Shown in pieces: positions 1 through 64,000 of a DNA stretch of 64,000 nucleotides. The notes beneath the pieces are model-generated. The model was not told where the DNA came from. It saw nothing but the letters and a program-made list of their open reading frames with translations, and did not search any database. How positions within the stretch are numbered: position 1 is the stretch's first letter; each line of letters opens with the position of its first letter. Source of the DNA: a candidate division WOR-3 bacterium (GTDB taxonomy: Bacteria > Hydrothermota > Tepidihabitantia > Tepidihabitantales > Tepidihabitantaceae). The stretch is from NCBI GenBank assembly GCA_039801085.1, contig JBDRTY010000003.1, forward strand, positions 1 to 64,000. Reading direction: 5' to 3'. Both the position numbers and the translations under genes were made by a program.

Positions 1-14
1 GCATTATGAAAAGA

Positions 15-337
15 GATTCCTCGACTCCGTTTCACTCCGCTCGGAATGACCTTTCCTTCTGTCATTTCGAGCGACGCCAAGCGATAGCGAGGCGGAGTCG
101 AGAAATCCCTCCGCCTTGCACTTTGCACTCTGCATTGGGAAAGAGGGATTCCTCGACTCGCCTTCGCCTCGCTCGGAATGACAAAAAACGAAAGGCACGG
201 AATACAAAGGGGGTGAAGTCATTTCACCCGGCGCCGGAGGCGAACCGTTTCCTGTCATCCCGACCGGAGCGACACCACAGGCGCACCTTTCTTCGGTCAT
301 TTCGACCGGAGCCCGAAGGGCGGAGTGGAGAAATCCC
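15..337. repeat. Array of inverted palindromic repeat units (cluster 1)
   Basis: Non-coding stretch built from two related units in opposite orientation. B-type units (GATTCC...GGAATGAC) lie at 15-50 and 146-182. A-type units (GTCATTTCGA...GAGAAATCCC) lie at 61-109 and 296-337. Degenerate A-like halves start near 216 and 254. A and B are approximate reverse complements, and each is itself bounded by a 5-bp inverted repeat (ATTCC/GGAAT in B, ATTTC/GAAAT in A). Short TTGCACT/TGCATT spacers recur between units. ORFs read through this stretch are low-complexity and not credible. The same family recurs at 18429-18843 and 21906-22231. Confidence 0.85.
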
Positions 338-377
338 TTTATTGCATTCTGCATTTTTACTGCATATGCGGTCAGAC

Positions 378-405
378 TGGACACCATTTGCCGGATGATT
401 ATAAT
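378..405 (+). promoter_or_regulatory. Promoter of the flx operon
   Basis: TGGACA at 378-383, a 16-bp spacer and TATAAT at 400-405. The expected transcription start (about 412) is only about 5 nt before the flxD ATG at 417, and no Shine-Dalgarno sequence is present, so the mRNA would be essentially leaderless. Confidence 0.6.
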
Positions 406-416
406 TTTTATTCAAA

Positions 417-848
417 ATGCCGGACGCAGAAAATTTTGAACCGAAGATCGTCGCCTTTCTCTGCAACTGGTGCTCCTATGCCGGTGCGGACCTTGCCGGC
501 ATCTCCCGGCTCCACTATCCGCCCTCAATCCGGGTGATCCGGGTCCCCTGTTCGGGCAGGGTTGACCCCTTTTTTATTTTACAGGCGCTGCAGCAGGGTG
601 CGGACGGCGTGCTTGTGTCCGGCTGTCATCCGGGCGACTGCCACTATCTCACCGGCAACTTCGTTGCCCGACGGCGGTTTGCGGTCCTGAACGACCTGCT
701 TCAGTTCTGCGGAATTGAACCCGGCAGGGTAACATTCGCCTGGGTGTCCGCATCGGAGGGCGAACGGTTTGCAAAACTGGTGACCGAAGTAACCGAAAAG
801 GTGAAGAAACTCGGACCGAACAGAAAGCTGAAAAAGGAGCTGCCATAA
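417..848 (+). CDS. flxD: MvhD/FlxD-family [2Fe-2S] electron-transfer subunit
   Basis: 143-residue protein of the MvhD (methyl-viologen-reducing hydrogenase delta subunit) family. In characterised systems this subunit carries a [2Fe-2S] cluster and passes electrons to HdrA of heterodisulfide reductase. The family cysteines are visible: CNWCSYAGAD near residues 15-25, PCSGR near 45, and GCHPGDCHY near 70. It is the first gene of a tight four-gene operon (stop and next start overlap as TAATG at 846-850) encoding the other Flx components. The start is the first ATG after a strong promoter. No hdrA lies next to it in this window, so the partner must be encoded elsewhere. Family assignment is firm; the physiological role is inferred from FlxABCD-HdrABC complexes. 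Confidence 0.88.
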   Translation: MPDAENFEPKIVAFLCNWCSYAGADLAGISRLHYPPSIRVIRVPCSGRVDPFFILQALQQGADGVLVSGCHPGDCHYLTGNFVARRRFAVLNDLLQFCGIEPGRVTFAWVSASEGERFAKLVTEVTEKVKKLGPNRKLKKELP

Positions 849-1696
849 TGGACCGGAGCGAAAAACTGCGTCAGCGGGCACGGGAACTGCTGGAAAAGAA
901 AGAGGTGGTGATGGTCATCGGCTTCGGTCCACCGTCCGATTCCGGCATCAGCCCGGTGCTGTTTGCCACCACGCCTGAGGAGGCGGAAAACCTGACTGCC
1001 AGCACCAGCTGTGCCCAGAACCTTGCCAACTATCTGCTCAAGGTCCGGGACCGGGGCAGGGTTGCGGTTGTTGCCCGGGGCTGTGATGCCCGCTCGATTA
1101 CCGTGCTCCTCCAGGAAAATCAGCTCAAGCGGGAAAACCTCCATATTCTGGGTATCGGCTGTGAAGGTGTTATCGAAAATGGCAGAAAATCGACCGCCTG
1201 TGCGGTCTGCCGTCACCCCAACCCGACCATCTATGACGAGCTGATCGGCGAACCGGTGCCCGCACCTGAACCGGACCCGGAAATCCTGAAAGCAGATCAG
1301 GAGTTTGAACAGCTCTCCCCGGATGAGCGCTGGGAAAGGCTGAGTGCCGAGCTGGACCGGTGCATCCGCTGTTATGCCTGCCGCCAGGTGTGCCCGAACT
1401 GCTACTGTCCGGTCTGCTTTGTTGACGCCTCCATGCCCCAGCTCCTGGGCCGGACCCACAACCTCTCCGACAATATGGTCTATCACATCATCCGCGCCCT
1501 GCACATGGCGGGCAGGTGTGTGGAGTGTGGCGCCTGCCACCGTGCCTGTCCGGTCGGCATTGACCTGATGCGCTTCAACCGCAGGGTGGCAAAAACGGTC
1601 CGGGAACGGTTCGGCTGTGACGCCGGTACTGATCTGAATCAGGCGCCCGCCCTTACCGGCTTCAAACCTGATGACCCGCAGGAGTTTATCCAGTGA
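848..1696 (+). CDS. flxC: FlxC-like iron-sulfur subunit (4Fe-4S dicluster)
   Basis: 282-residue cytoplasmic Fe-S protein. The N-terminal half (about 1-130) resembles the beta-subunit fold of F420/sulfhydrogenases, with scattered conserved cysteines (TSCAQN, RGCDARS, GIGCEG, CAVCRHP). The C-terminal part has two cluster-binding stretches: CIRCYACRQVCPNC with further cysteines near residues 175-195, and CVECGACHRACP near 220-235. It overlaps flxB by 4 nt (GTGA) and flxD by 1 nt, implying translational coupling. It most likely relays electrons between the flavin subunit FlxA and the MvhD-type subunit. The subunit name is by analogy with the FlxABCD complex; the order here is D-C-B-A. Confidence 0.75.
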   Translation: MDRSEKLRQRARELLEKKEVVMVIGFGPPSDSGISPVLFATTPEEAENLTASTSCAQNLANYLLKVRDRGRVAVVARGCDARSITVLLQENQLKRENLHILGIGCEGVIENGRKSTACAVCRHPNPTIYDELIGEPVPAPEPDPEILKADQEFEQLSPDERWERLSAELDRCIRCYACRQVCPNCYCPVCFVDASMPQLLGRTHNLSDNMVYHIIRALHMAGRCVECGACHRACPVGIDLMRFNRRVAKTVRERFGCDAGTDLNQAPALTGFKPDDPQEFIQ

Positions 1697-2697
1697 AACC
1701 GCGCATCATCACCCGGAAACAGCTCAGTGAACTGCTGGACCGGCTGGCGCAGGAGGTCTGTCTTTATGCACCGGTCCGGGACCGAACCGGCACCAGCTGG
1801 GCAAAAATCAGCCGGGCAGATGAGGTCTGTCTGGAGGCGGTCAATACCGTGGAGCCGGCAAAGGGTTTTGTCTTTCCCCGGTGTGAGGTGCTTTTGCGCT
1901 TTGACCCGCAGGGCAATCCGGTTGAGCCCGAACCGCCACCCGAGCAGGTGGTGTTCGGCATCCGGCCCTGTGATGCCCGGGGCATCGCCTTTCTCGTGAA
2001 ATTCTACACCCAGGAGGGCAGGACCGACCCGTATGTCAAGGCGCGCCGGCAAAAGACCACACTGATCGGTGTTGCCTGCAGCAGAACCGCACCCACCTGC
2101 TTCTGCCTTGGAGTCGGCGGCTCGCCTCAGGGCAGTGAGGGACTGGATCTCCTGCTCGTTGATCTCGGCGATGAACTGCTGGCAGAGCCGGTTACAGACA
2201 AAGGTGAAAAACTGGTTGCGGACCTGCCCGCAGCCGGAGAGAAACATCTGACCGCGGCAGCGGAACAGAAAAAAAAGGTGGAGGCGGAAATCAGCCTGCG
2301 GATTGATACCGGCAGACTGCGGGAGCTTCTGCCCGGTCTTTATGAGTCCGGAGTCTGGCAGGCGCTTGCCCTCACCTGTGTCAACTGCGGTGCCTGCACC
2401 TTCCTCTGCCCCACCTGTCACTGCTTTGATGTCACCGACGAGACAATCCGGGGCAGGACGGTCCGGTGCCGGGTCTGGGACTCCTGCCAGTTTACCCTCT
2501 ATTCCCGGCATGCCTCAGGTCATAACCCGCGCCTTGATCCGGCATCAAGATACCGTAACCGGATCATGGACAAGTTCTACTACACGGTCGAGCAGGCGGG
2601 CATGGTCTCCTGTGTCGGCTGCGGCCGATGCATCATCAGCTGTCCGGCCGGGATTGACATCCGCCAGACGGTCAGAAAAGTTCAGGACGCAAAATGA
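1693..2697 (+). CDS. flxB: FlxB-like 4Fe-4S subunit (sulfhydrogenase beta / AsrA type)
   Basis: 334-residue iron-sulfur protein related to sulfhydrogenase beta and anaerobic sulfite reductase A subunits. The N-terminal domain contains RPCDARGIAFL near residue 95 and ACSRTAPTCFCLG near 125. Two ferredoxin-like motifs follow: CVNCGACTFLCPTCHC near 230-245 and CVGCGRCIISCPAG near 305-320. It starts at a GTG overlapping the flxC stop and runs into flxA with an ATGA overlap. In the family this subunit mediates electron flow between the NAD(P)H-flavin subunit and downstream clusters. A dissimilatory sulfite or hydrogenase role is less likely because no catalytic subunit is nearby. Confidence 0.8.
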   Translation: MKPRIITRKQLSELLDRLAQEVCLYAPVRDRTGTSWAKISRADEVCLEAVNTVEPAKGFVFPRCEVLLRFDPQGNPVEPEPPPEQVVFGIRPCDARGIAFLVKFYTQEGRTDPYVKARRQKTTLIGVACSRTAPTCFCLGVGGSPQGSEGLDLLLVDLGDELLAEPVTDKGEKLVADLPAAGEKHLTAAAEQKKKVEAEISLRIDTGRLRELLPGLYESGVWQALALTCVNCGACTFLCPTCHCFDVTDETIRGRTVRCRVWDSCQFTLYSRHASGHNPRLDPASRYRNRIMDKFYYTVEQAGMVSCVGCGRCIISCPAGIDIRQTVRKVQDAK

Positions 2698-3533
2698 ACA
2701 ACCCCTATCTGCCAATTCTGATGCGGATTGAAAAGGTGGTCATTGAGAATGACGCCCGGGACCTCAAGACCTTTGACCTGGCGTTTGTCAACGAGTCCGA
2801 CCGGCAGAACTTCCAGTTTCTGCCCGGACAGTTTGCCTTCCTCTCCATTCCCGGTGCCGGTGAGGCGCCCTTCGGCATCGCCTCAGCACCGCACGAACCG
2901 CTCGTCAAGTTCACCGTCAAGCGGGTCGGGGTCTTCACCACCGCACTCCACGAGCTGGAGCCGGGCGCAACTGTGGGTATGCGCGGACCCTGGGGCAACT
3001 TCTATCCCTTTGAGCTGATGCAGGGAAAGGATGTAGTCATCATCTCGGGCGGATTCTCCTTCACCACCCTGCGCGCCACCATTGCCCATCTGCTTCTGCC
3101 CGAAAACCGGAAAAACTACGGCAAAATCACCGCCATCTATGGCGCCCGCTCACCCGGCGAACTGCTCTACAAGGAGGAGCTGAAAGAGTGGGAAAAACGG
3201 TCCGACCTGGAGCTGGTGCTCTGTGTTGACCGGCTGGATGGCGCCTCCTGGCCCCAGCGGGAAGGGCTGGTGCCCAATGTCCTGAAGGCGGTGGCGCCGA
3301 AGGGCGAAAATGCAATTGCGCTCGTCTGCGGTCCGCCGGTGATGCTCCGATACACCCATCCAGTGCTTGAGGAACTGGGCTTTGCCCCGGAAAATGTGTT
3401 CCTGTCGCTTGAGAACCGGATGAAGTGCGGGATCGGCAAGTGCGGACACTGCAATGTCGGTCCGAAATATGTCTGCAAGGACGGGCCGGTCTTCTCCTAC
3501 GCCCAGCTCCTCAACCTCCCGCCCGAATACTGA
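2694..3533 (+). CDS. flxA: FlxA-like FAD/NAD(P)-binding oxidoreductase
   Basis: 279-residue ferredoxin-reductase-type subunit (HydG/AsrB family). The FAD-binding beta-barrel occupies about residues 1-100 (GIASAPHEP flavin motif). An NAD(P)-binding Rossmann domain follows (VVIISGGFSFTTLRA near 107). The C-terminal cysteine cluster CGIGKCGHCNVG with a further YVCKDG binds a [2Fe-2S] centre. This would be the NADH entry point of the Flx module, oxidising NADH and feeding electrons via FlxB/FlxC to FlxD and an HdrA partner, possibly with flavin-based bifurcation. It is the last gene of the operon. Reaction direction and partner cannot be read from this window. Confidence 0.85.
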   Translation: MNNPYLPILMRIEKVVIENDARDLKTFDLAFVNESDRQNFQFLPGQFAFLSIPGAGEAPFGIASAPHEPLVKFTVKRVGVFTTALHELEPGATVGMRGPWGNFYPFELMQGKDVVIISGGFSFTTLRATIAHLLLPENRKNYGKITAIYGARSPGELLYKEELKEWEKRSDLELVLCVDRLDGASWPQREGLVPNVLKAVAPKGENAIALVCGPPVMLRYTHPVLEELGFAPENVFLSLENRMKCGIGKCGHCNVGPKYVCKDGPVFSYAQLLNLPPEY

Positions 3534-3536
3534 AAA

Positions 3537-3890
3537 CTACACCGCCTCAATTGTTGATGGCGGTTTGGCTGCGATGTTGTAGGTGACGCTGACCACCCCC
3601 GGCACCTCGGTGGTGATACGCTTGGCGATCCGGAGCAGTTTCTCCCAGGCAAGCCGGCTCGGCTCCGCAATCACCGCATCACTGCTTTCCCAGGAGCGGA
3701 CCTCAATCTGATACCCGAACTGCCTTTTCCCCTCCCGGATACCGGTCACCATATCCTGATGCAGAACCGCCAGATACTGAAATACCCCCAAATCCGCCAG
3801 CCCCTCCCCGACCGTCTGCCGGATCGCCGCGATCTGGGTATTGATGAACTCTTCAACATTCAGCCTTTCCGCCGGTATTTCTGTAATCAA
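3537..3890 (-). CDS. Stand-alone GMP synthase C-terminal (dimerisation) domain protein
   Basis: About 117 residues matching only the C-terminal dimerisation/XMP-binding domain of GuaA. The diagnostic end KPPSTIEAV corresponds to KPPATIEWE of GMP synthases, preceded by ITTEVPGVVSVTYNI and an ESSDAVIAEPSRL segment. The glutamine amidotransferase and ATP-pyrophosphatase domains are absent, and no stop-riddled remnants of them flank the gene. An upstream TTG at 3911 is possible, but the TTG at 3890 is preceded at 6 nt by AGGAGG, so it is preferred. It sits alone between flxA and the divergent tetR gene. It could be an accessory or regulatory purine-nucleotide-binding protein, or a relic; its function is unknown. 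Confidence 0.72.
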   Translation of the reverse strand: MITEIPAERLNVEEFINTQIAAIRQTVGEGLADLGVFQYLAVLHQDMVTGIREGKRQFGYQIEVRSWESSDAVIAEPSRLAWEKLLRIAKRITTEVPGVVSVTYNIAAKPPSTIEAV

Positions 3891-3944
3891 GTACTGCCTC
3901 CTTTTTCTCAATTTAACCGGGCTGAAAGCAGGGTCAAGAAAGAT

Positions 3945-3972
3945 TTGACACCACCAGCCCGGATAGTATAAT
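3945..3972 (+). promoter_or_regulatory. Promoter of the tetR-efflux operon
   Basis: Consensus TTGACA (3945-3950), a 16-bp spacer and consensus TATAAT (3967-3972). The predicted start near 3979 lies within the operator palindrome and about 16 nt before the tetR ATG. There is no obvious ribosome binding site. Confidence 0.8.
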
Positions 3973-3988
3973 GACTGACCGGTCAGTC
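3973..3988. promoter_or_regulatory. TetR-family operator (perfect 16-bp palindrome)
   Basis: GACTGACCGGTCAGTC is a perfect palindrome immediately after the -10 box and covers the transcription start. GACYGGTC-type palindromes are typical of TetR regulators of efflux genes. The position predicts autorepression of the adjacent regulator together with the tolC-RND genes. Confidence 0.8.
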
Positions 3989-3994
3989 TAATAA

Positions 3995-4594
3995 ATGAGA
4001 AAAAAGAACATATCCCGAAAGGAGCAGATTCTGCAGGCGGCGTTTGCGACCGTCTGCCGTCAGGGCTATTATGAGACCCGGATTGATGATGTTGCCCGGC
4101 GTGCCGGCGTTGCCAAGGGCACGGTCTATCTCTATTTCCGGGACAAGCCGGATCTGTATCTGGGCATCATCCGCTGGCTGCTCAGTCAGGCGCTCGGCAT
4201 CCTGCAGGAGGTCGCCGGTCAGCCGCTTTCTGCCCGCATCCGGCTCAGCCGGGTGTTTCAGACCTGGACCGAAAGACTGCTCCCCTATCCCGGTGCCACC
4301 GAGCTGATCTTCCCGGAGATGAACCGGGAGCGGTGCAATCTGAACCGCCGTTTCCGGGAGCAGGTCCTGCCCGAAATCCGGCGGCTGCTGGACGGAGTTG
4401 CGGCAATCATCAGTCAGGGGATTGAGCAGGGTGAGTTCCGGCCGGTTGAACCCCGGCTGGCAGCGCTCCACTTTCTCAACGCCTTTCGTTCCGGCTTACT
4501 GCTGATGTCCCGGGAACTGCGGATCAGCTCCGCACCCGCGCAGTCACTGGACCTGTTTTTTCATGGCATCAGTCTGAAGAAGGGAGGAAAATGA
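3995..4594 (+). CDS. TetR/AcrR-family transcriptional regulator
   Basis: 199-residue regulator. The N-terminal helix-turn-helix (about residues 8-50) has the family signature ILQAAFATVCRQGYYETRI then DDVARRAGVAKGTVYLYFRDK. The C-terminal half is a helical ligand-binding domain ending in a hydrophobic helix. It is the first gene of an efflux operon; its stop overlaps the tolC start (ATGA at 4591). A perfect palindrome over its own start site indicates autoregulation, with release by a pump substrate. The mRNA leader is very short and has no Shine-Dalgarno sequence. The ligand is unknown. Confidence 0.93.
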   Translation: MRKKNISRKEQILQAAFATVCRQGYYETRIDDVARRAGVAKGTVYLYFRDKPDLYLGIIRWLLSQALGILQEVAGQPLSARIRLSRVFQTWTERLLPYPGATELIFPEMNRERCNLNRRFREQVLPEIRRLLDGVAAIISQGIEQGEFRPVEPRLAALHFLNAFRSGLLLMSRELRISSAPAQSLDLFFHGISLKKGGK

Positions 4595-5979
4595 GCCGAT
4601 TAAATTTAAAATCTCTGATGCTGTTGTTACCGCTGATCTGTCTGCCGCTTTGGGCTGAGGATACGCTGGTGCTGGACCCGGACCGGGCGGTGGAGCTGGC
4701 ACTCAAAAATAACCTCCAACTCCGGCAGTCGCAGGAGAAGATTCTGGAGGCGGCAGCGGGCAAGGCGGTTGCCTTCGGCAGTTTCCTGCCCCAGATCTCC
4801 ACCTCCGGCTCCTACACCCGGCTCGGCACCCTGAATGAGTTTCAGCTCGTCAGCCCGGTCTACCGGCGTCTGCCTCTGCGGGTCTATGACCCGACCGGTC
4901 AGCTCATCGGCTTTACCGACTCCATCCCCCTGCCGGTCGGTGCCGACACCGTCTCGATCCCGCTCGGCTCTCAGAACAACTACCTCTTCCGGGCTTCGGT
5001 TCAGCAGACGCTCTTCACCTGGGGCAAGCTGGTCAACGCCTACCGGATCGCCGGGCTGACCCTGGAAATCCAGAAGGCGGCATACGAGCAGGCAAAACAG
5101 CAGCTCAAGACTCAGGCGCTGGAGGCGTTCTATCAGGCGCTTCTGGCACAGAAATCGGTTGAGCTCCTGCGGGAATCGCAGCAGCAGCTGGAACGGCATG
5201 TGGCACAGGTGGAACGGCTCTATAACGAAGGTCTTGCCAGCCGGCTTGAGCTGATGCGTGCCCGGGTCGGGCTGACCAACCTTGCCAATCAGGTATCGCA
5301 GGCGGAAAACGGCGCCGGGCTGGCGTTGCTCGGGCTCTGCAATCTGCTCGCCATCGACCCGGACACACCGCTCCGGCTTGAGGCGGAGCTGGATGCGGAA
5401 TCGCTGCCCGTGGACCTCAGCACCGCAGTTGACTCCGCACTCCGGCACCGGCCCGAGCTGGTCCAGCTGCGTCAGGCGCTGCGGATTGCTGATCTCGGAG
5501 TGCGCATCGCCCGCACCGCCAACCTGCCGACGCTCTTTGCGTCTGCCAATTACGACTACAAGAAACCGGTCGGGTTCAGTGACCGGTGGGGAAAGGACTG
5601 GAATGCCACGGTCGGTGTCAGCCTGCCGCTGTTTACCGGTCTTGCCAATTATCACAAGCTCCGGCAGGCGCAGTCCCGCTACCGCCAGGCGGTCTTGAGT
5701 GTCGGCATGGTGGAGCAGGCGGTCCGGCTCGAGGTGGAGGCAACCGCCAAAAGCCTGGCTCAGGAGTGGCGCAATATCCGTTATCAGGAGGAGAATGTGA
5801 ACCTCGCCGAGGAGGCATTCCGGCTTGCGGAGCAGCGTTACGAAAACGGACTGCTGAGCAATCTTGAGTACCTGGACATCCAGCTCCAGCTCACCCAGAG
5901 CCGGCTTGCCCGACTCAGTGCCCTCGCCAACTATCAGATCGCCCGTGCCCGTTTTCTGCGGGCGACCGGAAAATTTTAA
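4591..5979 (+). CDS. TolC-family outer membrane efflux protein
   Basis: 462 residues with an N-terminal signal peptide (hydrophobic stretch LMLLLPLICLPLWA). It has the duplicated TolC architecture: LDPDRAVELALKNNLQLRQS opens the first repeat, and long alpha-helical stretches rich in Ala, Gln and Leu form the periplasmic tunnel. NEGLASRLELMRARVGL and NGLLSNLEYLDIQLQL are the repeated 'G..s..e...ar..l' motifs. It forms the outer membrane exit duct for the RND pump encoded downstream. It is translationally coupled to the tetR gene, and a GGAGG site precedes the start. Confidence 0.93.
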   Translation: MSRLNLKSLMLLLPLICLPLWAEDTLVLDPDRAVELALKNNLQLRQSQEKILEAAAGKAVAFGSFLPQISTSGSYTRLGTLNEFQLVSPVYRRLPLRVYDPTGQLIGFTDSIPLPVGADTVSIPLGSQNNYLFRASVQQTLFTWGKLVNAYRIAGLTLEIQKAAYEQAKQQLKTQALEAFYQALLAQKSVELLRESQQQLERHVAQVERLYNEGLASRLELMRARVGLTNLANQVSQAENGAGLALLGLCNLLAIDPDTPLRLEAELDAESLPVDLSTAVDSALRHRPELVQLRQALRIADLGVRIARTANLPTLFASANYDYKKPVGFSDRWGKDWNATVGVSLPLFTGLANYHKLRQAQSRYRQAVLSVGMVEQAVRLEVEATAKSLAQEWRNIRYQEENVNLAEEAFRLAEQRYENGLLSNLEYLDIQLQLTQSRLARLSALANYQIARARFLRATGKF

Positions 5980-5988
5980 GGAGGAAAA

Positions 5989-6873
5989 ATGAGGCGTAAT
6001 TATCTTGAATTGATCACTCTCACCGTTATTCTGTTAATCCTGATAACCGGTGGCTGCACCAGTAACCGCAAAAAAAGGGCGGAATTACCGGTCGGTGTCA
6101 GCGTGATTACTGTTGAACCCCGGACCGTCACCCGTTCCATTCAGCTCCTCGGCATCCTGCAGGGTGAACAGCAGGTGATCGTCACCTCCAAAATCACCGG
6201 CCGGGTCACCGAAATTGTCAAGCTTGAAGGCAGTCCGGTTGCCCAGGATGAGCCGATCGGTTATGTCCTGAATGACATTCCGGGCATGGACTACAAGCCC
6301 GGACCGGTCCGCTCGCCGATCCGCGGTGTTGTCGGCAAGCTCTATGTTGAACCCGGGCAGATGGTGACACCGGCAATGCCCTTTGCCGCCGTTGCCCGCT
6401 ACGGCGAGCGTCTGAAGATGAAGGCGTTTGTCAGTGATGCGGATCTGCCCTATGTCCGGCGGGGTGCCCGTGCCCGGGTCAGCTTCTCCGCAATTCCGGA
6501 CACCAGTTTTGAAGGCACGGTCACTCAGGTGACACCAATGCTTGACCCGCAGAGCCGTTCGGCAACCGTGGAAATCACCATCCCCAATCCCCGCGGCAGA
6601 CTGATTCCCGGTATGGCGGGAATGGCGCGGCTGGTAGTTGAGGAGAAAACCGGTGTGACCGCGGTGCCGGCATCGGCGCTGTTTACCACTGATGAAACCC
6701 GGGTGGTAGTAATTGAAAACGGTGTTGCCCGGTTCCGCACCGTCCAGCTCGGCCTGCGCGGTGATGAGTGGATTGAGATTTTGAGCGGACTGAATGTGGG
6801 CGAAAAGGTGGCAACCGTCGGCAAGGAGCGGGTGGCTGACGGGCAGCGGGTAACGGTGGTGGAGGCAAAATGA
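5989..6873 (+). CDS. RND efflux periplasmic adaptor (membrane fusion) lipoprotein
   Basis: 294 residues. The N-terminus has a lipoprotein signal with lipobox ITGGC, so it is probably anchored in the inner membrane by lipid. The lipoyl/barrel-sandwich halves are visible (GRVTEIVKLEGSPV, then GVVGKLYVEPGQMVTPAMP), flanking a very short hairpin. A beta-barrel domain follows (VSFSAIPDTSFEGTVTQV), then a membrane-proximal domain. The family usually runs 330-400 residues, so the alpha-helical hairpin is reduced or absent. It links TolC to the RND pump and overlaps the pump gene by 4 nt. Confidence 0.92.
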   Translation: MRRNYLELITLTVILLILITGGCTSNRKKRAELPVGVSVITVEPRTVTRSIQLLGILQGEQQVIVTSKITGRVTEIVKLEGSPVAQDEPIGYVLNDIPGMDYKPGPVRSPIRGVVGKLYVEPGQMVTPAMPFAAVARYGERLKMKAFVSDADLPYVRRGARARVSFSAIPDTSFEGTVTQVTPMLDPQSRSATVEITIPNPRGRLIPGMAGMARLVVEEKTGVTAVPASALFTTDETRVVVIENGVARFRTVQLGLRGDEWIEILSGLNVGEKVATVGKERVADGQRVTVVEAK

Positions 6874-9800
6874 GGCTTACTGACACTTCAATCCGCCGGC
6901 CGGTAACCACGATCCTGGTCTCGCTCGTTCTGATCATCTTCGGTCTGGTCGGCGTCTCCCGGATGCCGGTTGATGTCTTCCCGCAGGTGACCCTGCCCTC
7001 GGTGATCATCGTCACCACCTATCCGGGCGCCGGTCCGCTCGAGGTGGAATCCGAGGTCACCCGGCTGATTGAACAGCGGGTGGGCACAATCTCCAACCTC
7101 AAGGACATCACCTCCCGCTCGCTGGAAAACATCTCGATCATTCAGCTCCAGTTTTCCTGGGGTACCAATCTGGATGCAGTTGCCGCTGATGTCCGCGACC
7201 GGCTGGACATGGCGGTGGCACAGCTGCCGGATGGTGCCTCCCGGCCCTTTGTGCTCAAGCTTGACGCATCAATGATGCCGGTGCTGCAGATCGGCCTTTA
7301 CGGCAACATCGACCCGCTGGCGCTCCGGGATGCAGCGGATGATCTGGCAGATGCCCTCCAGCGGGTGCCGGGAGTTGCCTCTGCAATGGTGGGCGGGGGC
7401 ACCAAGCGCCAGCTCCAGATCCGGATTGACCTCCAGAAACTGACCGCTGCCGGCATCTCGGTTGACCTGCTTGCCCAGACGCTCAAGGCACAGAACCTCA
7501 ACTTTCCTTCGGGCACGGTAAGTGCTGACGGCCGGGAATATCTCATCCGCCTGATTGGTGAATACCAGGACCCGGCTGATGTCGGCAACACGCTGGTCGG
7601 AATGAAGGGGAATACCCCGATCCTGCTCAAGGACATCGCTCAGGTTGAATGGGGTGCTGAGGAGAAGACCACCATTGCCCGGTATAATGGCGGGAGCACC
7701 GTATTTGTCGTGCTCCAGCGCCGGCCTGATGCCAATACCGTGCGGGTGGCAACCGCAGCCCGGAAGGAACTGAACCGGCTCCGCTCCACTCTGCCCGCGG
7801 GCGTGGATGCGGCGGTTCTCTTCGATTCCTCCCGGGAGATTACCCGCTCGATCTCCAATGTGGTCAACAACCTGCTCCTGGGCGGCATCCTGGCGGTCAT
7901 GGTCCTGTTTCTCTTCCTCCGCCGGTTTCGCGCCACCGCCTTTGTCGCCTTCTCCATTCCGCTCTCGGTCTTCTTTGCTCTGTTCTTCATGTTTCTGCTC
8001 GGATTCTCGGTCAACATCCTATCGATGGCGGGACTGGCGATTGCGGTCGGTATGGTCGTGGACAACGGTATCGTTGTCTTCGAAGCGATCTACCGGCACC
8101 GGGAACGGGGCGAAGCAGCAATTCAGGCAGCCGGCATCGGCACGAGTGAAGTGGGCATGGCGATCACCGCCTCCACCCTGACAACGGTTGTGGTATTCCT
8201 TCCACTCCTGCTGGTCCGCGGAATTATGCAGGTATTCTTCCGGGAGCTGGTCTGGGCGGTAGTCGGTGCACTTGGTGCCTCACTCATCATTGCCCTCACT
8301 CTGATTCCAACGCTTACCAGCCGCTATCTGCCCAGGGTTGGCACCAGCAGCCTGCGGGGCATCCGCGGCTGGAGCGAACGGTTCTATGCCCGGCTTGAGG
8401 AAAACTATGCCCGGCTCATCGGCTGGGCGCTCGGGCACCGCCGGCTGGTGGTGTTTGGCTCGCTCCTCATTCTGCTCATTTCCCTTGCCCTCCTGCCGTT
8501 CATCGGCCGGGAGTTCTTCCCTTCTCAGGAAAGCCAGCTCCGCTCCTATATCGTGGAGATGCCGGTGGGTTCCAGCCTTCAATCAACCGATCAGGCGGTC
8601 CGGCAGCTGGAAAATTACATCCTCCAGGAATGGTCTGCAGACCTGGAAGGGGTGGCGGTCCAGCTCGGTTCCGGAACCGGATTTCAGGCGATCTTCGGCG
8701 GCGCCACCGGCTCCCACACCGGACAGCTCAACCTGATATTAAAACCCCGGCGCCAGCGGCGTCACTCGGTTGATCAGATTGACCAGGCGATCCGTGCCCG
8801 CGCTGCTCAGATCCCGGGTCTGCAGGTCCGGGTGACTGAACGCTCCTTCACCGCAATGGCGGGCGTCACGAGCGGCATTGAGATTGATATCACCGGCTAC
8901 GATCTCGCAACCGCCGACACCCTGACCCGTCAGGTGCTCGCCGCCATTGAATCAATACCCGGTATCGCCGACCTCAAATCCAGCCGGGAACCGGGTAAAC
9001 CGGAACTTCAGCTGATCATCGACCGGCAGAAGGCAGCACTTTACGGACTCACCCCGTATCAGGTGGGTTCTGCCCTGCGCACCCAGATTCAGGGCAATGC
9101 GGTCAGCACCTTCCGCCTTGCCGGCAGAGAGTATGACATCCTCCTCCGCCTGCCCGAGGAACAGCGCAACGAACTGCTGGACATTCTGGGAATAACCATC
9201 AACAGTCCGGCAGGTCCGGTGCCCCTGAAAAATCTGGTCTCAGTCCGGACCGGCACCGGTCCGATTGAAATTGAGCGCAAGAACAATCAGCGGGTGGTCA
9301 AGATCACCGCCCGCAATGTCGGGGTTTCATCCGGCCAGCTTGCCAGCCGGATCGCCCGCGCCCTGAAGCCGATTCCCGTACCACCCGGGTTTGACATCCG
9401 CCTCTCCGGCTCTTATGAGGAGATGACCTCAACCTTCCGCGACTTCGGCCTTGTACTCGTCATTGCCATCATCCTGGTCTTTGTGGTCATGGCATCACAG
9501 TTTGAATCGCTGCGCGATCCGTTCATCATCATGTTCACCCTGCCCTTTGCCCTGATCGGTGTGCTCTGGGCGCTGTTTCTGACCCGCACCCCGATTTCGG
9601 TGATTTCGCTCCTTGGCGTTCTCATTCTGGTCGGCATCGTGGTTAATAACGGCATCGTCTACATCGATTACACCAATCAGCTCCGGCGCCGGCACGGACT
9701 GCCGCTTCTTGATGCGGTCAAAGAAGCAGGCAGGGTCCGGCTCCGGCCGATCCTGATGACATCACTTACAACCATCTTCGGCATGCTGCCACTCGCATTT

Positions 9801-9962
9801 CAGATTGGTGAAGGCTCGGAGCTGTGGTCGCCGCTTGGCAGAGCGATTGTCGGCGGAATGCTGGTGTCCACCTTTCTCCCGCTCGTATTCATCCCGGTGC
9901 TCTATACGATCTTCGAACTGCGCTCGGAACGGCGCCGGCAGCAGAAGGGAGAATCGCAGTAA
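6870..9962 (+). CDS. RND-family efflux pump (AcrB/MdtB-like inner membrane transporter)
   Basis: 1030 residues with the full AcrB layout: N-terminal TM1 (TTILVSLVLIIFGLVGV), a large porter loop, TM2-6 (about 335-480), TM7, a second porter loop, and TM8-12 (about 855-1010). The proton-relay region GLAIAVGMVVDNGIVVFEAI in TM4 contains the expected consecutive acidic/Asn motif (VVDNGIVV). The matching C-terminal motif GIVVNNGIVYIDY has Asn in place of Asp. This is the proton-driven pump of a tripartite exporter for hydrophobic drugs or lipids. It closes the tetR operon. The substrate is not predictable. Confidence 0.95.
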   Translation: MRLTDTSIRRPVTTILVSLVLIIFGLVGVSRMPVDVFPQVTLPSVIIVTTYPGAGPLEVESEVTRLIEQRVGTISNLKDITSRSLENISIIQLQFSWGTNLDAVAADVRDRLDMAVAQLPDGASRPFVLKLDASMMPVLQIGLYGNIDPLALRDAADDLADALQRVPGVASAMVGGGTKRQLQIRIDLQKLTAAGISVDLLAQTLKAQNLNFPSGTVSADGREYLIRLIGEYQDPADVGNTLVGMKGNTPILLKDIAQVEWGAEEKTTIARYNGGSTVFVVLQRRPDANTVRVATAARKELNRLRSTLPAGVDAAVLFDSSREITRSISNVVNNLLLGGILAVMVLFLFLRRFRATAFVAFSIPLSVFFALFFMFLLGFSVNILSMAGLAIAVGMVVDNGIVVFEAIYRHRERGEAAIQAAGIGTSEVGMAITASTLTTVVVFLPLLLVRGIMQVFFRELVWAVVGALGASLIIALTLIPTLTSRYLPRVGTSSLRGIRGWSERFYARLEENYARLIGWALGHRRLVVFGSLLILLISLALLPFIGREFFPSQESQLRSYIVEMPVGSSLQSTDQAVRQLENYILQEWSADLEGVAVQLGSGTGFQAIFGGATGSHTGQLNLILKPRRQRRHSVDQIDQAIRARAAQIPGLQVRVTERSFTAMAGVTSGIEIDITGYDLATADTLTRQVLAAIESIPGIADLKSSREPGKPELQLIIDRQKAALYGLTPYQVGSALRTQIQGNAVSTFRLAGREYDILLRLPEEQRNELLDILGITINSPAGPVPLKNLVSVRTGTGPIEIERKNNQRVVKITARNVGVSSGQLASRIARALKPIPVPPGFDIRLSGSYEEMTSTFRDFGLVLVIAIILVFVVMASQFESLRDPFIIMFTLPFALIGVLWALFLTRTPISVISLLGVLILVGIVVNNGIVYIDYTNQLRRRHGLPLLDAVKEAGRVRLRPILMTSLTTIFGMLPLAFQIGEGSELWSPLGRAIVGGMLVSTFLPLVFIPVLYTIFELRSERRRQQKGESQ

Positions 9963-9965
9963 ACC

Positions 9966-10577
9966 TCAGGTGAGACCGGCTTCCCGGAGTGCCCGGGTCG
10001 CCAGCTGGTGTGCCGAGACAGCATCTGACGGACTGATACCCTCATCAAGGTAGGAGTTGAAATAGCGCAGTACCCGGTCCAGATTTTCCACCCCTTCACT
10101 GTCCAGCACATTCACCACCGCCTGCCAGAGTGCGACCACCGAATAGACCAGCGCCTCATCGGTCAGCGGGACCGGCTCATCAAAAACCAGTGTCGGTTCA
10201 GCCAGCTCCGGCTGGCGGATCAATGCCGCCCCAAGTTCCGGTGCATCGGTAATCCGGTCAACCGGCACCAGCCCGACCGCGCCCTCAGCATCAGCGTAGC
10301 GGATCAGATTACAACTGTGCCAGATTCCCTCATTGACAATCAGGTTGATCATCCGCTCCAGCCCGCTCGCCCGCTCATAACCCTGCGCCTCATTCTTGGG
10401 AAACCGCGCCAACACCTGACTGCCATAATGCACTGCCAGCGGAACATAGTAATCAGGCTTGCCCTTCAGTCCGACGCCCAGCTGCCATTTGCGGTCCGCA
10501 CCCTGCTCTGCCCGGATTACTGCTCCGGCAAGCAGAGTCAGCGTCTTGCTCTTTGACAGGGAATCAAAGAAACTCAT
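9966..10577 (-). CDS. Conserved hypothetical protein downstream of glnS
   Basis: 203 residues, soluble, with no signal peptide or membrane segment and no motif I recognise. The N-terminal half is mixed alpha/beta ([30 protein letters not shown]). The C-terminal half looks helical, with many acidic residues and the stretch [23 protein letters not shown]. Its start overlaps the glnS stop by 4 nt (ATGA), so it is translationally coupled to glnS and probably expressed with it. Function unknown. Confidence 0.7.
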
Positions 10578-12289
10578 TCTCTGCCTCCTGATGCCTGCTT
10601 CAGTTTCTGTTCAATCTTCGCCCAGGTATCCTTGAGCGTTACTGTCCGGTTGAACACCAGCCGGTCCGGCTGACAGTCCCGGAGATCGGCACAGAAATAG
10701 CCCAGCCGTTCAAACTGAAACCGCTCTCCGGGCTTGACATCCCTGAGCGCAGGCTCAAGCTTGCAGCCGGTCAGCACCTCAAGCGACCTGGGGTTCAGGT
10801 TTGCCTTCCAGTCCTGCCCGGGTTCAACATCATCGGGATCCGGCTTGACAAACAGCCGGTCATAGAGCCGGATCTCAGCATCAACCGCATGCCGGGCAGA
10901 AACCCAGTGAATTGTCGCCTTGACCCGCCTGCCATCCGGCGCATCACCGCCCCGGGTTGCGGGATCATAGACACAGCGCAGCTCCCGGACCCTGCCCTGC
11001 TCATCCCGGATCACATCCACACATTTGATGAAGTAGGCATAGCGCAGCCGGACCTCCCGGCCTGGTGCCAGCCGGTAATACTTGGGCGGCGGCTCCTCCC
11101 GGAAGTCATCCTGCTCAATGTAGAGCTCCCGGCAGAAAGGCACCTTTCTCGTCCCGGCTGAGTGGTCCTCAGGATTATTGATCGCCTCCAGCTCCTCCAC
11201 CTGCCCTTCCGGATAGTTCTCAATCACCACCCTGAGCGGTCTGAGCACCGCCATCCGGCGCTCGGCACGCCGGTTCAGATCCTCGCGCACGCAGTGCTCC
11301 AGCAGGTCAATTGAAACCACCGTATCCGCCTTTGCCACCCCGATCTGCTCGCAGAAGTTCCGGATTGACTCCGGTGTATAACCGCGGCGCCTGAGTCCGG
11401 CGATCGTCGGCATCCGCGGGTCATCCCAGCCCGAGACATAGCCGGACTGCACCAGCTCAAGCAGCCGGCGCTTGCTCAGAACGGTATAGGTCAGATTCAG
11501 CCGGGCAAACTCAACCTGGCGCGGATGGTGCACCCCGAGCTGCTCCAGAAACCAGTCATACAAAGGCCGGTGGTCCTCGAACTCCAGGGTGCAGATTGAA
11601 TGGGTAATCCCCTCAATTGAGTCCGACTGACCGTGCGCCCAGTCATAGGTGGGATAGATGCACCACTTGTCTCCAGTCCGGTGATGGGGCACCTTCATGA
11701 TCCGGTACATCACCGGATCCCGCAGGTTCAGATTCGGTGATGCCATGTCAATCTTTGCCCGCAGCGTTTTTGACCCGTCCGGAAACTCACCCCGGCGCAT
11801 CCGCTCAAACAGCTCCAGATTCTCCTCAACACTCCGGTTCCGGTAGGGACTCTCCTTTCCGGGCTCAGTCAGTGTTCCCCGGTACTGCCGGACCTCCTCA
11901 GCCGAGAGGTCACAGACATACGCCTTGCCCTTTTTAATCAGCTCCTTTGCCCAATCATACAGCTGGTCAAAGTAGTCCGAGGCGTAATAAAGATGCTCAC
12001 CCCAGTCAAACCCGAGCCAGCGCACATCCTCCATGATTGAGCGCACATACTCCGCCTCCTCCTTCTCCGGATTGGTGTCATCAAACCGCAGATGGCACCG
12101 TCCGCCATACTCCCGGGCGATCCCGAAATTGAGACAGATCGACTTGGCATGACCGATGTGCAGATAGCCGTTGGGCTCGGGTGGAAACCGGGTCACCACC
12201 GGCGGCTTGAATCTGCCCGATGCCAGATCCTCATTAATGATCCTCCGGATGAAGTCCGGACCGGAACGCTTCTCATCAATTGTGCTCAT
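10574..12289 (-). CDS. glnS: Glutaminyl-tRNA synthetase
   Basis: 571-residue class I aminoacyl-tRNA synthetase that charges tRNA-Gln directly. The HIGH motif is in [15 protein letters not shown] (near residue 40) and the KMSKS-type motif is VLSKRRL (near 270). The GlnRS-type anticodon-binding beta-barrel domains fill the last 230 residues. The [13 protein letters not shown] region discriminates GlnRS from GluRS. It lies directly behind gltX on the same strand with its own promoter inside the gltX tail, so it can be expressed separately. A dedicated GlnRS implies that the organism need not rely on GatCAB for Gln-tRNA. Confidence 0.96.
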
Positions 12290-12297
12290 TTAGTGAA

Positions 12298-12325
12298 TGA
12301 TAACCGGCTTTAACGCCTCTGTCAA
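12298..12325 (-). promoter_or_regulatory. Promoter of glnS within the gltX 3' end
   Basis: On the minus strand: TTGACA (12325-12320), a 16-bp spacer and TTATCA (12303-12298). The predicted start is 1-3 nt before the glnS ATG at 12289, and no Shine-Dalgarno sequence is present, so the transcript would be leaderless. Confidence 0.55.
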
Positions 12326-13893
12326 AAATGAACACCACCGAGCACCCGGTCAATCCGGGCAAGCACTCGCTCCCGGCCGCAGATTGAAAGCACATCCCCG
12401 ATCGCAAACCCGTAATCCCGGCCGGTCACCGCCACCCGCAGCGCCTGACTCACCGCCATTCCCTTGACATTCTCCCTGCGGGCAAAATCCTCCAGCACCC
12501 GCATCAGCCTCTCCGGTTCAAACGGCTCGGCGCCGGCAAGCACCTCCCGGACCCGGACAAGCAGCCTGCGCCCTTCATCACCCAGCCACTTCCGGACCGC
12601 CCGCTCCTCATAGACCATCGCCCCATCCGGCAGGAAGAAATAGTCATAATCCAGAATATCACCCGCCACCTTGATCCGGTCACCGGCAGCCTCCACGATC
12701 CGCGCCACCTTCTCCCTGACCTCCGGCATCACCGGCTCACTTATCAGCCCGGCGCGGATCAGATAGGGCAGCACCAGTCCGGTCCGCTCCTGCACCGGCA
12801 GCGCCATCAGATAATGCACCTGAAACGCCATCAGCCGGTTCGGGTCAAAGCTTGCCGGCGAGCGCACCACCCGCTCCAGCGAAAACAGCCGGACCAGCTC
12901 AGCAACAGTAAAAAACTCGGTTCGGTCATCATAGGACCAGCCCAGGAGCGCCAGATAGTTCACCAGCGCCTCAGCCAGAAACCCGGTCTGCTGATAGAAG
13001 TCAATCACGACCGGATTGAAAAGCTCCGGACTGGTATCAAGCCCGAGCCGGCGGGCGATCTTCTCCCCGCGTGCCAAAAGCTCGGCAAAGTCCGGCTTCT
13101 TCAGATACTCCTTCAGCTTCCGCTTGCTCAGTTTATTCCTGCTTCCCGGCTCGGCAACATAGGGCAGATGGGCAAACTTCGGCAGCGGATAACCCAGACT
13201 CTGCAGGATAAAAATCTGGCGCGGGGTATTGGAAAGATGCTCCTCAGCCCGGATGATATGGGTGATACCCATCAAGGCATCATCGACTGCACTTGTCAGA
13301 TGATAGAGAAAACTGCCATCCTGGCGCACAATCACATGATCCTGCTCCAGCCCCAGGTCAAACTCCACCCGTCCTCGGATCAGATCATCCACCACCAGCG
13401 TGCCCGCATCCGGCATCTTCAACCGCACCACCGGTCTCCTGCCCTCAGCCTCAAACCGGGCGCAGTCAGCCGCGGTCTCCGCCATCCAGCGCCGGCTGTA
13501 ACGGAAGGTCCTGCCCTCAGCCCGTGCCTGCTCCCGCTCGGCTGCGATCTCCTCCGGTGTGGCGTAATCCTTATATGCGGCACCGCCGGCGATCAGCCGG
13601 TCCACCGCCTGCTGATACAGCTCACGCCGCTCCGACTGAAAATAGGGTGCGTGCGGCCCGCCTTTGTCCGGACCCTCATCCCAGTCCAGCCCGAGCCAGC
13701 GCAGACCTCTGAGGATCGGCGCAAGCATCTCCGGCTGATTCCGGTTCTCATCGGTATCATCAATCCGGAGAATGAAAACCCCGTTATGCCCTCGGGCAAA
13801 AAGCCAGTTGTAAAGTGCGGTCCGTGCCAGACCCAAATGCAGTGCACCGGTCGGTGACGGTGCGATTCTCACCCGGACCTGCTCATTATCCAT
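12322..13893 (-). CDS. gltX: Glutamyl-tRNA synthetase
   Basis: 523-residue class I synthetase. The N-terminus carries the HIGH-type motif PSPTGALHLGLARTALYNWL and the KMSKS-type motif KLSKRKLKEYL lies near residue 255. The C-terminal helical cage domain is as in bacterial GluRS. It follows two tRNA-Ser genes on the same strand (24 nt from the tRNA 3' end) with no clear promoter or ribosome binding site in between, so it is probably released from a tRNA-mRNA transcript. It supplies Glu-tRNA for translation and tetrapyrrole synthesis. Confidence 0.96.
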   Translation of the reverse strand: MDNEQVRVRIAPSPTGALHLGLARTALYNWLFARGHNGVFILRIDDTDENRNQPEMLAPILRGLRWLGLDWDEGPDKGGPHAPYFQSERRELYQQAVDRLIAGGAAYKDYATPEEIAAEREQARAEGRTFRYSRRWMAETAADCARFEAEGRRPVVRLKMPDAGTLVVDDLIRGRVEFDLGLEQDHVIVRQDGSFLYHLTSAVDDALMGITHIIRAEEHLSNTPRQIFILQSLGYPLPKFAHLPYVAEPGSRNKLSKRKLKEYLKKPDFAELLARGEKIARRLGLDTSPELFNPVVIDFYQQTGFLAEALVNYLALLGWSYDDRTEFFTVAELVRLFSLERVVRSPASFDPNRLMAFQVHYLMALPVQERTGLVLPYLIRAGLISEPVMPEVREKVARIVEAAGDRIKVAGDILDYDYFFLPDGAMVYEERAVRKWLGDEGRRLLVRVREVLAGAEPFEPERLMRVLEDFARRENVKGMAVSQALRVAVTGRDYGFAIGDVLSICGRERVLARIDRVLGGVHF

Positions 13894-13916
13894 AGACTGA
13901 ATTTGTGAACTGAAAA

Positions 13917-14005
13917 CGGAGAGGAAGGGATTCGAACCCTTGATACCCGGTTAGGGGTATAACCGCTTAGCAAGCGGTTGCCTTCAGCCGCTCGGCCACC
14001 TCTCC
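13917..14005 (-). tRNA. tRNA-Ser (GCU anticodon)
   Basis: Acceptor stem GGAGAGG pairs with CCTCTCC. The anticodon stem-loop CCGCTT-GCT-AAGCGG gives anticodon GCU. A long variable arm and the TTCGAATCC T-loop are typical of tRNA-Ser. CCA is not encoded. Confidence 0.95.
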
Positions 14006-14049
14006 CGATTTTTCCGAACCGGCACTGACTCCGGTTCAGGGCAAAATTA

Positions 14050-14140
14050 TGGCGGAGGGCGCAGGATTCGAACCCGCAAGGCCCGTCGCCGGGCCGGCAG
14101 ATTTCAAGTCTGCTGCCTTACCAGGTTAGGCTAGCCCTCC
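14050..14140 (-). tRNA. tRNA-Ser (UGA anticodon)
   Basis: Acceptor GGAGGGC/GCCCTCC. The anticodon loop CTTGAAA within a GCAGA/TCTGC stem gives UGA. A long GC-rich variable arm is present. Unlike its neighbour, its 3' CCA is encoded (14052-14050). It is the first gene of the tRNA-tRNA-gltX transcript. Confidence 0.95.
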
Positions 14141-14175
14141 GACCGGGCAGACAACTGCCAAACCTGCTCCTCAAT

Positions 14176-14203
14176 AATCTATTGATATTCCGGCTGAAGT
14201 CAA
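14176..14203 (-). promoter_or_regulatory. Promoter of the tRNA-Ser operon
   Basis: On the minus strand: TTGACT (14203-14198), a 16-bp spacer and TAGATT (14181-14176). It lies about 35 bp upstream of the tRNA-Ser(UGA) 5' end, with nothing else between. Confidence 0.65.
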
Positions 14204-14416
14204 CCTTTAACCGAGGACCGGACCGCCCGCGTCCGTCACCGGACCGACCCTACCGGGAACTGCCCCCGGACCTGACAGAAAAAACCGACACCCCCAACCC
14301 TAAATCATTCAAAAAATGAAACTTTCACCCGCAAACCCCATTCTCCCACCGCAGGAATGTGAAATCCGGCCCCGATTCAGGACTCTAACTTGATGGGGAA
14401 ATACGCCATCAGATTG
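14204..14416. other. Intergenic region with no recognised feature
   Basis: Stretch between the tRNA promoter and the lipoprotein promoter. It contains C-rich runs (CACCCCCAACCC-like) but no ORF with coding character and no clear hairpin-plus-T-run. Confidence 0.5.
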
Positions 14417-14444
14417 TTGACTGATTTTAATATCCGGATAGTCT
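14417..14444 (+). promoter_or_regulatory. Possible promoter of the PKD lipoprotein gene
   Basis: TTGACT (14417-14422), a 16-bp spacer and a weak TAGTCT (14439-14444). The predicted start near 14451 is only about 6 nt before the ATG at 14457. The -10 match is poor. Confidence 0.4.
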
Positions 14445-14456
14445 ATTTGACAGGTA

Positions 14457-15857
14457 ATGAGACATCTGGGTGGTGTAATTCTGGTTATCCTGGTTGCCGG
14501 CTGTTACCGCGAGGGCCCGCCGCGGGTGCCAGCTGCCGGCGGTCCGAGCTCCGGTCAGCCGCAGGAAACCCTGCGCTTCTTTGCGGTCTCGACCGACCCG
14601 AACCGGGATAACATCTCCTACCAGTTTGACTGGGGCGATGGCACCGCGCCGGAGTGGAGCGCTGAGATCAGAAGCGGTGATACGATGTTCATGTTTCATG
14701 TTTATCAGGAGAGCGGGTTTTATCTAGTGCAGGTCAGGGCAAGGGATGAGAAGGGCAACGAATCTGAACCGGGTATCGGGTTGCCGGTAGCGGTCAATTT
14801 CTTCGGACCGCTCGTCCCTTCCCGTCCTGCCGGACCGGAAGTCGCCTGGCCCGACACTCCGCTGGTCTTTACCACCATCGTCCAGCACCGGCACGGTGAC
14901 AGCGTAGCGGTGCAGTTTGATTTCGGCGACAGCCTGAGCTCCTGGAGCCGATTTGTGCCTTCCGGCACCACCGTTGAGGTTACCCACTCCTTTTCTTCCC
15001 GGGGTTCGTTTGCGGTCCGGGCACGGGCAAGGGATAAAAATGGTGTTGTCAGCCCATGGTCTGAGCCGGCGACTGTCCTGATTGACTTTCCACCGCTGCG
15101 GCCACCGCTCAATCTCAGACTCGCACCCCATCTCGGAGTATATCTCCGGCTGCGCTGGAACAGAAACGGCAATCACGATTCGGTCCGCTACTGTATCTGG
15201 TTCCGCCAGGCAGACTCATTCCGGTTCCGGCTCGTAGACTCCACCCTGAATAGCAGTTTTCTCCACGACCCGTTCTACACCACCGGTGATTACATCATCT
15301 CTGCCCGGTTCCGGGATCAGGAGGTTTTCGCACCTGATACTGTCTCCACCGTTGCAGTCTTCACCGATACCCTGTTTTTAAGCGAGCTGAACTGCGCCGG
15401 TCCTGCCGGCTATGGCTGGGACAGTATCAGCCTCATCGGCAGGACAGTCTCAATGCGGGAAACGGCCTCTGCCCGCAGCTGCGGTTTCTATCTCACCGAC
15501 TTTACACCGGAGACACTGAGCCTGAACTACTTTCTTGCCAGCGCCCATCTCGGACCGGATGACCCGGGTGGTGTGGTTCCACCCGCAGCCTGGCGGCGCA
15601 CCTGGCTTGCCAATGTCACCGGCAGTAGCAGTACACCTCTGCCCCCTTTTGACAGCCTGCTTTACCGGGACCGGGTGCTGCTCAATGCGGGCACAACCGA
15701 AATTGCGGTCTGGCTGCCTTCAGACAATTACGCCCTGGTCCGAATTCTGCCCACCCGCACCTGCCGGTTTGGTGTCCTCTCCTGGTATCAGCGGGTGCCG
15801 GGGCTGAGGCTGATTTATCCGGTCAAGCAATCGGACACGCTCATTTTCAGGAGGTAA
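14457..15857 (+). CDS. PKD-repeat lipoprotein with shared 'GYGW...GLRLIY' C-terminal domain
   Basis: 466-residue lipoprotein with a short signal and lipobox VAGC at residues 13-16. Two PKD-like beta-sandwich repeats follow: about 38-105 (YQFDWGDGTAPEWS) and about 118-195 (VQFDFGDSLSSWS). A fibronectin-III-like segment covers about 200-295. The last 155 residues form an unnamed domain (AGYGWD, SMRETA, FYLTDF, GPDDPGGVVP, PGLRLIYP) that recurs in the proteins at 57978-58790 and 58918-59745. It is probably on the outer surface, in a binding or structural role. It lies immediately upstream of the greA fusion gene. Function unknown. Confidence 0.8.
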   Translation: MRHLGGVILVILVAGCYREGPPRVPAAGGPSSGQPQETLRFFAVSTDPNRDNISYQFDWGDGTAPEWSAEIRSGDTMFMFHVYQESGFYLVQVRARDEKGNESEPGIGLPVAVNFFGPLVPSRPAGPEVAWPDTPLVFTTIVQHRHGDSVAVQFDFGDSLSSWSRFVPSGTTVEVTHSFSSRGSFAVRARARDKNGVVSPWSEPATVLIDFPPLRPPLNLRLAPHLGVYLRLRWNRNGNHDSVRYCIWFRQADSFRFRLVDSTLNSSFLHDPFYTTGDYIISARFRDQEVFAPDTVSTVAVFTDTLFLSELNCAGPAGYGWDSISLIGRTVSMRETASARSCGFYLTDFTPETLSLNYFLASAHLGPDDPGGVVPPAAWRRTWLANVTGSSSTPLPPFDSLLYRDRVLLNAGTTEIAVWLPSDNYALVRILPTRTCRFGVLSWYQRVPGLRLIYPVKQSDTLIFRR

Positions 15858-15860
15858 AAA

Positions 15861-17768
15861 TTGAACGAGGAGCTGATCAAACTTTTCCGCACCCAGCTGG
15901 GCAGAAAGCAGTATGCCGAGCTGGAGGGCACCTGGCTCGAGCTGATTTCCACCGATACCACACTGCCCGAACTGCTGGCGCTGATTGACCTTGCGGTCCG
16001 CTGGGCACCAGCCGAACTGCCGGTAACACTGCTCTGGGTCCTCGCCGAGTTTCTTGCCGAGCAGAGGCGGTTCAGTGATGAGCTGGCGGTCCTGCGCCGG
16101 CTCGTTTCCCTGACCCCGGATGATGAAAAACTCACCCGTGCTCTGGTCCGCTGTCTCCATGACCTCTATCCCGAGCTCGGCCTGCTCGACCGGCTGATTC
16201 AGAAGTCCGGGCTGGGTTATGGCACACCGCTGGCTGAGGCGCTGGAACGGCTTGACCGCTACCTGAACCTTCTGCCCGGGAAACTGGTCTATGATCCGGA
16301 ACAGAGCCTGGGCACAGTCAGAAATCTGGATTTGCTGTTTGACCGGGTGCAGGTTGCCTTTGATAATGGCGCCACGCTGACTTTGGAGATCACCGCTGCT
16401 GTCAACCGGTTCCGGTTCCCCGGTCCGGATAGCTTCTTTTATCTGCTGAAAAACAACCCGGACCGGCTGTGCTCAATCGCACAGTCCGAACCGGCAGAAC
16501 TGATTGCTCTTTACCTGCGCGACACCGGTAGACCGGCAACCGCTGAGGAGCTGGCAGCCGCACTGGAGCCGGTGATCGGAGCTGATGGATTCCCCGAATT
16601 CTGGGAGCGGGCAAGGAAGGGGCTGACACGTCATCCCCATATTGCGGTCACACCCCGCAGCCCGCGCCGCTATCAGTGGCAGGCTGAACCCCGGACAAAA
16701 CCCGAGCTCAAACCGGACCAGCAGCCGGAAGCACCGGAACGCAGAACCGGTATTACACCGGAACAGATCAGGGAACTGAACCGGGAGCAGGTCCTGAAAT
16801 CCTTTCAGGAACTGCGCACCGCACCGGAGAGAAGGAAGTTTCTGGAGCTGATCCAGCAGGAGCGGCCTGAGGATTGGCAGGAGCTCTATTCCACCGTCTT
16901 CCTCAGTGGTACCGACAGCCGGACCTGCCAGCTGATTCAGGAGCGCCTGCCTGAAGAGAAGTGGCAGGAGCTGGTGAAGACCGCATTGACCGACTACCGC
17001 CGGTTTCCTGACGCCCTGCTGGTGCTTGCCCAGCTGACCGTCTCCATCCCTGCCCGTCAGCTGCTGAGCCGGCTCCTGGACATCATGGAACTGGATCCGG
17101 AACGCAGCCGGCGCAATCAGGCAAGAAAAATTCTGACCGCTGAAGATTACCGGCTGGTCCGGTCTGCCCTGACCGAAATGGGGGAAGAGGATGCCCGGCG
17201 CCTGCGCGACCGGATTAAAGCCAGCCGGACCCTTGAACCCTTCCAGCAGGATGAACTCCTGACCCTGATTGCGGAGCAGTTTCCCGCCCTGACCCGGAAG
17301 CCCGCTGCCGATGCGGTCTGGACAACCGCTGCCGGGCTCGAGCGGGCGAAAAGACAGCTTCAGGAGCTGACGCAGGTGGAGCTGCCGAAATCGGCTGAGG
17401 AGATCGCCCGGGCGCGGGCGTTCGGCGACCTCTCGGAAAACTACGAATACAAGGCGGCAAAGGAGAAGCAGGCGCGGCTGATGCAGAAGATCAGCCAGCT
17501 CCAGCAGGAGCTGAGCCGTGCCCGGGTGATTGAGCCGGACCGGATTGACACCGGCACCGTTTCGGTCGGCTGCCGGGTGGAGCTGACCGGTGATGACGGC
17601 ACGGTCCATCACTATTCCATCCTCGGACCCTGGGATGCGGACCACGAACAGGGAATAATCTCATTTCAGTCACCGCTTGCCCGCAAACTTCTGGGCCGAA
17701 AGCCGGGTGAACTGATTCAGCTCGACAACCGGACGCTCAAAATCACCGCAATCACCCGGGCGATCTGA
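15861..17768 (+). CDS. greA: GreA-type transcription elongation factor with a roughly 480-residue N-terminal extension
   Basis: 635-residue fusion. The last ~150 residues are GreA. The coiled-coil part carries the GreA signature ARAFGDLSENYEYKAAKEKQ, whose acidic tip (DLSENxEY) rescues backtracked RNA polymerase. An FKBP-like C-terminal domain follows (GCRVELTGDDGTVHHYSI). The ~480 residues before it are predominantly helical and Leu/Glu/Arg-rich, suggesting TPR- or HEAT-like repeats, and include a Gln/Pro/Glu-rich linker near 270-300. Normal GreA is about 158 residues; long N-terminally extended forms are known in spirochaetes. The start is a TTG at 15861 preceded by GGAGG. It is 3 nt from the lipoprotein stop. 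Confidence 0.85.
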   Translation: MNEELIKLFRTQLGRKQYAELEGTWLELISTDTTLPELLALIDLAVRWAPAELPVTLLWVLAEFLAEQRRFSDELAVLRRLVSLTPDDEKLTRALVRCLHDLYPELGLLDRLIQKSGLGYGTPLAEALERLDRYLNLLPGKLVYDPEQSLGTVRNLDLLFDRVQVAFDNGATLTLEITAAVNRFRFPGPDSFFYLLKNNPDRLCSIAQSEPAELIALYLRDTGRPATAEELAAALEPVIGADGFPEFWERARKGLTRHPHIAVTPRSPRRYQWQAEPRTKPELKPDQQPEAPERRTGITPEQIRELNREQVLKSFQELRTAPERRKFLELIQQERPEDWQELYSTVFLSGTDSRTCQLIQERLPEEKWQELVKTALTDYRRFPDALLVLAQLTVSIPARQLLSRLLDIMELDPERSRRNQARKILTAEDYRLVRSALTEMGEEDARRLRDRIKASRTLEPFQQDELLTLIAEQFPALTRKPAADAVWTTAAGLERAKRQLQELTQVELPKSAEEIARARAFGDLSENYEYKAAKEKQARLMQKISQLQQELSRARVIEPDRIDTGTVSVGCRVELTGDDGTVHHYSILGPWDADHEQGIISFQSPLARKLLGRKPGELIQLDNRTLKITAITRAI

Positions 17769-17774
17769 AGCCAA

Positions 17775-18398
17775 ATGGCGCTCATCCTCAAGCCGGATGC
17801 CGCGGCGATCCTCCGGGCGGTTGAGGTGCTGAAGGACGGCGGGGTGATCATCTTCCCCACCGAAACGGTCTACGGCATCGGCGCTGACATCCGTCAGCCA
17901 AGGGCGATTGAACGCATCTTCAGGATCAAACAGCGTCCGCCTGACCTGCGCCTGCTTGTCCACTGTGCGGACCGGTTTCAGGCAGCGCTGGTGGTGCGGG
18001 AAATCCCGGCACCGGCAGCGCGCCTGATTGACACCTTTCTGCCCGGACCGCTGGCACTGATTCTCTACCGCTCAGGTGCGGTGCCTGACATCGTCACTGC
18101 GGGCGGAGAAACGGTCGGCATCAGAATTGTCAACAACCCGGTATTCAGCACCATCGCCCGCACCCTCGGCGCACCGCTTGCCGGCACCAGCGCCAACCGC
18201 AGCGGTGCACAGCCCACAAATGACTTCCGTGCCATTGACCCAAAGATAATTGATCACTGCGACCTCGCACTTGACGCCGGTGTTGCCGGCAGCGGCAGGC
18301 CCTCAACCATTGTTGACCTGACCCGCAATCCGCCGGTAATTGTCCGTGCCGGTGAGATTGATCCGGCTAAGCTCCAGGCGCTGCTCAACCTGAAATAG
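17775..18398 (+). CDS. tsaC: Threonylcarbamoyl-AMP synthase (YrdC/Sua5 family)
   Basis: 207-residue YrdC-domain enzyme that makes threonylcarbamoyl-AMP from Thr, bicarbonate and ATP for the t6A37 modification of ANN-decoding tRNAs. Family motifs are FPTETVYGIGADI (residues 31-43), KQRPPDLRLLVH, FLPGPLALIL, and GETVGIRI with GTSANRSG for nucleotide binding. Its length matches short TsaC rather than the longer Sua5. It follows the greA fusion by 6 nt, probably in one transcript. The partner genes tsaB, tsaD and tsaE are not in this window. A repeat array begins about 16 nt after its stop. Confidence 0.94.
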   Translation: MALILKPDAAAILRAVEVLKDGGVIIFPTETVYGIGADIRQPRAIERIFRIKQRPPDLRLLVHCADRFQAALVVREIPAPAARLIDTFLPGPLALILYRSGAVPDIVTAGGETVGIRIVNNPVFSTIARTLGAPLAGTSANRSGAQPTNDFRAIDPKIIDHCDLALDAGVAGSGRPSTIVDLTRNPPVIVRAGEIDPAKLQALLNLK

Positions 18399-18413
18399 CC
18401 CGCCATTTGCATT

Positions 18414-18647
18414 TTGCACTGATTTACCGATTCCTCGACTCGGCTGACGCCTCGCCCGGAATGACCTCCCCTTTGGTCATTTCGAGCGGAGCCGAGAAAT
18501 CCCGTTCCGTCTGAGAAAGAGCGATTTCTCAGTTCCGCTTCGCTCGGAATGGCAGAAAAAGGGAAAGGTCATTTCGACCGGAGCCGAGCAGAGCGAGGCG
18601 GAGTGGAGAAATCGCTTAAAGAGATTCCTCGACAGGCTCGGAATGAC
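18414..18647. repeat. 234-bp direct repeat, left copy
   Basis: Matches 21891-22124 over 234 bp without gaps at a constant offset of 3477. I count 5 mismatches, about 98% identity. The block consists of palindromic repeat units. Together with the right copy it brackets the two secreted-protein genes at 18850-21661. Confidence 0.92.
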
Positions 18648-18843
18648 TTCCCTTTCGGTCATTTCGAGCGGAGCCCGAAGGGCGGAGTCGAGAAATCCCT
18701 CCCGGCCTGGTAAAAGAGAGATTCCTCGATTCCGCTTCGCTTCACTCGGAATGACAATAAAAGAAAGCCATGGAACGACCCGCAGAGGTCTATCCGACCG
18801 CAGTAACCTGTTTGGGTCATTTCGACCGCAGTGGAGAAATCCC
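18429..18843. repeat. Alternating inverted palindromic repeat array (cluster 2)
   Basis: Eight units in strict B-A-B-A alternation. B units: 18429-18465, 18523-18553 (hybrid ends), 18623-18647, 18720-18755. A units: 18476-18503, 18568-18615, 18658-18699, 18816-18843. Ends are conserved, while the interior ranges from 25 to 48 nt. The unit at 18658 holds an inner GCCC-GAA-GGGC hairpin. The last unit ends 7 nt from the stop of the minus-strand gene, so the array may form RNA structure at its mRNA 3' end. Confidence 0.88.
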
Positions 18844-18849
18844 TTTCCC

Positions 18850-20331
18850 TTATCGCGCAATCACCACTTTGCGTTCCACGCCGGCATTACTGCGGATAAA
18901 ATACACCCCTGGTACCAGACCCCGCACATCATTGGCACCGGGCACAAGCTCCAGCACCCGCCTGCCGGTGATGTCCACCAGCACCGGCTTACCTGCCACT
19001 CCTGCCCGCTCCGGCAGATACAGCACACCCCGCACAATCGCCGGTATCACACCAGACCCTGCCGGCTCAAACTCCTCCTCAACCTCAAGCCGCTGATTAT
19101 GGGTGCCGCGCAGTCCAGCCTCATCCCAGTGCAGAAACCCGAGCGAATCGGTCTTGATAATGAACGGCCAGTTGCCTCTCCCCTGAAGCACACCCCCCAG
19201 AACATAACCACCATCATGGGCAATAAACCCGTCGAGAAACTCGTAAAAGGGCGTTTCCGGAGGTTGGGACTTGAATTTATACTGCCGGAGCCAGCAAACC
19301 TCAAAATTACGGTTCAGCTTAAACATGGCTATCCGGTAATTTGTGTTGGTGTAGGACCCCACGATCTGCCCGGCAAGCACACATCCGGTATCGGGGGTAG
19401 GCAGTATCTTGCGGATATAAGTCAGTCCATCAGACTCCGGCTCACGCCAGGGAAACAAACGCCGCTGTGAAAGGAGATTCCCTGTTTCGGAGTCATAGAT
19501 GTCAATATCATACCATAAGGAATCCTGTCTCATCGTCCACTCCGTGACGCCCACCGCAATATTGCCATCAGCGAGAATTGCAACATGCGGCCAGTGAAAG
19601 TGAAAGTTTCCCCAGCTCGCCTTCCGCTTTCTCTCCCAGAGAAGATTGCCGGCGGAGTCAAACCGCACCAACTTGTAGAAATCTACAATTGTATCCTCAC
19701 CAACATACTCATAACCCCATCCCACCGCCACACACCCGCTGTCCTGCGTCATCTCCAGAAAATACGGATCACATCTACCCCAGTAACTGATCCAGCGCAC
19801 CGTGCCATCCCGGTTCAACCTCGCCACAAACCTCCCGGCCGCCTCTCCCATGGCGAGACAGCCACCGTCTGCGGTCGGCACAATGTCATAAACGTCACTG
19901 ATCCCGCCGCGCCCGCGCAAGGTTGTCATCCAGAGAATTGCCTGACCATTTGCCTTGAGCTTGAAGATCATCGCATCACAAAACCCTTCACCGGTGATAC
20001 TGTCATTAAAAGCCCCGCCAACAATGTAATTACTGTCCGCAGCTGTAGCAACTGAAGCCGTGGTCGCCCAGCGCCAGTTGTATAACGCCTGCCAGTTAAA
20101 CCTTGCAACCCATTCCTTATTACCAGTGGAGTCAAATTTGATCAGCTGTTGATTGATACATCCGTGGTCAGCGGTCGGCACCAGAATTATCATATCCCCG
20201 CAATCGTAAATGCGCATGAATGTAACCACCGCCTGAGCTGCTCCCGGCAGAAGAAAAGTCACCAGCGCGATCAGGCAGCGGAACCTGCTAACCGTGGTTG
20301 ATAAATTTACCGGCAACACTGTAACCTCCAT
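18850..20331 (-). CDS. Secreted beta-propeller-like protein with C-terminal sorting domain
   Basis: 493 residues. A long N-region precedes a hydrophobic signal (CLIALVTFLLPGAAQA). The body carries repeats of the type 'D.y.i.PT.DgGc...G' (YDIVPTADGGCLAMGE, ILPTPDTGCVLAGQ), as in delta-60/propeller-like surface proteins. The last ~60 residues match a Por-secretion-tail-like sorting domain (VLVDITGRRVLELV, GLVPGVYFIRS, KVVIAR). The ATG at 20331 is preceded by GGAGG at 7 nt and is preferred over the TTG at 20337. It overlaps the upstream gene's 3' end by 44 bp, implying coupled translation. Extracellular; ligand unknown. Confidence 0.82.
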   Translation of the reverse strand: MEVTVLPVNLSTTVSRFRCLIALVTFLLPGAAQAVVTFMRIYDCGDMIILVPTADHGCINQQLIKFDSTGNKEWVARFNWQALYNWRWATTASVATAADSNYIVGGAFNDSITGEGFCDAMIFKLKANGQAILWMTTLRGRGGISDVYDIVPTADGGCLAMGEAAGRFVARLNRDGTVRWISYWGRCDPYFLEMTQDSGCVAVGWGYEYVGEDTIVDFYKLVRFDSAGNLLWERKRKASWGNFHFHWPHVAILADGNIAVGVTEWTMRQDSLWYDIDIYDSETGNLLSQRRLFPWREPESDGLTYIRKILPTPDTGCVLAGQIVGSYTNTNYRIAMFKLNRNFEVCWLRQYKFKSQPPETPFYEFLDGFIAHDGGYVLGGVLQGRGNWPFIIKTDSLGFLHWDEAGLRGTHNQRLEVEEEFEPAGSGVIPAIVRGVLYLPERAGVAGKPVLVDITGRRVLELVPGANDVRGLVPGVYFIRSNAGVERKVVIAR

Positions 20332-21661
20332 TTTCAATCCTCCATAAATATACTCCCCGCGCCAACCCGGTCAAGGGCAGCACAAACTCTGCAGTCCCGC
20401 CCCCGCTCTGCTGAGAAAACCGCTCAATAACCCTGCCGGCAACATCGGTAATCACCAGCTCAACCCTTCCTGCAACCCCGGAAACGGACAGCTTCAACCC
20501 ATTCCCACCGAATCCGGAAACAGCCCGCAACTGCGCAGACAGACCGCCGAGCTTCCCCTGTTCTCCCTCCTGTTCAGCCGGAAGATAATATCTCCACACC
20601 CACCGTCCCGGTCCTCCTTCCTTGAATACCCCATAGGCCTCCAGCCTGCCGATCATGGAGGTAAGCGCTGCTCCAGCTTGAACTATTTCAGGCGTGTGGT
20701 ATAAATACCGCACACGACCAGAAACCGGATTGTAAAAACCATAAAGCGTGGGATAATCATCACCCAGCAGAAACATCACCGAATCAGGACCGAAGGCAGT
20801 TATTGATGCACCGGGGGTCAGCCTGTCTTCCTCATTGGGAAGATTGTGCCCGCGATCCTCCCAGCCATTTCTATCCGGCAGAAAGCGCACGAAATATCCT
20901 CTGGGAGGACGGTCAAGATTATTCCTCATCACCACTACCATCCCACGGGGATAGGAAGGTGACTGATTCGACATCGGAACCCAGGTCAACCGGGGCAGAA
21001 TCCGGTCCATTCTGCCCGCAGGAAGATCAGGCAGGCGTTTCCAAGTCCCATTCACCGGTACAAAATCACCCTTGGTAGGCATATTGTCAAAGGCATAACG
21101 CCAGAAATGTCCCCAGTAGTTTCCGCTCTGGTCCTGATGATACTGGCCGGTGAAGGCATAAAGCACCTCATGCGGAACTCCATCAATCTCCTCCACCCCA
21201 CCGTAGCATAGACCGCCGCCCTCAGTCACCGGCTCCGGAACATCCGGCGCCCTGAACCAGCTGCTTAGACCCGGATCAAATACCCAGAACTCCCTTGTGT
21301 CCTGACCCTTGAATCCGAAAACCCAGCCGTTGGACGGCACAGCATACCGGTCTGGCACATAGGCAAGAGAGCTACCGGCACCATCCTCAGTGATAGGTAA
21401 TAGAGGTATGTTACTGGTATATGCAGTCTCTCCCGTAACGATATCAATCCGGTAAAATCTATCACCGGAACCATTCTCCAGAAACCATACGCAAGCCCGG
21501 GTTCTGCCATCAATCTCAGTTGCTATTCCGGCACAAAGCGCACTGCCGGCATAGGTCTCATATGGAGATATAGGTGCGATCCTATCCCAATTTCCCAATG
21601 CAAAATTACAAATTATCCCCAAAACTGCCAGAACTGTTAATGCGGCAATATGACTTTTCAT
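20288..21661 (-). CDS. Secreted kelch/propeller-like protein with C-terminal sorting domain
   Basis: 457 residues with a signal peptide (AALTVLAVLGIICNFALG). Its body reads like kelch blades, alternating 'W.r.p.lP' and 'v.GF.G..t.efWvfdp' segments (FGFKGQDTREFWVFDPGLSSW). The C-terminal ~70 residues form a sorting-type beta-sandwich (LVITDVAGRVIERF, GLARGVYLWRIENG). AGGAGG precedes the ATG. It has a strong promoter about 175 nt upstream and is the first gene of a two-gene unit. Both genes lie between two 98%-identical direct repeats, suggesting a mobile or exchangeable cassette of surface proteins. Confidence 0.82.
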   Translation of the reverse strand: MKSHIAALTVLAVLGIICNFALGNWDRIAPISPYETYAGSALCAGIATEIDGRTRACVWFLENGSGDRFYRIDIVTGETAYTSNIPLLPITEDGAGSSLAYVPDRYAVPSNGWVFGFKGQDTREFWVFDPGLSSWFRAPDVPEPVTEGGGLCYGGVEEIDGVPHEVLYAFTGQYHQDQSGNYWGHFWRYAFDNMPTKGDFVPVNGTWKRLPDLPAGRMDRILPRLTWVPMSNQSPSYPRGMVVVMRNNLDRPPRGYFVRFLPDRNGWEDRGHNLPNEEDRLTPGASITAFGPDSVMFLLGDDYPTLYGFYNPVSGRVRYLYHTPEIVQAGAALTSMIGRLEAYGVFKEGGPGRWVWRYYLPAEQEGEQGKLGGLSAQLRAVSGFGGNGLKLSVSGVAGRVELVITDVAGRVIERFSQQSGGGTAEFVLPLTGLARGVYLWRIENGGYSVAGKFINHG

Positions 21662-21841
21662 TTTTAACCTCCTCTCATTTAATTTTCAATCTTTTACCTT
21701 GCCGCATGTTTTTTCTTATTTTCCCGGTGACAGTATCATTTACCGCCACCGGATGTTACGCCCGCCCGCACCTCACCCGAGGGGTTAAGATATTGGAGTA
21801 ATAAGGAGTAGAGTAGAGTAGAAACTCATCGGCTCACAGTA

Positions 21842-21869
21842 ATTATAAGCAGAATTTGAATTCTGTCAA
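21842..21869 (-). promoter_or_regulatory. Promoter of the two-gene surface-protein cassette
   Basis: On the minus strand: consensus TTGACA (21869-21864), a 16-bp spacer and consensus TATAAT (21847-21842). The -35 box is half of an inverted repeat, CTGTCAA-CAGC-TTGACAG (21863-21880). The leader is about 170 nt and holds a CCGGTG/CACCGG hairpin near 21725-21755. The right-hand direct repeat starts 22 bp upstream. Confidence 0.75.
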
Positions 21870-21890
21870 CAGCTTGACAGATTTTGCAAT

Positions 21891-22124
21891 TTGCACTGAT
21901 TTACCGATTCCTCGACTCGGCTGACGCCTCGCCCGGAATGACCTCCCCTTTGGTCATTTCGAGCGCAGTCGAGAAATCCCGCTCCGTCTGAGAAAGAGCG
22001 ATTTCTCAGTTCCGCTTCGCTCGGAATGGCAGAAAAAGGGAAAGGTCATTTCGACCGGAACCGAGCAGAGCGAGGCGGAGTGGAGAAATCGCTTAAAGAG
22101 ATTCCTCGACAGGCGCGGAATGAC
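21891..22124. repeat. 234-bp direct repeat, right copy
   Basis: Ungapped, about 98% identical partner of 18414-18647, in the same orientation. Recombination between the copies would excise 3477 bp containing both surface-protein genes and their promoter. Confidence 0.92.
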
Positions 22125-22231
22125 GGAAGAAGAAAAAAGTGATTCCTCGATTCCGCTTCGCTTCACTCGGAATGACAAAAAAGGTAAAGGTCATTTCGAC
22201 CGGAGCCCGCAGGGCGAAGTGGAGAAATCCC
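21906..22231. repeat. Inverted palindromic repeat array (cluster 3)
   Basis: Seven units. B: 21906-21942, 22000-22030 (hybrid), 22100-22124, 22141-22176. A: 21953-21980, 22045-22092, 22190-22231. The order is B-A-B-A-B-B-A, with one A unit missing relative to cluster 2. It ends about 40 bp from the stop of the Wzi-like gene. Confidence 0.88.
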
Positions 22232-22270
22232 TTTCTCCTGCCGGGCAATTGTCACTAACCGGTAACAGAA

Positions 22271-23836
22271 TTAATACCGGTATTCAATCCTGACCAGCAG
22301 TTCAGGGGTGGTGCGGTTGACACCGATGGCGCCGTTTTCATTCCGGCAGAACTTCAGCCCGCCACGCAGCTGAAGATAAAGCTCCGGCAGCGGGGTGAAC
22401 TCCAGCTCCGGTCCGAACCGGACCGACCGCTCCACCTCCTCCAGCAGTTCACCGGTGACATAGTCATAGCCCAACGCCGGAAACCGGTAATAGCGCCGCA
22501 GGAATGTGGTATCCGCAACATCAAATGCCAGCCGGTCATAATCGCCCCGGTTATAATAGCCGCGCCGGGTGAGATCCCCCCAGATTGATAAATTGAGCCA
22601 GGTTGCCGGCATGAACCGCAGCTTTGCCTCAAGCCGGTCCGCATCCGGTCCGAGCTCATGGCCCAGCGGCACCGAATAGTTTTCATACATGATGTCGCGG
22701 AGCCGGTGATAATAGGTGAAGGCGGTTACGAGCGCATATTCCGCCCGGAAGTCAAAGGGCAGTGGTGGCGCCCAGAAGCAGCCGGACTGGAGTCCAAGAC
22801 AGTTGGGTGATTCCCGGCGGGTGTTGAACTCAAAATTGTCAATGAGCAGCTGGGCATACAGCCTGGTCTGGGGCAGGTAAAGGACCGCATCACCGCCCAC
22901 CAGCAGGTTGTCATCATGGCCCGAGTTGGCAACTGAGAAATAAATGGGCAGAAGCGGATTGAGCATGCCGGAGAAGTCCCAGGCGTTTTCCCAGTTGTAG
23001 ACATTGAACATCGCACCGCCCAGCACCAGCCGTCTCCCGACTGTCAGTTCGAGCCGCTGCGCAGATAAAAACCGGTGCCGGTCGTTCCAGCGGGAGAGGA
23101 GTGCGGTGAAGCTGGTGAACTTCACCTGCCGGCGGCTCAGGGTCAGCTGAATTTTGTCCAGCGCCGGTGCCTGGTCAGAAAGCATTACCGAAGAGTGCCA
23201 GCCCGGACCCCAGACCAACTCATCTCTGCCCAGCTCCAGCCGCAACCACGGCAGATTGAACCCGAAGTATGCCCGCTCCATCTGCCAGAGCAGCCGGTTC
23301 CGCCAGGATACTGCCCGCGCACCCGGGTTGTGCCAGCCCGAGGAGTCACGGACACGCCCCTGTTCCGGATTGAAAACCAGCGGCTCCATCTCCTGATAGA
23401 AGAAAAACCGGTCTGCAGGCTGATTGAAAAACCGCAAGCCCAGCGATACCTGCTGGTGTTCAGGAGTAATCGCGGTCCGGGAGAAGAGGTCAAAGCCAAC
23501 TGTGTCCGGTTCCAGCGGCAGTCGGAGCACCGGCTGTCTGCCGGTCAGCTCCGAGCGCAGCCGTTTGAGTGCAGTCTGCTGTGTGGGATTGAGCCGTCTG
23601 CCTGAAGCCAGCGATTCCGCCTCCTCCAACAGCTGGCAGAACTCCGCCCTGGTCCAGGGACGGCTGGTTGAAGGCAGAGTCTGAATCAGACCCGCGGTTT
23701 TCAGCAGGTCAACATCCTCATAAAGCCGGGAATCGGCCGGAATATACTGAAGTGCACCGGTCAGAGCGGTTAATACTCCGGGAATCAGCCAGATTATCCC
23801 GCAGGCAACCGGTAATGACCTTCGGGATTTGCACAC
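22271..23836 (-). CDS. Wzi-like capsule-assembly outer membrane beta-barrel protein
   Basis: 521 residues. A signal peptide is followed by a short N-terminal helical region (YEDVDLLKTAGLIQTLPSTSRPWTRAEFCQLL), typical of the Wzi/capsule assembly family. A long beta-barrel follows, with the family hallmark FNLPWLRLELGRDELVWGPG near residue 200 and SDQAPALDKIQL after it. The barrel ends in an aromatic residue (RIEYRY), as outer membrane proteins do. In characterised bacteria Wzi tethers surface polysaccharide. It follows the membrane cluster upstream by 2 nt, implying co-transcription. Whether it binds capsule or another glycan is unknown. Confidence 0.8.
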   Translation of the reverse strand: MCKSRRSLPVACGIIWLIPGVLTALTGALQYIPADSRLYEDVDLLKTAGLIQTLPSTSRPWTRAEFCQLLEEAESLASGRRLNPTQQTALKRLRSELTGRQPVLRLPLEPDTVGFDLFSRTAITPEHQQVSLGLRFFNQPADRFFFYQEMEPLVFNPEQGRVRDSSGWHNPGARAVSWRNRLLWQMERAYFGFNLPWLRLELGRDELVWGPGWHSSVMLSDQAPALDKIQLTLSRRQVKFTSFTALLSRWNDRHRFLSAQRLELTVGRRLVLGGAMFNVYNWENAWDFSGMLNPLLPIYFSVANSGHDDNLLVGGDAVLYLPQTRLYAQLLIDNFEFNTRRESPNCLGLQSGCFWAPPLPFDFRAEYALVTAFTYYHRLRDIMYENYSVPLGHELGPDADRLEAKLRFMPATWLNLSIWGDLTRRGYYNRGDYDRLAFDVADTTFLRRYYRFPALGYDYVTGELLEEVERSVRFGPELEFTPLPELYLQLRGGLKFCRNENGAIGVNRTTPELLVRIEYRY

Positions 23837-23838
23837 CG

Positions 23839-24468
23839 CTATTTAATCACCCCGAGCCAGTCCCGCAAAAGGAACTGGAATCTGCCGATCAGAAGTGACA
23901 TCCGTGCCATCACCGTATAGCCGAATGAGGCACCGAAGCCGATCATCAGGAAGATGATACCGGTTTCAGATGCCACCCTGAGTGCCCCCTTGTGCTCCCG
24001 GGAGAAGAAGAAGTAAAGCACCGAGCAGATGACACCGATAAATGAGATCAGCGCCCAGAGGAATACATCCCAGCGGGCAAAGATCGCCGGCGTCAGCAGT
24101 GTGCCCTGAATCTGTTTGATGATGTTGGTCTGAAAGTATGCGGGAATCGCCACGCCTGATGCCCAGCCGAGCACAAACCCCATCGGCAGCCGGATGAGCC
24201 ACGAGACCTTGGGAATGAACCGGCAGAAGTAGCAGAGCCCGAGAACAAAGGGGATGATGTAAATCAGTTTGCCCTCACGGAAGAGCGGCGTCACCAGGTC
24301 CGGATAGACCGAATTGTACCAGGTGAGGGCGATCGTATAGCCGACCGAGACTCCGACAAACAGATGCTCACAGAACTTGTAGAACGGGTTGTCCTTCCAG
24401 AGGAAGGAAAAGATGCCGAAGGTCAGAATGACCGCAACCCAGGTCCAGATGTTGGTTGAGATGTGCAT
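23839..24468 (-). CDS. Integral membrane protein of a conserved four-gene cluster
   Basis: 209 residues with about six hydrophobic segments (TWVAVILTFGIFSFLW, LFVGVSVGYTIALTW, IIPFVLGLCYFC, FVLGWASGVAIPAYF, ALISFIGVICSVLYFFF, GIIFLMIGFGASFGY). It has no recognisable transporter or enzyme motif. It is the last of four membrane-protein genes in a tightly packed minus-strand operon between the MazG-like gene and the Wzi-like gene. Probably a structural membrane subunit; function unknown. Confidence 0.75.
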   Translation of the reverse strand: MHISTNIWTWVAVILTFGIFSFLWKDNPFYKFCEHLFVGVSVGYTIALTWYNSVYPDLVTPLFREGKLIYIIPFVLGLCYFCRFIPKVSWLIRLPMGFVLGWASGVAIPAYFQTNIIKQIQGTLLTPAIFARWDVFLWALISFIGVICSVLYFFFSREHKGALRVASETGIIFLMIGFGASFGYTVMARMSLLIGRFQFLLRDWLGVIK

Positions 24469-24470
24469 CC

Positions 24471-25313
24471 TTACCTCCTTTTCCGCCGGGTTGCAAAGAA
24501 TGCCAGGTTGCCGATTACCACCAGCACCATGATGACGATGTGCGCCAGTGACTGGGAGTCCATTGCCGCCACCGCCGGCATGTAGACGTTGCTGTAACCC
24601 CGGCGCTGCACCAGCACCTCATATTCGGCTGCACCCTTCATCCCGGCAAGCAGTCCGGTCAGCTGTCCGCTCTGAAGATAGGGATAGGCATCAGCCGCCG
24701 AGACCGCGGTCACCCCCGCGCCGACCCGCATCCCGTATCTTGACTGGGCGTAGAGCAGCCAGTCGGAAAATCCGGGTGTGCCGGCGGAAATCGCAACCAT
24801 GAACGGGATGTCCCGGAGCCGGGTGACCTCATTCATCATCGGCAGGGAGTCGAGCGGATGGCCGTAATAGTCCACCGGAAAAACATTCTTGATGTTCTCC
24901 CCCATTCCCAGAATCACCGCATCCACCCCTGCCTTCCAGCCGAGATAGACCACATCCTCACCATATTTCTTGCCGTACTCGGGCGGAATCTCGGTAACCG
25001 CCTTGTCGGCGAGCCCGGCACCGGTAATCCAGAGCCCGCACAGAAGCACCTTGACATCCCGGGCAAAGGCATGGCGCATCAGCGCCACGAGCATCGGATA
25101 GAGTTCGGGCATCGACGCCGGATCAAAGTCCACGGAAATCAGGAGTGTCTTTCCCGGCGGTATTGCATCCACCGCATCAAACACCGCCTTTGCCCGCGGT
25201 CCGGAACTGACCCCGAGACCGAGCGGTTTCAAAAGCGGAAAGAGCACCAGCACCGCCATCACGATAAAAATTATCTTGCGGTCGATCTTCAGCAGCCTCT
25301 CCAGGAAACTCAT
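24471..25313 (-). CDS. Membrane-anchored Rossmann-like protein of the four-gene cluster
   Basis: 280 residues. A transmembrane helix lies near the N-terminus (IIFIVMAVLVLFPLL) and one at the C-terminus (IVIMVLVVIGNLAFF), followed by a basic tail. The ~220-residue domain between them alternates beta-strands and helices (KTLLISVDFDPASMPELYP, DVKVLLCGLWITGAG, VDAVILGMGENIKNV, IPFMVAISAGTPGFS), like a Rossmannoid or periplasmic-binding fold. It would lie on one face of the membrane. It overlaps the next gene upstream by 4 nt. Not assignable to a named family by eye. Confidence 0.75.
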   Translation of the reverse strand: MSFLERLLKIDRKIIFIVMAVLVLFPLLKPLGLGVSSGPRAKAVFDAVDAIPPGKTLLISVDFDPASMPELYPMLVALMRHAFARDVKVLLCGLWITGAGLADKAVTEIPPEYGKKYGEDVVYLGWKAGVDAVILGMGENIKNVFPVDYYGHPLDSLPMMNEVTRLRDIPFMVAISAGTPGFSDWLLYAQSRYGMRVGAGVTAVSAADAYPYLQSGQLTGLLAGMKGAAEYEVLVQRRGYSNVYMPAVAAMDSQSLAHIVIMVLVVIGNLAFFATRRKRR

Positions 25314-25942
25314 CCCTTACCTCCTCCGAGCCAGCCGCGTTCAATCCCCAGGATCACCTTGAGTGAAGTCGCAATCGCCCCCAGCGCCACTCCGAAGAGA
25401 ATCGCCCGCTTTGCCGCCATGTTCGGCACCGAAAGCACCCATTCCGCCACCTCGGGCAGCTTGTGCCAGAGCGACTCGCCGACCGGCACCATCCCGAGCA
25501 TGACCACAAAGGCGGCAATGAGCAAAAGCGCCGCCTCCTTGGTGCGTGCCCGGAACGCCCGATAGGCGGCTGATGCCATGTAGAACGCCAGGATGGCAAA
25601 CATTGAGGCGTTGAGCGGAACGAGCATGTTCTTGAACAGCACCTCCTGAAGCGGGGAACCGGGCTTGACTCCCCAAGCCAGTCCGATGACCGCAGTAACC
25701 ACCAGTGCCACGAGCGTCACGATTGAATATGCCCAGCCCGGACGCTGGCGCCGCAGACGGTCGGTATGATAGAGGATCAGACTGCCCACCCCGAGCACAA
25801 GCGCAAAGGCGGAGACAATCCGGATCCACTTGGTGGTCAGATCATAAAATGCGACCGAGACCGGATGGGGCACAAAGAACTGAATCATCATCAAAATCCC
25901 CATCCCGAGACAGATCGCCAAGGGTAAACTTCTGCGCATCAT
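25310..25942 (-). CDS. Multi-pass membrane protein of the four-gene cluster
   Basis: 210 residues with about six predicted membrane helices (LAICLGMGILMMIQFFV, IVSAFALVLGVGSLILY, IVTLVALVVTAVIGLAW, ASMFAILAFYMASAAY, ALLLIAAFVVMLGMV) and a Gly/Lys-rich C-terminus. GGAGG lies directly before two adjacent ATG codons; either could be used. It is 6 nt downstream of the FN3-domain gene and overlaps the Rossmann-like gene by 4 nt. Function unknown. Confidence 0.75.
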   Translation of the reverse strand: MMRRSLPLAICLGMGILMMIQFFVPHPVSVAFYDLTTKWIRIVSAFALVLGVGSLILYHTDRLRRQRPGWAYSIVTLVALVVTAVIGLAWGVKPGSPLQEVLFKNMLVPLNASMFAILAFYMASAAYRAFRARTKEAALLLIAAFVVMLGMVPVGESLWHKLPEVAEWVLSVPNMAAKRAILFGVALGAIATSLKVILGIERGWLGGGKG

Positions 25943-25948
25943 TCCTCC

Positions 25949-27058
25949 TCAGCTGACATTAAAGAAATTGAGGATATTACTGAAGAACCCGAGCGCCGGG
26001 ATTTTCGAGAGCAAAAGGAGCACCGAACCGAGAAAGACGATAACGATGATCAGCAGCTTGCCATAGTCCTGCCCCTTGAGCGAACCGAGCAAAAGCGGCT
26101 CCCGGGAAAGGTAGGCGGATGCGGCGTACAGCTCCTCACCGATCAGGGTGTAGTCGCAGGCGGTAATGAAGAACGGCAGCTGGAACACCGAGTCGGTACC
26201 CGCAATCTGGATCGCACCGGTGGTCGCACCGGTCTCGGCGAGGATGAGCGACTCCGCCCAGAAGGTGCCGAGGAAGAAGTTGGTTGCCGGCTTTTCCCGG
26301 ACCATCAGGCCGTCAACCGCTGCCGCATAGGCAAACTGCTCCGATGTCACAAAGAAGATGTTGTCCGGCTTGAAGGCATCAGGCCGGCCTGCCTTGGTGT
26401 ACGCCTCCTTGACCACCTCCCGTGCCACCGTGTAGACGATCGGATCCCGGTTCGGCACCAGCAGTGCCGAGTCATACTGGGCGGTCTTCTTTGCCACCTC
26501 GCCGAGGATGTTGAGCGAGGCGATTGTGGCGATGTCGGCAACCGAACCCAGTCCGGGCACATACACGATCGGCTTGCCCATCTCGGTCGCCCGGCCGACC
26601 GCCTCCTCCACCGCATCCAGTCCGGCGATCCGGCGGACAAAAAGGTACCTCCCCGCCTTCGCATGCTCAATGAAGTAGATCACCAGCGCAAAAAATATGA
26701 GCATCGCCACGAGGATATTCACCCGCGCCCAGTTGAAAAACTGGGGTGAACTGCTGACCACCGCCGACCATGCACTCCAGACCGTATCGGCACCGGCAAC
26801 CGCCGCCACCCGGTAACGGTAGGGTTGACGGTCAGTGACATCCTCATCAACATAGCCCTGCTCTGTCCCGGGCAGGGTGGCAACCGTGACCGTCTGCTCG
26901 TCCGCTCCCATCCGCTCGAGCACCAGCGCCTCCACCGTCACCGCCTCCGGCAGCTCCCAGCTGACGGTAATACTTTTGCCCGCATCATTCGGCGTATCCC
27001 GGACCGAAATGAACGGCGGGATAAAAGTACTGATGAGAAGAAACAGAATCAGGTTCAT
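25949..27058 (-). CDS. FN3-domain membrane protein of the four-gene cluster (DUF6754-like)
   Basis: About 369 residues. A signal or anchor segment is followed by a fibronectin-III-like domain (about 25-115: KSITVSWELPEAVTVEALVLER, YRYRVAAVAG). A TM helix (VNILVAMLIFFALVIYFIE) follows near 125, then a ~200-residue alpha/beta domain (GKPIVYVPGLGSVADIATIAS, YDSALLVPNRDPIVY), and finally a C-terminal TM helix (LLIIVIVFLGSVLLLL). The layout recalls proteins labelled DUF6754, from memory and unverified. GTG and ATG codons upstream are possible, but the ATG at 27058 is best placed from AAGGAG. It overlaps the end of the MazG-like gene. Confidence 0.72.
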   Translation of the reverse strand: MNLILFLLISTFIPPFISVRDTPNDAGKSITVSWELPEAVTVEALVLERMGADEQTVTVATLPGTEQGYVDEDVTDRQPYRYRVAAVAGADTVWSAWSAVVSSSPQFFNWARVNILVAMLIFFALVIYFIEHAKAGRYLFVRRIAGLDAVEEAVGRATEMGKPIVYVPGLGSVADIATIASLNILGEVAKKTAQYDSALLVPNRDPIVYTVAREVVKEAYTKAGRPDAFKPDNIFFVTSEQFAYAAAVDGLMVREKPATNFFLGTFWAESLILAETGATTGAIQIAGTDSVFQLPFFITACDYTLIGEELYAASAYLSREPLLLGSLKGQDYGKLLIIVIVFLGSVLLLLSKIPALGFFSNILNFFNVS

Positions 27059-27060
27059 CA

Positions 27061-27375
27061 TCACTCCTTATTTCCCGCTATTGTCAATTGCTGTTCCTGA
27101 CACCGGCAGGGAACCGAGTGGCACTTCGGACAGCCGGCGGCATACTTGGCGCATGCCTGTTCCAGATTCACACCGGTGAGGTTTGCCAGACTCACCAGCC
27201 AGGCGAACACATCGGCAAACTCCTCCTCCCGCGCAGACTGCCGGTTCTGGCGCAGCGCCCGGGCGAGTTCCCCCACCTCTTCGGTGAACCAGCGGAATGT
27301 ACCATCCACGCCCCGCTGCCGGTCCTTTTCAAAATAAATTTCTCTTATTCGCTGCTGAAACTCCTGAACTGTCAC
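27061..27375 (-). CDS. MazG-like nucleotide pyrophosphohydrolase
   Basis: 104 residues. The MazG helices carry the acidic metal-binding signature FTEEVGELARAL (residues ~30-41) and EEFADVFAWLVSLAN (~51-65). These proteins hydrolyse NTPs or dNTPs to monophosphates, often as house-cleaning. The C-terminus has a likely zinc site, CPKCHSVPCRC, seen in some archaeal and bacterial MazG-like proteins. It starts at a GTG within about 2 nt of the predicted transcription start. It is the first gene of the operon containing the four membrane genes and the Wzi-like gene. Substrate not known. Confidence 0.85.
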   Translation of the reverse strand: MTVQEFQQRIREIYFEKDRQRGVDGTFRWFTEEVGELARALRQNRQSAREEEFADVFAWLVSLANLTGVNLEQACAKYAAGCPKCHSVPCRCQEQQLTIAGNKE

Positions 27376-27383
27376 CGCCTTTT

Positions 27384-27411
27384 AGTATCAGCAAGCGGAC
27401 GCCAATGTCAA
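27384..27411 (-). promoter_or_regulatory. Promoter of the mazG-membrane cluster-wzi operon
   Basis: On the minus strand: TTGACA (27411-27406), a 16-bp spacer and GATACT (27389-27384). The GTG start codon begins 9 nt after the -10 box, so transcription should begin about 2 nt before it. Confidence 0.6.
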
Positions 27412-27436
27412 GTTTATGACCCCGCCATTTCCAATA

Positions 27437-27464
27437 TTGACCGGCGTCAGAATCCGGTTATGAT
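27437..27464 (+). promoter_or_regulatory. Promoter of the jelly-roll surface-protein gene
   Basis: TTGACC (27437-27442), a 16-bp spacer and TATGAT (27459-27464). It is followed by AGGAGG at 27476-27481 and a GTG start at 27486. Confidence 0.65.
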
Positions 27465-27485
27465 ATTATCACAAAAGGAGGCAAT

Positions 27486-28049
27486 GTGCGCCTGACAAAT
27501 CTGTTGCTCATCATCACCGTAACCTTCAGCCTGAGTCTGAGCCAGGAGCTGCTGCTCAATGGCAATTTTGAGCAGGACCTCTCCATCGGCTGGACCAGGA
27601 CCGATTCCGGTTACGGTACCCATCAGGTTCTGCGGGGAACTGAATACCAGCCGGACCCGGACTATGAAGCCTGGGTTTATCAGTATGACAACCCCGGCTG
27701 GACCCGGCTGAGCCAGCGGGTTGAGGTTCCTGGTGTTGCCCTGCAACTCTCATTCTGGGCAAAATTTGCCGAAAGCGGTGGCACTTCCACCTGCTGGCCT
27801 GCTGCCTGCTTTCAGGTCTGTTATTACGATGCCGATGCCAACCTGCTTGGCGAAACCCGGTATTTCTATTCCACCTATGCCACCTGGACACCCTCCCCGA
27901 TTCTGAGTCTCTACCAAATCACCAACCCGGACTGGAACCGCTATGAGCTGAATATCGCCGATGAACTGACCAGCAACCTGCCCGGGGTCAACCCCTCTGA
28001 TGTTGCCTTTGTTGAAGTAGCACTCTGGAGCTATACCCACAGCGGCTGA
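27486..28049 (+). CDS. Secreted jelly-roll protein, part upstream of in-frame TGA
   Basis: 187 codons from a GTG (AGGAGG 4 nt upstream) to a TGA at 28047. After a signal peptide (LLLIITVTFSLSLS) comes a carbohydrate-binding-module-like jelly roll: ELLLNGNFEQDLSIGW, then ALQLSFWAKFAESGG, then VAFVEVALWSYTHSG. The domain is incomplete here. Its expected closing strand (AEVSADDISLI) appears in the same frame just after the TGA, so this and the next entry form one 641-codon reading frame. Possibilities are selenocysteine or tryptophan insertion at UGA, a recent nonsense mutation, or an assembly error. Confidence 0.75.
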   Translation: MRLTNLLLIITVTFSLSLSQELLLNGNFEQDLSIGWTRTDSGYGTHQVLRGTEYQPDPDYEAWVYQYDNPGWTRLSQRVEVPGVALQLSFWAKFAESGGTSTCWPAACFQVCYYDADANLLGETRYFYSTYATWTPSPILSLYQITNPDWNRYELNIADELTSNLPGVNPSDVAFVEVALWSYTHSG

Positions 28050-28076
28050 GGGACCCCGGTGGCGGAGGTCTCCGCC
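28047..28076 (+). promoter_or_regulatory. In-frame TGA followed by a SECIS-like hairpin
   Basis: The TGA at 28047-28049 is flanked by glycine codons (GGC-TGA-GGG). Exactly 11 nt later a perfect 6-bp stem with a 4-nt loop begins: GGCGGA (28061-28066), GGTC loop (28067-28070), TCCGCC (28071-28076). The E. coli fdhF SECIS also begins 11 nt after UGA and has a GGUC loop. Here the bulged U of the E. coli element is missing. Confidence 0.4.
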
Positions 28077-29408
28077 GATGACATCTCATTAATCAATAAC
28101 AACTCCGGACCGTTCATTCTGCTCGGCACCAAAACCGTGCTCGACTCACCGCCGGGCGGTAACAATAACGGCAGGTTTGACCCGGGTGAATCCGGCGGTC
28201 TGATCCTTGCTTTGCGCAATATTGGCAATCAGGGTGTAGATAATGTAAATGCTCTGCTCCGCTCCACCGATTCCCGCTTCATCATCACCGACTCCACCAC
28301 CAGTTACGGCTCAATCCCTGCCTGCTCCACCCGCACCAATACGGGCGACCCGTTCCGGATTCAGGTTGACCCGGCAATTCCCAAGGAAACTCCGGTTCAA
28401 CTACTGCTCCTGATCAACGGTAATGGCTATTGCGACACGATCCGGTTCCGGCTGATTGTCGGTGAGATTGTCCAGACCGATCCGATTCCGGATGGACCGC
28501 GTCAACCGCCACTGTACTGGGCTTACGACGATGTTGACACCAGCTATACCCAGCATCCGGATTTCTCCTGGATTGAAATCAACAACCTCGGCACCCAGCT
28601 CACGCTGAGTGATGACCAGACGGTTGTGCTCGACCTGCCGTTCAACTGGCAGTTCTACGGTGAACCCTACAGTCAGATCTCCATCTGCTCCAACGGCTGG
28701 GTTGCGCCCGGCTATACGACCAACACCGTCTATTACAACACATCTCTACCCGCTACCACCCTGCCTGGCGCGGTCTGTGCCAACTGGGATGATCTCTATC
28801 CGCCGATCGGCAATGGTGTCTGGTATTATCACGACGCACCAAACCACCGGTTCATCATTGAATGGGATTCGGTCCATTATATCGGCAGCAATCTCTGGGA
28901 GCGGTTTGAGATCATTATCTACGACCAGACATTCCCGACCCCGACCGGGGACAACCAGATTGTGGTCCAGTATCTGACCGCCAACAGCTATACTTCAAGC
29001 ACCGTCGGCATTCAGGACCCGAGTCAGTCCATTGCAATCCAGTGTCTTTATGACGGCACCTATAACAACGGCAGTGCCCCGATTATTCCGGGCCGGGCGA
29101 TAAAATATGTCACCGGCACCCCGACCGCAATCCGGGAAAGCAATGAACCGGTCAAACTGTCCGCCCGGTTTTATGCCTTCCCGAATCCGGGCCGGGGCTT
29201 AATCCAGTTTATTAACGAAACCGGCGCTACCGGCTCGATCTCCATCTACGACCGGACCGGCAGACTGGTCACCACCCTCCAGCAGACAAGCCGGACCTGG
29301 GATGGAAGAGATGCAACCGGCAAACCCGTATCTCCGGGTGTTTACTTCTGCCGGCTGAAAACTGTCTCCGGACCGGAACTGGAGGCAAAACTGATAATCA
29401 CCCGCTGA
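28059..29408 (+). CDS. Secreted jelly-roll protein, part downstream of in-frame TGA
   Basis: The open frame continues from the TGA at 28047 with no further stop for about 450 codons. A GTG at 28059 could be an internal start but has no ribosome binding site and would yield a protein without a signal peptide. Contents: the end of the jelly roll (VAEVSADDISLINNN), a CARDB-like beta-sandwich (GRFDPGESGGLILALRNIGNQG), a beta-rich domain (about 155-350: FSWIEINNLGTQLTLSDD, GAVCANWDDLYP), and a C-terminal sorting domain (SIYDRTGRLVTTLQQ, SPGVYFCRLK). A hairpin terminator follows. Confidence 0.75.
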   Translation: MAEVSADDISLINNNSGPFILLGTKTVLDSPPGGNNNGRFDPGESGGLILALRNIGNQGVDNVNALLRSTDSRFIITDSTTSYGSIPACSTRTNTGDPFRIQVDPAIPKETPVQLLLLINGNGYCDTIRFRLIVGEIVQTDPIPDGPRQPPLYWAYDDVDTSYTQHPDFSWIEINNLGTQLTLSDDQTVVLDLPFNWQFYGEPYSQISICSNGWVAPGYTTNTVYYNTSLPATTLPGAVCANWDDLYPPIGNGVWYYHDAPNHRFIIEWDSVHYIGSNLWERFEIIIYDQTFPTPTGDNQIVVQYLTANSYTSSTVGIQDPSQSIAIQCLYDGTYNNGSAPIIPGRAIKYVTGTPTAIRESNEPVKLSARFYAFPNPGRGLIQFINETGATGSISIYDRTGRLVTTLQQTSRTWDGRDATGKPVSPGVYFCRLKTVSGPELEAKLIITR

Positions 29409-29421
29409 ACCGGATGACCGG

Positions 29422-29994
29422 TTAACGGGGCGGGTTTTGCGATTGAACCCGCCCCGAATTCTTTTTGAGCGAAAATTCGCACCCGCAGTAGTGCTGCCGG
29501 TAAAGGTCCAGCTGCCGGGAAAGCTCTACACTCCGGCGGAACCCGTCCTGTTTTTTCCAGTCACCCTGCAGAAAATTGATTCCGGATTGCTCTGCCGCCT
29601 CACTGCCCAGCCGGTTGATCAGCTCCGCCTGCTTATTCGGACCAACGGTCAGGGTAGAGGCAAACAGTGTAAACCCGCGCTCATTTGCCTGCCGGGCGGT
29701 TGCCAGCAGTCGTAACTGAAAACAGACCTGGCACCTTCTCCCTCCTTCCGGTTCTCCCTCCAGACCGGACACCGCGCTCAGAAAAACTCTGTAGTCATAC
29801 TCGCCCCGGAGCAGCGGGACATTAAAAAATGCGGCAACCCGCGCCACCGCCGCACACCGGCGCTCATACTCCTCTCGGGGATAAATATTGGGATTGTAAA
29901 AGAAACCGGTAATCTGATATTGCTCAGCCAGCCGTTCAATCACCACCGTGGCACAGGGACCACAGCAGATATGGAGCAGCAGTCGGGGCTTCAC
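29422..29994 (-). CDS. queH: Epoxyqueuosine reductase QueH
   Basis: 190-residue QueH (former DUF208) enzyme that reduces epoxyqueuosine to queuosine in tRNA. Its cysteine pairs for metal/cluster binding are visible: HICCGPCA at residues 8-15, RRCQVCFQLRL near 85, and YCGCEFS near 170, along with FYNPNIYPREEYERR. Its start overlaps the stop of the upstream paralogue gene by 4 nt. Its last codons lie within a terminator serving the convergent gene. No other queuosine genes are in the window. Confidence 0.93.
   Translation of the reverse strand: MKPRLLLHICCGPCATVVIERLAEQYQITGFFYNPNIYPREEYERRCAAVARVAAFFNVPLLRGEYDYRVFLSAVSGLEGEPEGGRRCQVCFQLRLLATARQANERGFTLFASTLTVGPNKQAELINRLGSEAAEQSGINFLQGDWKKQDGFRRSVELSRQLDLYRQHYCGCEFSLKKNSGRVQSQNPPR
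29426..29466 (+). terminator. Rho-independent terminator
   Basis: An 11-bp perfect stem, CGGGGCGGGTT (29426-29436) pairing with AACCCGCCCCG (29446-29456), followed by AATTCTTTTT. It ends the surface-protein gene and overlaps the 3' end of the convergent queH. Confidence 0.85.
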
Positions 29995-31127
29995 CGGACC
30001 CCGGTCTGGGACACTTCCTTTAACGCCTTGAGCTCATTGACGAGCTGATTTGCCTCATAGACATTGCGGGCATAGAGCAGCACCACCCCCTTGTGCTCCT
30101 TTTTCTCATCGCGGGGCAGCAGTTTGAGAAAATCCTCCACCTCCTGCTGTTTCATTTTGAGAAAACCGGCAAGATGCTCCAGACCGGTGCGCACCACCAC
30201 CACCACCTCATCCGGCTTGGGAAAGGGCCAGCGGGAGGGGTCAACCGCCACCACAACCGTTCCCTCCCGGACCGCACGCTGAATGTTCTTGGGAGTAAAA
30301 TACTCAAATCCGCGCCGGACCAGGCCGAGGTCATCAATGTAAACCAGCCGTTCCAGGATCGCCTGTTGCTTCGGGGTCGTGCCTTCAACCGGAAACGGCT
30401 CATAGACCTTCCGGGGTTGCGGTTCTTCCTGGCCGATAGCGGTCACGGTCGGGGTATATTCCAGATAAGGCGTGCTGACCGGTTTTGCTGCTGGCGGTTC
30501 CGGCTCCCCCTCTCCCAGCACCTTGGGCAGAACAATCTCCAGACCGTCGATCTCCAGATAGTCATAGCTCATCAGTCGGACCTGCAGGTTCATTGTGCTC
30601 AGATACTCCATCATTTTCTCGATCGTCTCGTCGACGCGGTCGACTGCAATCACCATCGGGAATTTTCCCTCCTCCAGGCTTTTATCCACTCCGGCCCGGA
30701 ACCGGGCAGAATCAAACGCACCACTGCGCTCGCGGAGCTGCTCAGCCAGCTTCACCCCCTCCGGATCGCCAAACATCGCTGCCAGCGTCTTGAACGGCTG
30801 ATGCCAGAGCCTGCCGGTTGCTGCCAGCAGGTCACCTGCCATCGCACTGACTCCACCTTCAATCTGCTGATCCGGACAGCCGACAATCGCAATCCTGCCT
30901 GCCTCATCCACCGCCACAAAAACCCGGGCCGAGGTGGCGCTGGGCATCACCGCCAGCGCCCTTGGCGTCCAGTTACCGAGTGCCGGTCCGATAAACTCCG
31001 GTGTCTGCTGCAGCAGTCCCGCAAGGGAAAAATCGGCGGGTACGGTTGCAGTTGGAATCTCTGCCGGTAGTCTGACTTCATACCAGACCCTGCCCGGATT
31101 TTTTGCCCGGATACAGCAGTGCCTCAT
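29991..31127 (-). CDS. Uncharacterised protein, paralogue of the next gene upstream
   Basis: 378 residues, apparently cytoplasmic. The N-terminal ~205 residues match the protein of the adjacent gene (31124-32047): GRIAIVGCPD, DLLAATGRLWHQPF, then FRAGVDKSLEEGKFPMVIAV and MMEYLSTMNLQVRLMSYDY. The 'GkFp.viv.......v.YLn...' pattern resembles a segment of some PD-(D/E)XK-like proteins, but I see no complete catalytic motif. The C-terminal ~150 residues are distinct (RLVYIDDLGLVRRGFEYFTPKNIQRA, HKGVVLLYARNVYEANQLVNEL). It overlaps both neighbours by 4 nt. Function unknown. Confidence 0.7.
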   Translation of the reverse strand: MRHCCIRAKNPGRVWYEVRLPAEIPTATVPADFSLAGLLQQTPEFIGPALGNWTPRALAVMPSATSARVFVAVDEAGRIAIVGCPDQQIEGGVSAMAGDLLAATGRLWHQPFKTLAAMFGDPEGVKLAEQLRERSGAFDSARFRAGVDKSLEEGKFPMVIAVDRVDETIEKMMEYLSTMNLQVRLMSYDYLEIDGLEIVLPKVLGEGEPEPPAAKPVSTPYLEYTPTVTAIGQEEPQPRKVYEPFPVEGTTPKQQAILERLVYIDDLGLVRRGFEYFTPKNIQRAVREGTVVVAVDPSRWPFPKPDEVVVVVRTGLEHLAGFLKMKQQEVEDFLKLLPRDEKKEHKGVVLLYARNVYEANQLVNELKALKEVSQTGVR

Positions 31128-32047
31128 TTCGCTCCTCCGGAGCTGTTTCTGGGCTTTGGTGGCGGCCGTTTACCCGACATCACACCGGGCTTGGTGCCCG
31201 GTGATGGCGGTTTGGCAATCTTCTTTGCCGGTTCGGTCGGTACCGCACCGGCACCGATCCGCGTCGCCGGCTCTGCCGGAGGTTCGGCAGGCGGTGGTTC
31301 GGGAGGCGGTGGTGGAGCAGCTGGTGCTGCCGGGGGCTCGAGCGGTCCCCAATAAACTGCGGCAGGCTGAGACTTGGTGGCTCCGGTATCCGCTGCCCCC
31401 GCTGCTTGCACCGGCTCCAGAACCACAATCCCCCCGCTTGCCCAGAACGAGTAGCTCACCAGTCCGGCATTCAGGTTCATGCCATTGAGATAATCCAGCA
31501 CCTGCCGGACCTCACCTTCAGGTTCAGCGGTGACAATCAGAATCGGAAACCGGCCCTTTTCCAGATTGGCACTGACCGCGGTTTGAAACTGCTCAAAATC
31601 CCAGTCGGCACTGCTGCGCGCCAGCATCAGCTCCTCCAGCTCCACCCCTTCGGTCTCGGCAAACAGCCGGGAAAACTGCTCATAGCTCATCCGCCACATC
31701 CTGGTGCTGGCGGCAAGGATGTCCGCAACCAGCGTGGTATAGGCGCCCGGTCCGCTTTCATCCGGACAGCCGACGATATAAAGCCCGCCGGACTCCTGCA
31801 CCGCCAGAAAGACCGGTGAACGTACATCGGCAATCTCCGCCAGCGGCAGCACAACCCGGAAAGGCACCGTTCCGGCATCAGCCAGATTCAGAAAATTGGG
31901 ATGCTGATGGACCAGTTCCGCAATACCCGGACCGAGCTTCATCTCTGCCGGCTTTACGGTCCGGGGGAAGAACTGCCAGACCGGCTGCGCACCGGTCACC
32001 CGCACATAAAACCGGCTGGTTACCCGAGCGCGCCGCGTTGCACCCAC
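31124..32047 (-). CDS. Uncharacterised protein with proline-rich tail, tandem paralogue
   Basis: 307 residues. The N-terminal ~210 align with its downstream neighbour: GLYIVGCPDESG, VADILAASTRMWRMSYEQF, FQTAVSANLEKGRFPILIVT and VLDYLNGMNLNAGLVSYSF. The last ~80 residues are low-complexity Pro/Ala/Lys-rich (PPPPPEPPPAEPPAEP) and may bind nucleic acid or act as a linker. It starts at a GTG that coincides with the predicted transcription start. It is the first gene of a three-gene operon with its paralogue and queH. No catalytic motif recognised. Confidence 0.7.
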   Translation of the reverse strand: MGATRRARVTSRFYVRVTGAQPVWQFFPRTVKPAEMKLGPGIAELVHQHPNFLNLADAGTVPFRVVLPLAEIADVRSPVFLAVQESGGLYIVGCPDESGPGAYTTLVADILAASTRMWRMSYEQFSRLFAETEGVELEELMLARSSADWDFEQFQTAVSANLEKGRFPILIVTAEPEGEVRQVLDYLNGMNLNAGLVSYSFWASGGIVVLEPVQAAGAADTGATKSQPAAVYWGPLEPPAAPAAPPPPPEPPPAEPPAEPATRIGAGAVPTEPAKKIAKPPSPGTKPGVMSGKRPPPKPRNSSGGAK

Positions 32048-32053
32048 ACTGAA

Positions 32054-32082
32054 ATTCTAACGCCGGGCATGAGTTCTGTCAA
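32054..32082 (-). promoter_or_regulatory. Promoter of the paralogue pair-queH operon
   Basis: On the minus strand: TTGACA (32082-32077), a 17-bp spacer and TAGAAT (32059-32054). The GTG start at 32047 lies 7 nt after the -10 box, implying a leaderless transcript. The -35 box sits in the last codons of porB. Confidence 0.6.
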
Positions 32083-33029
32083 GCCTTGGCTGACTCCTCG
32101 CCGAACAGCGCCTGCTTTCTGAGCAGCAATTCCCACTGCTCGTCGACATAGCGCTGCAGTTCCGCAATCACCTGCTGCCCCGCTTCACCACTGAACAGAT
32201 GCCGGAACCGGCCCTGGGGCTTGAGGAACTCCTCCACCGGCAGTTTCTTCGTTGGCGTATAATTTACCTTGTAACGGCCGTTTTCATACTCATACAGCGG
32301 CCAGTAGCAGGTATCAGCCGCCAGCCGGGATAGTTTGACCGTTTCAGAAGGCAGATGGCGCCAGCCGAGCGGACAGGGCACAAGCACATTGAGAAAGCTC
32401 GGACCCGGAGCATCCAGCGCCTTCTGCACCTTGGTTGCCAGATCCCGCCAGAAAAATACCGTGGTCTGGGCCGCATAGGCGACATCATGGGCGATCACGA
32501 TCTCCATGATGTTCTTCCGGTGCTGGATCTTGCCGGGCAGCACTCTGCCTGCCGGGGAAGTGGTGGTATCCGCACCATAGGGTGTGGCGGATGAACGCTG
32601 AATTCCGGTATTCATATAGGCTTCATTGTTGGTGCACACATAGAGAAAACGGTGCCGGCGCTCCAGCGCGCCGGAAAGTGCCTGCAGCCCGATGTCATAG
32701 GTCCCGCCATCACCGGCAAAGGCGATGATCCGGATGTCATCACTAATCAGCCCCTTCTTCTTCGCAAACCGGTATGCCGCCTCCACACCCGCCGCAGTCG
32801 ACGCTGCGGTCTCAAATGCGGTATGGATCATCGGCACCTGCCAGGCGCTGTGCGGATAGATCGAAGAGAAAATTTCCAGACAGCCGGTTGCCATCGCCGT
32901 CACCACCGGCCGGGGCTGGGCCGCGAGCAGAATCTGCCGCACCGCCAGCGCCTCACCACAGCCGGCACAGGCACGATGGCCATGAGAAAAAAGCTCCTGA
33001 TTTTTTGCCAGGTCTTGAAGTTTCAACAT
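32079..33029 (-). CDS. porB: 2-oxoacid:ferredoxin oxidoreductase, beta subunit
   Basis: 316-residue thiamine-diphosphate-binding subunit of a pyruvate (or related 2-oxoacid) ferredoxin oxidoreductase. The cluster and TPP motifs are visible: HRACAGCGEALAVRQ at residues 18-32 (CxxC), GDGGTYDIGLQALSGALERR near 105 and NNEAYMNTGIQRS near 132. A further Cys near residue 200 completes the set. With PorA, PorC and PorD it oxidatively decarboxylates a 2-oxoacid to acyl-CoA, reducing ferredoxin, or runs in reverse for CO2 fixation. It is the last gene of the porCDAB operon, 3 nt after porA. Confidence 0.92.
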   Translation of the reverse strand: MLKLQDLAKNQELFSHGHRACAGCGEALAVRQILLAAQPRPVVTAMATGCLEIFSSIYPHSAWQVPMIHTAFETAASTAAGVEAAYRFAKKKGLISDDIRIIAFAGDGGTYDIGLQALSGALERRHRFLYVCTNNEAYMNTGIQRSSATPYGADTTTSPAGRVLPGKIQHRKNIMEIVIAHDVAYAAQTTVFFWRDLATKVQKALDAPGPSFLNVLVPCPLGWRHLPSETVKLSRLAADTCYWPLYEYENGRYKVNYTPTKKLPVEEFLKPQGRFRHLFSGEAGQQVIAELQRYVDEQWELLLRKQALFGEESAKA

Positions 33030-33032
33030 TTT

Positions 33033-34187
33033 TCACCTCACACCCACATAGGTTACCAGTTCATCCTTTTTGCCCGAAAGCACCTGCTCATAGACCATCC
33101 GGGCGTCCTCAGGAGTAAACTCCCGTCCGCCCAGACCGTAAACATATGAGAAAACCGCAGGCCTTTCCGGCAGATCATAGAGCACCGAGGTGATCTCGGT
33201 AAACAGCGGACCGCCATAGGAGTTGACCGCATCCACCCGGTCCATGACCCCAATCCTCCGGAAGCGGGCAAGGCTTTTCTTCAGAATGGCATGCACCAGG
33301 GGCCGGAACACCCGCAGTTTCGCCAGCCCGACCTTCTTCCCCTGGGCGCGCAACTGGTCCACCGCCACCCGGCAGGTCCCGCAGGCAGAGCCCATGACCA
33401 CCAGCACCGCCTCCGCATCCTCGCACCGGTACTCCTCGAGCACCGGATAATACCGGCCAAATTTCTGCCCGAACTCCTGCTGAACCTCCTCAATCACCGG
33501 CAGCACCCGGTTCATCCCTTCAATCTCACTCCGCTTGAACTCAAAATAGTAGTCCTGGAGGGTTGCCGGTCCGACCAGAATCGGATTGCGCCAGTCGAGG
33601 AGATTGTAGTTCGGCCTGGGCTGACCCAGAAACTCCCGGACCGCGCCATCCTCCAGCGTTTCAATCCGCTCCTGACAGTGGGAGAGAATAAACCCGTCAA
33701 TCGCCACGATCGCGGGCAGATATGCCCGCTCGGCAATCTTCACCGCCATGATCAGCGCGTCGTAACCTTCCTGGACCGTCTCACAGAAGAACTGGAGCCA
33801 GCCGGAATCCCTTGATGCCACCGAATCGGAATGGTCACCGTGGATATTCAGCGGTGAGGAAAGCGAACGGGACGCCACCGCCATGACAATCGGCAGGCGC
33901 AGACCCGCAGCAATGAACAGCATCTCATGCATCAGCGCCAGACCCTGGGAGGCGGTTGCGGTCATGACCCGGCGACCACACGCCGCCGCACCGATGCAGG
34001 CAGTCATCGCGGAATGTTCGCTCTCCACCGGCACAAACTCGGTGTCCACCTCACCGTCGGCAACATAGTTGGAAAACAGCTGGACAATTTCGGTTGAGGG
34101 GGTAATCGGATAGGCAGCAACCACATCCGGGTTGATCTGCTTCATCGCATAGGCAAGTGCCTCATTACCGGTCTTTGCCAGAATCAT
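33033..34187 (-). CDS. porA: 2-oxoacid:ferredoxin oxidoreductase, alpha subunit
   Basis: 384 residues covering the pyrimidine-binding and transketolase-like domains. GNEALAYAMKQINPDVVAAYPITPSTEI opens the protein, and the VESEHSAMTACIGAAACGRRV region carries the TPP-activating glutamate. The C-terminal domain contains VVMGSACGTCRVAVDQL. The fit is to four-subunit POR from anaerobes; substrate preference between pyruvate and branched-chain oxoacids cannot be decided by eye. It overlaps the porD stop by 4 nt. Confidence 0.92.
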   Translation of the reverse strand: MILAKTGNEALAYAMKQINPDVVAAYPITPSTEIVQLFSNYVADGEVDTEFVPVESEHSAMTACIGAAACGRRVMTATASQGLALMHEMLFIAAGLRLPIVMAVASRSLSSPLNIHGDHSDSVASRDSGWLQFFCETVQEGYDALIMAVKIAERAYLPAIVAIDGFILSHCQERIETLEDGAVREFLGQPRPNYNLLDWRNPILVGPATLQDYYFEFKRSEIEGMNRVLPVIEEVQQEFGQKFGRYYPVLEEYRCEDAEAVLVVMGSACGTCRVAVDQLRAQGKKVGLAKLRVFRPLVHAILKKSLARFRRIGVMDRVDAVNSYGGPLFTEITSVLYDLPERPAVFSYVYGLGGREFTPEDARMVYEQVLSGKKDELVTYVGVR

Positions 34188-34471
34188 TTCTTCTCCTTTT
34201 CCATCTCAATTGCCTTTGCCGGACAGATGCTGGCACAGTTCCCGCACCCCTTGCAGTAGTCATAGTCAATGCCCACCACCTTTCCGTCCTGAATCATGAT
34301 CGCCGAATCCGGACAGTAAATCCAGCACATGAGACACTGCCGGCACTTCTCCCTGCTCCAGACCGGCCGCTGACTGCGCCAGGCACCGGTCTTGTTCTCC
34401 TTAACCGCCTGCATGTCAGTAATAATTGCACCGCAGGGCAGCTCCTGCCAGCCTTTCAGTTTTCTCGCCAT
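34184..34471 (-). CDS. porD: 2-oxoacid:ferredoxin oxidoreductase, delta subunit (ferredoxin)
   Basis: 95-residue ferredoxin-type subunit with two [4Fe-4S] motifs: CRQCLMCWIYCP (near residue 42) and CKGCGNCASICPAKAIE (near 73). It moves electrons from the PorB cluster to soluble ferredoxin. Its lysine-rich C-terminus overlaps the porA start. The gene order C-D-A-B matches archaeal-type POR operons. Confidence 0.92.
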   Translation of the reverse strand: MARKLKGWQELPCGAIITDMQAVKENKTGAWRSQRPVWSREKCRQCLMCWIYCPDSAIMIQDGKVVGIDYDYCKGCGNCASICPAKAIEMEKEKK

Positions 34472-34482
34472 GATCTCCTCCC

Positions 34483-35067
34483 TCAGTTCAACCCCTTGAC
34501 CTCTTCAAATGCGCGCCGGATGCTTCTGAGATTGTCCTCCACCAGCTTTTCCCGGCCCCGGAACTTGGCACCAAGTTTGGAACGGATTGCCGCAATCATC
34601 GGCTCGAGCTCAAGCACACCGGTCACCCGCGCCAGCGCACCCAGCATCGGGGTGTTGGGCACATCCCGGCCGACTGTCTCCAGGGCAATGGTTGAAGCGT
34701 CAACGGTATAAACCCGGACCGATTCCGGCAGCTTCAGCCGTTTCCTCAGTGCATCCGGGGTTTCCGCGGTATTTACCAGCAGAATCCCATCGGGCTTGAG
34801 CCCCTCAGTCACCCCTGCCGGTTCAATCAGTGAAGGATCAAGCACAACTACGATATCCGGATTTTTGATTCCCGAATGGCTGTATATCGGCTCCTCGGAA
34901 AGCCGGTTGAATGCGGTTACCGGTGCGCCCATCCGCTCCGGTCCGTATTCGGGAAAAGCCTGAATATACTTACCGGTCTCCAGCGCCGCCTCACCGAAAA
35001 GCAGCGCTGCGGTCTTCGCGCCCTGACCGCCCCGGCCATGCCAGCGAATTTCCAGAACCTTTGCCAT
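34483..35067 (-). CDS. porC: 2-oxoacid:ferredoxin oxidoreductase, gamma subunit
   Basis: 194 residues, first gene of the operon. The family signature VLEIRWHGRGGQGAKTAALLFGEA is at the N-terminus, followed by FPEYGPERMGAPVTAFNRLS and IVVVLDPSLIEPAG. The ATG at 35067 is chosen over in-frame starts up to 35124 because GGAGG lies 4 nt upstream of it and the family begins there. A promoter lies immediately upstream within the uvsE end. Confidence 0.92.
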   Translation of the reverse strand: MAKVLEIRWHGRGGQGAKTAALLFGEAALETGKYIQAFPEYGPERMGAPVTAFNRLSEEPIYSHSGIKNPDIVVVLDPSLIEPAGVTEGLKPDGILLVNTAETPDALRKRLKLPESVRVYTVDASTIALETVGRDVPNTPMLGALARVTGVLELEPMIAAIRSKLGAKFRGREKLVEDNLRSIRRAFEEVKGLN

Positions 35068-35096
35068 TTGACCTCCGTTTTTCAAAGTAGAATCTA

Positions 35097-35124
35097 ATTT
35101 TAGCCTGCCCCGGGCTGAAGTCAA
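35097..35124 (-). promoter_or_regulatory. Promoter of the porCDAB operon
   Basis: On the minus strand: TTGACT (35124-35119), a 16-bp spacer and TAAAAT (35102-35097), the same two hexamers and spacing as the tRNA-Met promoter. The leader is about 23 nt with a good ribosome binding site. The -35 box overlaps the uvsE stop. Confidence 0.7.
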
Positions 35125-36008
35125 AATTCACCACCCAGCAGTCGCTGCGCCACCAGAACGCTCCTCTCCTTGTCCTTGATCTCAAGCATCAGGTCAAAAT
35201 CAAAACCGGCAAGTGCCGCCAGAAACCGGCGGAAATGGACGGGATTGATATGATGGGCATGAGTTCCGGTCCGGGCACCGGCAAGCTGGGAGCTGTAGTC
35301 CACCATCGGCACTCCGTCCTTGGGGCGCCAGGTGGCGGCACAGCGCTCAAATGCGCGCCGCAGGCCGCTGCCGTCACCGTTGACCTCATGGTGAAAGGAG
35401 TCAAAGACAACCGGGATACCAGTTTGGGCACTGACCGCCAGACAGTCGGACACATTGTAAAGCCGGTCGTCATTCTCAATCACCAGCCGGCGCCGGACAA
35501 CTACCGGCAGCTGGTGATAAACCCGGACAAACCGCTCCAGGCTTGCCCGCTTATCACCATACACCCCGCCCAGATGAATCTGCACCTTGGCGCTCCGGTC
35601 AAGCCCGAGCCGGTCCAGCACCCGGCAGTGGTAAGCGAGCTCCCGGATCGAATCCCGGACAATCCGTTCATCCCGGGCATTGAGAAGCACAAACTGATCC
35701 GGATGCATCGAAATCCGCATTCCGCTCCCCCGGATCAGCCGGCCGATCCGGCGGAACTGCCGGGCAAAGACCAGATACCAGGGATAGCTGTTCACCGGAT
35801 GAGAGGCAAAGGGGACGAGATCGGAACTGATCCGGAAAAAGCCGATCCCGTGCGCAATGTTCCAGCGGATCGTCTCAGCAAGACAGTCAAGGTTATTACT
35901 GACCGTCTCCCGCAACCGCTCCTTGGAATAGGAGTGGAGCCGGAAGGTTTTTGTCCCCCGGCACTCCAGGCTCAGGTTGATGCAGGGGTAGCCGACCCGG
36001 ATCGCCAT
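35121..36008 (-). CDS. uvsE: UV damage endonuclease (UVDE)
   Basis: 295-residue TIM-barrel endonuclease of the UvsE/UVDE family, which nicks DNA 5' to UV photoproducts and abasic sites. Motifs: VGYPCINLSL at the start, ISSDLVPFASHPVN near 60, MRISMHPDQFVLLN near 97-110, VQIHLGGVYGDK near 143, and the metal ligands in RLVIENDDRLYNVSD (Glu/Asp) and VVFDSFHHEVN (His pair). It is separated by 0 nt from the DUF523/DUF1722 gene, suggesting a shared DNA-repair role. Confidence 0.94.
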   Translation of the reverse strand: MAIRVGYPCINLSLECRGTKTFRLHSYSKERLRETVSNNLDCLAETIRWNIAHGIGFFRISSDLVPFASHPVNSYPWYLVFARQFRRIGRLIRGSGMRISMHPDQFVLLNARDERIVRDSIRELAYHCRVLDRLGLDRSAKVQIHLGGVYGDKRASLERFVRVYHQLPVVVRRRLVIENDDRLYNVSDCLAVSAQTGIPVVFDSFHHEVNGDGSGLRRAFERCAATWRPKDGVPMVDYSSQLAGARTGTHAHHINPVHFRRFLAALAGFDFDLMLEIKDKERSVLVAQRLLGGEF

Positions 36009-36971
36009 CTAACGGTCCCGGCCCTTGCCCGAATCGGTGATGTCCGCAAGCGCTTCGGGATAGGGCTGGAAGAATACCTGCCTTTCCAGATAGGGTTCAC
36101 CAAACCGGACGATGAAGGAACGGATCAGACTGACCGGCACACTCAGCGGCAGTCGTCCCCGGCGGTAGGAATCAATCGTATCAAGAAAGAACGCCTTCTC
36201 GCCAGCACTCAACCGCTCCTTGAAATAGCCGAGGGCATGAAGCAGGACATTGACCCCGTTCGTGTACTTCGGCGGCCGGGCAAGCGCCCGGGAGAAAAGC
36301 CTTCGGTACTCCGCGAGCAATGCCGCCAGCGGACCTCTGCCCGCAGCAGCGACGATTCTGCCGAGCTGACGCAGACCCTCAGGAGTGAAGGCAAGCAGCA
36401 GCAGCTTGTGCCGGGTGTGAAAATCGACCAGCCCGGCTGGTGACGGATTCTGCTCCAGCTCCCGGAACCGGGCAAGGGCAAACAGCCGGCAGAGAAAGCC
36501 CTCGCGGATAAGGAAGTTGCGCAGCCGGCCCTCATCCTCAACCGGCAGCTCCCCAAACCGCTCCAGGACCGCCCCGCCGAAGAAGCCGCGGCGGGTAAAG
36601 GCGGGATAGATATTGCCCTCCTCATTGAAAGCATTGACATCCCTGGTCCCGCATGAGGGTGAGCGGGACTTGAGCACAAAACCGTCCACCGGACCCAGCC
36701 GGTCAAGAAAGCCCTTTACAAACCCCTGCATCCGTTCCGTCAGATCGAGCCCGGTCGCCGGCTGAATCAGCCGGATCGCCCCCTTAAGATAGAGAATCTT
36801 GATCGGCGGACGCGGCACCCCGAGCCCGATCTCCATTTCCGGACAGACGGTCACCGGCGTAACAAACCGCTTCAGCCGTTCAACAAACTCATCCCGGATG
36901 ATCTCGCCGTTATACCGGCAGGGCTCAAACCCGAGACACCGGGAAAAAAGCACCTTCGGCACCGGCGCCAT
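36009..36971 (-). CDS. DUF523-DUF1722 (YbgA-like) protein
   Basis: 320 residues. The N-terminal DUF523 half (about 1-150) holds FSRCLGFEPCRYNG, VTVCPEMEIGLGVPRPP and LKSRSPSCGTRDV, whose cysteines suggest a metal or Fe-S site. The C-terminal half is DUF1722 (about 175-300: HTRHKLLLLAFTPEGLRQLGRI, LARPPKYTNGVNVLLHALGYFKERLS). In E. coli the YbgA DUF1722 gene neighbours the photolyase gene; here it precedes a UV endonuclease gene, again pointing to UV-damage repair. Biochemical function unknown. A possible leaderless start: TTGCCC, 17 bp and TAATAT end 5 nt before the ATG. Confidence 0.88.
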   Translation of the reverse strand: MAPVPKVLFSRCLGFEPCRYNGEIIRDEFVERLKRFVTPVTVCPEMEIGLGVPRPPIKILYLKGAIRLIQPATGLDLTERMQGFVKGFLDRLGPVDGFVLKSRSPSCGTRDVNAFNEEGNIYPAFTRRGFFGGAVLERFGELPVEDEGRLRNFLIREGFLCRLFALARFRELEQNPSPAGLVDFHTRHKLLLLAFTPEGLRQLGRIVAAAGRGPLAALLAEYRRLFSRALARPPKYTNGVNVLLHALGYFKERLSAGEKAFFLDTIDSYRRGRLPLSVPVSLIRSFIVRFGEPYLERQVFFQPYPEALADITDSGKGRDR

Positions 36972-37199
36972 GATAAATATTAACCGATCACCGGCATCAG
37001 GGCAAGAACACCCCTTTATCAGTTAGAGTCCGAAAATAGGAGAAATTTAACATCACCTTCTGCCTGATCTGATAATTTACAGATTATCAATATCATGGCA
37101 GTCAGTACCCCAAGAAACCCTGCCGAGTGGGCAGTTCCCCCCACCGCCGGCTTCAGGACCGGATTCGTCCTTAATTCCTGCCTGCCAGGCGGGAAGCAG

Positions 37200-37227
37200 T
37201 TGACCCGCCCTGATTTCCCGTGATAAT
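37200..37227 (+). promoter_or_regulatory. Promoter for the 37235-39638 operon
   Basis: TTGACC (37200-37205), a 16-bp spacer and GATAAT (37222-37227). The predicted start is at about 37234, adjacent to a GTG codon at 37235. The region from 36972 to here shows no other feature. Confidence 0.5.
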
Positions 37228-37234
37228 CTTTGCT

Positions 37235-37933
37235 GTGTCCGGGCTGGTGCTGCTTGTGCTGATTCCGTCCTCAGCCTCAATTGACTCTATCTTCCGCCAT
37301 CAGACAGCGATCGCCGCCCGGCTCGGGGGCGTGACCTATCGCGCCGAGCTAACCTATGTTGAAACCGACCTGCTGCACAACCGTGCCGATACTATCCGCT
37401 GCCGGCGCCGGGTGGTGATGGACCGGTATGAGAATCAGCGGGAGCTGTTCATCAGCGTGGAGCTGAACAGCAGACCGGTTCAGGGCCGGCACCAGCAGCG
37501 GCTGCTCCGCAGTCTGAGCGCCAAGGGGGTGTTTGCCCGCCAGACCCGGCTGCCGTTTCTGGTGGAAAACCGGGAGTTTTACCTTTATGCTGATGCCGGA
37601 ACGGTAGCAGTTGGCGGTGAGACGCTGCGCGCGGTCCGGTTCACACCGAAAAGGCCGGACCGGCGCCACATCACCGGCACCGGCTACTTTCTGCCCGGCA
37701 CCTGGGAGCTGGTCAGACTGGAGTTCATCCCGGCAGAACTGCCCCGGATTGTTGACAGCACCCGGATGATCCTGAAGTACCAACCGGTGGACCGTTTCTG
37801 GCTGCCGGTGGAGTTCGAGCTGAAAATGGACCTGAGCCTGACGCTGGTCCGGACCCTGATGCGCCGCCGGATTGAGGTCCGGGAGGTCTATTCCAACTAC
37901 CGGCTCAGGCTGAACCCGGAGCCGGCGGAATGA
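37235..37933 (+). CDS. Secreted or periplasmic protein of unknown function
   Basis: About 232 residues with a short hydrophobic signal (GLVLLVLIPSSAS). The rest is beta-rich with many Arg residues: YRAELTYVETDLLHNRADTI, then FLVENREFYLYADAGT, and TGYFLPGTWELVRLEFIP. The pattern loosely resembles LolA/LolB-like lipoprotein-carrier folds, which I cannot confirm. The GTG at 37220 used by a naive reading overlaps the -10 box, so the GTG at 37235 is preferred. It overlaps plsY by 4 nt (ATGA), so it is co-translated with a phospholipid-synthesis gene. Confidence 0.65.
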   Translation: MSGLVLLVLIPSSASIDSIFRHQTAIAARLGGVTYRAELTYVETDLLHNRADTIRCRRRVVMDRYENQRELFISVELNSRPVQGRHQQRLLRSLSAKGVFARQTRLPFLVENREFYLYADAGTVAVGGETLRAVRFTPKRPDRRHITGTGYFLPGTWELVRLEFIPAELPRIVDSTRMILKYQPVDRFWLPVEFELKMDLSLTLVRTLMRRRIEVREVYSNYRLRLNPEPAE

Positions 37934-38496
37934 ACTGGACCGGACTGCTGGTTGTCCTTGCCGGCTTTTTCAGTGGCGCCCTGATGTTTTCCTTCTGGTT
38001 TGCCCGGCTCCGGGGGATTGACATCCGCAGAACCGGGGATGGCAATCCGGGTGCAGTCAACGCCTTCCGGGCTGCCGGTCCGGTGATCGGCGTTCTGGGG
38101 CTGCTCCTTGATTTTCTCAAGGGCATGATCCCGGTCGGTGCCGGCTTCTGGCATTTTCACCTCGGCGGACCATATCTTACCCTGCTCATCCTCGCACCGG
38201 TGCTTGGCCATGCCTTTTCTCCGTTTCTCCGCCTGCGCGGTGGCAAGGGCCTGGCGGTCACCTTCGGGGTCTGGTCCGGGATCACCCTCTATCAGGTGCC
38301 GGTATTTCTCGGCGCCCTGCTCATTCTGACCAGATTCATCCTGCGCCTGAAGCGGGACGCCTGGTGTGTTGCCGTAACCATGCTCCTCCTGCCGGTCTTT
38401 GTCGGACTGTGCTACCGTTCCCTGCCGCTCCTTGCCGCTGCGGTGGGCAATTCGGTGCTGGTCATCTTCCAGCACCGCCGGGAGCTTGGACCGTGA
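37930..38496 (+). CDS. plsY: Acyl-phosphate:glycerol-3-phosphate acyltransferase PlsY
   Basis: 188-residue membrane enzyme making lysophosphatidate from acyl-phosphate and glycerol-3-phosphate, the first step of phospholipid synthesis. The three PlsY motifs are recognisable: ARLRGIDIRRTGDGNPGAVN (residues 25-44), LLLDFLKGMIPV near 60-71, and GHAFSPFLRLRGGKGLAVTFG near 92-112. About five membrane helices are predicted. It is embedded in an operon with a glycosyltransferase (GTGA overlap), consistent with membrane-lipid biogenesis. Confidence 0.92.
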   Translation: MNWTGLLVVLAGFFSGALMFSFWFARLRGIDIRRTGDGNPGAVNAFRAAGPVIGVLGLLLDFLKGMIPVGAGFWHFHLGGPYLTLLILAPVLGHAFSPFLRLRGGKGLAVTFGVWSGITLYQVPVFLGALLILTRFILRLKRDAWCVAVTMLLLPVFVGLCYRSLPLLAAAVGNSVLVIFQHRRELGP

Positions 38497-39638
38497 AACT
38501 GCTGCCGCTGTTTGTCGACTCATTCCGGGTTCTGCTCTTTGTTCTCGTCCAGTCGCTGATCACCGTCACCAATCTGCTCCTGCTCCGCCGGCGGGCAGAG
38601 TCAGCCAGGCCGGCATCTTCACCCCGGATCTCGGTCCTGATTCCGGCAAGAAACGAGGAGGCAACAATCGGGTCCTGCATTGCCTCCCTGCTCGCTCAGG
38701 ACTATCCGGACTACGAGGTTCTGGTTCTGAATGACCGCTCCGAGGACCGCACCCCAGAAATTGTCCGGCAGCTGAATTCACCCCGGCTCCGGCTCATTGC
38801 CGGCGAGCCGCTGCCCGCAGGCTGGACCGGCAAGAACTGGGCATGCCACCAGCTGGCAGGTCACGCCACCGGCACCCTGTTGCTCTTTACCGATGCCGAC
38901 ACGGTCTTTGCCCCTGACGCCCTGAGCCAGGCAGTTACCCTCCAGCAGCACCACCAGCTGGATCTCCTGACCGGCATCGTTCACAACCAGGTCCGGACTT
39001 TCGGTGAACAGCTGACCGTCCCCTTTGTCATCTGGTCAATCATCACCATTCTCCCCCTGCTCGTTGCCTACCGGTGGCGCCGCTCCCAGGCGTTCGCTGC
39101 TGCCAGTGGCAAGTTCCTGCTCTTTACCCGCCAGGGGTATGATGCGCTCGGCGGCCATCAGGCGGTAAGAGGTGAGGCGGCTGAGGACCTGGCGCTTGTC
39201 CGGCGGGTGAAACGGTTCGGACTGAACTGGCGGTTTTCTGACCTCACTCCGCTCGTCACCACCCGGATGTATCAGGGCTGGCAGGATGCCTGGCACGGCT
39301 TCACCAAGAACTTCTTTGCCCTCTTTGACTACCGGCTCCTGCCTGCACTCTTTGTCTGGTGCTGGCTGCTGGTGATCACCTTTCATCCGCCTGCCACCCT
39401 CGCCCGCGGCCGGACCGACCTCAACTTCTGGTGCGCCCTGCTGACCATCAGCCTCCAGCTTGCCACCTGGCTGGTCATCTCCAAGCGCTTCCGGCTGCCG
39501 CACCACCTTGCCCTGCTCCACCCGCTGATCATGCTCAATGCCAGCCTGATCGGATTTACATCGATCCTGCTCACGATCATTGGGAAAAACAGCTGGAAGG
39601 GCAGAAATCTGCCCCGGCACCGGATTAAAATCGTCTGA
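38493..39638 (+). CDS. Family 2 membrane glycosyltransferase (CruC/CrtQ-like)
   Basis: 381 residues. An N-terminal TM segment (LLFVLVQSLITVTNLLLL) is followed by a GT-A domain: ISVLIPARNEEATIGSCIAS, VLVLNDRSEDRTPEIV and the DxD-type LLLFTDADTVF near 140. VRGEAAEDLALVRRVKRFG matches the ED motif. Three to four C-terminal TM helices follow. The GEPLPAGWTGKNWACHQL stretch is typical of glycosyltransferases acting on carotenoids or other lipids. The GTG at 38493 overlaps the plsY stop and is preceded by GGGAG; longer upstream frames would run inside plsY. Confidence 0.85.
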   Translation: MKLLPLFVDSFRVLLFVLVQSLITVTNLLLLRRRAESARPASSPRISVLIPARNEEATIGSCIASLLAQDYPDYEVLVLNDRSEDRTPEIVRQLNSPRLRLIAGEPLPAGWTGKNWACHQLAGHATGTLLLFTDADTVFAPDALSQAVTLQQHHQLDLLTGIVHNQVRTFGEQLTVPFVIWSIITILPLLVAYRWRRSQAFAAASGKFLLFTRQGYDALGGHQAVRGEAAEDLALVRRVKRFGLNWRFSDLTPLVTTRMYQGWQDAWHGFTKNFFALFDYRLLPALFVWCWLLVITFHPPATLARGRTDLNFWCALLTISLQLATWLVISKRFRLPHHLALLHPLIMLNASLIGFTSILLTIIGKNSWKGRNLPRHRIKIV

Positions 39639-39691
39639 TCATCACCACGACCATCTCCGGATTCTGTGAGCTGCCGGGCGGATAAAACCTA

Positions 39692-39719
39692 TTGACAAAT
39701 TTTGTTTTATGGTTATAAT
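39692..39719 (+). promoter_or_regulatory. Promoter of the sialidase-like surface-protein gene
   Basis: Consensus TTGACA (39692-39697), a 16-bp spacer and consensus TATAAT (39714-39719). The leader is about 40 nt, with AAGGAG before the ATG at 39768. Confidence 0.8.
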
Positions 39720-39767
39720 TGGGCGAGAGGAGATGAAGATGCCGGAACCCTTAAAAAGGAGAGTCAT

Positions 39768-41549
39768 ATGAAACCCATGAAACTGATCGCTGTGCTCCTG
39801 ATCGCAACAGTTGCTGCTGCGCAGGAGCTGCCGGTGGCATTCCCGGTCGCTGGGGAACACACCGCTGATCGCTCAGATGCCAGTCAGGATATTACCCGAC
39901 AACCTGCAGTACCGGTACCCGCCTGGCACAGGCTTGCCCAGCTGACATCTGCGGAACGAACCAATGCCTGTATCAGTGTCGAACTGCCCGCAGCTGCCTC
40001 CAATGAGGCACTGGCATTAGCCCGGCTGATTCAGGAAACCTGGAATAACGGCAATTTTGAGCATGCGCTCAATCTGTTTGAGGAGCTTTCCCGACTGGTA
40101 AATCCTCAGTTCATTTCGATTGGCTGTTCCTGGAGGGAACCGATTCCCACGATCGGCACCGACTGGGGTAATGATGTCCGGGTCGGAAACCGGGATTCAA
40201 TCTACTGCATCCAGCTGGACATCCATCGGGCATCCGGCAACCTGCTTGCGGTGCTGGCATATACCGAAGGAGGAACCTGGTACTGGTCGATGAATATTTC
40301 CACCAATGGCGGCACAAGCTGGTCCGAAACTTTTACTTGGTGGGCAGGATTTCCGGTCCTGGCGGTGAATGCGGCGGTTCTGGGTGCAGACTGCTATGTT
40401 ACCTATGAACACGCACCTAACCACAGTATTCTCCGGCTGCGCCGCTGTTACGCCAGTAATGGTGCCGAGCACCTCTTTCAGGGCGGGCAGAATTTTGTGA
40501 CCGTTGCCGAGTATTCAGGTGCCGATTCCATCTTTCAGACCGCCATCTGTTCAAATCAGGACTTTTATGACAACCGGCTGTACATTCTGCCCCTCCTTTA
40601 TTCCGGCAAAATCCATTACTACTGGGATGACACCTCAGCGGTTTCCTGGGATTCAACACCAGACCCTGGAATTACAGACGCCCTGCACGGCATTGACGCC
40701 ACCTGCAACGAAGGTTATGACAGCACCTTCATCTGGTTTTCCTATGTCGCCACTGACAACAATGTTAAAATCGTAGGCCGGCGTGGAACCGGCTGGCGGA
40801 CTTTCATTTCCTATCCGAGCGACCCAGGAGCGGCTGATGCCCATACCGCAATCGGCGCCTGGCGCGATACGGTACTGTGTGCCTTCGTGTATCCAGGTGC
40901 CGTTGCCGGTCATGTCCGCTATCTTGTTAACTACCAGGGCGGCAATCCGGGCTCAACCTGGTACTATCTCCATGTGGGCGGTGACTCAATGACACGCTCC
41001 GAAGCACCGGATGTCGCTCTGCGCGATGGCGGGGGGTCGGCGATTATCTACCGCTACTACTCCGATCCGCGCGAGCTCAGATATGTCTGGCGGCGCTACA
41101 GCGGAACCTGGAGCACTCCGGTTTCGGTCGCGGATCACGCACCCTACTGGAACCATCCGGCAATTGAGTATCTCGGCGGCAATGCCTATGGTGTGCTTTA
41201 TCTCACCTGGTATTCACCTCAGTACCGGGCAGCCTATTTTGACCGGACCGACTGGACCGGGATTGCCGAACAGCGCCGGCTGATTATGGAGGAAAACATC
41301 CTTAATATTACTCCGAATCCGCTCAACCGGAACGGCTGGCTTCATTACACAGTTGAAAACCCGGCACGCCTCATTGTGCAGCTCTTTGACCGTAGCGGCC
41401 GGCTGGTTACCACGATCTATAATGGTGAAACCAGTGCGGGCAGACATTCACTGCGATTTGATGCTGCCGGACTCGTGCCCGGTGTTTACTTCATCAGGGC
41501 GGAAGCCAATGGCGAGGTACTGACTGTTCCCTTCAGTGTGGTCCATTAA
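39768..41549 (+). CDS. Secreted sialidase/BNR-like protein with C-terminal sorting domain
   Basis: 593 residues. Signal peptide MKLIAVLLIATVAAAQ, then a pro-region. Beta-propeller-like repeats follow, with BNR-type elements (MNISTNGGTSWSETFTW) and blades such as VTYEHAPNHSILRLRRCY and GRRGTGWRTFISYPSD. The C-terminal ~85 residues are a sorting-type domain (VQLFDRSGRLVTTIYNG, GLVPGVYFIRAEANGE). The ATG at 39768 follows AAGGAG and gives a proper signal peptide, unlike the upstream ATG at 39702, which lies between the -35 and -10 boxes. Single-gene transcript with a hairpin terminator. Ligand unknown. Confidence 0.82.
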   Translation: MKPMKLIAVLLIATVAAAQELPVAFPVAGEHTADRSDASQDITRQPAVPVPAWHRLAQLTSAERTNACISVELPAAASNEALALARLIQETWNNGNFEHALNLFEELSRLVNPQFISIGCSWREPIPTIGTDWGNDVRVGNRDSIYCIQLDIHRASGNLLAVLAYTEGGTWYWSMNISTNGGTSWSETFTWWAGFPVLAVNAAVLGADCYVTYEHAPNHSILRLRRCYASNGAEHLFQGGQNFVTVAEYSGADSIFQTAICSNQDFYDNRLYILPLLYSGKIHYYWDDTSAVSWDSTPDPGITDALHGIDATCNEGYDSTFIWFSYVATDNNVKIVGRRGTGWRTFISYPSDPGAADAHTAIGAWRDTVLCAFVYPGAVAGHVRYLVNYQGGNPGSTWYYLHVGGDSMTRSEAPDVALRDGGGSAIIYRYYSDPRELRYVWRRYSGTWSTPVSVADHAPYWNHPAIEYLGGNAYGVLYLTWYSPQYRAAYFDRTDWTGIAEQRRLIMEENILNITPNPLNRNGWLHYTVENPARLIVQLFDRSGRLVTTIYNGETSAGRHSLRFDAAGLVPGVYFIRAEANGEVLTVPFSVVH

Positions 41550-41570
41550 CAGTTAAACGCAAAGAGTCGG

Positions 41571-41600
41571 CGGGGCGGGTTTATCCCGCCCCGTAATTAT
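41571..41600 (+). terminator. Hairpin terminator
   Basis: A 9-bp perfect stem, CGGGGCGGG (41571-41579) and CCCGCCCCG (41585-41593), with loop TTTAT, followed by TAATTATT. The stem sequence is the same as in the terminator at 29426, also after a surface-protein gene. The T-run is weak. Confidence 0.7.
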
Positions 41601-41630
41601 TGAGAAGATAACGAAAATTACTTAAGTTCG

Positions 41631-42533
41631 CTAATCATCAGCCCCGGAACGGGGATGCGCCTTATCGTAAATCCGGCGCAACCGCTCCACGGTCAGATGG
41701 GTGTAGATCTGGGTTGATGCCAGTGAGGCATGACCGAGCAGCTCCTGCACCGCCCGCAGGTCCGCGCCCCGCTCCAGCAGATGGGTGGCAAAGGCGTGGC
41801 GCAGGGCATGCGGATGGGTGGCAGCGGCGCCCGAGATCCGGCTCAGCGCCCGGTTGACAATCTGCTGCACCGAGCGGGTGGTCAACCTTCCGCCGCGGAG
41901 ATTGAGAAAAACCGCCCGCTCCTCCGGATAACCCCGGACCGCCAGATAGCGCTGGATTGCCTCCGCCTCCTTCCGCCCCAGCGGCAGAATCCGCTCCTTG
42001 CCACCCTTGCCCCGGACCCGGATTGTCTCTGCCGCAAAGTCAATGTCCGGGATGTTCAGCCCGACGAGCTCTGATGCCCGCAGGCCTGAGCCGTAAAGTG
42101 TCTCGAGGATCGCCGCATCCCGCAGCGACTGGACCGAGTCATCAAGCGGCTTGAGCGCCTCATGTACCTGAAACTCGGTCAGAAGTGGCGGCAGCCGGCG
42201 TTCCAGCGGTGGTCCCTTGATCCCCCGTGCCGGATTGCGCTCCAGCACGCCGGTTACAGTCAGAAACCGGAAAAAGGAGCGCAGGACCGAAAGTTTGCGC
42301 GCGGTACTTTTACCGGTGTAGCCATAGCGCATCACCGCCCCGACGAAATCGCGGATATCGCTCCGCTCCAGCTGGGCCAGCGGCTTACTGTTCAGCGCCT
42401 CGGTGCAGAAGTCAAAAAACTGGCGCAGATCGTTTTCGTAGGAGCGGACGGTATGAACTGAATACCCCCGTTCCTTTCTTAGATAATCAAGAAACTGAAC
42501 AAGCGCCCGGCGGTATTCCGGAACCAACTCCAC
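41631..42533 (-). CDS. xerC: Tyrosine recombinase XerC/XerD family
   Basis: 300-residue site-specific recombinase. The N-terminal SAM-like DNA-binding domain is LVQFLDYLRKERGYSVHTVRSYENDLRQF. The catalytic residues are visible: Arg in LYGSGLRASELVGL (~150), Lys in RGKGGKERILPLG (~175), the HALRH box (~243), His in LLGHASLASTQ, and the Tyr nucleophile in IYTHL (~277). Length and sequence fit chromosomal XerC/D, which resolve chromosome dimers at dif. It could also act on the local repeats, but it is not adjacent to an integrated element. Housekeeping XerC is preferred. Confidence 0.9.
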   Translation of the reverse strand: MELVPEYRRALVQFLDYLRKERGYSVHTVRSYENDLRQFFDFCTEALNSKPLAQLERSDIRDFVGAVMRYGYTGKSTARKLSVLRSFFRFLTVTGVLERNPARGIKGPPLERRLPPLLTEFQVHEALKPLDDSVQSLRDAAILETLYGSGLRASELVGLNIPDIDFAAETIRVRGKGGKERILPLGRKEAEAIQRYLAVRGYPEERAVFLNLRGGRLTTRSVQQIVNRALSRISGAAATHPHALRHAFATHLLERGADLRAVQELLGHASLASTQIYTHLTVERLRRIYDKAHPRSGADD

Positions 42534-42585
42534 GAAAGGAGCATATCCGGAAATCCGCCGGGCGTCAAGTCCGAAAAACGGCTGG

Positions 42586-43566
42586 CTAATCGGTCAGAAC
42601 CACTCTGCCGGTCTGCTCACCGGTCCGGCTCCGGATCCGGAGGAGATAAACCCCCTTACCGGCTCCCGGCAGGTTGACCTGCCACCCTGCCCGGCCATTA
42701 CTGACCTGCTGTGGCGCCAGTACCTGCACCAGCCTGCCGGCAGGATCATAGAGCGCACCCTGAAGCAGTTCACTCTCTCTTCCGAAAACCAGCACCTGGA
42801 ACCGGCTCCGGGCAGGATTGGGCAGGATCCCCAGACCCATACCGCTGCTGCCTGAACCGGCTACCGCCTCGCCAATCCCGGTTGGCGGGGTTGTAATGTA
42901 AACCCCTCCGCCGTTGGTGCCGGCAAAGACCGTGCGCGGGGCGGTGCTCCGGAACGCCAGCGCGAGAATGTCGGTGACCTCCAGCCCCTCATTATTCTGA
43001 ACCCAACTCACTCCGCCGTCGGTCGAGCGGTAGATGCCGGTGCTCGTGCCCGCATAGACCAGGCTGTCGTTTTCGTTGTCAATCACCACCGCCCGCACCA
43101 TGGTAAAGGTGCCAGTTCGGCTCCAGCTGATACCGCCGTCAGTCGAGCGGTAAAGCCCCTGGTTAGTGCCGGCATACATCAAACCCGGGGTCCGGACAGA
43201 AGCCGCCAGCGTATAGACAATCCCGTTCAAGCCATTGCCGGTATGCTCCCAGGTGTTCCCGAGGTCGGTACTCACCAGCAGCAGTTTGTAATTGTAGATC
43301 GAATCACCGCCCATCAGAATCCGGTTGGGAACAAACGGATCAAAAATTACGGTATTGGCCCGGACGATTGAGTCCATGATTGTATCCCGGATCCAGGTCA
43401 GACCGTTATCGGTGGTGTAGGAGGTCTGAATCCGGTAGGCGTTATTGATATACCCGTAGCCGCAGGTGAAGATTATATCCGGATTGTGGGGCGCAAGGGC
43501 GATTGCCGCACCGTCCCCCAGATAGCTTTCAATCTGTGTCCAGACGGACCCGCCGTCTGTGCTCAA
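42586..43566 (-). CDS. BNR-repeat surface protein, part downstream of in-frame TGA
   Basis: Continues in frame from the TGA at 43587-43585 with no further stop. It contains BNR/sortilin-type repeats (STDGGSVWTQIES, STDLGNTWEHTGNGL, STDGGISWSRTGTF, STDGGVSWVQNNEGL), which build beta-propellers. It ends in a sorting-type domain (ALYDPAGRLVQVLAP, GKGVYLLRIRS). A TTG at 43566 could act as a start but has no ribosome binding site, and the product would lack a signal peptide. Read together with the next entry it gives one 741-codon protein. Confidence 0.75.
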   Translation of the reverse strand: MSTDGGSVWTQIESYLGDGAAIALAPHNPDIIFTCGYGYINNAYRIQTSYTTDNGLTWIRDTIMDSIVRANTVIFDPFVPNRILMGGDSIYNYKLLLVSTDLGNTWEHTGNGLNGIVYTLAASVRTPGLMYAGTNQGLYRSTDGGISWSRTGTFTMVRAVVIDNENDSLVYAGTSTGIYRSTDGGVSWVQNNEGLEVTDILALAFRSTAPRTVFAGTNGGGVYITTPPTGIGEAVAGSGSSGMGLGILPNPARSRFQVLVFGRESELLQGALYDPAGRLVQVLAPQQVSNGRAGWQVNLPGAGKGVYLLRIRSRTGEQTGRVVLTD

Positions 43567-43587
43567 AAAGAGCTCGGCGTTGCCTCA
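43541..43587 (-). promoter_or_regulatory. In-frame TGA followed by a SECIS-like hairpin (second case)
   Basis: The TGA (43587-43585) lies between glycine codons (GGT-TGA-GGC). Twenty-five nt later on the minus strand is a perfect 7-bp stem, CAGACGG (43559-43553), loop CGGGT (43552-43548), CCGTCTG (43547-43541). The loop starts 32 nt after UGA and has G at its second position, within the general bacterial SECIS pattern as I recall it. It is a weaker match than the element at 28047. Confidence 0.3.
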
Positions 43588-44808
43588 ACCTGAACCTTCC
43601 AGTGCCCAGACTTTCAGCGGATCACGGGGATCTACCGCAATCGAGATGATATTCCCGCAGGAGAGAAAGTCCGGACAACGGCGCCAGTTGGAACCGTTGT
43701 CGGTTGAACGGTAGACCGCGTCGTTGAGACACTCAATGTAGACCGTCGCCGGATCTTCCGCCAGCGCCACAACTTTGACCTGACTGAGATACAGCTCTTC
43801 AATCAGATTTTCCCAGGTGTCACCATAGTTGGTTGACCGGAAAAGCCCGGTCTTGGTGCCGACATATACAGTAGGGGTGCTGTTCGGACTGGTCATCAGG
43901 CAGAAGTTAGGCGTACCGGTCAGCCCGCGATTGATCACCGTCCAGGTCCGACCGGTATCCTGACTGCGATACACACTGCCGCTCGTCGAGGCGTAAAGCA
44001 CCGCCGGGTTGCCGGATGCCCCGGTGAGCCGGTAAACTGCGCTCACACTCGCTGTCCTTGTCCAGGTCTGACCGCGATCGGTGGAACGATAGATACCGCT
44101 GGTGTAGGGTGCTACAAAGATCAGATTCGGATTTGCCGGACTGATATAGATCGCATATGGATAATAACCGCTGATTCCGAACGGCAGCTCCTCCCAGGTC
44201 TGACCCCGGTCTGAGGAACGATGGAGCGTCGTCAAACCCGAAGCCCGGTAGCCGCCGACATAAACGGTGGCGGTATCAACCGGATCAACCGCCAGTGAAT
44301 AACCATAGGCGTTGGCAGTTGTCGTATCAAAATAAAAGGCAGACCAGGTATTGCCACCATCATCACTTCGGACCAGTACCTGTTTATAAGGACTGGCACC
44401 ATAGTAATAACCGGCAGCGTAGATAACATTGGGATTTCGCGGATTGAAAGCCATCTCCCGGAAATAGTTGGAACCGGGGGTATTCAACCGTGTCCAGGAG
44501 GCACCGCCATCAGTTGTCCTGTAGATTGAAGACCCCAGGCAGGCGTAAACGATATTAGGATTGGCAGGATGGACCAGCAGATTATAAACATAACCCGAGA
44601 GCACACCCCCAGTCTGAACCCAGGTTATCCCTTCATCGGTCGATTTTACCAGCCGTGTGGAGCTGTTATAGGGGGCAAAATAGATCACTGCCGGACTGGT
44701 ATTGCTGATGTCCCCTGAATACACATTACCGCCACCAGGACCAACCGGTGTCCAGAGCGCCAGCAGTAAACTGAAACAGACGCTAACGATCACCAGTAGC
44801 CTCTTCAA
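43585..44808 (-). CDS. BNR-repeat surface protein, part upstream of in-frame TGA
   Basis: 407 codons. The TTG start at 44808 is preceded by AGGAGG at 6 nt and gives a clean signal peptide (LLVIVSVCFSLLLALW). Seven or more BNR-type propeller repeats follow (STDEGITWVQTGGV, TTDGGASWTRLNTP, SSDRGQTWEELPFG, STDRGQTWTRTASV, STDNGSNWRRCPDF). The frame stops at TGA inside a blade: KVWALEGSG, then TGA, then GNAELFLSTDGGSVW completes it. The truncated product would lack the sorting domain. Confidence 0.78.
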   Translation of the reverse strand: MKRLLVIVSVCFSLLLALWTPVGPGGGNVYSGDISNTSPAVIYFAPYNSSTRLVKSTDEGITWVQTGGVLSGYVYNLLVHPANPNIVYACLGSSIYRTTDGGASWTRLNTPGSNYFREMAFNPRNPNVIYAAGYYYGASPYKQVLVRSDDGGNTWSAFYFDTTTANAYGYSLAVDPVDTATVYVGGYRASGLTTLHRSSDRGQTWEELPFGISGYYPYAIYISPANPNLIFVAPYTSGIYRSTDRGQTWTRTASVSAVYRLTGASGNPAVLYASTSGSVYRSQDTGRTWTVINRGLTGTPNFCLMTSPNSTPTVYVGTKTGLFRSTNYGDTWENLIEELYLSQVKVVALAEDPATVYIECLNDAVYRSTDNGSNWRRCPDFLSCGNIISIAVDPRDPLKVWALEGSG

Positions 44809-44832
44809 TAATACCTCCTTTCAGGTTATAAA

Positions 44833-44863
44833 TTTATATTAAAAACCCTTTGCCCGCTGTCAA
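44833..44863 (-). promoter_or_regulatory. Promoter of the BNR-repeat gene
   Basis: On the minus strand: TTGACA (44863-44858) followed by AT-rich DNA. The -10 could be AATATA with a 17-bp spacer or TATAAA (44838-44833) with a 19-bp spacer. It precedes AGGAGG and the TTG start at 44808. Confidence 0.5.
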
Positions 44864-44887
44864 TGAACGCCCCCTGCTCGGCGCAGT

Positions 44888-44915
44888 TTGACTTGAACCT
44901 GCCGATAATTAAAAT
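44888..44915 (+). promoter_or_regulatory. Promoter of tRNA-Met
   Basis: TTGACT (44888-44893), a 16-bp spacer and TAAAAT (44910-44915). The expected start is about 3 nt before the mature tRNA 5' end at 44925. Confidence 0.75.
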
Positions 44916-44924
44916 CTGAAAAAG

Positions 44925-44997
44925 GGTGGCGTAGCTCAGCTGGCAGAGCAGTGGAATCATAATCCACGGGTCAGGGGTTCGACTCCCTTCGCCACCA
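44925..44997 (+). tRNA. tRNA-Met (CAU anticodon)
   Basis: The acceptor GGTGGCG pairs with CGCCACC. The anticodon arm GTGGA-ATCATAA-TCCAC gives CAU, and the T-loop TTCGACTC is present. The paired first base and GTAGCTCAG D-arm point to elongator Met rather than initiator; a lysidine-modified tRNA-Ile2 cannot be fully excluded. CCA is not encoded. Confidence 0.92.
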
Positions 44998-45050
44998 TAC
45001 ATGCAAAGCAGAACGCAGTGATTATATTACTTCAGTTCAATAAAAAGGAT

Positions 45051-45084
45051 GGCGGAGCCCAGCGGTTCCGCCTTTACTTTTATT
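45051..45084 (+). terminator. Terminator after tRNA-Met
   Basis: A 9-bp stem (one G-T pair), GGCGGAGCC (45051-45059) and GGTTCCGCC (45064-45072), with a CAGC loop, followed by TTTACTTTTATT. It lies just upstream of the ilvE ribosome binding site. Confidence 0.75.
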
Positions 45085-45097
45085 AAAAGGAGGTCAA

Positions 45098-46027
45098 ATG
45101 GGCCTTGAGGAAACCAAGTCCAGGTTCATCTGGATGAATGGCAACTATGTCCCCTGGGAAGAAGCAAAAATCCACATCTGCTCCCATGTAATTCACTATG
45201 GCACCGGTGTCTTTGAAGGTCTGCGCTGTTATAAAACGCCGAAAGGCCCGGCGGTCTTCCGGCTGTCCGACCATACCAACCGCCTTTTTAATTCGGCAAA
45301 AATCTACCGGATGGAAATACCGTTCACCCGGGAGCAGATCAATCAGGCAACGGTGGAACTGATCAAAAAGAACGAGCTCGATGAATGTTACATCCGGCCG
45401 ATCGTCTATCGCGGCTACAAGGAGCTGGGGGTAAATCCATTCGGCTGCCCGGTCGATGTTGCCCTGATCACCTGGAAATGGGGAAAATACCTCGGCCCGG
45501 AGGCGCTGGAACAGGGTGTGGATGTCATGGTCTCCTCCTGGAACCGGATGGCACCCAATACCTTTCCCGCAATGTCCAAGACCTGCGCCAATTATATGAA
45601 CTCCCAGCTGATCAAGATGGAGGCAATTACCTACGGGTTTGTCGAGGGTATCGCCCTTGATGTCTTCGGCTTTGTCTCTGAAGGCTCTGGCGAAAACCTG
45701 TTTGTCGTGCGCAATGGTGTTATTTACACCCCGCCGCTTCATGCCACGATCCTGCCTGGAATCACCCGCGATACCATCATCACCCTGGCCCGCGAACTCG
45801 GATACGAGGTCCGGGAGACGATGATGCTGCGGGAAATGCTCTATCTGGCGGATGAAATTTTCTTCACCGGCAGCGCTGCCGAAGTAACACCGATCCGCTC
45901 GGTTGACCGGATCACCATCGGCAACGGCAGGTGCGGACCGATCACCCGGCGGCTCCAGCAGGAGTTCTTTGCCATCATTGAACTCAAGCGGGAAGACCGG
46001 TACGGCTGGCTGACATTTGTCCGATGA
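45098..46027 (+). CDS. ilvE: Branched-chain amino acid aminotransferase
   Basis: 309-residue class IV PLP aminotransferase that interconverts Leu/Ile/Val and their 2-oxoacids with glutamate. Motifs: [16 protein letters not shown] near residue 30, [20 protein letters not shown] containing the PLP lysine, and [14 protein letters not shown] with [25 protein letters not shown] is typical of IlvE rather than D-amino-acid transaminase. AGGAGG lies 5 nt before the ATG. It overlaps rpiB by 4 nt. Confidence 0.94.
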
Positions 46028-46467
46028 AAGTTGCACTGGGTGCGGATCACCGCGGTTGCAGGCTGAAGGAAGCGCTGAAACCGCTCCTTGCCCGGCTTGG
46101 ACACCGGATAATAGACTGCGGCACATTCACGACCGACCGGACCGACTATCCCGATTATGCCTTTGCCGTCGGTGAACTGGTCGGCACCGGCAAGGCGGAC
46201 CGGGGGATACTGATCTGTGCTACTGGAATCGGCATGTCCATTGCTGCCAACAAACTGCCCGGGGTGCGGGCGGCGCTCTGCCTTAATGAAAAAATGGCCC
46301 GTCTCAGCCGGGAGCACAACAATGCCAATATTCTGTGTCTTGGTGCGGACCTGCTCACTCCGGAAACGGCAAAAAGGCTCGTTCGGGTATTTTTGAAAAC
46401 AGAATTTAACCGGGGGCGTCATGCCCGCAGAATCAGAAAAATCTCTTTAAGGGAAAAGAAAATTTAA
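46024..46467 (+). CDS. rpiB: Ribose-5-phosphate isomerase B
   Basis: 147-residue RpiB/LacAB-family sugar-phosphate isomerase interconverting ribose-5-P and ribulose-5-P. Motifs are [27 protein letters not shown], and the catalytic loop [26 protein letters not shown] with its Cys. [17 protein letters not shown] follows. It is translationally coupled to ilvE (ATGA overlap). Its end overlaps the convergent Wza-like gene by 4 bp. Confidence 0.94.
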
Positions 46468-47822
46468 CGCTGCAGCGCAATAACCGTCAGGATCAGGGAA
46501 ACGGTAGGAATTCCGACCTGAGAAATGATCGTTACCACATCCTGCCACCATCTGATGCCGTAACGGGGCACAATAATGACATCGCCTGCCTCCACTACCG
46601 GATTGGATTTTGCCGGAATGCGTTTTCCCTGACGAACAATCATTACCCCGGCTAAATTGCCATTTTCCGTAGGTCCGCCCGCCTGCCCGACATAATCACT
46701 TACCCGGAAATGCGGGGTATAGAGAAACGAACCGGGGTTGGTCACTTCTCCCTGGACATAGACGAAAGAGTTGATTGGCGGCACCACCACCACATCCGCA
46801 TTTACCAGTTCAATATTCTGCGAGGAATCGTTTTCAAAAATTACCCGATGCAGGTCGACCGGAATCCTCTTCCTTTCTCCATTTCCTCCCAGCACCAGCC
46901 GCTCGACATAGCAGTTGTGCAGATCGGCCCAGGGTGTGATGCCTCCCGCCTTCCGGATCAGATCAAAAACCCGCTCACCCGGCTTCAGTTCGTATACCCC
47001 TTCGCTCATTCTCTCCTTTTCGGTGGTTAAGGCGGACGCACGAATTCGGTATTCCCCCCTCCCGAACACAGCGCCCCGTACCGTTACCAAGCCTTCCACC
47101 GGTGGCACATAAATAACGTCACCCGATTCAATAAACGGGTTTGCCTGCAGGTCACCCTCATTTTCAAACCGCTCAATGTCCACATTGGCGAATGGCAATC
47201 CACCGCGGATCAATACGATTCTGGTTTTGGACCCGAGGGGCGACAAGCCGCCGGCACGGGCGATCAGCTGCGAAACCCGCTCAACCGGCGAGGCATTGTA
47301 GGCACCGGGATATTGAACCTCACCAGTGACAAAAACAATCGCTGACCGCAGTCCCATCAGCGTAAGCTTAACCTCAGCATCCCGGAAGTAGCGACGCATC
47401 ACCTGAGTCAGCGTATCCTGGGCCTGACGCAGTGTAAGTCCAGAAACGGTGACTGCATCCACCACATCCAGCGTTAGAGACTTTCCTGTGCCATCGTACG
47501 ATGGTGCCAGTGGCCCGAGCGGCAGATTGACCGTAATCTTTCCTTCATAGGTAATCATACTCTGGTAGGAAAATGTCGCTTTCCCCCGGACCGTTACGAG
47601 CAGCCGGTCGCCGGGCATCAGAATATACTGGTCCGATATTATCGGGCTCTCCACCCCCACAAGACTGGGCACGGGCGAAACTGATGGCTGCAGCAGTCCC
47701 TGGATGTTCATCCCTCCCATACCGGTTAAACCACCAGACTCCTGGGCAGAGACTCCGGTCCAGCACAGCAGCATAAGACAGGTGGCAACAAAAATTGTGC
47801 TGCCTTTTTGACAGTTAGACAC
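46464..47822 (-). CDS. Polysaccharide export (Wza/SLBB-domain) protein
   Basis: 452 residues. A signal peptide (IFVATCLMLLCWTGVSA) is followed by a Poly_export domain (ISDQYILMPGDRLLVTVRG) and three SLBB-like beta-grasp domains (AIVFVTGEVQYPGAYNAS, LVTVRGAVFGRGEYRI, FVYVQGEVTNPGSFLYT), each closed by 'l...aGG.......v.v.R'. A TM helix is at the C-terminus. Such proteins form the periplasmic/outer-membrane channel for surface polysaccharide. It is the last gene of a three-gene operon with the spermidine-synthase-like protein; the GTG start overlaps the upstream gene by 8 nt. Confidence 0.88.
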   Translation of the reverse strand: MSNCQKGSTIFVATCLMLLCWTGVSAQESGGLTGMGGMNIQGLLQPSVSPVPSLVGVESPIISDQYILMPGDRLLVTVRGKATFSYQSMITYEGKITVNLPLGPLAPSYDGTGKSLTLDVVDAVTVSGLTLRQAQDTLTQVMRRYFRDAEVKLTLMGLRSAIVFVTGEVQYPGAYNASPVERVSQLIARAGGLSPLGSKTRIVLIRGGLPFANVDIERFENEGDLQANPFIESGDVIYVPPVEGLVTVRGAVFGRGEYRIRASALTTEKERMSEGVYELKPGERVFDLIRKAGGITPWADLHNCYVERLVLGGNGERKRIPVDLHRVIFENDSSQNIELVNADVVVVPPINSFVYVQGEVTNPGSFLYTPHFRVSDYVGQAGGPTENGNLAGVMIVRQGKRIPAKSNPVVEAGDVIIVPRYGIRWWQDVVTIISQVGIPTVSLILTVIALQR

Positions 47823-50028
47823 GCTGGATTGTAAAACGGGATTTACCCAATGTCAACAACTGACCAACAGCACTGCTTAATTTCACCGCCGCAATTATCA
47901 GGATTGTATTCACAACTCCGGTGACCGGCACCAGCACCACTGCCACGGTAAATCCGCCGATTGCACCACCGGAAAAATCCAGTACCCCTAACAGACCGGC
48001 GGTCCTGCCACCACTGGAAATCTCTGTCTGACGCTCGGTGCTGGCAACCGCGAACTGCCAGCCTAATATCAACCCGGCAAACATCAGCGTTAACACCAAC
48101 AGCGCCTGTCCACCGCTGCGAGCAAATCGAAGTATCATCCCCAGTATTGCCAAAAGCATCAGATCACCACCCAAGAAAAGCAACCCCGGCCGGCCCTTTT
48201 GGAACCACTTGCTCAGGTATGCACCCGCCACCGACCCGAGTATAAAACCGGCAAACAGCACTGCTACTCCGGAATAAACTGAACCAAAGCGGAACTGATA
48301 AACCATAATTGTCAGCGTCGAAACTCCAGCACCGGCAAAACCTGAGCTCATTATCCCGAAACCACGGGCAAAACCGGAGTATAACAGACTGCCAGCGATG
48401 GCAACCACTATTACTAGTACTAACAGCGGCAATGTTGATTGCGCTACCACCAGCGGCAGTCTTGCCATCAACGCGGCAATTCTGGGGGAAAATCGCCGGC
48501 TCTCGCGCACCAGATTATAAAACAGCTCCACCGGCAGCAAATCATGATTTATCAACCCCAAATTTACTACTTTGCTCCGGAATCGCTGCTGCCGGAACGA
48601 ATCAAGCAGATGAGAGAGATACTCCGGAGTTAAAACCGTCAACCCCGGATTTTCCAGTCTCAACCGGTTGGCAAGCGCTTCCGGTGAAATTTCAAGCGGT
48701 TGCATGCTGGCAATTATCAGGGGTATATCAAGACCCATAGCATAAACACAGTGAAATACCCGGCCGAGTGTTGACTGTCTGATTCCGGCAATCACTCCGG
48801 CTTCAAAAACCAGATTATCACCACTGCCGGGTATCGGTATAACCACCATGCCACCGGTCTTCAATCTCCGGGCACACTGTTGATAAAATTCAACACTGAA
48901 GAGACGATTGGCATTAAGATTCGTCGGTGCGGACAGGGGAACTATGATCACGTCAAAACTGTCATTAATCACATTGAAAAACCGGCGCGGGTCAGCGGTC
49001 ACTACCTGCACCCTGGGTTCAGACATCATTTCAGCAACCATCCGGCCCCCCGCCCGTTCCGTTTCTGCAACCAGTACCGGATCAAGCTCAATCACCTGCA
49101 CCCGGGAAACCGGAAATCTCAGTACCTTATTAATCAGCCCAATTCCTCCCCCTCCCAGAATCAGGACATCCCTTGGCCTCCCATGAAACAACATCGGCAG
49201 ATACCCCAGCTGCTCATCCCGGATAATTTCGGACCGAGGTATATCCATGACCACCGTTCCATCATAAAGAACCTGCCGGCGTCCCTCTCTTTCAAGTGTA
49301 ACCAGCTTGCCATAAGGCGACTCGCGGACCGCAAGCACCCGGTGTCCGTGCCAGACCGCCTGCATTAAACTGCGGCTGAGACTGTCAGCAAGCACGGAGG
49401 ACACCAGCACCAGCAGACTGCCTGCCGAAATAATGAACATCGCCGGGATTCGTCGGGGATAAATCAGTGCCAGCACAATCAGCATCACACCGGTGAAAAG
49501 AAGAACGATCCCGATCCCGGCAAGTCGGGAAAGGAGCAGAAAGTAAAGCAGCAGACCGGCGAGAAAGGTTCCCAGCCCTTCCCAAATGTAAGTCCGGCTG
49601 ACACCGGTCCATCGATCAACCTGAGAAAAAATTTCGGCTGATAATGAAAACAGTGCGCCGTGCGTGCCTGCCGGCAGCAGCACAGCCAACACCGTAATTA
49701 TCATCAACTGGTGCATACTCAGAATTTCACCGGGAATTAGACCCGACAGTTTCGGACTGAATATTATCAAAAGAACACTGACAATTGTGGAGAACCCGGA
49801 TAATACCCCGATTCCTGTAAACCAGTCCCAAAGCTTTCTTCCCAGCCTTTGGGCATACCTGCCACTAAACCAGGCGCCCAGCCCTTCAAACAATAGCCAG
49901 GCGGAAAGTAAAATGCCGGCGGAAATCTCATTACCGGCAAAGATCCCGAGAAATTCACGGAAAATCACCACCTGCGCGATCAAACCCAGCGCACCGATTA
50001 CCGCTACCGCCCCTGACAATAAAAACAA
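47815..50028 (-). CDS. Membrane protein with a spermidine-synthase-like domain
   Basis: About 737 residues. Seven or so TM helices occupy the first ~215 residues. A soluble methyltransferase-fold domain (about 230-480) resembles polyamine aminopropyltransferases (VLILGGGGIGLINKVLRFPVSRVQVIELDPVL, FDVIIVPLSAPTNLNANRLFSVEFYQQCARRL). A second block of TM helices lies at the C-terminus. Similar fused proteins are common in uncultured bacteria and have no established substrate. The frame is open back to 50115, inside the DUF362 gene. The TTG at 50028, just after the DUF362 stop and next to a GAGG site, is the likelier start because it leads straight into TM1. Confidence 0.78.
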   Translation of the reverse strand: MFLLSGAVAVIGALGLIAQVVIFREFLGIFAGNEISAGILLSAWLLFEGLGAWFSGRYAQRLGRKLWDWFTGIGVLSGFSTIVSVLLIIFSPKLSGLIPGEILSMHQLMIITVLAVLLPAGTHGALFSLSAEIFSQVDRWTGVSRTYIWEGLGTFLAGLLLYFLLLSRLAGIGIVLLFTGVMLIVLALIYPRRIPAMFIISAGSLLVLVSSVLADSLSRSLMQAVWHGHRVLAVRESPYGKLVTLEREGRRQVLYDGTVVMDIPRSEIIRDEQLGYLPMLFHGRPRDVLILGGGGIGLINKVLRFPVSRVQVIELDPVLVAETERAGGRMVAEMMSEPRVQVVTADPRRFFNVINDSFDVIIVPLSAPTNLNANRLFSVEFYQQCARRLKTGGMVVIPIPGSGDNLVFEAGVIAGIRQSTLGRVFHCVYAMGLDIPLIIASMQPLEISPEALANRLRLENPGLTVLTPEYLSHLLDSFRQQRFRSKVVNLGLINHDLLPVELFYNLVRESRRFSPRIAALMARLPLVVAQSTLPLLVLVIVVAIAGSLLYSGFARGFGIMSSGFAGAGVSTLTIMVYQFRFGSVYSGVAVLFAGFILGSVAGAYLSKWFQKGRPGLLFLGGDLMLLAILGMILRFARSGGQALLVLTLMFAGLILGWQFAVASTERQTEISSGGRTAGLLGVLDFSGGAIGGFTVAVVLVPVTGVVNTILIIAAVKLSSAVGQLLTLGKSRFTIQRV

Positions 50029-50053
50029 CTGAACCTCGCCCGATGCGGTCTGT

Positions 50054-51163
50054 TTACAGTAGCAGACAGCCCTTCTGCTCGTATTCCTGAAATAGCCGGC
50101 CCCAGCCGGTCTCACGACGCCAGCGCTCGTAAATTTTGCGTTCCTTTAAGGGCCAGTGAATGAAATCGTGATTGAATTCGGAAACGAAAATCGGAATGTT
50201 CACCAACCAGGTCCGGAAAATCAGCTTCTGCAGAAACCGGGTCGGGCCATACCAGGAAAGCCAGCCCAGAAACCGGTGGAATGACAGACCGACCTTGAAT
50301 CCCCAGTTCTCGTTTGAAATATCATCACCCACCACCTCAATCTCCCTGGGATCACCAACCCCCAACCCCTGTTCATGCGCCAGCCGGATATATTTAATTG
50401 TCATCGGATCAAAACCCATCATCTTTGCTGCAATCGCATCAATTGCCACCTGATCGGCTGAAGCCAGAATTACATTCTTCACTACCGGCCGGACTGTTCT
50501 CGGTCCCGGTCCATCCCCGGCAGTCGTGCCATCCATCACCGCAAAGATGCCCGGATGAATCTCCTTCTGAATTGCCAAGAGGTCCACCAGTGTCTCATGA
50601 ATCCAGGTATGTGTGTAATGGCGGTGCGTTGAAAGCAGTCCGCCAAAGGCGTTCTTCATTGCGCCGGTCGTGGTGGTGTAGATATGGCATTTCACGGTGG
50701 GTAGATGAACGATATTCTTGCCGATGAAGTAATCCGGAATGCGCAAACCTTCCGGGTAAATATGATTCAGTGCCAGCAATTTCGCCTTCGGTTGGAAGGG
50801 AATCCATTTCATATCCGATTCCCTGAAATTGTAGAGGACTGGCAGCCCGCACTTCTGAAAAATCGGCACATAGCGGTTGAGGTCCTCGCCCTTATGGGTG
50901 TCGATTACTACCGTCTTGTTCTGAACCACTGCCAGGTCCCGGTAACCAAGATCATGCAACCCCAGTATCGTTCCCTCCAGCTGCCAGGGAGTCGTATTAG
51001 CGCCGGGCATCGGAAAATGCCAGGAGATGTTATCCTTGAGAATTGTTGTAACCCCGGGCTTAAGGTGCTTATCCGCTTCCGCCAGCCTGATCAGCCGGCG
51101 ATAGTCATCAAGTACTGTCTCAGGTCTGGTAAACAGAACCGCCACCTTGGAACGTGTACTCAT
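50054..51163 (-). CDS. DUF362-domain protein
   Basis: About 369 residues. DUF362 features include NIVHLPTVKCHIYTTTTGAMKNAFGGLLS and NVILASADQVAIDAIAAKMMGFDP, a fold that often occurs next to Fe-S proteins or in nucleotide-dependent enzymes. No cysteine cluster of the usual ferredoxin fusion is present. The C-terminal ~100 residues are Trp/Arg-rich, possibly membrane-associated (RFLGWLSWYGPTRFLQKLIF). The ATG at 51163 lies 1-2 nt from the predicted transcription start. It is the first gene of an operon with the spermidine-synthase-like and Wza-like proteins. Function unknown. Confidence 0.82.
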   Translation of the reverse strand: MSTRSKVAVLFTRPETVLDDYRRLIRLAEADKHLKPGVTTILKDNISWHFPMPGANTTPWQLEGTILGLHDLGYRDLAVVQNKTVVIDTHKGEDLNRYVPIFQKCGLPVLYNFRESDMKWIPFQPKAKLLALNHIYPEGLRIPDYFIGKNIVHLPTVKCHIYTTTTGAMKNAFGGLLSTHRHYTHTWIHETLVDLLAIQKEIHPGIFAVMDGTTAGDGPGPRTVRPVVKNVILASADQVAIDAIAAKMMGFDPMTIKYIRLAHEQGLGVGDPREIEVVGDDISNENWGFKVGLSFHRFLGWLSWYGPTRFLQKLIFRTWLVNIPIFVSEFNHDFIHWPLKERKIYERWRRETGWGRLFQEYEQKGCLLL

Positions 51164-51170
51164 ATTTATA

Positions 51171-51199
51171 ATTATAACCGGGAAAATTCTTTCCGGCAA
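51171..51199 (-). promoter_or_regulatory. Leaderless promoter of the DUF362 operon
   Basis: On the minus strand: TTGCCG (51199-51194), a 17-bp spacer and TATAAT (51176-51171). The ATG at 51163 lies 8 nt after the -10 box, so the transcript begins at or next to the start codon. Confidence 0.55.
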
Positions 51200-51243
51200 C
51201 TGCAACCACACCTAGCATCATCAGCTGGCACATGAAATTTTTA

Positions 51244-51272
51244 TTGACAGACCGCTCAAATTCTGGTATTAT
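51244..51272 (+). promoter_or_regulatory. Promoter of the rrf2-hcp operon
   Basis: TTGACA (51244-51249), a 17-bp spacer and TATTAT (51267-51272). The predicted start near 51279 is 11 nt before the ATG at 51290, and there is no Shine-Dalgarno sequence. It diverges from the DUF362 promoter. Confidence 0.75.
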
Positions 51273-51279
51273 TATACCA
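51264..51279. promoter_or_regulatory. Probable Rrf2 operator overlapping the -10 box
   Basis: Perfect inverted repeat TGGTAT-TATT-ATACCA covering the -10 hexamer and the transcription start of the rrf2 gene. Bound regulator would block polymerase, suggesting autorepression relieved under nitrosative or redox stress. Confidence 0.65.
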
Positions 51280-51289
51280 TAATATAATT

Positions 51290-51733
51290 ATGAGTGATTT
51301 TTTTAATATTCCGGATGCAATCCGGCTGGGATTGCATGCAGTGTTGGTACTTGCCAACAGCCAGCAGCGGCTAACCATCAGCACGATGGCCCGCACCTTG
51401 GGTGTTTCTGCCGCACACCTCGCCAAGGTTCTTGCCCGGCTTGAGCAGTCAGCCATTGTTGAGGGGAAACCGGGACCGAAAGGGGGGTATCAACTTGCGC
51501 GTGCTCCGGACAAGATTTCGCTGCTGGAAATATATGAAGCACTCTCCGGACCTCTGCAGATTGAAAGATGCCCGCTGGCTGTACCTTTATGTTCACGAAA
51601 CGACTGCCCGCTCGGACCGTTTTTCCAGAAGCTGAATCGGACCATACGCAGCAAGCTGCAACAAACGACACTTCAGGATATAAAATTTGACTTTAAAAGA
51701 AAAGGAGAAAAGAATGGGGAAAAGATCCCGTAA
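51290..51733 (+). CDS. Rrf2-family Fe-S transcriptional regulator (NsrR/IscR-like)
   Basis: 147 residues. The winged helix has AIRLGLHAVLVLANS at the N-terminus, TISTMARTLGVSAAHLAKVLARLEQSAIV as recognition helix region, and KGGYQLARAPDKISLLEIYEAL typical of Rrf2. The sensor loop holds three cysteines, CPLAVPLCSRNDCPL (C-x6-C-x4-C), suited to a [2Fe-2S] or [4Fe-4S] cluster. It heads an operon with a ferredoxin and hybrid cluster protein, as NO-sensing NsrR-type regulators do. A palindrome over its own promoter suggests autoregulation. Confidence 0.9.
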   Translation: MSDFFNIPDAIRLGLHAVLVLANSQQRLTISTMARTLGVSAAHLAKVLARLEQSAIVEGKPGPKGGYQLARAPDKISLLEIYEALSGPLQIERCPLAVPLCSRNDCPLGPFFQKLNRTIRSKLQQTTLQDIKFDFKRKGEKNGEKIP

Positions 51734-52538
51734 AATCATCAGCATTAACGAAGAAAAATGTACGGGGTGCGGCCAGTGTATCCCCAACTGCCCCGAAGGC
51801 GCTCTGCAGATTATTGATGGTAAGGCACGGCTGGTTTCCGACCTCTTCTGTGATGGACTGGGAGCATGTGTTGGCACCTGCCCCGAAGGCGCACTGACCA
51901 TTGAGGAACGCCCGGCAGAACCTTATGACGAAAACAAGGTGATGGCAAATATCGTCCGATGCGGTCCGAATACGATTGCTGCTCATTTGCGTCATCTAAA
52001 AGAGCACGGGGCTCACCGGTATTATGAACAGGCTGTTGCCTATCTTCAGCAGCACAACATACCGGTTCCTGAAGAAAATCAGCAGCCTTTACCCTGTGGT
52101 TGCCCGGGAACGCAGGTCCGGAGGATTGAACACAGCCCTGGGGAAAACAGAAATCAGCTACTGGCAGGCAATTCACACTTAACCAACTGGCCCGTTCAGC
52201 TGATGCTCGTCCCGGTAAATGCACCTTATTTCAGCCAAAGCGACCTGCTGATTGCTGCTGACTGTACCGGTTTCGCTCTGCCGGATTTACATGAGCGGTT
52301 TCTAAAAAATCGGATACTTTTGATCGGCTGCCCGAAGCTGGATGATGCCGGTTTTTATCAGGAAAAGCTGACCCGCATCTTTCAGGAAAATGATGTCAGG
52401 TCGGTTACTGTTTTACACATGGAAGTACCCTGCTGCTTCGGACTTGTACAGCTGGTGCGTCGGGCAATTCAGACAAGCGGCAGGGATATTAAATTTCAGG
52501 ATATTACCATTGGTATTGATGGTAAAACCAAGGAGTAG
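51714..52538 (+). CDS. 4Fe-4S ferredoxin-domain protein associated with Hcp
   Basis: About 274 residues. Two N-terminal cluster motifs are present: CTGCGQCIPNCPEGAL (residues ~16-31) and the unusual CDGLGACVGTCPEGAL (~48-63), which is characteristic of ferredoxins encoded next to hcp. Further cysteines sit in PCGCPG near 128. The C-terminal half is a separate domain (LIAADCTGFALPDLHERFLKN, ILLIGCPKLDDAGFYQEKL, EVPCCFGLVQLVRRAI) that is probably redox-linked. The ATG at 51714 follows AAGGAG and overlaps the end of the regulator gene by 20 nt. It likely feeds electrons to Hcp. Confidence 0.88.
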   Translation: MGKRSRKIISINEEKCTGCGQCIPNCPEGALQIIDGKARLVSDLFCDGLGACVGTCPEGALTIEERPAEPYDENKVMANIVRCGPNTIAAHLRHLKEHGAHRYYEQAVAYLQQHNIPVPEENQQPLPCGCPGTQVRRIEHSPGENRNQLLAGNSHLTNWPVQLMLVPVNAPYFSQSDLLIAADCTGFALPDLHERFLKNRILLIGCPKLDDAGFYQEKLTRIFQENDVRSVTVLHMEVPCCFGLVQLVRRAIQTSGRDIKFQDITIGIDGKTKE

Positions 52539-52542
52539 AAAA

Positions 52543-54192
52543 ATGGAAATGTTCTGTTATCAGTGTGAGCAGACCGCAAAGGGAACCGGTTGCACGGTGC
52601 AGGGGGTCTGCGGCAAGGACCCGGTTACCGCCGCGCTTCAGGACTTGCTGATTTATGCTGTCAAAGGTATCGCTCAGTATGCCCATCGTGCTCGGAAACT
52701 GGGCATAACCGATGATGAAGTAAATCTGTTTACTGTGGAGGCACTGTTCTCGACGATAACCAATGTTGACTTTGATCCTGAACGGCTCCAAGTGCTCCTG
52801 CACCGGGCTTGTGAACTCAAAGAAAAAATCCGGCAGCGTTATGAGCAAGCAGCAAAACAGCAGGGGATCGCTCTTGAAAAACTTACAGGACCGGCAGCAT
52901 GGGCTCCAGCTCTCACCCTGGATGGCCTGTTGGCCCAGGCAGAGCCTGCCGGTATTAAAGCTCGACACCGACAGTTCGGCGATGATCAGGCTGATCTGAT
53001 GGATTTAATACTTTTCGGACTGAAAGGTGCCTCCGCCTACACCGATCATGCTGCAATTCTCGGCAAAAAAGATGACAGAATCTTTGCCCAGTTTCACGAG
53101 CTACTGGATTACCTGACTGCCGACAGCTTTGACACCGGCGAACTGCTCAACCGGGCATTGGCGGTTGGCAAGCTGAATCTGAAGGTAATGGAACTGCTGG
53201 ATTCAGCAAATACGGGCACTTATGGTGACCCGGTGCCTACCCGAGTCCGGGTGACACCGCTGCGCGGTAAGGCGATCTGCGTATCCGGACATGATTTACG
53301 GGACCTCGAAGCACTGCTCGAGCAGACTAAGGATGAAAACATCAACATCTATACCCATGGTGAAATGCTGCCTGCTCATGGTTACCCCAAACTCAAGGCC
53401 TATAGACATCTTGCAGGTAATTTCGGTTCTGCCTGGCAGAACCAGCAGAAGGAGTTTCCCCTGTTTCCAGGAGCAATCCTGATGACGACCAACTGTCTGC
53501 AGCGGCCCATGGACAGCTACAAAAACCGGATTTTCACCTCCGGACTGGTTGCCTGGCCTGGAGTGGCCCATGTCCATCGTGATGATTTCTCGCCGGTGAT
53601 CAAAGCAGCACTGGAGCAGCCCGGATTTACAAGTGAAGGACCCGAACATTTTATTACAGTCGGTTTTGGCCGGAACACCCTGCTGAGCAAAGTTGACGAA
53701 ATTGCCGAATCAATCCAATCTCAGCGTCTCCGGCACCTGTTTCTCATCGGTGGCTGTGATGGTGCCAAGCCCGGGAGGAACTATTACACTGAATTCGCCC
53801 AGCTGGTTCCTCAGGACTGTCTGATCATCACCCTTGCCTGCGGTAAATACCGCTTCAACAAACTGGAATTCGGCACGGTTGAAAACCTGCCTCGTTTAAT
53901 GGATGCAGGCCAGTGTAACGACTCCTACAGTGCGATCCGGTTTGTAACCGCGCTCAGTGAGAAACTGAACGCCAGCCCGAACGAAATTCCACTGTCTTTT
54001 GTCCTTTCCTGGTATGAACAGAAGGCGGTTGCGGTCCTATTGACTCTGTTGTATCTGGGAATAAAAAATATCCGGCTCGGGCCTTCCCTCCCGGCATTTC
54101 TAACACCAGGTATCGTAGAAATTCTCCAGTCGAACTTTAATATCATGACCATAACTGAGCCAGCTGAGGACATGAAGGCGATTCTGGGCTAA
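52543..54192 (+). CDS. hcp: Hybrid cluster protein (hydroxylamine/NO reductase)
   Basis: 549 residues of the prismane family. The N-terminal cluster motif FCYQCEQTAKGTGCTVQGVC (C-x2-C-x8-C-x5-C) is the Desulfovibrio-type arrangement. Hybrid-cluster ligands occur downstream (YTHGEMLPAHGYP, TTNCLQRP, IGGCDGAKPGRNYYTEFA, LACGKYRFNKL and the GQCNDSYSAIR region). Hcp acts as an NO reductase under anaerobic conditions and also reduces hydroxylamine. The ATG at 52543 is preceded by AGGAG at 7 nt and matches the family N-terminus; earlier in-frame codons lie within the ferredoxin gene. Last gene of the nitrosative-stress operon. Confidence 0.95.
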   Translation: MEMFCYQCEQTAKGTGCTVQGVCGKDPVTAALQDLLIYAVKGIAQYAHRARKLGITDDEVNLFTVEALFSTITNVDFDPERLQVLLHRACELKEKIRQRYEQAAKQQGIALEKLTGPAAWAPALTLDGLLAQAEPAGIKARHRQFGDDQADLMDLILFGLKGASAYTDHAAILGKKDDRIFAQFHELLDYLTADSFDTGELLNRALAVGKLNLKVMELLDSANTGTYGDPVPTRVRVTPLRGKAICVSGHDLRDLEALLEQTKDENINIYTHGEMLPAHGYPKLKAYRHLAGNFGSAWQNQQKEFPLFPGAILMTTNCLQRPMDSYKNRIFTSGLVAWPGVAHVHRDDFSPVIKAALEQPGFTSEGPEHFITVGFGRNTLLSKVDEIAESIQSQRLRHLFLIGGCDGAKPGRNYYTEFAQLVPQDCLIITLACGKYRFNKLEFGTVENLPRLMDAGQCNDSYSAIRFVTALSEKLNASPNEIPLSFVLSWYEQKAVAVLLTLLYLGIKNIRLGPSLPAFLTPGIVEILQSNFNIMTITEPAEDMKAILG

Positions 54193-54198
54193 CCGCTC

Positions 54199-56013
54199 TT
54201 AATGTACAACGATCAGCTTAGTTACCAGCAGAACAGAATGCTGATCGCATAACCGGATAAAGCAGATACCCTTCCCGGACCCGCTCAGTTGAATGGGCAG
54301 AGTTCCGGTTCGTCCGGATACCGTCTGCTGCATCAAGATTCTTCCGGACACATCAACCACTTCAATTCTGGCGTTCCGCCTGTCCCCAAGATCATAGGCA
54401 ACTTTAATTCTGCCGCCACCCGCCGGATTGATCACCATCAGCCGGGGATTATTATCGACTACGCCCCCATCCCCCATTGCTGCCGTGCGTCTTGGCAGCT
54501 GGGGCTGGACGATTTCGGGCCCGGGTACATAACGCCACACTTCACAGGTTTTATTACCCTTCAGGGCAAACAGCGCTGCATTGCCATAACTGGCAATATC
54601 GCCGCCATCCTTCACCCGCTTCTTTCTACCAGTTGAACCGAAACTGGGAATTGTATCTGCTTCTGTCCAGGAATCGCCGTCAGGTATGTAGCGCCAGAGC
54701 TCGCAGGTGTTTCCACCCTTGAGCGCAAATATTGAATTATAAGCCCAGGTTGCGCATCCTCCCTCTTTGGAACGCTTCCTCGTCTGCAGCCTGGGACTGG
54801 TATAAGGCATCCCGGCGAGAGGTGTCGGCAACCAGTCGTGAACTGTAAGATCATAGCAGTAAAACTCGTGATATTTTGCCTTATGGGCATAAATCCGTGT
54901 GTCGCCATCATAAACCAGCCACGAACCCCGATCCCATTTGGTAATTCCAGGTGCTGAATTCAGCACCTCCCACTGATGCACCAGTGTATTATACCGGCAG
55001 AAATCGTTTCGCTGTCCTTTCAGAAGATACACATAAGGTATTCCGCCATCAATTACAAATACCAGATCTGAACCACCCTTTATCTTCCGGTTGCTCGGTT
55101 CGTAAGGCACATCAGGTAGCTGCTCCCACTCATTATAGAAACTGTTATACCGCCAGAATCCGAGTGTATTGTTGCCCTTGACCGCATACACAAACCCGGC
55201 ATTATCTGAACACCCGTTCGCCCCTTTATCCGGCTTTTTCCCTTCCCGGCCGTCAGGCCAGGACGCCAGTGTATCCCAGTTGTTATTAATCGGGTCATAC
55301 CGGTAAAAATCGCGGCACTTATTCCCTTTTGCTGCGTAAATCAGCCCGGAACTCTGATCCACGACCAGAAAACCGCCCGAACTGACACCTCTTCCACTCG
55401 GAATTGTAGGCATCATCTCCACCTCATGCCACCCCACAGGCCATGGAGGACGCGCTAACACCTTGAACAGAAGAGATACCGTATCATTTACCGGATTCTC
55501 ATCGCCAGCCAGCGCCACCGAACAGCGTGCAATATGCGGACCGAGATAAGGCAGGCGCACGGGTACAAAATCAACAACCGTATCTCTACCCGGTCCCAAG
55601 TGTATTGGTCTGCCATTCTGGTAAATCGGAATTACCCCCCCCGCGATCCTGATCGAAAAAACCGCCATGAAATTCACTTCCCTGCTGCCAAGATTCGCCA
55701 CCCGGGCTCGGGGTGTGACCTGATTAATCGTATCCACTGCGCCAGCTGGAGCGATGATTTCAACTGCAGCTGCATCATAACGGACCAGTCTCGGTCGGGG
55801 ATGCCAGTATCCAATCCAGGCGATGAAATTCCCACCGGTCGCATACCCGATGGTTGTCTGGTGAAAACTGCCATAACCGATGTAATTTCCTCCGCTTGCC
55901 GGCACCCCGCCTTCGTCAATAACCCACTCCGGCAGACGATAATTTTGCCCCGAAGCGATGGAACCCGCAATCAAAACCAGTGCCATAAAACCCACGTGAA
56001 AGATTCTCCTCAT
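54199..56013 (-). CDS. Secreted kelch-like propeller protein with C-terminal sorting domain
   Basis: 604 residues. Signal peptide FMALVLIAGSIASGQ, then a CARDB-like beta-sandwich (about 60-170). A kelch-type propeller follows, with the recurrent blade core 'a.KGn....wRYdp...W..l...P' (IYAAKGNKCRDFYRYDP, VYAVKGNNTLGFWRYNS, FALKGNKTCEVWRYVP). It ends in a sorting-type domain (IEVVDVSGRILMQQTV, GKGICFIRLCDQ). The ATG at 56013 follows GGAGG at 5 nt. It is probably co-transcribed with the gene 33 nt upstream, and converges on hcp with a 6-bp gap. Confidence 0.82.
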   Translation of the reverse strand: MRRIFHVGFMALVLIAGSIASGQNYRLPEWVIDEGGVPASGGNYIGYGSFHQTTIGYATGGNFIAWIGYWHPRPRLVRYDAAAVEIIAPAGAVDTINQVTPRARVANLGSREVNFMAVFSIRIAGGVIPIYQNGRPIHLGPGRDTVVDFVPVRLPYLGPHIARCSVALAGDENPVNDTVSLLFKVLARPPWPVGWHEVEMMPTIPSGRGVSSGGFLVVDQSSGLIYAAKGNKCRDFYRYDPINNNWDTLASWPDGREGKKPDKGANGCSDNAGFVYAVKGNNTLGFWRYNSFYNEWEQLPDVPYEPSNRKIKGGSDLVFVIDGGIPYVYLLKGQRNDFCRYNTLVHQWEVLNSAPGITKWDRGSWLVYDGDTRIYAHKAKYHEFYCYDLTVHDWLPTPLAGMPYTSPRLQTRKRSKEGGCATWAYNSIFALKGGNTCELWRYIPDGDSWTEADTIPSFGSTGRKKRVKDGGDIASYGNAALFALKGNKTCEVWRYVPGPEIVQPQLPRRTAAMGDGGVVDNNPRLMVINPAGGGRIKVAYDLGDRRNARIEVVDVSGRILMQQTVSGRTGTLPIQLSGSGKGICFIRLCDQHSVLLVTKLIVVH

Positions 56014-56045
56014 ACCCACCTCCATCCCATCACCGGATCGCCAGA

Positions 56046-57428
56046 TTACCGTTCCGGCGAGGCTTCGGTGCTCATCTCAACCTTAAGTGGCACTGCCTGC
56101 GCTGGTGGCGCAGCTGGCGCTGCGGGAAATCGCAGACTTTCACTTCCGCGTCTTAATCCGATCACCCGATAATAAAACCCGGCGCTCGACCGGCCGTTAT
56201 TCAACTCATACACATCAAACCCAGTCTCATCCGCTTTCACATATACACCATTACAGTCATCGGTCAGCGTGACAAAAACCCGGAGTGGGTGATCTTTATC
56301 AACTGTTATACAATCCAGAAATACCGGATCCAGGTTTACTCGACAATGACCGTTAACGAGTTGCGCCTCGCCGAAGTCCTCAAAGAAGGGCTGAGGTGCC
56401 TCCGGGCAGAAAAGCACCCGTGGTCCGAAGCTGGTTGTCATAACCGTCGATTTTGTCCCGTCACTGAGTATGCCGTAGCGTGTCCCACCGTAATTATAGG
56501 CAATATAGGCCTTGACCGAATCCGTGCCATAGGTGCGGAAAAACCCGCCACACCGCTCACCGCTCAAATTGCGTGCCAGGCCATAAACTCCAAATCTCGT
56601 CCCGTTAAACGCACCACCGCATCCGGCCGCCAGCGTCCAGACGGTATCGGTGATCCGGTTCCCCATAGTTGCGATACCGGTCCCATTGGTATCGTGGGCA
56701 TAGGCAAACAGCCCGAAACGCCGGGCCGAAAATGCACCCCCGGAACCGTTAATAAGATAGAAAAGCGTATCGTTATTGCCGCTACCGGCAACTCCTGTAC
56801 CGGAGACATTGGTATTATGACCCCAGACTCCGAAGTTACTGCCATTGGCGTTAGTACCGTAGATTGCCGGACCATTGGCGATCCCGATCGCTGATGCCCG
56901 CAGCTGTCCGCCAGCAATACCGCTGCCGGAAATCCAGAAATTGGCATTGGGCTGCAGGGTGGTGCTGTTGAAAATGAACTCATCAGCATGCCTCCCATCC
57001 AGCTGATCCGCATTATCTGCCTTTGCCGAATGGATACCGTAAGCCATGCTGGTAATTTCAGTCCTGGGAGAAAGCCGCACCCCGCTCACCGTCAACTGCA
57101 ACCAGCGTCGTTCCCCGAGGCGGAAAATTGTAGTATCGCTTTCCTGCAACTGGAGCTTGACATTGAAAACCCCCTGCTGCACCAGAACCGAAGAATGCGT
57201 CTGCCACCAGAGCCGGTTCCCTCCAGTTTCCGCATCGTAAATTTCAAACAGCATCGAAAGTGTGGCAGAAACCGGATTACCACTGGCATCAGTAAGATAG
57301 CCCTGATAATTGATATATAGTGGCACGCCATCCTTGGTGCCCAAGAGCGCACTGTTCTGGCTCGCCGGTTGATCAGCAGACATCAGTCCGGCTGACACCA
57401 GTATCCACAGCAACGACATCCTCAGCAT
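56046..57428 (-). CDS. Secreted glycine-rich repeat protein (tail-fibre-like)
   Basis: 460 residues with a signal peptide (LLWILVSAGLMSA). The N-terminal ~150 residues (YINYQGYLTDASGNPVSATL, ITSMAYGIHSAKADNADQLDG) resemble the head of fibre-type surface proteins in many uncultured bacteria. The centre is made of short Gly/Asn-rich repeats (GVWGHNTNVSGTGVAGSG, FGVYGLARNLSGERCGG), likely a beta-helical fibre. The C-terminal ~120 residues are beta-rich and end in an Ala/Pro linker. Unlike its neighbours, it has no recognisable sorting domain. AGGAGG precedes the ATG. First gene of a two-gene operon. Confidence 0.78.
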   Translation of the reverse strand: MLRMSLLWILVSAGLMSADQPASQNSALLGTKDGVPLYINYQGYLTDASGNPVSATLSMLFEIYDAETGGNRLWWQTHSSVLVQQGVFNVKLQLQESDTTIFRLGERRWLQLTVSGVRLSPRTEITSMAYGIHSAKADNADQLDGRHADEFIFNSTTLQPNANFWISGSGIAGGQLRASAIGIANGPAIYGTNANGSNFGVWGHNTNVSGTGVAGSGNNDTLFYLINGSGGAFSARRFGLFAYAHDTNGTGIATMGNRITDTVWTLAAGCGGAFNGTRFGVYGLARNLSGERCGGFFRTYGTDSVKAYIAYNYGGTRYGILSDGTKSTVMTTSFGPRVLFCPEAPQPFFEDFGEAQLVNGHCRVNLDPVFLDCITVDKDHPLRVFVTLTDDCNGVYVKADETGFDVYELNNGRSSAGFYYRVIGLRRGSESLRFPAAPAAPPAQAVPLKVEMSTEASPER

Positions 57429-57488
57429 CTAAACCTCCTTTGCTTATATAAAATCTTATTCTACCCCACCCTTTTCCTTCCTTTTAAA

Positions 57489-57516
57489 ATAGTAAATATT
57501 AATCGCCTTTTGTCAA
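57489..57516 (-). promoter_or_regulatory. Promoter of the surface-protein operon 57428-54199
   Basis: On the minus strand: TTGACA (57516-57511), a 16-bp spacer and TACTAT (57494-57489). The leader is about 54 nt with AGGAGG before the ATG at 57428. Confidence 0.65.
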
Positions 57517-57570
57517 CAAGTTTCTAAATATTGCCCCTGCCTGACTTACTTTATTCTAAAAATGAACTGC

Positions 57571-57598
57571 TTGACAGTAAACCGCTGGAGATTACAAT
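57571..57598 (+). promoter_or_regulatory. Promoter of the small-lipoprotein genes
   Basis: TTGACA (57571-57576), a 16-bp spacer and TACAAT (57593-57598). The leader is about 100 nt and contains mutually exclusive hairpins (57634-57673). Confidence 0.7.
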
Positions 57599-57633
57599 TA
57601 TTGCCACTAAGACTGAAACAAGCCTTAGGTTAA

Positions 57634-57673
57634 GGTTGAGGCGCGAATGAGAATGCGGCGTGCGTTCTCAACC
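57634..57673 (+). promoter_or_regulatory. Structured 5' leader with alternative hairpins
   Basis: TGAGAATGC (57648-57656) pairs with GCGTTCTCA (57662-57670) around a GGCGT loop: 9 bp with one G-T. Alternatively GGTTGAG (57634-57640) pairs with CTCAACC (57667-57673). Both use CTCA at 57667-57670, so the two cannot form together. Neither is followed by a T-run. Confidence 0.5.
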
Positions 57674-57703
57674 GCGAATTAAAATATAAAAAGGAGGACT
57701 ACC

Positions 57704-57958
57704 GTGAAAAAACTAATCGCCGCTTGTGCAATCATCGCACTGGTGTTTGTGCTCGGTTGTCCGAGCAAAAAGAGTGAGGAACCCAAACCGGCTGCAGCTG
57801 AGAGCACATTAACCGCTCCAGCTCCTGAGTCGGTTGCACCCGCACCGGCTCCGACTGAGTCACTCGCCCAGCCGGCACCGACTCCTGCTCCTACCCCAGC
57901 TCCTCAGCCCAAGCCGGCAGAACAGCCTTCTGGCAAACCGCCGAAGGTTGGACGTTAA
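57704..57958 (+). CDS. Small Ala/Pro-rich lipoprotein
   Basis: 84 residues. The signal peptide has a lipobox (VLGC) at about residue 19. The mature part is almost entirely Pro/Ala/Glu/Lys with a PAPTPAPTPAPQPKPA tract and a basic end (KPPKVGR). Such proteins are envelope lipoproteins with an extended, disordered stalk. GTG start after AAGGAGG. It is 19 nt upstream of the next lipoprotein gene and probably on the same transcript. Function unknown. Confidence 0.75.
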   Translation: MKKLIAACAIIALVFVLGCPSKKSEEPKPAAAESTLTAPAPESVAPAPAPTESLAQPAPTPAPTPAPQPKPAEQPSGKPPKVGR

Positions 57959-57977
57959 AAAATAAAAAGGAGGCATA

Positions 57978-58790
57978 ATGAAAAGGCTGCTCCCGATACT
58001 GACTATCCTTGCCTGGATAGTGCTGGGAGTTGTCTCCATTGGATCGGATTGCAGTTCGATTGTTGGGGGTGCACCCTCCGGACTACAGGTAACTGCGGAC
58101 ACTGATTCCACGGTCAAAATTACCTGGAATGCACCGGCTGAAGGCACTCCGGATAAATACATCGTCTACTTCCAGGAAACTGGCACTTCGGGCTACACGA
58201 CAATCGCTAATAACATCACCACCACCCAGTTCGTCCATAATCCCAACGGCAAGACCGGCACCTACAAGGTAGCGGCAATGTTCGGCTCCCAGGAATATCA
58301 GAGCCTGACTACCGTATCCACGGTTCCGGTAGCCACTTCAGCGCTCACGGTAGCTGAACTCAATGCTGCCGGGAACTCCGGCTACGGCTGGAATCGTACC
58401 AGCGGTACAGGTGCGACCTACTCGATGACTCAGGCAGCGAATGCCGCCAATGTCGATTTCTACATCACCGACTTCCAGACAACTACTTATTCAATCGCCA
58501 GCCCGGACCAGGGTCCGACCGACCCGGGTAATGTTGTACCGGCAGGTTCCTGGCGGGTAAATGGCATTGCTGGACCGCTGACATCTGAAAATGCTCCGCT
58601 GCCTGCTCATTCCAGCACTGTATATTTCAACTATCAGGATATTACCCAGACACCGTTCCTTGCCGGTATCTACACGCAGGATGGCTATTATGCACTTGCC
58701 AAACTCGACGGCTTCAACGCCGGGGATAAAACCTATCAGGTCTCCGGCTGGTTCCAGCTTATCAAGGGACTGCGGTTGATTCAGCACTGA
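57978..58790 (+). CDS. Exported protein with FN3-like and shared 'GYGW...GLRLIQ' domains
   Basis: 270 residues. The N-terminal signal (ILTILAWIVLGVVSIGSDC) may be a lipoprotein signal with Cys near 25. An FN3-like domain spans about 30-118 (TVKITWNAPAEGTPDKYIVYF). The C-terminal domain, about 122-270, carries NSGYGW, YSMTQA, FYITDF, GPTDPGNVVP, APLP, YFNY and KGLRLIQH. That domain recurs in the next gene and in the lipoprotein at 14457. AAGGAGG precedes the ATG; a strong terminator follows. Role unknown. Confidence 0.8.
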   Translation: MKRLLPILTILAWIVLGVVSIGSDCSSIVGGAPSGLQVTADTDSTVKITWNAPAEGTPDKYIVYFQETGTSGYTTIANNITTTQFVHNPNGKTGTYKVAAMFGSQEYQSLTTVSTVPVATSALTVAELNAAGNSGYGWNRTSGTGATYSMTQAANAANVDFYITDFQTTTYSIASPDQGPTDPGNVVPAGSWRVNGIAGPLTSENAPLPAHSSTVYFNYQDITQTPFLAGIYTQDGYYALAKLDGFNAGDKTYQVSGWFQLIKGLRLIQH

Positions 58791-58809
58791 ACTGAGTTCT
58801 TAATTAACC

Positions 58810-58837
58810 GAGCCCCCATAATGGGGGCTCTTTTTTT
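58810..58837 (+). terminator. Rho-independent terminator
   Basis: A perfect 8-bp stem, GAGCCCCC (58810-58817) and GGGGGCTC (58823-58830), with an ATAAT loop, followed by seven T residues. Confidence 0.95.
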
Positions 58838-58917
58838 ATTGTGAAAAACTTGAGCGGTCTTAATTTGACAACCGGGATTCTGTGATTAGCCTGATTAATA
58901 TAATGCAGGAGGCAAGT

Positions 58918-59745
58918 GTGAAGAAAGCCCTTTATTCAGGTTTAAGCTTGGTCGCGGGCACCGCGGCTGCACTGCTGGCTGGCTGCGGGGTCATCGGCGG
59001 CCCGCCGGCAAACCTGCAGATCGCCGCTGCCAGTGACACTACTGTCCAGCTTGTCTGGACAACACCAGCCGAGGGTATGCCTGACAGCTATCAGATTTAC
59101 TTCTGTCCGGCAGGGGAAACCACCTTCGTCCTGATTGGTGATACCAGCACGAGCGTTTACATCCACAATCCCCACGGAATCACCGGCAGGTATCAGATTT
59201 CTGCCATTTTTGCCGGCAGAGAATATAAATCTGCCACCATTCTGAGCACCGTCCCCGTTTACACCCCGCCGAAATCCATTTCCGAACTGGACGGCACGGG
59301 GAACGCCGGGTACGGCTGGGATCTGGATTCCGGCTATGCCCGCACCTACTCAATGCGTCAGGTCGGCAATGCCCAGTTCGTCCACTGCTATCTGACCGAC
59401 TTCACTACCGGCACCAGCGGTCCCTACCGCCTTGCCAGCCCCTCTATGGGACCGTCTGATCCCTCGGGTGTTGTGCCCACAGCGAACTGGGACAGCACCT
59501 GGCTCACCAACCCGCTCACGGATGAAAATGCGCCTCTGCCTCCAGTCAATGCCACCACCTATTTCAATTATACCACTGTCCCGGAAACCGCCCTGCCCGC
59601 TCTCATCGGTATCTACATTCCCCATGAAAATCAGAGTTATTTTGCCCTGCTGAAGGTCAATCTGGTAAACCGGGCGAACGCCACGGTTGAACTGGAATCC
59701 TGGCTCCAGCCGGTCCCGGGTCTGCATCTGATCTATCACCGCTAA
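58918..59745 (+). CDS. Lipoprotein paralogue with FN3-like and shared 'GYGW...GLHLIY' domains
   Basis: About 275 residues. The signal peptide has lipobox LAGC near residue 22 (LLAGCGVIGG). The FN3-like domain, about 28-115 (TVQLVWTTPAEGMPDSYQIYF), and the C-terminal ~155 residues (NAGYGWD, YSMRQV, CYLTDF, GPSDPSGVVP, APLPPV, YFNY, PGLHLIYH) parallel the preceding gene throughout, so the two arose by tandem duplication. The GTG at 58918 follows AGGAGG; an in-frame ATG at 58882 is rejected because it gives a poor signal peptide. A terminator separates it from its paralogue. Confidence 0.82.
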   Translation: MKKALYSGLSLVAGTAAALLAGCGVIGGPPANLQIAAASDTTVQLVWTTPAEGMPDSYQIYFCPAGETTFVLIGDTSTSVYIHNPHGITGRYQISAIFAGREYKSATILSTVPVYTPPKSISELDGTGNAGYGWDLDSGYARTYSMRQVGNAQFVHCYLTDFTTGTSGPYRLASPSMGPSDPSGVVPTANWDSTWLTNPLTDENAPLPPVNATTYFNYTTVPETALPALIGIYIPHENQSYFALLKVNLVNRANATVELESWLQPVPGLHLIYHR

Positions 59746-59749
59746 GCCG

Positions 59750-59956
59750 ATGAAACCAGATTTTCCTGCCGATCGGAAGCTGTACGAACAGCTGAACGAG
59801 CTGGAAGAGAAGATTGACCAGGCGGTGGAACTGCTCAGCCGGCTCCGCCGGGAAAACCGGGACCTGCAGGAGAAAATTGCCCGACTGGATACACTGCGCC
59901 TGAAGCTGATTGACCAGCTGAACTCCATCATTGACAAGATTGATTCCCTGTTGTAA
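59750..59956 (+). CDS. Small coiled-coil protein (ZapB-like)
   Basis: 68 residues forming one continuous coiled coil with heptads of Leu/Ile (LNELEEKIDQAVELLSRL, LQEKIARLDTLRLKLIDQL). It is directly upstream of zapA. A small coiled coil next to ZapA fits the cell-division Z-ring accessory ZapB or a functional analogue, but coiled coils are not diagnostic. The ATG is 4 nt after the preceding stop. Confidence 0.65.
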   Translation: MKPDFPADRKLYEQLNELEEKIDQAVELLSRLRRENRDLQEKIARLDTLRLKLIDQLNSIIDKIDSLL

Positions 59957-59982
59957 AGTATATCATTAAAAAGGGAGCCGGA

Positions 59983-60279
59983 ATGAAGAATTTTGTAGTT
60001 CGTGTTTTTGGCAGTGAATACAATATCAGGTCCGATCAGGACGCCGATTATGTTTTGCAGGTTGCCGAAATTGTTGACCGGAAAATGAAGGAACTCAGCA
60101 CCCAGTTTCAACAGCCGAATACCGCCCGGACTGCGGTACTGGCATCGATGAATCTGGTCGACGAATACCTGCAGCAAAGTCGTTCCCAGCAGGAAAGGCT
60201 CCGGCACCGGATCGGCATGCTCATTGAAAAGCTGGATCAAGTAATTAAGGCTCCCTGCAGTGTCCGTGATAGTGGCTGA
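59983..60279 (+). CDS. zapA: Cell division protein ZapA
   Basis: 98 residues. The ZapA head is FVVRVFGSEYNIRSDQDADYVLQVAEIVDRKMKEL split over residues 4-38; the C-terminal coiled coil is SMNLVDEYLQQSRSQQERLRHRIGML. ZapA bundles FtsZ filaments at mid-cell. GGGAG precedes the ATG. A TTGACA (59931), 17 bp and TAAAGT (59954) may form its promoter inside the upstream gene. Its last nine codons overlap the 5' strand of a probable 6S RNA, matching the zapA-ssrS neighbourhood known in proteobacteria. Confidence 0.88.
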   Translation: MKNFVVRVFGSEYNIRSDQDADYVLQVAEIVDRKMKELSTQFQQPNTARTAVLASMNLVDEYLQQSRSQQERLRHRIGMLIEKLDQVIKAPCSVRDSG

Positions 60280-60420
60280 GTCTTGAGCCAACACCCCTTG
60301 AACGGGGGCTACGATAGAATGGTGGAGTGCCGCCGCAAGGCAGCGTGAAACCATTCTGAGGCTCCCACCTGTCTTAAGGGTTCAGAGACCGCGCTACACG
60401 ACACCGCAGGGTTTTATTTT
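60253..60420 (+). ncRNA. ssrS: Probable 6S RNA
   Basis: About 160-nt RNA with a long closing stem. CCCTGC (60253-60258) pairs with GCAGGG (60406-60411), GTGTC with GACAC, then GTG with CAC and TAGTG with CGCTA, with small bulges. An apical stem, AGAATGGT with ACCATTCT, frames the upper hairpin. Between them lies a large central internal loop including CTTAAGGGTTCAG, similar to the 6S RNA CAAGGGTTCA region. TTTTATTTT follows the stem. The overall rod-with-bubble shape and the position after zapA support 6S RNA, which sequesters sigma-70 polymerase. No protein frame fits. Confidence 0.72.
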
Positions 60421-60436
60421 GTATTAAGGAGGCGCT

Positions 60437-62005
60437 ATGGACTGGAATATCATCATCCCCATCGCTACCGCGGTGGTTTTGGGAATTATCGGATTCTGGC
60501 TCGGCATCAGTGCCAGCCGTCGTGCGGCGCGGAAGTTTCTTGCCGAGCGCGAGGCGGACGGTGCGGCGATTATTGCCGAGGCGAAAAAACGGGCAGAAGA
60601 AATTCAGCGTCAGGGGGAAATCCGGGCAAAGGAAGACTGGGACCGCGAACGCGTAAAATTTGAAGCCCAGACTTCAGCTGCCCGGCGGGAACTGGAACGA
60701 CTCGAACAGAAACTCGCTGAACGGGAGGCCTTCCTCGCCCGGCGCGAAGCGGTGCTGACCCAGAAAGAGGCGGACCTGATCAAGAAGGACCGGGATCTGG
60801 CGGCGCGGGAAAAACTCACCCGGGCAAAGATGGAGCGGCTTGACCAGTTGATTGAACAGGAGAACGCCCGGCTTGAACGTATCGCCGGACTCTCGGCTGA
60901 AGAGGCAAAGCGCGAACTGATTCACAACCTTGAGAATGAAGCCCGGCTCGAAGCTGCCCGGCTGATCAGAGAGATCAAAGAGGAGGCAAAGGCACGGGCT
61001 GAAGCCGAAGCCCGTGAGGTGATTGCCGCTGCCATCCAGCGCTGCGCCATCGCCCACACCTCGGAAACCACGGTATCGGTCGTCAACCTGCCCTCGGATG
61101 AGCTTAAGGGCCGCATCATCGGCCGGGAAGGCAGAAACATCCGCACATTTGAGGCAATCACCGGGGTGGAGGTCATGATTGATGACACTCCAGGTGCGAT
61201 TATCATTTCCGGGTTCGACCCGGTCCGCCGCGAAATCGCCCGCCGGGCAATGGAAAAGCTGGTTCAGGACGGCAGAATTCATCCGGCAAGAATCGAAGAG
61301 GTGGTCAGTCGGGTTCAGCAGGAGATGGATCAGATCATTAAATCCACCGGCGAAGAAGTAGCGCTCGAACTGGGTATCATCGGTCTGCACCCGGAACTGG
61401 TGAAATTTCTGGGGAGACTCCGCTTCCGTACCAGTTATGGCCAGAATGTTCTGCTCCACAGCCGGGAAGTTGCCTACCTTGCGGCGCTGATGGCGCAGGA
61501 ACTGGAACTGGACCCGGTGATTGCCAAACGTGCGGGTCTGCTCCATGACATCGGCAAGGCGGCGGATCAGACCCTTGAAGGCACACATGCTCAGATTGGT
61601 GCGGAGCTCGCCCGGCGCTATGGAGAAGAACCGCTTGTCGTCAATGCGATTGCCGCCCATCACGAGGAAACAACCATGGATTCTGCCTATGCCTTCCTCG
61701 TCGCCGCTGCTGATGGCGTATCCGGCTCCCGGCCTGGTGCCCGGCGGGAAAGCTTTGAAACCTATATCAAGCGGATTGAAAACCTGGAGGCGATCGCCGC
61801 CTCCTTCCCGGGTGTTGAGCGGGCATATGCGGTCCAGGCGGGCCGGGAGATCCGGGTGCTGGTCGAACCGGCTAAAGTATCGGATCAGGATGCGAGTGAG
61901 CTTGCTGCCCGCATTGCGAGTCAGATTGAATCGGAATTAAAATACCCGGGGCAAATCAAGGTCACGGTAATCAGAGAGACCCGGGCAGTCAATTATGCCC
62001 ACTGA
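60437..62005 (+). CDS. rny: Ribonuclease Y
   Basis: 522-residue membrane-anchored endoribonuclease that starts mRNA decay. N-terminal TM helix (IIPIATAVVLGIIGFWLGI), then a long charged coiled coil (about 25-200). A KH domain follows (LKGRIIGREGRNIRTFEAIT) near 215, then the HD domain with NVLLHSREVAYLAALMAQEL, AGLLHDIGKAAD and AIAAHHEE metal ligands. AAGGAGG lies 5 nt before the ATG. It overlaps ymdB by 11 nt, a common bacterial pairing. Confidence 0.96.
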   Translation: MDWNIIIPIATAVVLGIIGFWLGISASRRAARKFLAEREADGAAIIAEAKKRAEEIQRQGEIRAKEDWDRERVKFEAQTSAARRELERLEQKLAEREAFLARREAVLTQKEADLIKKDRDLAAREKLTRAKMERLDQLIEQENARLERIAGLSAEEAKRELIHNLENEARLEAARLIREIKEEAKARAEAEAREVIAAAIQRCAIAHTSETTVSVVNLPSDELKGRIIGREGRNIRTFEAITGVEVMIDDTPGAIIISGFDPVRREIARRAMEKLVQDGRIHPARIEEVVSRVQQEMDQIIKSTGEEVALELGIIGLHPELVKFLGRLRFRTSYGQNVLLHSREVAYLAALMAQELELDPVIAKRAGLLHDIGKAADQTLEGTHAQIGAELARRYGEEPLVVNAIAAHHEETTMDSAYAFLVAAADGVSGSRPGARRESFETYIKRIENLEAIAASFPGVERAYAVQAGREIRVLVEPAKVSDQDASELAARIASQIESELKYPGQIKVTVIRETRAVNYAH

Positions 62006-62807
62006 ACGGATTCTGTTTCTGGGTGATGTCTGTGCCGAGCCGGGCCGGGAGGCGGTTAAACACCTGCTACCCGGATTGAAGGCGACATTTCACCCCGGTT
62101 TCTGTATTGTCAATGGTGAAAATGCCGCCGGTGGCTACGGCATTACACCGAAACTGGCTGAGGAACTTCTGCGCGCCGGTGCCGACTGCATCACCACCGG
62201 TGACCACTGCTTTGACCGCCACGAACTCTGGGAGTTTCTGAACACCGAAGAAAAGATTCTCCGCCCGCTCAACTTTCCACCCGGAGCACCGGGCAGAGGC
62301 TTCGGCGTCTATGAGCTGAAATCGGGTATCGGCAGAATCGCAATTATCAATCTTGTAGGCAGAGTCTTCATGAAACCGGTTGACTGTCCGTTCCAGCGCA
62401 TCCGGACTCTCCTCCCGGAGATTCGCAGTCGGACACCGGTAATCATCGTTGACTTTCACGCCGAAGCCACCGCGGAAAAACGGGCAATGGGCTGGTTTCT
62501 TGACGGCCAGGTGTCCGCGGTTATCGGCACTCACACCCATATTCAGACTGCCGATGAAGAAATTCTGCCCGGGGGCACCGCCTACATCACCGATGCCGGC
62601 ATGTGCGGTGCTTTTGATTCAGTGCTGGGTATGAAGAAGGACCTGTCCCTGCGCCGGCTCATCGAACAGGTTCCGCTCCGGCTCCAGCCGGCAACCGGCG
62701 ACATCCGGCTCAACGGCGTAGTGGTTGACATCGACACCGAAACCGGCCGGGCGGTCCGGATTGAACGGCTCGTCCGGAAATATCCGGGACCGGCTCAGGA
62801 GCGCTGA
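61995..62807 (+). CDS. ymdB: YmdB-family metallophosphoesterase
   Basis: 270 residues, TIGR00282-type phosphoesterase. Metal-binding motifs: [13 protein letters not shown] (residues 7-19), [25 protein letters not shown], and [19 protein letters not shown] followed by [11 protein letters not shown]. Bacillus YmdB is a cyclic-nucleotide phosphodiesterase affecting biofilm and motility switching; rny-ymdB linkage is widespread. Its stop overlaps the convergent uvrA end by 13 bp, where GCTCAGG/CCTGAGC could form a hairpin (62793-62815). Confidence 0.93.
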
Positions 62808-64000
62808 AGCCTGAGCAGCGGTCTGAGAAACCGGCCGGTCCAGGATTGAACGCAGCCGGCAACCTGCTCCGGCGGACCGGCGCATACAACTCTGCCACCC
62901 TCATCCCCGCCTTCCGGTCCAAGGTCAATCAGCCAGTCGGCACACTTGATCACCTCAAGGTTGTGCTCAATCACCACCACCGTATTTCCCCGCTCCACCA
63001 GCCGGTTCAGAACCCCGAGCAGCAGCCGGACATCCTCAAAATGCAGACCGGTGGTCGGCTCATCAAGGAGATAAAGCGTTCTGCCGGTTCCGATCTTCGA
63101 CAGCTCCCGGGCAAGCTTGATCCGCTGTGCCTCACCGCCGGACAGGGTCGGTGCCGGCTGACCCAGCTGGATATAGCCCAGGCCGACATCCTTCAAAAGC
63201 TTCAGCTTCCGTTCTACCGGGGGGATATTAATGAAGAAATCGTAGGCCTCATCAACGCTCATCGCCAGCACCTCGCTGATATTTCTGCCCTTGTATTTCA
63301 CCTCCAGCGTCTCCCGGTTATAGCGCCTGCCCTTGCAGACATCACAGGTCACATACACATCCGGCAGGAAATGCATCTCGACACGGATAATCCCGTCTCC
63401 GCCGCACGCCTCACACCTGCCGCCGCGGACATTGAATGAAAACCGGCCCGGCTTGTAACCGCGCAGCCGTGCCTCCTTTGTCCGGGCAAAGAGCTCCCGG
63501 ATCGGACCGAAGGCACCGGTGTAGGTTGCCGGATTCGAGCGAGGTGTCCGGCCGATCGGCGACTGATCAATATTGATCACCTTGTCAATTTTCTCCAGCC
63601 CGACGATCCGCCGGTGCGCCCCCGGCTTCTCAAGTGAACTGTAAAAGTGGCGTGCCAGCGCCCGGTAAAGGATATCGTTGACCAGCGTTGACTTGCCCGA
63701 ACCCGAAACCCCGGTCACACAGACCAGCAGCCCGAGCGGAATCTCAACATCAATATTCTTGAGGTTATTCTCCCGGCACCCCTCAACCCGCAAAAAACCG
63801 CGCTGCGGTTGACGCCGCTCCTTCGGCACCTCAATCCGGCGCCTGCCTGCCAGATAGGCACCGGTGATCGACTTCGGACAGGCGATGATCTCCTCGGGCC
63901 TGCCCTGCGCCACCACCCGGCCGCCCTGTGCCCCGGCACCCGGACCCAGGTCAATCACCCAGTCCGCCTCCCGGATTGTCTCCTCATCATGCTCAACGAC
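62795..64000 (-). CDS. uvrA: Excinuclease ABC subunit UvrA (C-terminal part, continues beyond window)
   Basis: The visible 401 residues begin mid-protein ([20 protein letters not shown]) and run to the C-terminus of UvrA, the DNA damage sensor of nucleotide excision repair. Visible: Walker A of the second ATPase ([18 protein letters not shown]), a zinc finger ([20 protein letters not shown] then [13 protein letters not shown]), the ABC signature [18 protein letters not shown], and Walker [17 protein letters not shown]. The gene enters from the right edge on the minus strand; about 540 N-terminal residues are missing from view. Confidence 0.96.

Follow-up and report, generated by a model that had tools for sequence, protein, structure and literature searches.

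A Family of Predicted Surface Selenoproteins with a Covarying Hairpin Downstream of a Conserved UGA in Candidate Phylum WOR-3

The Locus and Its Gene

The window is a 64,000-nt stretch of contig JBDRTY010000003.1 from a candidate division WOR-3 bacterium. On its forward strand, a reading frame opens with the GTG at 27486 and is closed by an ordinary TGA at 29406–29408. As the initial annotation had it, the frame is otherwise open, its sole interruption being the TGA at 28047–28049. The homologue L026 has ATG where this gene has GTG. The neighboring genes lie on the opposite strand, and those that can be named are ordinary (QueH, MazG-like, and DUF6754); thus, the gene looks like a single-gene unit. 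The features are collected in Table 1.

Table 1. Features of the predicted selenoprotein gene, in window coordinates.
Feature	Coordinates	Strand	Basis
Shine-Dalgarno-like sequence AAAGGAGG	27474–27481	+	Sequence reading; 4 nt before the GTG at 27486
Predicted selenoprotein gene, complete; 640 residues, Sec = residue 188	27486–29408	+	ORF reading; orthologues with the same architecture
Predicted signal peptide VRLTNLLLIITVTFSLSLSQ, residues 1–20	27486–27545	+	Basic start and hydrophobic core, read from the sequence
Sec-containing N-terminal domain, residues 21–211	27546–28118	+	Profile A1; no Pfam/NCBIfam family; low-confidence mostly-beta model
In-frame TGA, predicted to be read as selenocysteine, codon 188 of 640	28047–28049	+	TGA in 107 of 108 distinct homologues, Cys in 1
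Putative bSECIS hairpin GGCGGA-GGTC-TCCGCC, apical loop 28067–28070	28061–28076	+	Covariation in 106/106 homologues; agrees with the published bSECIS model
Common C-terminal region, residues ~209–564	28110–29177	+	Matches from query residue ~208 on in ORFs of ~1000–1300 aa without internal stops
T9SS type A sorting domain, residues 565–638	29178–29399	+	TIGR04183, PF18962

Purifying selection acts on the frame both before and after the internal TGA. For the part 3′ of it, comparison with a 93%-identical orthologue gives dN 0.039 and dS 0.31, i.e., a dN/dS of ~0.13. The sorting domain that had been noticed beyond the TGA is real: it scores 35.3 bits against TIGR04183 (cut-off 23) and 27.2 against PF18962 (cut-off 27). 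The window genome encodes SprA, the T9SS translocon (482.9 bits, cut-off 200). That is, the two marks of T9SS type A cargo, a C-terminal TIGR04183 match above cut-off and a T9SS in the same genome, are both present, and the protein is predicted to be exported and displayed on the cell surface. Its C-terminal 430 residues recur in many large exported proteins that lack Sec and are encoded in the same genomes.

Three architectures occur in the family, as follows. The Sec domain is joined to the C-terminal region (~650 aa), is joined to a tail the size of a sorting domain (~300 aa), or stands alone. The domain-alone members end 19–28 residues past the Sec and have no sorting domain; they retain the TGA and the hairpin. 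It follows that the Sec itself, rather than access to a sorting tail, is what is kept.

The UGA Codon among Homologues

Homologues were sought in two ways. A search with the full protein covered 61 genomes, the bacterium's own and related ones; the relatives that span the Sec site are 33–93% identical, and each has exactly one internal TGA. A family profile, A1, built on the N-terminal domain, was run on 147 genomes of candidate phylum WOR-3 (NCBI phylum Caldifarciminota). It found ~110 domains in 50 of the 147 genomes, from about ten families of bacteria. The family genomes appear to be metagenome assemblies.

After removal of duplicates, 108 distinct sequences cover the Sec site. The codon is TGA in 107, a count that includes L131, whose profile alignment was one residue off, and Cys in the remaining one; no other stop and no other residue is found. 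The initial annotation had reasoned that an alignment with Trp, Arg, or Gly at this position would speak for readthrough or mutation. None of these residues stands at the site in any of the 108 sequences, and the alignment favors selenocysteine. The same TGA is also present in L052, assembled independently from a close relative. The sole Cys form, L143 (G004:C1:2500106-2500666), belongs to a genome in which many Sec forms occur as well. The evidence for Sec/Cys exchange in the family consists of this one gene.

The Hairpin Downstream of the UGA

The hairpin that the initial annotation had described 11 nt past the TGA is a perfect 6-bp stem with a GGTC loop, the loop lying 17 nt from the TGA. 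The core is worth −9.7 kcal/mol, or −11.4 with one extra flanking pair. Its apex resembles the AGGUCU apex of fdhF. An energy cut-off of MFE −7.5 or lower was used. The published bSECIS model has a loop of 3–9 nt with a G within the first two positions, on a stem of 4–16 bp, 16–37 nt from the UGA (PMC13188914, Fig. 2A). With its GGUC loop, 6 bp, 17 nt, and −9.7 to −11.4 kcal/mol, the window hairpin lies inside every one of these limits, and the proposed comparison with bSECIS elements therefore came out positive.

The annotation had also cautioned that such stems arise by chance in coding DNA. For generic stems (at least 6 bp, MFE −7.5 or lower), this is so: they follow 150 of the 2509 TGA triplets on the two strands of the window, and a generic hairpin alone therefore says little. 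The caution does not extend to the type seen here, as a 6-bp stem with a GGTC loop follows only the TGA at 28047 among those 2509. The 1.91-Mb genome has exactly two instances of the tight pattern of TGA, spacer, and hairpin, each of them in a family member, and none of the reversed control pattern. None of the other window TGAs with an open frame on both sides is followed by a GGTC-loop hairpin. The best of these other candidates, the minus-strand TGA at 43587, falls between two adjacent ordinary ORFs and was rejected.

Every TGA gene of the family carries the hairpin. Pairing was analyzed in the 106 alignable TGA sequences with an AxVyA motif, the residues encoded by the stem. The five inner pairs are all formed in 106/106, and the pair types include GC, AT, GT, CG, and TA. 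When the partners of the varying stem pairs were shuffled, the observed pairing was matched in 0–1 of 2000 trials, and the tree requires the pair state to have changed at least 13 times. The residues x and y change only together, as follows: K-F 58, E-S 33, R-L 6, E-F 5, R-F 2, W-Y 1, and Q-C 1. The E-F and R-F combinations are tolerated via G-U pairs, and the stem-breaking combination K-S is absent from the 106 sequences. In the AEVSA genes, the protein-silent third positions of the Ala and Ser codons are paired in 33/33 (GC 27, AT 4, CG 1, TA 1).

The loop is GGTC in 95 of the 106 genes, AGTT in 8, and GGTT in 3. In the GGTC-loop genes, the TGA-to-loop spacing is 17, 20, 23, or 26 nt, always in steps of one codon; these spacings of 17–26 nt are within the 16–37 nt of the model. 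The Cys gene has lost the hairpin, reading TGC CCG CCT CCA TTC GAC TCG GTC AGA GTC CTG GCG. Covarying pairs, silent positions among them, together with loss of the stem in the gene that encodes Cys, are the signature of a SECIS element. To judge from these patterns, the family hairpin is under selection as RNA. The UGA of selD served as a positive control: in the window genome and its relatives it has a hairpin of its own, with an AGUU(G/A) loop at 22 nt, close to the AGUU loop of the eight family members.

The Selenocysteine Machinery

A search for selA, selB, selC, and selD had been proposed, and all four were found in the window genome with matches above curated cut-offs (selA 570 bits, selB 374 bits, and tRNA-Sec, the selC product, 74 bits). 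The selD adjoining selB has its own catalytic residue encoded by TGA (SCAGUASK). The genome has two selD genes, a Sec type next to selB and a Cys type elsewhere; the loci are G000:C1:520859-521764 (L002) and G000:C2:407199-408119 (L001).

The machinery and the family occur together. Among the 50 family genomes, selA is over threshold in 45, selB in 45, and tRNA-Sec in 43. At least one of the three is over threshold in 49 of the 50, vs. 17 of the 97 genomes without the family (Fisher P ~3e-23, a value that overstates the independence of the genomes, since they are related). The fiftieth, G029, is only an apparent exception: a fragment at a contig edge (G029:C75:2-1141) matches SelB positions 243–581, the SelB-specific C-terminus, the gene having been cut at the contig end. 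Counting this partial SelB, all 50 family genomes have at least one of selA, selB, and tRNA-Sec.

Decoding of the UGA

Taken together, the Sec machinery, the conserved UGA, the covarying SECIS, and the selection past the UGA argue that the UGA at 28047 is almost certainly decoded as selenocysteine via a standard bacterial SECIS, a conclusion established to the limit of what sequence can provide. Selenocysteine had been offered as a possibility in the initial annotation; the sequence tests that were run all came down on its side. In the proposed mechanism, a ribosome reaching the UGA would meet the hairpin, whose GGUC loop would recruit SelB with Sec-tRNA-Sec. Once Sec is inserted, the ribosome would go on to complete the N-terminal domain's last strand, the C-terminal region, and the T9SS sorting domain, after which the Sec pathway and T9SS would export the protein, leaving it displayed on the surface. 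Under selenium shortage, translation would be expected to stop at the UGA.

A different account is programmed readthrough independent of selenium, in which termination is held up by the hairpin and the UGA is read by a near-cognate tRNA for Trp, Arg, or Cys. Two forms would be made, one short and secreted, the other long and anchored at the surface. The position of the TGA, between the N-terminal domain and the sorting domain, would indeed yield two such products. However, Trp and Arg are never found at the site and Cys only once, the presence of the family follows the Sec machinery, and the hairpin obeys SelB-type loop rules. Moreover, the domain-alone members, with no sorting domain, keep TGA and hairpin, so anchoring is not what is selected. 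We therefore regard this account as very improbable. Readthrough with tryptophan specifically was rejected for want of any Trp homologue.

The alternative that had been called the sober one, a nonsense mutation (or a pseudogene or sequencing error), is a common event in general, and TGA is one base away from TGG, TGC, TGT, CGA, and GGA; its probability here is nevertheless negligible, and it is rejected because more than 100 divergent genes from about ten bacterial families share the codon (107 distinct genes with TGA, and an independent assembly with the same base triplet), and the frame 3′ of it is under purifying selection. A global reassignment of TGA, already set aside in the initial annotation, was likewise discarded: the gene's own final TGA is a stop and is followed by no hairpin of the SECIS kind.

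The Sec Domain and Its Possible Role

Neither Pfam nor NCBIfam contains a family that the Sec domain matches at threshold. CBM_4_9 (PF02018) stays below threshold, with a best E of 0.039 in one of 22 members. Searching PDB sequences by profile returned nothing useful, and the domain profile has no match on viral contigs or on plasmids. An AF2 model made from three sequences is mostly beta and of low confidence (mean pLDDT 49.5, pTM 0.58); its best structural matches in the PDB are sugar-binding FBA domains (TM 0.34–0.39, E ~1e-3). The NG(D/N)FE...GW start and the ADD(I/V) end of the domain recall carbohydrate-binding jelly rolls. The label "jelly roll" given to the domain at first is plausible and, at the low confidence of the model (pLDDT 49.5), falls short of proof; the domain is probably a jelly-roll or galactose-binding-like beta-sandwich.

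Within the domain, the Sec is in the loop before the last strand and is invariant but for the one Cys. At least one other Cys is present in every domain (104/104). In 58 of the 104 a Cys directly precedes the Sec, and in 73 a Cys occupies alignment column 145, in a GCxW-like loop. The partner Cys has no single fixed position across the family, and the window protein has its Cys residues within TCWPAACFQVC instead. Because the Sec is near-invariant, has a Cys just before it in about half of the family, and is accompanied by at least one further Cys per domain, we suggest, as a reading that may well be either right or wrong, that it takes part in surface chemistry involving thiols, peroxide, or metal, either as a redox-active selenol or by pairing with a nearby Cys as a selenenylsulfide. 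No known domain of the window protein points to an enzyme function.

A second proposal concerns function rather than decoding, namely that the Sec is structural only, a stable, non-catalytic selenenylsulfide that locks a loop in a module of the carbohydrate-binding-like type. The same Cys counts (a further Cys in each domain, the one before the Sec, and the one at column 145) would suit it, as does the weak resemblance of the model to binding modules. But a disulfide would normally suffice for such a lock, the position of the partner Cys shifts, and selenium seems to be chemically required, given that Cys forms are all but lacking. We consider a purely structural Sec possible and rather unlikely.

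A broader picture would be one of phylum-wide surface selenoproteins built on a lectin-like beta-sandwich that is not thioredoxin-like, with a Sec virtually never replaced by Cys; we put as much weight on this picture as against it. If true, it would speak for new extracellular selenium chemistry, e.g., a surface peroxidase, a thiol reductase, or a site handling metal or selenide, that helps retain the Sec trait in WOR-3.

Relation to Known Systems

The decoding, as proposed, is the standard bacterial mechanism and is already known; what appears new is the family of proteins, the fold class it probably has, the route of its export, and the all but complete lack of Cys forms. With E. coli fdhF and bSECIS elements in general (PMC13188914, Fig. 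2A), the family shares a UGA followed, 16–37 nt on, by a small loop starting with G on a 4–16 bp stem; in the window gene, the GGUC loop is closed by A-U and is 17 nt from the UGA. The differences from fdhF are that the protein is unrelated, that the window hairpin is short with no obvious conserved lower stem, and that the family also uses GGUU and AGUU loops.

A 2026 catalogue lists 119 prokaryotic selenoprotein families (PMC13188914 Table 1). The Sec-domain family is absent from it and from the deep-Sep list (PMC12013277). Like members of the catalogue, the WOR-3 proteins have a single Sec, and about half have a CU motif, as in SaoL, HgcA, and KCU-star. In contrast, the catalogue holds no T9SS cargo and no such jelly-roll-like domain, and most of its characterized families have a thioredoxin-like fold (PMC13188914). 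The deep-Sep families (TonB-dependent receptor and hypothetical DG, DW, and DF) are likewise computational finds in bacteria, one of them at the cell envelope, but all have many Cys homologues, whereas the WOR-3 family has 1 Cys in 108 (PMC12013277). With CBM_4_9 and galactose-binding-like modules the family shares the NG(D/N)FE...GW and ADD(I/V) pattern, and with T9SS type A cargo proteins the sorting domain; the WOR-3 domain differs in carrying a Sec and in having no Pfam match at threshold. No published report of the family was found in the open-access full-text literature, so reports elsewhere are possible, and the literature searches returned no relevant papers on selenoproteins of WOR-3/Stahlbacteria.

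An unnamed protein domain would join the selenoproteome, from a candidate phylum for which selenoprotein work was not found. Selenoproteins are usually pictured as thioredoxin-like or metal-centre enzymes that have many Cys twins, a picture to which this family does not conform. The family is also a natural data set for the way in which an RNA target of SelB constrains a protein, as residue pairs of the last strand change together to preserve the hairpin, and a surface role of selenium in WOR-3 becomes directly testable.

Further Members of the Family

Annotation pipelines that treat UGA as a stop only would cut the family genes in two. The window's own genome has a second member, L072 (G000:C1:762616-764541); it shares 33% identity with the window protein and has an NSU motif and a hairpin of the same kind. 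In several genomes, two or more members are adjacent or near each other (L060, L051, L120, L121, and L126). One gene, L124 (G120:C196:4674-5246), has a second TGA, replacing a conserved Trp near the N-terminus, and is probably a pseudogene or an assembly error.
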